NCBI GenBank assembly: GCA_019314185.1 | Contig: JAFCZU010000022.1 | Span: forward strand, 1-16,658 | Source: Deltaproteobacteria bacterium | GTDB lineage: Bacteria > Desulfobacterota > Desulfobacteria > Desulfobacterales > ETH-SRB1 | Direction of reading: 5' to 3' | Length of the DNA stretch: 16,658 nucleotides | In this document: positions 1-16,658 of the stretch, in pieces | Numbering within the stretch: position 1 is the stretch's first letter | Layout: the number at the start of each line of letters is the position of its first letter | Notes under the pieces: generated by a model | Told to the model about the DNA's origin: nothing | The model's database searches: none | The model's input: only the letters and a program-made list of their open reading frames with translations | Position numbers and translations under genes: made by a program

Positions 1-1089
1 GAGCTGATCTGGAAAGTCTCCGGTTAACACGGTATTTACATTTTCTTTAGCAAGCTTTGCTGCAAAATAAGACGGGATAGCAGAAGTGTCTGCAAAAGGG
101 GCATCGTGGTGCCAGACAATTTTTTCAAGCAGTTGGGGGAAATCATCGTCGACTTTTAAGATAGTGGTGATGTGGTCAAGGCACATATGATCCGCCACTA
201 TTTTTGCATCCCCGATTTCGTTATATCGCTCTTCTTCAAAGCCCGCGGTAAATACTTTAAAAGGTACCTGGTTCAACTTATGCATGACTGCCACGACACC
301 ACTGGTATCAAGACCGCCGCTGAGAAAAGCGCCGCACTCGGGGTGTCTTTTCAGTCGCCGTGAAACCGCTGTTTCAAAAACATCGAGGAATTTTTTCTTA
401 TAATAGGCTTCAGGCTTATTAGGCTGATCTTGTCTATAGCTGAACTTCCAATAGGCTTGTTCCGTAATTTCCCCATCCTGGCAAATTAGCAAATGCCCGG
501 GTCTGACTTGTTTAATCGACTCAAACAAGGTGTCAGGATTGGGGACATAACCATAGGACAAAAAGTTATTCAATGCCCGAAAATTTACCGATTTTCCGTA
601 GAGCTTAGATGCGAGAATAGCTTTGATTTCTGAGGCAAATATGATGATATTGCTCAGCTTGAGGTAAAAGAGTGGCTTAACACCAAACCGGTCTCTTGCA
701 AGCAATAGCCGATTTTGTTCACCGTCCCAAATTGCTATGGAATAGGAGCCGTCAATTTGATTCAGGAATTCCAGGCCCCTTTGCCGGTATTCTTGCAAGA
801 CAATTTGTGCATCCGAAATTGCTTTATCTTTTGACTCATGGGTGTTTAAAGAATGAAAAACTTCCCCATCCAATATAACCCATAAATTTCTTGAACTATC
901 ACAGGCCATTACTTGGGATCTATCTTCTTGTTGATGATATCTGACCCCTAGAACACTATCTGGCTTAACAGCTTCAACGTGACAATGAAGTGCCCGGTGC
1001 TTTAACGTATCAAGCATCTTCCGAACAAGCATTTGTTTATCCATGTTCAGAGATGTTTTTGAATATTGAATTCCAGCTATTCCGCCCAT
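1..1089 (-). CDS. Asparagine-synthetase-like protein with degenerate glutaminase site (partial)
   Basis: The frame is open from an ATG at 1089 to the window edge, giving the N-terminal 363 residues of a protein normally about 600 long. Residues 1-200 match the class II glutamine amidotransferase fold (LLLARDRFGVKPLFY region at about 126-142). Residues from about 225 match the asparagine synthetase ATP-pyrophosphatase domain, with the P-loop SGGLDTS at 257-263. The family begins Met-Cys-Gly-Ile, and that Cys2 is the glutaminase nucleophile. Here the sequence reads MGGIAGI, so the nucleophile is Gly. The usual NGE motif is DGE at 74-76, and the usual GDGGDE or GEGSDE motif of the synthetase site reads GDFPDQ at 357-362. 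It probably does not hydrolyse glutamine; it may use ammonia or another amine, or make a different amide on a glycan. Such genes are common at the end of exopolysaccharide loci. It starts 13 nt after the O-antigen ligase stop, so it is probably co-transcribed. Fold assignment is secure; substrate unknown. Confidence 0.9.
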   Translation of the reverse strand, partial: MGGIAGIQYSKTSLNMDKQMLVRKMLDTLKHRALHCHVEAVKPDSVLGVRYHQQEDRSQVMACDSSRNLWVILDGEVFHSLNTHESKDKAISDAQIVLQEYRQRGLEFLNQIDGSYSIAIWDGEQNRLLLARDRFGVKPLFYLKLSNIIIFASEIKAILASKLYGKSVNFRALNNFLSYGYVPNPDTLFESIKQVRPGHLLICQDGEITEQAYWKFSYRQDQPNKPEAYYKKKFLDVFETAVSRRLKRHPECGAFLSGGLDTSGVVAVMHKLNQVPFKVFTAGFEEERYNEIGDAKIVADHMCLDHITTILKVDDDFPQLLEKIVWHHDAPFADTSAIPSYFAAKLAKENVNTVLTGDFPDQL

Positions 1090-1102
1090 AAAGCATTCTT
1101 TT

Positions 1103-2413
1103 TCAATTAGTTTCTTTCTCAGATGTTACGTCCGCAGTATCTACCAATTTCCGCGTAGCATTTTCAAGGCATATAGGAAGAGCAAAAAGCATCCAGGTTA
1201 TTTCATTATACAAATAGCTATGGCTCGTCATGCCGCCCAGCAGATAGATCAAGAGTGAAGTGGTAAGTGATATTGCAAAAAGCGATATCTCCTGCTCGTA
1301 TGGCGTTCCCTTGATCATCCGGCGGATGCGTCTGAGCTGAAAGAAAGCTTCTATAATAATTACCATGAATAATATTATCCCAATAATTCCGATTTCGGTG
1401 TAACATAAGACATACGTATTGTGTGCATCCCTTCCCGGATTGCGAGGATCGTAGTATGGCACAATATTTTGAAAATTTTTGACACCTATGCCGAGGGGAT
1501 GGTCCTTAAAGATTTGTACCGAAGCCTTCCAAAAGTCTATCCGGCTTAACTTCTCTACTTGATTTTCATTAGTGATGGATTCAAGTTGCTTAGCCTCGTC
1601 ACCTATCGTGTCCATCCGTTCCAGAAAATAGACATCGGAAAGCATGAAAAACAGAATAGCCCCTAAAGCGACACACAGGTAGATTCGTTTTCGGGATTTC
1701 CTGGGTGCACTCAAAAGAACATAAGGGCATGCCAAGGCCATACCCAAAAAGGCTGCACGGGACTGGGTCAAGACTATTGTGTCCAACATGGCTGCAATGG
1801 CTATTACATAGAACACTTTTTTCCACCACGCTGCCTTAACCAGTTGAAAACCAAGTAAGGTTATCCCAAAAGCCATAAACAAAGCAAATGCATTTGCCTC
1901 ACGGAAATCAATGCCCCCCATATTTTCCAATCTGCCGGCGGAAAACTGACCGATATCATGAGCCTGGTAGGCCAGAAAGATGGCTCCCAGTATATAACCC
2001 AATATCAAGAGCTTAAAGCCGTCCAAAGTATGCACAACACGAAGCAAGAAGAAAATAAATATAAACATTTTTGTAATCTTTTCCAGCGCCATCCAACTTG
2101 CCGCATGCATTCCGACGCCAAAAACAATAGATACAAACCATGCTGTTCCCAGAAACAAATAGAGTTGTATCTCCCTTCTTGAAATGTTCCAATTAAGTTT
2201 ATCCCTGTGCAGAAGGCACCCTATAGTCAGGAAGATTACGGCCACCAAAGACGGTCTACTAATGTACACTGATATTGATTTGCACCACCATAGGTTGGGA
2301 TTGTAAAACAGGTATACAGACAGGTAACCCAGAATCCCTATAATTGGATTTAATAAAGCACCAACAAAGAGAGTGGCGAACAAAACTGATATAAATAGCG
2401 TCGTGATTCCCAT
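1103..2413 (-). CDS. O-antigen ligase/polymerase family membrane protein (Wzy_C type)
   Basis: This 436-residue, very hydrophobic protein has about 10-12 predicted membrane segments. The family signature lies in the second half: TQSRAAFLG at 216-224, a large extracytoplasmic loop with DHPLGIGVKNF at 304-314, and DAHNTYVLCYTEIGIIG at 329-345, with His331-Asn332 in the characteristic position. This is the layout of the O-antigen ligase / Wzy_C family (WaaL, Wzy and the exosortase-associated O-ligase-like proteins). These transfer or polymerise undecaprenyl-linked glycans on the periplasmic face of the inner membrane. With a Wzx-type flippase in the same locus, a polymerase role is likely, but ligase and polymerase cannot be separated by sequence alone. 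The ATG at 2413 has no clear Shine-Dalgarno sequence. A 115-nt gap separates it from the transglutaminase-like gene, and I see no clear terminator there. Confidence 0.88.
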   Translation of the reverse strand: MGITTLFISVLFATLFVGALLNPIIGILGYLSVYLFYNPNLWWCKSISVYISRPSLVAVIFLTIGCLLHRDKLNWNISRREIQLYLFLGTAWFVSIVFGVGMHAASWMALEKITKMFIFIFFLLRVVHTLDGFKLLILGYILGAIFLAYQAHDIGQFSAGRLENMGGIDFREANAFALFMAFGITLLGFQLVKAAWWKKVFYVIAIAAMLDTIVLTQSRAAFLGMALACPYVLLSAPRKSRKRIYLCVALGAILFFMLSDVYFLERMDTIGDEAKQLESITNENQVEKLSRIDFWKASVQIFKDHPLGIGVKNFQNIVPYYDPRNPGRDAHNTYVLCYTEIGIIGIILFMVIIIEAFFQLRRIRRMIKGTPYEQEISLFAISLTTSLLIYLLGGMTSHSYLYNEITWMLFALPICLENATRKLVDTADVTSEKETN

Positions 2414-2528
2414 ACTAATTTAGTTCCGCATTGAACTGATCAAGTTTGACACGAACGATGCATAAACCACGGTGTCAATACAAGACTTATGAACTCGCAA
2501 TAAAATTTCCTTCGAATACAAAGTTTCG

Positions 2529-3845
2529 TCAGGGAATATGAAACGTTACTGAAGCTGTTGGGCCTTCATAACCAGTCTTTGTCTTTATGCGTGCCCGTAT
2601 CGTATGTGTACCTTTTGAAACGACTAAAGAGTGCTGATATGATTTCAATGTTTGCCACGCAAAATCATCAAGTTGAATCGAGAACACCTCAAAGTATGGC
2701 GAATATCCGTTTAAAAGCACATTCAATACATATCCATCCGCAGCAGGTGTTATATTTCCCAAAAAAATCCATGTAGTATTTACAGGCCAATTAAATACGT
2801 CTCGATCATCAACCCTAATCTTTGCTGTTAGCATTGGGCCTAGATCTGGACGGGCGGTCCACCATGTAGCAAGATCTCCACCTGCAGGGCTCCCAGGAGC
2901 AAGCCGCCGTGAATACCAATCGTTTCTCATATCAATATGAACATAACAGAATAAATTAATATAATCTTTGATTTGAACCATAGTGGACATACTCGGCTTT
3001 GTCGGCGCAAATCGACGTAAATGTATTCTGCCTGATTCCAAAAGTTGGTGACCCATGTGACATAGCTCAAAAGCCGATAACGGAATGCCATCTGATTCTA
3101 AAACGATATTAAAGTCTGTATCCATAATGAACCATTTATTAAATTGATTTGACCATAGTTCCGCAATACCATGTTCATATTTGTAACCATCACTGGATGC
3201 AGAAATTAATCTTGCAGGCCACCCTATTGCTGTTGCTGCCTGGATAGTAACCTTTGCAGCGATTTCACACGAAAACTTGGAACCACACTTACCTGCTTTT
3301 ATAACATCAGAAACACGAAAGCTACTTCTTCCTCCGGGAACGTCATCCATGCCATGGTCCCATCGTGTTCCAACCCATGCGCCAAGACGCAGCATAGCTT
3401 CATATTCGTCAGAAGCACCTTCCAGGAGCCTGTCAATATAGTATGAATTTCGCACTTCGACTAGTTGAGGAGCACTTATCTTTTCGTATATGAACGGTAT
3501 TTCATGTATCCCTTGCTGATTGTAGCTGCTACTGAGTACAGCAAATCCTGGAAGTTTAGTCGTCATTTGTTGCCATGACTTCGTGGGTGGTGTTTTCACA
3601 AGTTTTCCAGGACCAATCCAATAGGTTTTTCGCAAATCATTTCCGTGCTGTATGTCTCCGGTATGTAATTTCGCCACAACCGGAACAGCCAGAAACCTCA
3701 AACCTTCCTTCAAGAATTCGTGAGGTAACAGACGAAAATAATAACTACCGTACGAACACAGCAGGACGATACAGGCAAAAGAAACAAGAACGAGGCCTAA
3801 GGCGGGCCTTCTCAGCCGCACACATTGGTTATAAGTTTTGCTCAT
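2529..3845 (-). CDS. Membrane-anchored transglutaminase-like protein
   Basis: This 438-residue protein has a basic N-terminus and one hydrophobic segment at about 15-38 (signal anchor), so the rest should face the periplasm. Residues about 145-250 look like a transglutaminase-like domain. Cys193 in KFSCEIAAK lies 15 residues before a GWPARLIS segment, the spacing usual between the nucleophile and the G-[IW]-P-A-R strand. His225 (YEHGIAELW) and Asp242 (FIMDTDFN) complete a Cys-His-Asp triad. The C-terminal 100 residues are beta-rich and end in TASVTFHIP, suggesting an Ig-like or jelly-roll domain. Family members include cysteine proteases, amidases and crosslinkers; the substrate is not predictable. 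GGAG lies 4 nt upstream of the ATG at 3845. Its place between glycosyltransferases and the polymerase suggests a role in envelope attachment or maturation of the polymer (inference). Confidence 0.72.
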   Translation of the reverse strand: MSKTYNQCVRLRRPALGLVLVSFACIVLLCSYGSYYFRLLPHEFLKEGLRFLAVPVVAKLHTGDIQHGNDLRKTYWIGPGKLVKTPPTKSWQQMTTKLPGFAVLSSSYNQQGIHEIPFIYEKISAPQLVEVRNSYYIDRLLEGASDEYEAMLRLGAWVGTRWDHGMDDVPGGRSSFRVSDVIKAGKCGSKFSCEIAAKVTIQAATAIGWPARLISASSDGYKYEHGIAELWSNQFNKWFIMDTDFNIVLESDGIPLSAFELCHMGHQLLESGRIHLRRFAPTKPSMSTMVQIKDYINLFCYVHIDMRNDWYSRRLAPGSPAGGDLATWWTARPDLGPMLTAKIRVDDRDVFNWPVNTTWIFLGNITPAADGYVLNVLLNGYSPYFEVFSIQLDDFAWQTLKSYQHSLVVSKGTHTIRARIKTKTGYEGPTASVTFHIP

Positions 3846-3872
3846 AAAGCTCCAGGGTCCTAATACAATACT

Positions 3873-3919
3873 TCTCGAACTGGCGTTACTCTAATACCAT
3901 GTTTTTTTATTTTTCGAGA
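3873..3919. repeat. Spaced inverted repeat upstream of the transglutaminase-like gene
   Basis: TCTCGAA at 3873-3879 is repeated in inverse as TTCGAGA at 3913-3919, with a 33-nt AT-rich spacer containing runs of T and A. It lies in the 109-nt gap between the sulfotransferase relic and the start of the transglutaminase-like gene. It could be half of an operator or a leftover of the rearrangement that truncated the sulfotransferase. The match is short and could be chance. Confidence 0.25.
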
Positions 3920-3954
3920 TACTTACGAATAGGCCCCTTGATTCGCCATTGATA

Positions 3955-4269
3955 TTAGAGCTGCATTTCCCCTACTATTCTCTGCTGTATCCAAAACCAC
4001 AACTTTAGTGTCTTGGGAATGTCGATTTTCTTGCCGACTAATTCATAACCGTTTTCTTCCAAAGTATCACCAGCGATTGTCTCAAAAATGTTGATCTGAA
4101 ATGGACTTAATTGCTGTTGCCATTTACTTATTATCCTGGGATCTATTTTCTTTTTGAGATTTGCATTGGATTTGTGCCCGTGGAAAGGTAAAGGGACTTT
4201 GTAGTAATTAAGTATTTCTTTCCAAAGTGGGCTTAGATATGAATTAGTTTTTGTGTTTTGTTGCTGCAA
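3955..4269 (-). pseudogene. Sulfotransferase C-terminal relic
   Basis: The 104-codon frame reads like the last third of a sulfotransferase family protein of about 300 residues. A stretch HGHKSNANLKKKIDPRIISKW is followed by QQLSPFQINIFETIAGDTLE and NGYEL, matching the usual end of the family, where a conserved Trp, the LSP, and an acidic helix ending in a GYE motif occur. The PAPS-binding 5'-loop and 3'-motif that would sit in the N-terminal part are absent. The only in-frame start is TTG at 4269, with an in-frame TGA four codons upstream, and the frame overlaps the end of the preceding glycosyltransferase by 26 nt. This looks like a deletion relic. A translationally coupled small protein cannot be excluded. 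It suggests an ancestral locus made a sulfated glycan. Confidence 0.62.
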
Positions 4270-5638
4270 ATTCCAGAATCATATTCAAACTGCTCGCCAA
4301 TTTCTTTCTTTCAAACTGGGACAGATATTGAATTTCCGGATTGAACTCAACGCTTTCCACTTCAATCAATGATGAAAGCATATTGATTATGCCTTCCACA
4401 TCACCAGGCTTGATTACCCACCCGAGCTTGCCCTTTCGGATAATCTCGGAAGTAGCACCATCTTTGGAGATACATAGAATCGGTCTCTTGGTCGCTACGT
4501 ATTCAAAGAGCTTTCCTGGAATAACACCAGACGTTGTTTCTCCTGTATCTACTATCAGCAGCAAAACGTCAGCGCCTTTTTGTAAAGCTTTTGATTTTTG
4601 AAATGGAACGTCCGGATGAAAACAGATCATATCTTCTAACCCATAAGTTCTGATTAGATTATCCATTCGCTCTGCAATTTCGGGAGCGACGCCTCCGTAG
4701 TATTCAACACGAAATTTGCCTCGCATTTCAGGCTTACGCTCAAAAAATTGCCCCATAGCCTCAAGAAGTTCGTATCCTCGACGGTTTTTGAATAACCTTC
4801 CTGTGTATACAAACCGGAAGACTCCAGGTTCCTGACCCTCCGGCGTCAGATCTTCGTATTCGTCGGGATCATAACCGTTCGTAATAGTATAAAAGCGATC
4901 AGCCGGTAGACTGGGCACACGCTTGCGCATAAACTGTGTCTTAGGTTTTGATACAGTCACTACCGCAGCCGCACTCTTCAACAAATGCCGTTCCAGGGCA
5001 ATTTCCACAGATTGACGCCATCCGGGCACCCATTCGCGCAATACATCTCCGGTCCACAGATCACGGTAATCTGCAATCCATGGAATTCCAGACCACCGCG
5101 AAAGGAAACTCCCCACAAGGAGATCGGTGAAAGGCGGAGCTGTGGCAAAAATAACATGCGGCTGGAACGTATTGATGGCCTGAAGGCCCTTATGGATTGC
5201 AGTAAGAGACCATAAGAGGTAACTATCTGGTATTAGAAGATTCGTGCGGGCAAAATGGTCCCATATTCCCAGCAAATCGCTAGCCCTGAAGGGTTTGCCG
5301 TCAGGACTTCCAGACTTCTGAATTTCTTTGATACTTGCGGAATTATTAATACGGGCTGAGCTTTGGGTTTCATTTTTGATTTTGCCAAGCAAGCTTTTCA
5401 CAAGACCAACAACCGTCTCTTTTGGTCGAGGCCAGGTGGCTCTGAATACTTGTGTGCCTTCAGGAATTTCCTCTAACGTCGCTTCGTCTCGTGGACCAGG
5501 TGAATCGCCGGCAAGCGTTAAAACTGCTGGTTCCCACCCCAAAGCAGGCAGATGCTGACACCATTTTACGGTACGGATGCGTCCGATAGTCTTAAACGGT
5601 GGAAATTCTCCAGCTATGATAAGGACACGTTTTTTCAT
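4244..5638 (-). CDS. Glycosyltransferase family 4 (GT-B fold)
   Basis: This 464-residue, soluble or peripheral retaining glycosyltransferase probably adds one sugar of the repeat unit at the cytoplasmic face of the membrane. The N-terminal acceptor half starts MKKRVLIIAGEFPP and has an ADYRDLW segment at 189-195, typical of the long GT4 subgroup with Glyco_trans_4_4-type N-domains. The donor half begins near VYTGRLF (277-283) and carries GVIPGKLFEYVATKRPIL at 371-388, equivalent to the nucleotide-sugar binding loop. A Ser/Asn-rich insertion at about 90-115 is unconserved linker. The ATG at 5638 has only a weak AAG-type ribosome site and follows a 132-nt repeat-bearing gap. The 3' end overlaps a sulfotransferase relic. 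Donor and acceptor are unknown. Confidence 0.9.
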   Translation of the reverse strand: MKKRVLIIAGEFPPFKTIGRIRTVKWCQHLPALGWEPAVLTLAGDSPGPRDEATLEEIPEGTQVFRATWPRPKETVVGLVKSLLGKIKNETQSSARINNSASIKEIQKSGSPDGKPFRASDLLGIWDHFARTNLLIPDSYLLWSLTAIHKGLQAINTFQPHVIFATAPPFTDLLVGSFLSRWSGIPWIADYRDLWTGDVLREWVPGWRQSVEIALERHLLKSAAAVVTVSKPKTQFMRKRVPSLPADRFYTITNGYDPDEYEDLTPEGQEPGVFRFVYTGRLFKNRRGYELLEAMGQFFERKPEMRGKFRVEYYGGVAPEIAERMDNLIRTYGLEDMICFHPDVPFQKSKALQKGADVLLLIVDTGETTSGVIPGKLFEYVATKRPILCISKDGATSEIIRKGKLGWVIKPGDVEGIINMLSSLIEVESVEFNPEIQYLSQFERKKLASSLNMILEFAATKHKN

Positions 5639-5650
5639 TTCTTACAGCAA

Positions 5651-5768
5651 TTAATCACGAAAACACTAAATGACGAAAATGGGGAAGATTAGCCGCAGAT
5701 TCACGCGGATGGACGCAGATAATTTTTCCGGAAAAAGCTTTCTATCTTTGCGGTCTTCGCGGTGAAAT
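5651..5768. repeat. Composite short-repeat element filling an intergenic gap
   Basis: The 132-nt gap between two GT4 genes is made almost entirely of short degenerate repeats. There are CGAAAA-type units at 5658-5680, three 10-nt units (CGCAGATTCA, CGCGGATGGA, CGCAGATAAT) at 5694-5723, a perfect 14-nt palindrome TTTTTCCGGAAAAA at 5723-5736, and a near-duplicate TTTGCGGTC/TTCGCGGTG at 5747-5764. From memory, this composition resembles dispersed intergenic repeats of Desulfobacterota and some other environmental phyla; I know of no assigned function. The palindrome could form a hairpin in either strand's RNA. Confidence 0.6.
5723..5736. repeat. Perfect 14-bp palindrome
   Basis: TTTTTCCGGAAAAA is a perfect self-complementary sequence within the intergenic repeat element, about 40 nt after the stop of the upstream GT4 gene on the minus strand. 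It resembles a small protein-binding dyad more than a terminator, because the stem is AT-rich and no loop is available. Confidence 0.5.
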
Positions 5769-5770
5769 TA

Positions 5771-6982
5771 TCATTTGTTTGTCAAATTCATGCACAATTG
5801 ACGAAATTCTTCTGCCTTATTGGCCCATGAAAAGTTCTGTGCTCTCTTGTAACCTGCCTGTCCCATACGTTCGGCTAATTCCTTGTTGCTGAGGAGCTGA
5901 ATAGCAGCCTTGGCAATATCTTCAACCGAATTTCCATCAACTAAAATGCCTGTCTCTCCGTCAGCAACGGCATCCGGAACCCCGCCTGCCTTTCCCCCGA
6001 TTACCGGTTTTCCACATGCGTTTGCCTCCAGAAAAACAAGACCAAAACCTTCTGTATCGCCATTTGGAAGGAATCTATTGGGCATGATAAATACATCGCA
6101 AGACCTGTAGTATCGAGGAAGGTCTTCCCATGGAACATGTCCAACAAAAACCACTTTATCTTCCACCCCAAAATCCTTTACAAGCGTTTTTAACGTTTCC
6201 AGGTAGCCCCCCCTACCGACAACAAGATACACAACATTATGGGTAGCCCTAAGGATTAGGGGCAACGCTTCGATTACCTTATCATGGCCTTTCCTTTCCT
6301 CCACCCTGGCAATCGTGAGAAGCACTTTCTTTCCCTCTACGCCGTGTCGGCATAGGATTTCCGGATCTTTTGTTCCAGGAGAAAATCGTTCCAGGTTTAC
6401 CCCGTTTGTGATTAGATGTATTCTTTCTGGTTTGACTCTTCTGCGAATTAGTTCGGACCGTGTAAACGAACTCACGGCAATCACTGCCTCTGCCCTGCGC
6501 AAAGCGAACTTTGAACTTATGCTGTATAAAAATGAGTCTGGGCTGGTGGTAACCTCCTCACCATGAATATAGTGGATAATGGGTATGTTTCGTTTTCGTC
6601 TCAAATATTCACCCAGCCATGAAAGACCCCAAAGATCCCCTAAACAGACGATGTCAGCGCCTGTTGTGTCTATCAGTCTCAGGACTTCCTTAGCCACTAT
6701 CCTATATAGTAGAAAATCTTCGCATATCAGGCGTAAAACTGAAACAAAAAGATTTTTAGGCGCAGACTCAACAAGAGGTTGAAGGAGTTCAATCCTTTGC
6801 ACTTCGAATGGCTGGTGTAAATCAGACTCTCTCCACCCTTTAATTTCTTGACCGTCCAAATAATAACGCCATGGAGCCAGTATCACTATTTCATCTTTAA
6901 GATAGCGGCATATGTTCTCATATACAACAGGTGCTCCCCCAACCATGGGCGGTACGTGACTGGCAATCAAGAGTATCTTCAT
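5771..6982 (-). CDS. Glycosyltransferase family 4 (GT-B fold)
   Basis: This 403-residue protein is a canonical GT4 retaining glycosyltransferase. The N-domain has the glycine-rich acceptor loop PPMVGGAP (11-18). The domain boundary is at NGVNLERFSP (193-202), and the C-domain starts LLTIARVEERKGHDKVIEAL (221-240). The E-x7-E motif that binds the nucleotide-sugar phosphates is intact (Glu311 in DTEGFG to Glu319 in FLEA), followed by GKPVIGGKAGGVPDAV (324-339). Its ATG overlaps the stop of the preceding toroid gene as ATGA (6979-6982), so the two are translationally coupled. It presumably adds a sugar to the lipid-linked repeat unit; the specific sugar is not readable from sequence. Confidence 0.93.
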   Translation of the reverse strand: MKILLIASHVPPMVGGAPVVYENICRYLKDEIVILAPWRYYLDGQEIKGWRESDLHQPFEVQRIELLQPLVESAPKNLFVSVLRLICEDFLLYRIVAKEVLRLIDTTGADIVCLGDLWGLSWLGEYLRRKRNIPIIHYIHGEEVTTSPDSFLYSISSKFALRRAEAVIAVSSFTRSELIRRRVKPERIHLITNGVNLERFSPGTKDPEILCRHGVEGKKVLLTIARVEERKGHDKVIEALPLILRATHNVVYLVVGRGGYLETLKTLVKDFGVEDKVVFVGHVPWEDLPRYYRSCDVFIMPNRFLPNGDTEGFGLVFLEANACGKPVIGGKAGGVPDAVADGETGILVDGNSVEDIAKAAIQLLSNKELAERMGQAGYKRAQNFSWANKAEEFRQLCMNLTNK

Positions 6983-8127
6983 TTTATTTTTTCCGGTCGG
7001 TGCCTCAATTCAGCCATCAAGGCATCCGCGAAAAACTTGGCAGCCCAATTAGGGTACTGGTATGGATGATAATAGCCGTCAATGGGCCAGGAACCAGGTA
7101 TGCCTCCTAGGATATTAGGGTCATCCGTCTGGATATCCTGTATAGACATGTTGAAAAGATTGGCGCGTTGAGCTGACTCGAAGAATTTTCTTTCCCCTGT
7201 GATCTCAAAAAGACGGATAAAGTTGACCGCAAGCTGGCTATTACCCGTGAGACAGCTCCATCTACACTTCGCCTTCCATTTACGATTGAACTGACCTGCC
7301 CAGGAGCCGTTTCGTTTCTGTTTTTTCAGAAGCGCTCGCGCTGCTTTGAGAGCGGCTTCAATATATTTATCTTCCTTCAGGAAATCACCCACCTCCAAAA
7401 AACCGCGCATAGCATAAGCAATTGTGTGAGTGAAAGGACGCTTGTTGTCAGTAAGGCAGTTGTTCTCCCACCATCCATTAGTAAGCTGCTGGGTTAACGC
7501 CCAATCCAGATTCCTTCCGGCTGCTTGGCTGTATCGCTCATTGCCGGTCACTTTATGTGCCTCAATCAAACCCCAGGCCGTTCGTGTATTATAAGTATTT
7601 AAGCTTGTCTTTGTTTTCGTGGAACCGAATTTCCGCCACGCGCCGTCATTGTCCTGAACGTCGCACAGCCAATCAGCCGCACGTGCAAGAGAGTTCAGAT
7701 ATCGCTCGTTTTTCGTCTCTTCGTAAGCCCGAGCCCAGCCGAAGAGCACCTGGCCAGTGTTAAAAATAGTAGGTTTTGTAAGGTTATCCTCTATAGTTCC
7801 TGCGCGTACAGCTCCATCGGCCAACTGAACTTCGCATTCCCAATTTGCCATTTTCTCAGCAGCTTCACGATAAACATTCTCTCCGGTTAAATGAAAAAAA
7901 TCAAACATCGTTGGAATTATATATCCGGTTGTCTCTGGATAGGAAGCCTTCCATTCCGGTAATTTGACAAAAAAGGCCTGAGCAACGCCATCGTCGGGAG
8001 TGACAGCCTGTGCCCTCTTTATCCACTTAATGGCCTTATCCAACTGTTTGTTAAGGTTGTATATATCGTTGGGGAGGCTTGCCGCTTGAGTTTTATAACG
8101 CTTCCTAAGTATCGAAAAAAAACTCAT
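6979..8127 (-). CDS. Alpha/alpha-toroid protein with regular QW-like repeats, unknown activity
   Basis: This 382-residue protein has no signal peptide or membrane segment. It contains Q-x3-G-x-[W/V] units starting at Gln101, Gln158, Gln214 and Gln270 (for example QDNDGAW, QKRNGSW), spaced 56-57 residues apart, each preceded by a helical stretch (TGN/TKNERY...A..W). This is the pattern of six-hairpin or alpha/alpha-barrel proteins: terpene-cyclase-like folds, GH88-type hydrolases, polysaccharide lyases and epimerases. Other possible active-site segments are KPTIFNTGQVLFGW (118-131), CLTGNSQLAV (292-301) and GSWPIDGYYHPYQYPNW (345-361). I cannot assign a reaction. It sits between GT2 and GT4 genes with ATGA overlaps on both sides, so it should be made stoichiometrically with them. 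It may modify or check an intermediate in the cytoplasm. Confidence 0.75.
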   Translation of the reverse strand: MSFFSILRKRYKTQAASLPNDIYNLNKQLDKAIKWIKRAQAVTPDDGVAQAFFVKLPEWKASYPETTGYIIPTMFDFFHLTGENVYREAAEKMANWECEVQLADGAVRAGTIEDNLTKPTIFNTGQVLFGWARAYEETKNERYLNSLARAADWLCDVQDNDGAWRKFGSTKTKTSLNTYNTRTAWGLIEAHKVTGNERYSQAAGRNLDWALTQQLTNGWWENNCLTDNKRPFTHTIAYAMRGFLEVGDFLKEDKYIEAALKAARALLKKQKRNGSWAGQFNRKWKAKCRWSCLTGNSQLAVNFIRLFEITGERKFFESAQRANLFNMSIQDIQTDDPNILGGIPGSWPIDGYYHPYQYPNWAAKFFADALMAELRHRPEKIK

Positions 8128-9149
8128 TGCAATTTAAATCCTTCCGTTTTCAATTGAGCCTTAATTTTTCTTATAATTGCAATATTTTTTTTACCCAGCA
8201 TAGTTAGCAAAAACCAAGGTAAAGCATTAAATCCTGCTCTTTTGAAGGAGCTAAAGAAGAACTTTTGCGACAATTCAATTTCATCGGCATACCACATTTG
8301 TTTGCCTAAATAGTAGAATGCTTTTGAAAGAATCGATTTGAGTTCGGAACCTTCTTTCGCGATGAGGGCACTGCATGCCTTTTCATAACGAGTTAAGACT
8401 TTGAATAAAGAAATTGCCAATATCTTGCGATCAACATCCGAAATGTTACTCCCATGAAATTGGCGTTTCCGTACTAACACTTCAGGAATGAGACCCATCG
8501 GAGAAATCATCGCCAACCTGATCCACATATCACGATCCTCAACAATATTGAGTGACTCGTCAAAAAAACCTGCTTTATTAATACACTCTCTTGTTACAAT
8601 AACACTTGAAGTCGAAACAAATGAATGCGTAAAAAGTAAGGTAAGAGGAAATCGCAGCTTTGAGGGCGTATCCGGGAGCTTGGCCTTTAACAAAGAGTGA
8701 CTCAGATAAGATTCAAAGAGAACGGAATCGCCAGAAAAATATTCTTCGTCAGAGACGAGAAAACCAACTTCAGGATACCTGTCAAAAAAAGCAAGCTGCT
8801 TCTCAAGCTTGTTTGGAAGCCAAAGATCGTCGGAATCCAAAAAAGCAATGTAACAACCTTTTGCAGCCTGTATACCTCTATTCCTGGCCGCTGAAACGCC
8901 CTGATTGTGCTGGCAGATATATGTGACGCATTTCCTCCCAACGTATGAACTAATAACCTTTCTAGTATCATCTGTTGAGCCATCATCCACTATTATGAGT
9001 TCAAGATCATTACAGCCTTGGTTCAAAACTGAATCAATAGCCTCAGGAATGTATTTGGCACAATTGTAAGTGGGCATTACAATAGAGACTCGTGGGACAG
9101 AGTTAGTTCCTGACACACTAGACCGCATTGTCATCAAGGGCTCAGTCAC
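8124..9149 (-). CDS. Glycosyltransferase family 2 (GT-A fold)
   Basis: Family 2 inverting glycosyltransferase. From the preferred start, VSIVMPTYN is at 21-29, LIIVDDGST at 51-59 (nucleotide binding), GVSAARNRGI at 84-93 and FLDSDD at 103-108, the DXD-type metal site. EDRDMW later in the protein corresponds to the catalytic-base region. The frame opens at a TTG (9173) with no ribosome site. GTG at 9149 has GGAG about 10 nt upstream, and ATG at 9134 is a further option; the conserved domain begins after all three. The C-terminal 120 residues are helical and lack clear membrane spans. Its stop overlaps the ATG of the toroid gene (ATGA). It likely transfers a sugar early in repeat-unit assembly. 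Confidence 0.92.
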   Translation of the reverse strand: MTEPLMTMRSSVSGTNSVPRVSIVMPTYNCAKYIPEAIDSVLNQGCNDLELIIVDDGSTDDTRKVISSYVGRKCVTYICQHNQGVSAARNRGIQAAKGCYIAFLDSDDLWLPNKLEKQLAFFDRYPEVGFLVSDEEYFSGDSVLFESYLSHSLLKAKLPDTPSKLRFPLTLLFTHSFVSTSSVIVTRECINKAGFFDESLNIVEDRDMWIRLAMISPMGLIPEVLVRKRQFHGSNISDVDRKILAISLFKVLTRYEKACSALIAKEGSELKSILSKAFYYLGKQMWYADEIELSQKFFFSSFKRAGFNALPWFLLTMLGKKNIAIIRKIKAQLKTEGFKLQ

Positions 9150-9215
9150 GTTTGACGTTCTCCAATGCTTCAAGCATCAAAAAAATGCTACAGCATCTGT
9201 CTTGAGGGAGAGCGA

Positions 9216-10436
9216 TTATTCCTTCTGCAAAGCTGCAGCTAAGTAAGCTCCACCTTGCATAGACAGTTGCTTCAATTCGGGCATTCGCCTCCTGAGAGAT
9301 TCAACGATGGTTTCCCTGTTTGAAACTAGGGAATTAAAACGGTCAATGAGATTTTCCAGTGTTATCGACCTTCCATCTATGACATAATCCGCGTGACCGT
9401 AAGCCTGCTGAAGAATCCCGAAGGCCTTTTTACTATAAGCTATCGCTATGGTAGGAACATTACTAGATAAAGATGCAATTGTTGAATGTGTTCTGTAGCC
9501 GATGAAATAATCACACTGACTGATCGCATCCTTGATTTCGTCTGCCTGCATATCGTAGTCAGCGGCCATTAAAACACTATTTTTTCGGTTGACGCTTCTC
9601 ATCACGTTTCTACACGCTATATAATCATCGTTTCCTTCATACATCACATGAGGCACCAAGTATACTGTAGCATTCAAGCTATCAATTGCATGTTGAACAA
9701 ATTGCGTCATGATCTGCTCATATGTCTTTCTTTCAGTGCCCAGGAAGCCAGATCTAAGTGCGGAGATACCAAGTCCTATCACGCAGTTTGATGGGCCGGA
9801 GGCTGTCAATGCGCTACGCTCAGTCCTTCTACCTTTTAGCACAAAGGCTGGATCGGCGACCAGGCGAACATTGTCGGTTATGCCTATGCTCTCTAAGTAG
9901 TCCTGTGACCAAGACTCGCGGACAGTTATGAGAGTCGATTTCGAAAGCACTTCTGTAGCTATCCGCCGTAAATCCTCGTTGTTGAAAGGGCCGATTGAGG
10001 CGCCCCAAACTACCGTGGCTTTCCCAAGATATTGAGCATATTGCAGACAGTTAAGATTTTCGGTTGGTAGCTCTAGTCCATAACTTTCAGTGAAATTATC
10101 GCCTCCCACAGCTACCACTAAGTCTGCCTTGGAGTAGTATGTGTGCATATTCCTCTGCCAGTATAGACCTTCAGGGTATCCTGGTGGAAGGCCGAGACGG
10201 TGCTTGATAGATGATAATACCGTGTGTACTGTCCGGCGATAGAGCAGTGGAACAAATCTGACAGGAACTTCCCATGTGTCAACAATAGAAGAGTCATATT
10301 GCATCCTTTCGGAATCCATAAGAACTATAAAAGAGGCGTCTTGGAGGTACCTCCTAATGACCAATGCTGAGCACCTAACTATGGCCTCACAACCCCGATT
10401 CTTGCATGTATCATGCCCTATGAAAAGAACTTTCAT
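9216..10436 (-). CDS. Polysaccharide pyruvyl transferase family protein
   Basis: This 406-residue protein matches the polysaccharide pyruvyl transferase family (CsaB/WcaK type), whose members transfer a ketal pyruvate from phosphoenolpyruvate to a sugar, giving the polymer negative charge. Visible family features are the N-terminal NRGCEAIV segment (13-20), VAVGGDNF (108-115), WGASIGPF (144-151), TVRESWS (171-177), DPAF (195-198) and GYRTHSTIASL (313-323), the Arg-x-His motif near the catalytic region, followed by VPTIAIAYSKKAFG. It is a cytoplasmic protein with no signal sequence. An AGGTGG ribosome site precedes the ATG at 10436. It lies two genes downstream of an FrhB-type relic, a common partner of pyruvyl transferase genes in such loci. 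Some family members have other roles, so the exact reaction is not certain. Confidence 0.86.
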   Translation of the reverse strand: MKVLFIGHDTCKNRGCEAIVRCSALVIRRYLQDASFIVLMDSERMQYDSSIVDTWEVPVRFVPLLYRRTVHTVLSSIKHRLGLPPGYPEGLYWQRNMHTYYSKADLVVAVGGDNFTESYGLELPTENLNCLQYAQYLGKATVVWGASIGPFNNEDLRRIATEVLSKSTLITVRESWSQDYLESIGITDNVRLVADPAFVLKGRRTERSALTASGPSNCVIGLGISALRSGFLGTERKTYEQIMTQFVQHAIDSLNATVYLVPHVMYEGNDDYIACRNVMRSVNRKNSVLMAADYDMQADEIKDAISQCDYFIGYRTHSTIASLSSNVPTIAIAYSKKAFGILQQAYGHADYVIDGRSITLENLIDRFNSLVSNRETIVESLRRRMPELKQLSMQGGAYLAAALQKE

Positions 10437-10550
10437 GCGACCACCTATTCGTTGATAGAGTATTTGGTAATGTAGAATATAGCCATACCAGCAGAGTGGG
10501 CAACTGGCCAGCCTTGTGGACTAGAGAACGACATGCGACACGAAACCAAA

Positions 10551-11765
10551 TTACTTCGTCCTGTTAACACTATGGTTTCTATTCAATAGTAAGGCATTAA
10601 ATGCAGTTGTTGCTCCCTGTACCCAGGAATTGTGTCCATAGTGTTGTGAATATCTCCCTATTCCACCACAGTCGCCACTTGCGCCAATTAGAAAACCCTT
10701 CTCTGTAGTTTCCGCCATCAATGCGTTATGAGCTTTGTCGAGCATTTGATAATATTCTTGTGATAATAGTCGTAGGCCAATAGCTTTCTCTATGGCGTAT
10801 GCAATCATTGCCGTTCCTGACGTTTCCTTCCTAGCATATGGATTAGTTATGGACCACGACCAGGAGCCGTCCGGGTTCTGATGATTGTGCAAGCTTTCCG
10901 CAAGTCTTTCCAAAGCGGCAATCATTTGGCCTCTATGACTATTCTCAACAGGCAGGTATTCCAGTATCCCCACTAGGCCATAGAGATACCATCCAGTCCC
11001 CCTCCCCCAACCCAATATCCCAACATGTTCCTTACTTTCTGATATGTAACCATGATAGGGTAATCCGGTAACTGGGTCCACTCCATGATTTATGAAGGCG
11101 ACTATCTGCAATACTGCCATTCTCGTTGCCTGCTGTTTGCCATAAATCTTTCCATAACGTGCCAGAAATGGACAAATCATGCCCAGGCTATCAACAAGTA
11201 CAAGTTCAGAGTGCTTTTCGCGATACGGTATTATCCCAGACCTTGTACGCCGATATGACATCAAAGAGGCATACAATTCTTCAATGGTTTTTGAGTATTT
11301 TGTCCGGCCTGTAATTTGCTCCAGATATATTAATGTATTACCATGCATCATGTTTCCCAGATATTTTGTGGTACCCGGCGTTCTAAAGGAGCCCGTGTGG
11401 TCTATATATGAGTCATAAAACTTAATCAAGTAATCCAAATCATTGCTAATGCCAAATATCTCATGACAACGCTCCATTGCATCTGCCAATATTGCCGTTG
11501 GCCACCAAAGACCAGTTTTTTCACTAAACATTTCCTCTATGGAAATTTCCTTAATCTTAACAAAATATTCTGATGACAACCCTGGCCGTGACCAGTCTTT
11601 CATATCTCCCTGTCTGATAATCTGTACCTTATTCTGAACTCCTGAGACTATCCATGGTAGGTAATAATATATCGCACCCACATTGAGGATGAGCAACAGT
11701 ACATTACATAGAATAATAGAACAACCAACTTTTCTCGTTTTAATGTATTCGACGACTGGATTCAT
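10551..11765 (-). CDS. Membrane-anchored GH88/GH105-like six-hairpin protein
   Basis: This 404-residue protein has one N-terminal hydrophobic segment at about 13-36, so the catalytic domain probably faces the periplasm. The body matches unsaturated rhamnogalacturonyl/glucuronyl hydrolases: VDSLGMICPFLARYG (191-205), where Asp192 aligns with the family's catalytic Asp, LPYHGY (235-240), GWGRGTGWYLYGL (252-264) and ETSGTAMIAYA (314-324). The family normally cleaves the unsaturated uronic acid left by polysaccharide lyases. The chosen ATG at 11765 has an ideal AGGAAGG site; an ATG at 11780 overlapping the relic's stop (ATGA) is the alternative. In a biosynthetic operon it may trim or edit the nascent polymer (inference); a lyase partner is not visible. 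Confidence 0.8.
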   Translation of the reverse strand: MNPVVEYIKTRKVGCSIILCNVLLLILNVGAIYYYLPWIVSGVQNKVQIIRQGDMKDWSRPGLSSEYFVKIKEISIEEMFSEKTGLWWPTAILADAMERCHEIFGISNDLDYLIKFYDSYIDHTGSFRTPGTTKYLGNMMHGNTLIYLEQITGRTKYSKTIEELYASLMSYRRTRSGIIPYREKHSELVLVDSLGMICPFLARYGKIYGKQQATRMAVLQIVAFINHGVDPVTGLPYHGYISESKEHVGILGWGRGTGWYLYGLVGILEYLPVENSHRGQMIAALERLAESLHNHQNPDGSWSWSITNPYARKETSGTAMIAYAIEKAIGLRLLSQEYYQMLDKAHNALMAETTEKGFLIGASGDCGGIGRYSQHYGHNSWVQGATTAFNALLLNRNHSVNRTK

Positions 11766-11770
11766 AAGGA

Positions 11771-11777
11771 CCTTCCT
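11771..11777 (-). promoter_or_regulatory. Ribosome binding site deciding the GH88/105-like start
   Basis: AGGAAGG lies 5 nt upstream of the ATG at 11765, whereas the in-frame ATG at 11780 has no purine-rich tract before it. This makes 11765 the better start. The site sits at the very end of the FrhB-type relic. Confidence 0.6.
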
Positions 11778-12135
11778 CATGACAGTAAAGCACGAAGAAG
11801 AAAAGTCACCATTCCTCCAGACGCACCTCTTTCGCTAATTTCATCTTTGTTAGCAAAGCCCAGCATGCATGTGTGATAGTATCCAATGACATGATCCGTC
11901 TTTATATCCGGAACGGAAGAGAATAGTGCATTAGCAAGTTCATCCTCAGTGTTGTCATTGAACGGGCATACCTTAAGGCACAAGCCACATTGAGAACATT
12001 CACCATAATAGGCTGATATTCCCCGTATCGATTAAATGTCATCCTAAGGCAATCTGAAGGACAAATGCCCGCACACGTTCCACAACCACAACATACATTA
12101 GCTGCAACTATCTTATCGACAGTAGTTTCTGGCAT
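11777..12135 (-). pseudogene. FrhB-type (coenzyme F420 hydrogenase/dehydrogenase beta subunit family) relic
   Basis: The first frame (from ATG 12135) encodes a ferredoxin site, CCGCGTCAGICP, with C-x2-C-x2-C-x3-C-P spacing (Cys15, 18, 21, 25), then GEYQPIMV. Near 11998-12001 the reading shifts by one base. The second frame gives CSQCGLCLKVCPFN, a second C-x2-C-x2-C-x3-C-P cluster, followed by ISERGASGGMVTFLLRALLS and a stop at 11777. Joined, these are the first 120 or so residues of an FrhB-family protein normally about 400 long; the flavin-binding C-terminal part is missing. Members in polysaccharide loci commonly sit beside pyruvyl transferases. With both a frameshift and a truncation this is a broken gene. 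A sequencing error could explain the shift but not the truncation. Confidence 0.82.
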
Positions 12136-12320
12136 TTGAGTCTAGTTGGCTTTTTTGTAGCCGGAATGAATCAGGTAATTGAAATATGTGTAAGCATAGT
12201 CGCCAGCCTACCAAACAGTCGTAACCCACAAACAGAGTCTTTCAACAATGCAGGCCCGAGTTCGCTTCAGTGGATTAGACCCTATCATAAGACCTCCGGG
12301 CATCTGAACTATTAACCCAT

Positions 12321-12344
12321 AAGGCCCCCCTGCAGTTGGGCCTT
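12321..12344 (-). terminator. Hairpin just after the methyltransferase gene
   Basis: AAGGCCC and GGGCCTT form a 7-bp stem around a 10-nt loop, starting 6 nt after the methyltransferase stop on the minus strand. No U tract follows, so it is a weak intrinsic terminator at best, or an mRNA-stabilising 3' hairpin. The 214-nt gap to the FrhB-type relic shows no other clear feature. Confidence 0.35.
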
Positions 12345-12349
12345 CTAAT

Positions 12350-13213
12350 CTAACGTCTCGGACCATTTCTAAAGTCGTGATAAAGCCATTTAGGGTAACG
12401 TTCTGCTACCGGTGCAGTTTTTCTCGCCAACGAAAATATTATCGGCCCTCTATACCTAACAGGCACTGAGGAAACTGCTAACAATAGAAGAGTAATAATT
12501 TGTTTGGCAACCATACGTCTGGAATGAATAGATAAATTCACATTCGTAAATAATCTGTCTATTGTAAAGCCGCTAGATTCCGCAAGCTGTTGAACCTCAT
12601 AGGGTGTATATTCCCTCTTATGTCGTAATGAACTATCATGGATATTTGGAGAAAAGGCAGACCAATTGTTAGGATTATTTCCTTGAACAATTCTTAAAAC
12701 TGATAACCAGCTAGAAATATTTGGTGTAGTAAGAACAAGGTTCCCAAATAATTTTAGTATACGATTTGCCTCTGAAAACATTAGCATTGGATCAAGAGCC
12801 AAATGTTCCAAAAGCTCAAAGCAACATACTACATCCACAGATGCATCCTCAACAGGAAGCATATTGGTATCAATATCTAAACACATGACGTCAACTGATT
12901 CACTGTTTTGCCAGTTTTCGATTGCATCAAGTGAGACTTGATGCCCATTTTTATATTTAGTAATGCCTATTACTCTATCATAACCCAAATGAAAGTAGGC
13001 TGGGATCCAATAGGTTGCAAATCCAAGGTCTACTAGTGTACTTTTTGCCTTTGTGGCAGGCGGAATCAATTCAAGCGATTTACGTACTCTTGATAATTCT
13101 GAGGCTTCTGTTAAAAACAGTTTACTTACTTCAGCTCTTTGCCTTGTATCATGATAAATTGATGTGCATAGCTCAATCAAGGCATTATCAGAAAGTTGTT
13201 TGATAGGGTGCAT
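12350..13213 (-). CDS. Class I SAM-dependent methyltransferase
   Basis: This 287-residue protein has a Rossmann-type methyltransferase core. Motif I is LVDLGFATYWIP (60-71), slightly divergent from the usual D-x-G-x-G-x-G because Ala replaces the second Gly. An acidic residue follows in MCLDIDTNMLP (110-120), and the post-motif CCFELLEHLALDP (130-142) and NLVLTTPN (158-165) match Methyltransf_11/23 types. A conserved RHKREYTPYEVQQL segment (198-210) is typical of sugar or lipid-linked-glycan methyltransferases in surface polysaccharide loci. A hydrophobic patch at 236-251 could associate with the membrane. An AGGAG site at 13220-13224, 6 nt from the ATG, supports the start. It probably O-methylates a repeat-unit sugar. 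Confidence 0.87.
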   Translation of the reverse strand: MHPIKQLSDNALIELCTSIYHDTRQRAEVSKLFLTEASELSRVRKSLELIPPATKAKSTLVDLGFATYWIPAYFHLGYDRVIGITKYKNGHQVSLDAIENWQNSESVDVMCLDIDTNMLPVEDASVDVVCCFELLEHLALDPMLMFSEANRILKLFGNLVLTTPNISSWLSVLRIVQGNNPNNWSAFSPNIHDSSLRHKREYTPYEVQQLAESSGFTIDRLFTNVNLSIHSRRMVAKQIITLLLLAVSSVPVRYRGPIIFSLARKTAPVAERYPKWLYHDFRNGPRR

Positions 13214-13254
13214 TCTACTCTCCTAAGTTTGTGAGTTGGTTGAGGTTGGTGGCA

Positions 13255-13276
13255 CTCCCCTGTCAAAGCAGGAGAG
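13255..13276. repeat. Hairpin upstream of the methyltransferase gene
   Basis: CTCCCCTG and CAGGAGAG pair with one mismatch around a 6-nt loop (TCAAAG). It lies about 40 nt upstream of the methyltransferase start, in a 243-nt non-coding stretch. It could be a regulatory dyad or part of a decayed mobile-element end. No U tract follows on either strand. Confidence 0.3.
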
Positions 13277-13456
13277 TTGATAATGTGTCCTGTATGTCAA
13301 GAAGAAAGGGAAACTGTGTGATTTGTATGATAGATAGTAATAGCTAATGAATCCCTGGGGAAGACATAGCCTGAGGAAAGAGGGGGTGGTCGAATACTGC
13401 AGGTATAGGTTGTGAGCTCCCCCGGGGATACCACAAAATAACGGTGCTACTCTGTG
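13277..13456. other. Unexplained purine-rich non-coding stretch
   Basis: The plus strand here is rich in G and A with few T runs, unlike the AT-rich gaps elsewhere. It contains an imperfect long-range inverted repeat: ATCCCTGGGGA at about 13349-13359 against TCCCCCGGGGAT at about 13419-13430. The sequence looks foldable and may be a remnant of a mobile element or a structured RNA. I do not recognise it and see no coding frame of note. Confidence 0.3.
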
Positions 13457-14965
13457 TCAGGAAAGTAATGCATTCCTAATATAGGCTCTTTCTGTTTTGT
13501 CAAACATAGTGAAAAAACTAATCGGTATAAATAATATGACTTGTAAAAATGAAATGGATAATATGTTGATGTATGCTGGCTTTAAAAAATCTTTTAGCAG
13601 ATAGAAATATGCTAATATAGGCAACAGCGTCTTGGCCGCTGTCATGAATATAGTTTTAAAGTAATATTCATAAAGCGATAACTTAATTACGCGGCATGTG
13701 TAAACAGGTTGTATCAGAAGCTTGAAAATAAGCATTTCAATCATCGTACCCATTGCTACGCCATAAATACCATAATATTTAACTAAAATAATGCTTAATA
13801 TAAGATTCAGTACTCCTTCACAGGTATTGGAAACCGCATAATATTTATGCTTGGATATACCATATAAAAGGCTTATGCTTGGGGTCTGCATTAATCCAAC
13901 TGTCACTCCTACCGTTAAGATGGCTATGACATTGTAACTATCGACGTAATCAAGTCCCATCCATCGTATTATAAATGGCTTACCGTAATAAAGGAAACTG
14001 GCTCCAACGAAAACCGAAAGAAATGTGCTAATCTTTGTAGCCTGCAGAAACCATTTTTTAATGGATTTAAAGTCCCCGCGCCCTTCGAATTGGCTGTATA
14101 CCGGCGACATAAACCCTATTGCACTCAACATGAACTGTACAAAATATTCAATTAGCCGGGCTCCAATTGTGTAATGAGTGACAAAGCTTAAATTGAGGAA
14201 GTAGCCAACAACAAACTCGTCTACCTTAAAGCGCAAGAGATCCGCGACTTGGGATATAAAGGTAAAAGAACTATAATTAAAAAGCTGCTTAATCCTGCTT
14301 GCTTTAAAAAGAGACGTGTTTATTTTAATTTGTGGAAAGTTAGACTTGACAAAATAGAAATTGATGAGATAGCCGATTACCTGCACTAAAAATGTTATCC
14401 ATGCAAGTGCAAGTAGCCCGTAGCCATTTGTAATGAAATAAACAATCAGAACGGTTCGAATAATTAACTTGAAAAAATCTGTATAGGCGATGAGGTCATG
14501 CCTAAGTTTCGCAAATAGAATACCTGTAAAAACCCTCATCGGAAATCCTAATGCAACATTTCCACCTAAAATTAGTACAATTTTCCTAAATAATGCTGCT
14601 TCGGCATAGTCTTTTATGAAAACGCCACAAAACACTGCCGCAGCACATGAAAACAGGAAAGCTATAATGCCTATGATTAAGAAAAGTGCCAATGCGGTGT
14701 TCAATACGATATTTATTTCATATGGATTTTTCTGCCCATATGCTCGTGAGATAAATCTTGAAACAGCAGAGGAAAGCCCCAGATCCAGAAAACCGTAATA
14801 TCCTATAAAAATACCCACAAGACTCCAGAATCCGTACAATCTATCTCCAAGAGAATGGATCAAGAAAGGCATCATATAGAAGGAAACAGCAATATTTGAT
14901 GCCAGTAAGGTGACTCTGAAAGCCGAACTAGCCATGAGTCTTTTTAAAATATTAATTGAGTCCAT
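13457..14965 (-). CDS. Wzx-type polysaccharide flippase (MOP superfamily)
   Basis: This 502-residue protein has about 12-14 membrane segments and the family start: a short N-terminal tail, then a first helix leading to YMMPFLIHSLGDRLYGFWSL, and GFLDLGLSSAVSRFISRAYG in the next loop. This is typical of polysaccharide biosynthesis proteins of the RfbX/Wzx group, which flip undecaprenyl-pyrophosphate-linked repeat units from the cytoplasmic to the periplasmic face of the inner membrane. Together with the Wzy_C-type protein at the other end of the locus it points to a Wzx/Wzy-dependent pathway. The ATG at 14965 has no strong ribosome site. The gene is separated by about 195 nt from the FemAB-like gene and 243 nt from the methyltransferase, so it may be its own transcription unit. 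It is more AT-rich and Ile/Phe-rich than its neighbours. Confidence 0.92.
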   Translation of the reverse strand: MDSINILKRLMASSAFRVTLLASNIAVSFYMMPFLIHSLGDRLYGFWSLVGIFIGYYGFLDLGLSSAVSRFISRAYGQKNPYEINIVLNTALALFLIIGIIAFLFSCAAAVFCGVFIKDYAEAALFRKIVLILGGNVALGFPMRVFTGILFAKLRHDLIAYTDFFKLIIRTVLIVYFITNGYGLLALAWITFLVQVIGYLINFYFVKSNFPQIKINTSLFKASRIKQLFNYSSFTFISQVADLLRFKVDEFVVGYFLNLSFVTHYTIGARLIEYFVQFMLSAIGFMSPVYSQFEGRGDFKSIKKWFLQATKISTFLSVFVGASFLYYGKPFIIRWMGLDYVDSYNVIAILTVGVTVGLMQTPSISLLYGISKHKYYAVSNTCEGVLNLILSIILVKYYGIYGVAMGTMIEMLIFKLLIQPVYTCRVIKLSLYEYYFKTIFMTAAKTLLPILAYFYLLKDFLKPAYINILSISFLQVILFIPISFFTMFDKTERAYIRNALLS

Positions 14966-15078
14966 TGAAGAAAACCCGGATAGATTAAATTTGAAAAAGA
15001 GTTAGTCGAGGATGTGAATATAGCGCGTTAGGATGCAATGCTGATCCTTCCATGGTCCTAAGCCTATCACTTGTTTTG

Positions 15079-15102
15079 CTGGAACAGATTTCCCTTGTTC
15101 AG
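15079..15102. repeat. Bulged hairpin in the gap between the FemAB-like and flippase genes
   Basis: CTGGAACA and TGTTCAG form a 7-bp stem with one bulged G around a 9-nt loop. It is in the 195-nt gap downstream of the FemAB-like gene and upstream of the flippase. A shorter inverted repeat (AAGCC...GGCTT) follows at about 15103-15121. No U tract is present on the transcribed strand, so a terminator role is uncertain. Confidence 0.3.
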
Positions 15103-15160
15103 AAGCCTTGAATTAGGGCTTAACAAAATTATCAAATACTTCCGCTAATACGCTTATAAT

Positions 15161-16201
15161 TCACATTTTTTTTAATAACCACGCTGCAAGTTTTGACTGT
15201 ATACCTACATTTTCCAACGTCCACGTTATACATCGTATCTGCTTAGATCCATAGGAAGATTTAAAAAAGTACAAGCCATGAGCCGGATGTCCCTTTAAGT
15301 TTGAATTCGCAGGAACTCCTCCCAAATTAAGAATCTTATATCCATCATTTCGTAAACGGCGCATCATCTCCCAAACAAGAAATTGCGACGCCCCGATTTG
15401 AAATCCCTCAGGTGAAGAACCGGCCCTAGTATAGTATGCAGAACAAGTATCACAGTGCAAGAAAACCCCGGCAATGGGGTCGTCAGTCATAGTGGCAAAA
15501 AAAAGACGCCCATAACCTGGCTTCAGATATTGGTTTACTACATAAGAAATGTATTGATCCGAACCAATATCATAGTCTTCCCCTCGCTGCCGTCGTCTGT
15601 CGCGGGACGATGTCTGAAGTCGAATCAAATTTCGCAGCCCATTTTCTGTATTGTCCTCGAACACCACCAATTCCTTTTTTTTTGTGAGCTTTTTGAGATT
15701 GCGTTTACGCATATGATGCATTGCATCTATAAGTTCATCATCTGTTCTATCCAATTGTATCAGAAACTCTATTCGGTGGTGTGGTATCATGCCAAGCGTG
15801 TCTAAGCCTGTTGAGCTTATGAGGGCATCCTCTGATCCGAATTTAACTGCCGTTACATGAAGCTTTTTGCCAAATTGCACAATACGACTTGAAAAGTCAT
15901 TCAAGATATCTTTGGCCCCATTTATTACAATTGGGTGAGTTCGGAATTCGAGGTTGCGAAAAAGCACGCGAAGAGGAGTGCGGTTCCAGGGACTTGAAAG
16001 AAACCCCAAAGCGATACCTTGACACTTGCCAGATCCGTCAACATAGCGAAAGTACAAAGGTTTTTGGCCCTCTGACGCGGTAATATGGGCAAACGCCGTG
16101 CTGAGATAGAATGACCCACTCAAAGAATGGCGGATTTCCTCCCAGTCTCTTGGGGCAACAGTGGGGCTGACTGCTACAGTATGATCAAATGCTATGGACA
16201 T
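15161..16201 (-). CDS. FemAB-like GNAT acyltransferase of the polysaccharide locus
   Basis: This 346-residue protein is related to FemAB peptidyltransferases and the CelD/BcsL-type GNAT proteins found in exopolysaccharide and exosortase-associated loci. Two GNAT-like halves are visible. The second (about 145-325) carries the basic helix HMRKRNLKKLTKKKEL (163-178), GYGRLFFATMTDDPIAGVFL (229-248), a YYTRAGSS segment (256-263), and the conserved GLYFFKSSYGS (309-319) near the acyl-donor site. The family transfers aminoacyl or acyl groups; the substrate here is unknown, and acylation of a repeat-unit sugar is a reasonable guess. There is no signal peptide or membrane span. GAGG 6 nt upstream supports the ATG at 16201. 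The 5' leader holds several inverted repeats. Confidence 0.8.
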   Translation of the reverse strand: MSIAFDHTVAVSPTVAPRDWEEIRHSLSGSFYLSTAFAHITASEGQKPLYFRYVDGSGKCQGIALGFLSSPWNRTPLRVLFRNLEFRTHPIVINGAKDILNDFSSRIVQFGKKLHVTAVKFGSEDALISSTGLDTLGMIPHHRIEFLIQLDRTDDELIDAMHHMRKRNLKKLTKKKELVVFEDNTENGLRNLIRLQTSSRDRRRQRGEDYDIGSDQYISYVVNQYLKPGYGRLFFATMTDDPIAGVFLHCDTCSAYYTRAGSSPEGFQIGASQFLVWEMMRRLRNDGYKILNLGGVPANSNLKGHPAHGLYFFKSSYGSKQIRCITWTLENVGIQSKLAAWLLKKM

Positions 16202-16216
16202 ATTACACCTCTATTC

Positions 16217-16231
16217 GAGAACGATGTTCTC
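16217..16231 (-). promoter_or_regulatory. Perfect hairpin just upstream of the FemAB-like ribosome site
   Basis: GAGAAC-ATC-GTTCTC (minus strand) forms a perfect 6-bp stem with a 3-nt loop, only a few bases 5' of the AGAGGTG ribosome site. It could act as an operator dyad or modulate translation initiation. Confidence 0.35.
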
Positions 16232-16270
16232 AGCCAATGTTGGATAGCATACGACAGGCCACCATTGTTG

Positions 16271-16287
16271 CATGTCTGCTTGACATG
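16271..16287 (-). promoter_or_regulatory. Perfect inverted repeat in the FemAB-like leader
   Basis: CATGTC and GACATG flank a 5-nt spacer, giving a perfect 6-bp dyad in the 113-nt leader between the rhodanese-like gene and the FemAB-like gene. The size suits a transcription-factor half-site pair or a small RNA hairpin. No regulator is identifiable in the window. Confidence 0.3.
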
Positions 16288-16307
16288 ATGACAGCATAAA
16301 TCCAAAT

Positions 16308-16322
16308 GCAGGTCTTACCTGC
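16308..16322 (-). terminator. Hairpin at the end of the rhodanese-like gene
   Basis: GCAGGT-AAG-ACCTGC on the minus strand is a perfect 6-bp stem overlapping the final TAA (16315-16317), followed by ATTTGGATTT. The tail is only partly T-rich, so it is a weak intrinsic terminator candidate for the rhodanese-like gene. Confidence 0.35.
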
Positions 16323-16658
16323 CACTCCTTGGAACTCCATGCTTATTCATTTTGACTCGCGGGAAAACGTACTTCATTGAATAGATACCACTGTATATGG
16401 CCATTATATTCCGCACGCCTTTCTTCATCCACTTAACAGCCACCTGACTGCTGGCCTGCTCGGCGCCTCATTTACAGAATAGGAGAATCATTTTGGTCTT
16501 GCTTAGTTTCTTCATCTTCCTGATGATAGATGGATTCATAGACTGGCCACTCCGTATGTAAAATGGCCCCAATATTCCGCAATCGATTACTTCGTCCCCC
16601 AACCCGACGACAATAGCGCGACCTGTTTTATATAGGTTTAGGGCATCCTCGGCAGAAA
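16315..16658 (-). CDS. Rhodanese-like protein with in-frame TGA (selenoprotein candidate or pseudogene; partial)
   Basis: The frame entering from the right edge reads SAEDALNLYKTGRAIVVGLG, then an LLFCK segment and a TGA at 16468-16470. It continues without a shift as GAEQASSQVAVKWMKKG, VRNIMAIYSGI and ends at TAA 16315. This is a rhodanese (sulfurtransferase) domain: beta strand, the Cys loop, then the helix and the N-[IV]-x-[AV]-L-x-G-G-like strand. From memory, one subgroup has C-x-C-P-N-E at the active loop; aligned to it, the TGA falls on the second Cys. Either selenocysteine is inserted (C-x-U) or a TGC/TGT codon mutated to a stop. The usual Asp-x-Arg of the first strand is replaced (VGLGDE), which favours decay or altered function. 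The N-terminus is outside the window. Confidence 0.55.
16437..16458 (-). promoter_or_regulatory. Stem-loop downstream of the in-frame TGA (SECIS candidate)
   Basis: Nine bases after the TGA, CAG-[G]-CCA pairs with TGGCTG (6 bp with one bulged G) around a 9-nt loop GCAGTCAGG. Bacterial SECIS elements lie immediately 3' of the UGA, with a bulged stem and a G-containing apical loop, so placement and size fit. The sequence does not match the E. coli loop closely, and a stem this short arises often by chance. Confidence 0.25.

Follow-up and report, generated by a model that had tools for sequence, protein, structure and literature searches.

The window, that is, the whole stretch of 16,658 nucleotides analysed here, carries an exopolysaccharide gene cluster, within which, at the window's right-hand edge, sits the 3' part of a rhodanese-like gene containing a single in-frame TGA. 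The genes and features that bear on the reading of this codon are the following:

1..1089, minus strand: XrtA/PEP-CTERM-type amidotransferase, partial at the window edge (best match TIGR03108, under cut-off)
1103..2413, minus strand: O-antigen ligase-like protein of the exosortase A-associated type (TIGR03097, under cut-off)
5771..6982, minus strand: GT4 glycosyltransferase (62% to Deferrisoma camini), which served to find the nearest genomes
9216..10436, minus strand: polysaccharide pyruvyl transferase-like protein (domain match)
12135-11780, minus strand: FrhB-like/4Fe-4S gene, frameshifted and truncated, next to the gene at 11780-10551 (weak Pfam matches, 20.3-21.1 bits)
13457..14965, minus strand: Wzx-type flippase (profile/domain match)
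15161..16201, minus strand: GNAT/FemAB-like protein, the next gene downstream, 113 bases past the TAA of the rhodanese-like gene (PF13480, PF02388)
16315..16656, minus strand: 3' part of the rhodanese-like, very likely selenoprotein, gene (translation and profile scores)
16435..16460, minus strand: SECIS-like hairpin, +11 to +36 from the U of UGA (predicted fold)
16468..16470, minus strand: in-frame TGA, candidate selenocysteine (Sec) codon, codon 63, second position of the C-x-U loop (TGA column in relatives)
16474..16476, minus strand: loop Cys, codon 61 (alignments with relatives)

The rhodanese-like frame runs from 16656 to 16315 and comprises 113 codons, counting the candidate Sec, before ending at the TAA at 16317-16315; its 5' end lies past the window edge, with the start codon out of view. 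The original prediction held that translation straight through TGA 16468-16470 restores rhodanese homology without a frameshift, and this is borne out: the frame needs no frameshift, the 113 codons hold no further stop, and a profile of 30 relatives (Sec scored as X, window excluded) gives 13.6 bits for the part before the TGA alone and 21.1 bits for the part after it alone. Over the entire protein the same profile scores 47.2 bits, as compared with 6.9 for the best of 1000 shuffles. The Pfam Rhodanese model (PF00581) matches weakly, at 12.5 bits, under its gathering cut-off of 22.2, and the best NCBIfam match is NF041203 (rhodanese_LYCAU) at 29.8 bits and E 3.7e-7, below the cut-off of 115. 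Since TGA is the stop codon of 7 of the 11 complete neighbour genes in the window, a reassigned genetic code is unlikely.

Around the TGA the translation reads ...LLFCK-U-GAEQASS..., with a loop motif F-C-K-U-G-A-E matching C-x-U (or C-x-C). C61 aligns as the rhodanese loop Cys after the fourth strand, the position of the catalytic Cys in rhodaneses. The first strand of rhodaneses is followed by an Asp-x-Arg motif; the window protein lacks it and has VVGLG there.

The window protein, with Sec written as Cys such that TGA was not favoured, was searched against 395 genomes of the nearest relative's phylum, and at E<=0.1 it gave 82 matches, which come from 74 genomes. Among the best 30 matches with a locus, 17 have a single TGA as their sole stop, and 16 are C-x-U at the window's codon; 27 of the other 52 matches supplied a further 14 of this kind. 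In total, 30 of 57 loci are rhodaneses with TGA at exactly the window's codon in a C-x-U loop, a proportion which is not a frequency, as the 27 extra loci were chosen mostly for a single TGA. The earlier proposal that the TGA stands where C-x-C-type loops have their second Cys is thereby supported. A motif pattern returned 39 frames (27 with U, three with C, three with A, two with G, and one each with R, D, H and W), several of those without U being out-of-frame noise; L095, L099 and L103 were missed by the pattern and were added to the CxU set by their motifs. Other residues at the Sec column are Cys, in L096, L104 and L171, and Ala, in L100 and L101. The latter two, from the Deferrisomatia genomes G267 and G294, read Y-C-S-A-E-D-E and Y-C-S-A-D-G-E and are without the second redox residue. 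In the rhodanese L108 (G320:C42) the in-frame TGA stands elsewhere, at a Sec-like position five residues past its loop Cys (Y-C-G-G-L-A-U-P). Comparisons of dN/dS among relatives gave undefined or saturated dS in four of eight cases.

Directly downstream of the TGA the RNA is predicted to fold into a hairpin with an MFE of -13.8 kcal/mol, its core spanning +13 to +34 and the MFE structure extending it by two pairs (+11, +12). The base that bulges out is G16 (16455) in the MFE structure and G15 in the centroid, and the apical pentaloop AGUCA at 16449-16445, with G23 at 16448 and U24 at 16447, is of the SelB type xGUxx. Both the anticipated stem-loop with a bulged base, its core starting 9 nt past the TGA, and the G(U) in a small apical loop, sought as a SECIS check, are thus present in the predicted fold. 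In stability as such the hairpin is not unusual, with 33 of 200 plain dinucleotide shuffles of the 53-base stretch folding as well (z -0.92). The window's best xG[TG]xx pentaloop hairpin, at -10.1 kcal/mol, compares with a mean of -10.24 in the other CxU genes (n=27) and a range of -5.7 to -14.7 kcal/mol in the eight members of the clade described below. An equally stable loop hairpin arises in 2 of 5000 synonymous resamples (0.0004) and at a fraction of 0.0014 of 4436 in-frame positions in 12 window genes, and under a looser criterion (such a loop in the MFE structure) 18 of the 30 relatives qualify, together with 2.0% of resamples (n=3000) and 0.6% of in-frame positions (n=4484), both loop criteria having been chosen after the window's fold had been seen.

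Among the 30 CxU rhodaneses, 28 have a stem of 4-7 bp with an xG[TG]xx pentaloop at a fixed place after the TGA, the exceptions being L094, with a hairpin shifted by one codon, and L095, with a 3 bp form. In the window this fixed site is unpaired (1 bp), and the loop lies one codon upstream of it, as it likewise does in L095 and L286. The supposition that absence of a hairpin at the family's fixed site means absence of a SECIS was rejected, given that loops in the clade vary over three positions one codon apart (0-based 21, 24 and 27). The excerpted text of PMC8659212 numbers the loop bases of the E. coli fdhF SECIS as G23 and U24 and its bulged base as U17; its count appears to start at the U of UGA, because it speaks of '11 nt away from UGA' and 'between 15 and 31'. 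On that count the window's loop G23 and U24 lie equally far from the UGA, and both hairpins have a bulge in the 5' arm, the difference being the bulged U17 there as opposed to G16 or G15 here.

Eight relatives (L094, L095, L097, L176, L275, L276, L277 and L286) form with the window a clade set apart by both sequence and gene context. L176 was recovered by a profile of L094, L095, L097 and the window, and a second search, with a five-row clade profile against 389 genomes of the class of G328, identified L275, L276, L277 (with its near copy L278) and L286 as clade-like by sequence. A tree of 46 rows (30 CxU rhodaneses, 15 later ones and the window), leaving out the near-identical L278 and at least 10 CxU matches (e.g., L181, L186, L188, L195, L198, L200, L221, L225, L280 and L281), places the nine rows with exopolysaccharide (EPS) context on one branch with support 100/99, a grouping seen in 0 of 500 label shuffles. 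Long branches were flagged for L094 (3.63) and the window (2.81), and the window row has 33% identity to its most similar row. Once seven long-branched rows were taken out and the window kept, the five clade rows that were left still formed a group (87/82), a result rated as neither shown nor rejected. A profile built from the eight clade members, without the window, gives the window protein 67.9 bits, as compared with 41.1 bits from one built on the other 37 rows.

All eight of these relatives carry an in-frame TGA at the window's codon; comparison with close homologs had been put forward as a check on the Sec reading, and, in place of the scattered stops that would speak for decay, the clade has TGA at this codon. 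The loss of Asp-x-Arg had been correctly noted, but its use as a sign of decay does not hold: the motif is intact in none of the eight, and the idea that its loss betokens decay was rejected on account of this common loss. The Asp is absent in L094, L176 and L277, as in the window, while in the others it is kept with the Arg replaced, giving Asp-x-His in L095, L276 and L286 and Asp-x-Met in L097 and L275. Judged by eye, all eight begin with signal-peptide-like segments. L176 (= L233:5929-6405, minus strand) and L286 each have two in-frame TGA codons, in Y-U-P-U-G and Y-U-R-U-P, respectively, apparently double-Sec U-x-U loops, and outside the clade L285 has a similar loop, Y-U-A-U-P-N-E.

The clade is sparsely distributed. 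The phylum sample of 395 genomes has it in four, the order of G452 in two out of 39, neither of them new, and the class of G328 in five out of 389, of which one was known before. Clade-like matches were seen in none of 148 genomes in the class of G001, where the best match listed scored 50.4 bits. A set of 80 GT4 loci taken from named genomes yielded no clade member in either Cys or Sec form.

Gene contexts were compared over up to about 6-8 kb per side, some being shorter at contig ends, with eight polysaccharide-gene profiles. All eight clade members and the window lie in exopolysaccharide clusters, versus 0 of 45 contexts of other rhodaneses. GT4 is present in all of the first four clade contexts (L094, L095, L097 and L176), versus no profile match in 40 others (35 CxU, four without Sec and one unverified). 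The flippase, ligase and deacetylase profiles were built wholly or partly from L160-L162, such that their matches there are circular, which is not the case for AsnB or for GT4, the latter profile having been made from the window's GT4 and 119 listed homologs. The new contexts from the class of G328 contain polysaccharide genes in five of five clade cases (four distinct) versus none of five ordinary CxU cases, a comparison which left out L281, L282 and L285; in the L286 context a flippase and a deacetylase were found and a GT4 was not. Of the earlier members, L094 is accompanied by a flippase, a ThiF-like protein, GT4, a UDP-GlcNAc 2-epimerase and a sulfotransferase; L095 by a flippase and by an exosortase A-associated decarboxylase and ligase, both over cut-off; L097 by an O-antigen ligase, a deacetylase and GT4; and L176 by a TIGR04063 XrtA-system glycosyltransferase over cut-off. 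The ThiF-type adenylyltransferase gene (L160:6551-7612, minus strand) lies just upstream of the Sec-rhodanese L094 and could encode a sulfur-transfer partner.

As to the lineage, the nearest genome searched, G168, has relatives of two of the window's neighbour genes side by side with a GT4 relative (70% and 51%), and the rhodanese-like gene itself has no match there. These matches and the similarity of the window's GT4 to that of Deferrisoma camini are a lineage hint, not a placement, because polysaccharide genes move between genomes. Of the Sec machinery, whose absence had been named earlier as a refuting condition, SelB scores over its curated cut-off in all 12 genomes of the Deferrisomatia, the nearest relative's class, versus 2 of 14 controls. 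In each of these 12 a tRNA-Sec search likewise scores 70-76 bits; 5 of 14 control genomes also exceed the gathering score of 47, and the 70-76 bit matches were relied upon because the second-best ones, near 50 bits, look like other tRNAs. SelB is also present in G001.

Selenoprotein rhodaneses of the CxU type are known; the EPS-cluster clade is new within them. In their excerpted text, PMC13188914 lists a 'Rhodanese-like domain-containing protein form 3, CxU' and PMC9312934 a 'COG0607 form 2, CxU', and other rhodanese selenoproteins appear in the lists excerpted from PMC1088965 and PMC2398784. The closest described family is NF041203, a 'rhodanese-related (seleno)protein', with which the window shares the rhodanese fold, the C-x-U loop with the TGA two codons past the loop Cys, and the hairpin that follows. 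The window's clade differs from it in its C/U-x-U-[G/A/P] motif, a Met where the second Trp close to the GG motif would stand, the want of an intact Asp-x-Arg, the shifted hairpins, and its location in exopolysaccharide clusters, versus 0 of 35 other verified CxU contexts. The name of NF045521 (rhoda_near_glyco) suggests a rhodanese near glycosyltransferase genes, and it is the window's second NCBIfam match, at 21.1 bits; however, its cut-off of 145 is far from reached, and L099, a CxU rhodanese without polysaccharide genes around it, scores 44.0 bits. With ordinary CxU rhodaneses outside such loci thus scoring higher, the window's match is generic. NF045694 (seleno_TsoB, rhodanese/DsbD fusion-like) is likewise a selenoprotein with a rhodanese domain; unlike the window's protein it is, as far as its excerpted description goes, a 572-position fusion protein with a UxxxxU motif, and it is weakly matched by L097, L099, L111 and L117 (20.7 to 29.8 bits) and not by the window. 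Among the clade proteins scanned (the window, L094, L095 and L097), none passes any NCBIfam cut-off. Searches of open-licence papers brought up no link between selenium or Sec-rhodanese genes and exopolysaccharide or XrtA/PEP-CTERM loci, and the excerpted part of PMC10599522 does not treat one.

Given the open frame, the homology on both sides of the TGA, the TGA column shared with relatives, the hairpin with its loop, the clade and the genes around it, all of them computed, it is very likely that TGA 16470-16468 codes for Sec and that the rhodanese-like gene is a selenoprotein gene, because a nonsense mutation would need to strike the family's Sec column with a matching loop after it. The main rival, itself improbable, is that a true Sec gene of the clade has recently died here, the TGA and hairpin being inherited relics of a protein no longer made or needed. 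The long branch of the window row (2.81), the unpaired state of the usual hairpin site and the start codon lying out of view are consistent with such a death, as is a broken gene in the same locus: of the two other broken genes claimed earlier, the one examined here, the FrhB-like gene at 12135-11780, is indeed frameshifted. However, a second stop or frameshift is absent from the 113 codons, the hairpin matches those of relatives in stability and seldom arises in synonymous resamples, and L094, on a still longer branch (3.63), retains the TGA, the hairpin and the locus.

It is quite improbable that the gene is instead a pseudogene of a Cys-type rhodanese. A single third-base change from TGC or TGT to TGA would suffice for this, and the neighbouring gene is broken; yet a single base change would turn 33 of the 112 sense codons into a stop, and the TGA occurs at the very column where 30 relatives and all eight clade members have it, with a SelB-type loop hairpin after it, while neither a Cys nor a Sec form of the clade turned up in the 80 GT4 loci. 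A one-base assembly or sequencing error, conceivable in a metagenome contig that is a single piece of 20,771 bases, would have to fall on the family's Sec column and is very improbable. That the TGA is the real stop of a shortened product, or is read as Trp or Cys by a general suppressor, has nothing specific in its favour and is very improbable too, with homology continuing past it (21.1 bits alone) and TGA ending 7 of the 11 complete neighbour genes.

Under the favoured Sec-coding reading, SelB and tRNA-Sec would insert Sec at UGA 16470-16468 under the direction of the hairpin downstream of it. The product would be a rhodanese-fold protein with a C-x-U loop, of a clade lodged inside exopolysaccharide (Wzx/Wzy, partly XrtA/PEP-CTERM) clusters, and its loop Cys and the Sec two residues on could form a redox (selenenylsulfide) or a sulfur-transfer pair. 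Its site of action is probably the envelope, close to polysaccharide assembly, because the relatives begin with signal-peptide-like segments, from which export of the window's copy might be extrapolated. A redox role is slightly preferred to classical sulfur transfer, the odds being barely above even, because Asp-x-Arg is lost and U-x-U forms occur (L176 and L286, and L285 outside the clade); the ThiF-like gene beside L094 runs counter to this lean. More broadly, Thermodesulfobacteriota exopolysaccharide clusters may carry a dedicated exported C-x-U/U-x-U rhodanese-fold selenoenzyme, performing selenenylsulfide or diselenide chemistry on the extracellular matrix or its builder proteins, a proposal that could equally well prove right or wrong. 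If true, this would be a selenoprotein clade bound to polysaccharide assembly. The clade ties selenium use to exopolysaccharide (partly XrtA/PEP-CTERM) loci, and it supplies eight more genes on which the idea can be tested, among them two whose active loop holds a pair of TGA codons.

A gene caller taking TGA as a stop would presumably cut such a gene at that codon, and this could explain why the read-through protein, searched against 5.8 billion proteins among candidates of similar length only, returned four candidates and none at E<=10. Viral contigs gave 28 pattern matches and no relative of the read-through protein, phages a single 34-bit match at E 1, and plasmids no homolog. In the window no Rfam family reaches its gathering score. 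A single-sequence AlphaFold model (pLDDT 59) matched nothing in the PDB at E<=0.001, and the 50 entries listed included no rhodanese, so that the model speaks neither for nor against the reading; by sequence the PDB gives weak matches only, two rhodaneses among them at E 0.34 and 1.1. A scan of contigs from genomes with the FemAB-like neighbour protein as query gave no relative. This FemAB/GNAT-like protein (15161-16201) itself belongs to a rare family, with four matches, including itself, at E<=0.001 among 1670 candidates from the 5.8 billion proteins.
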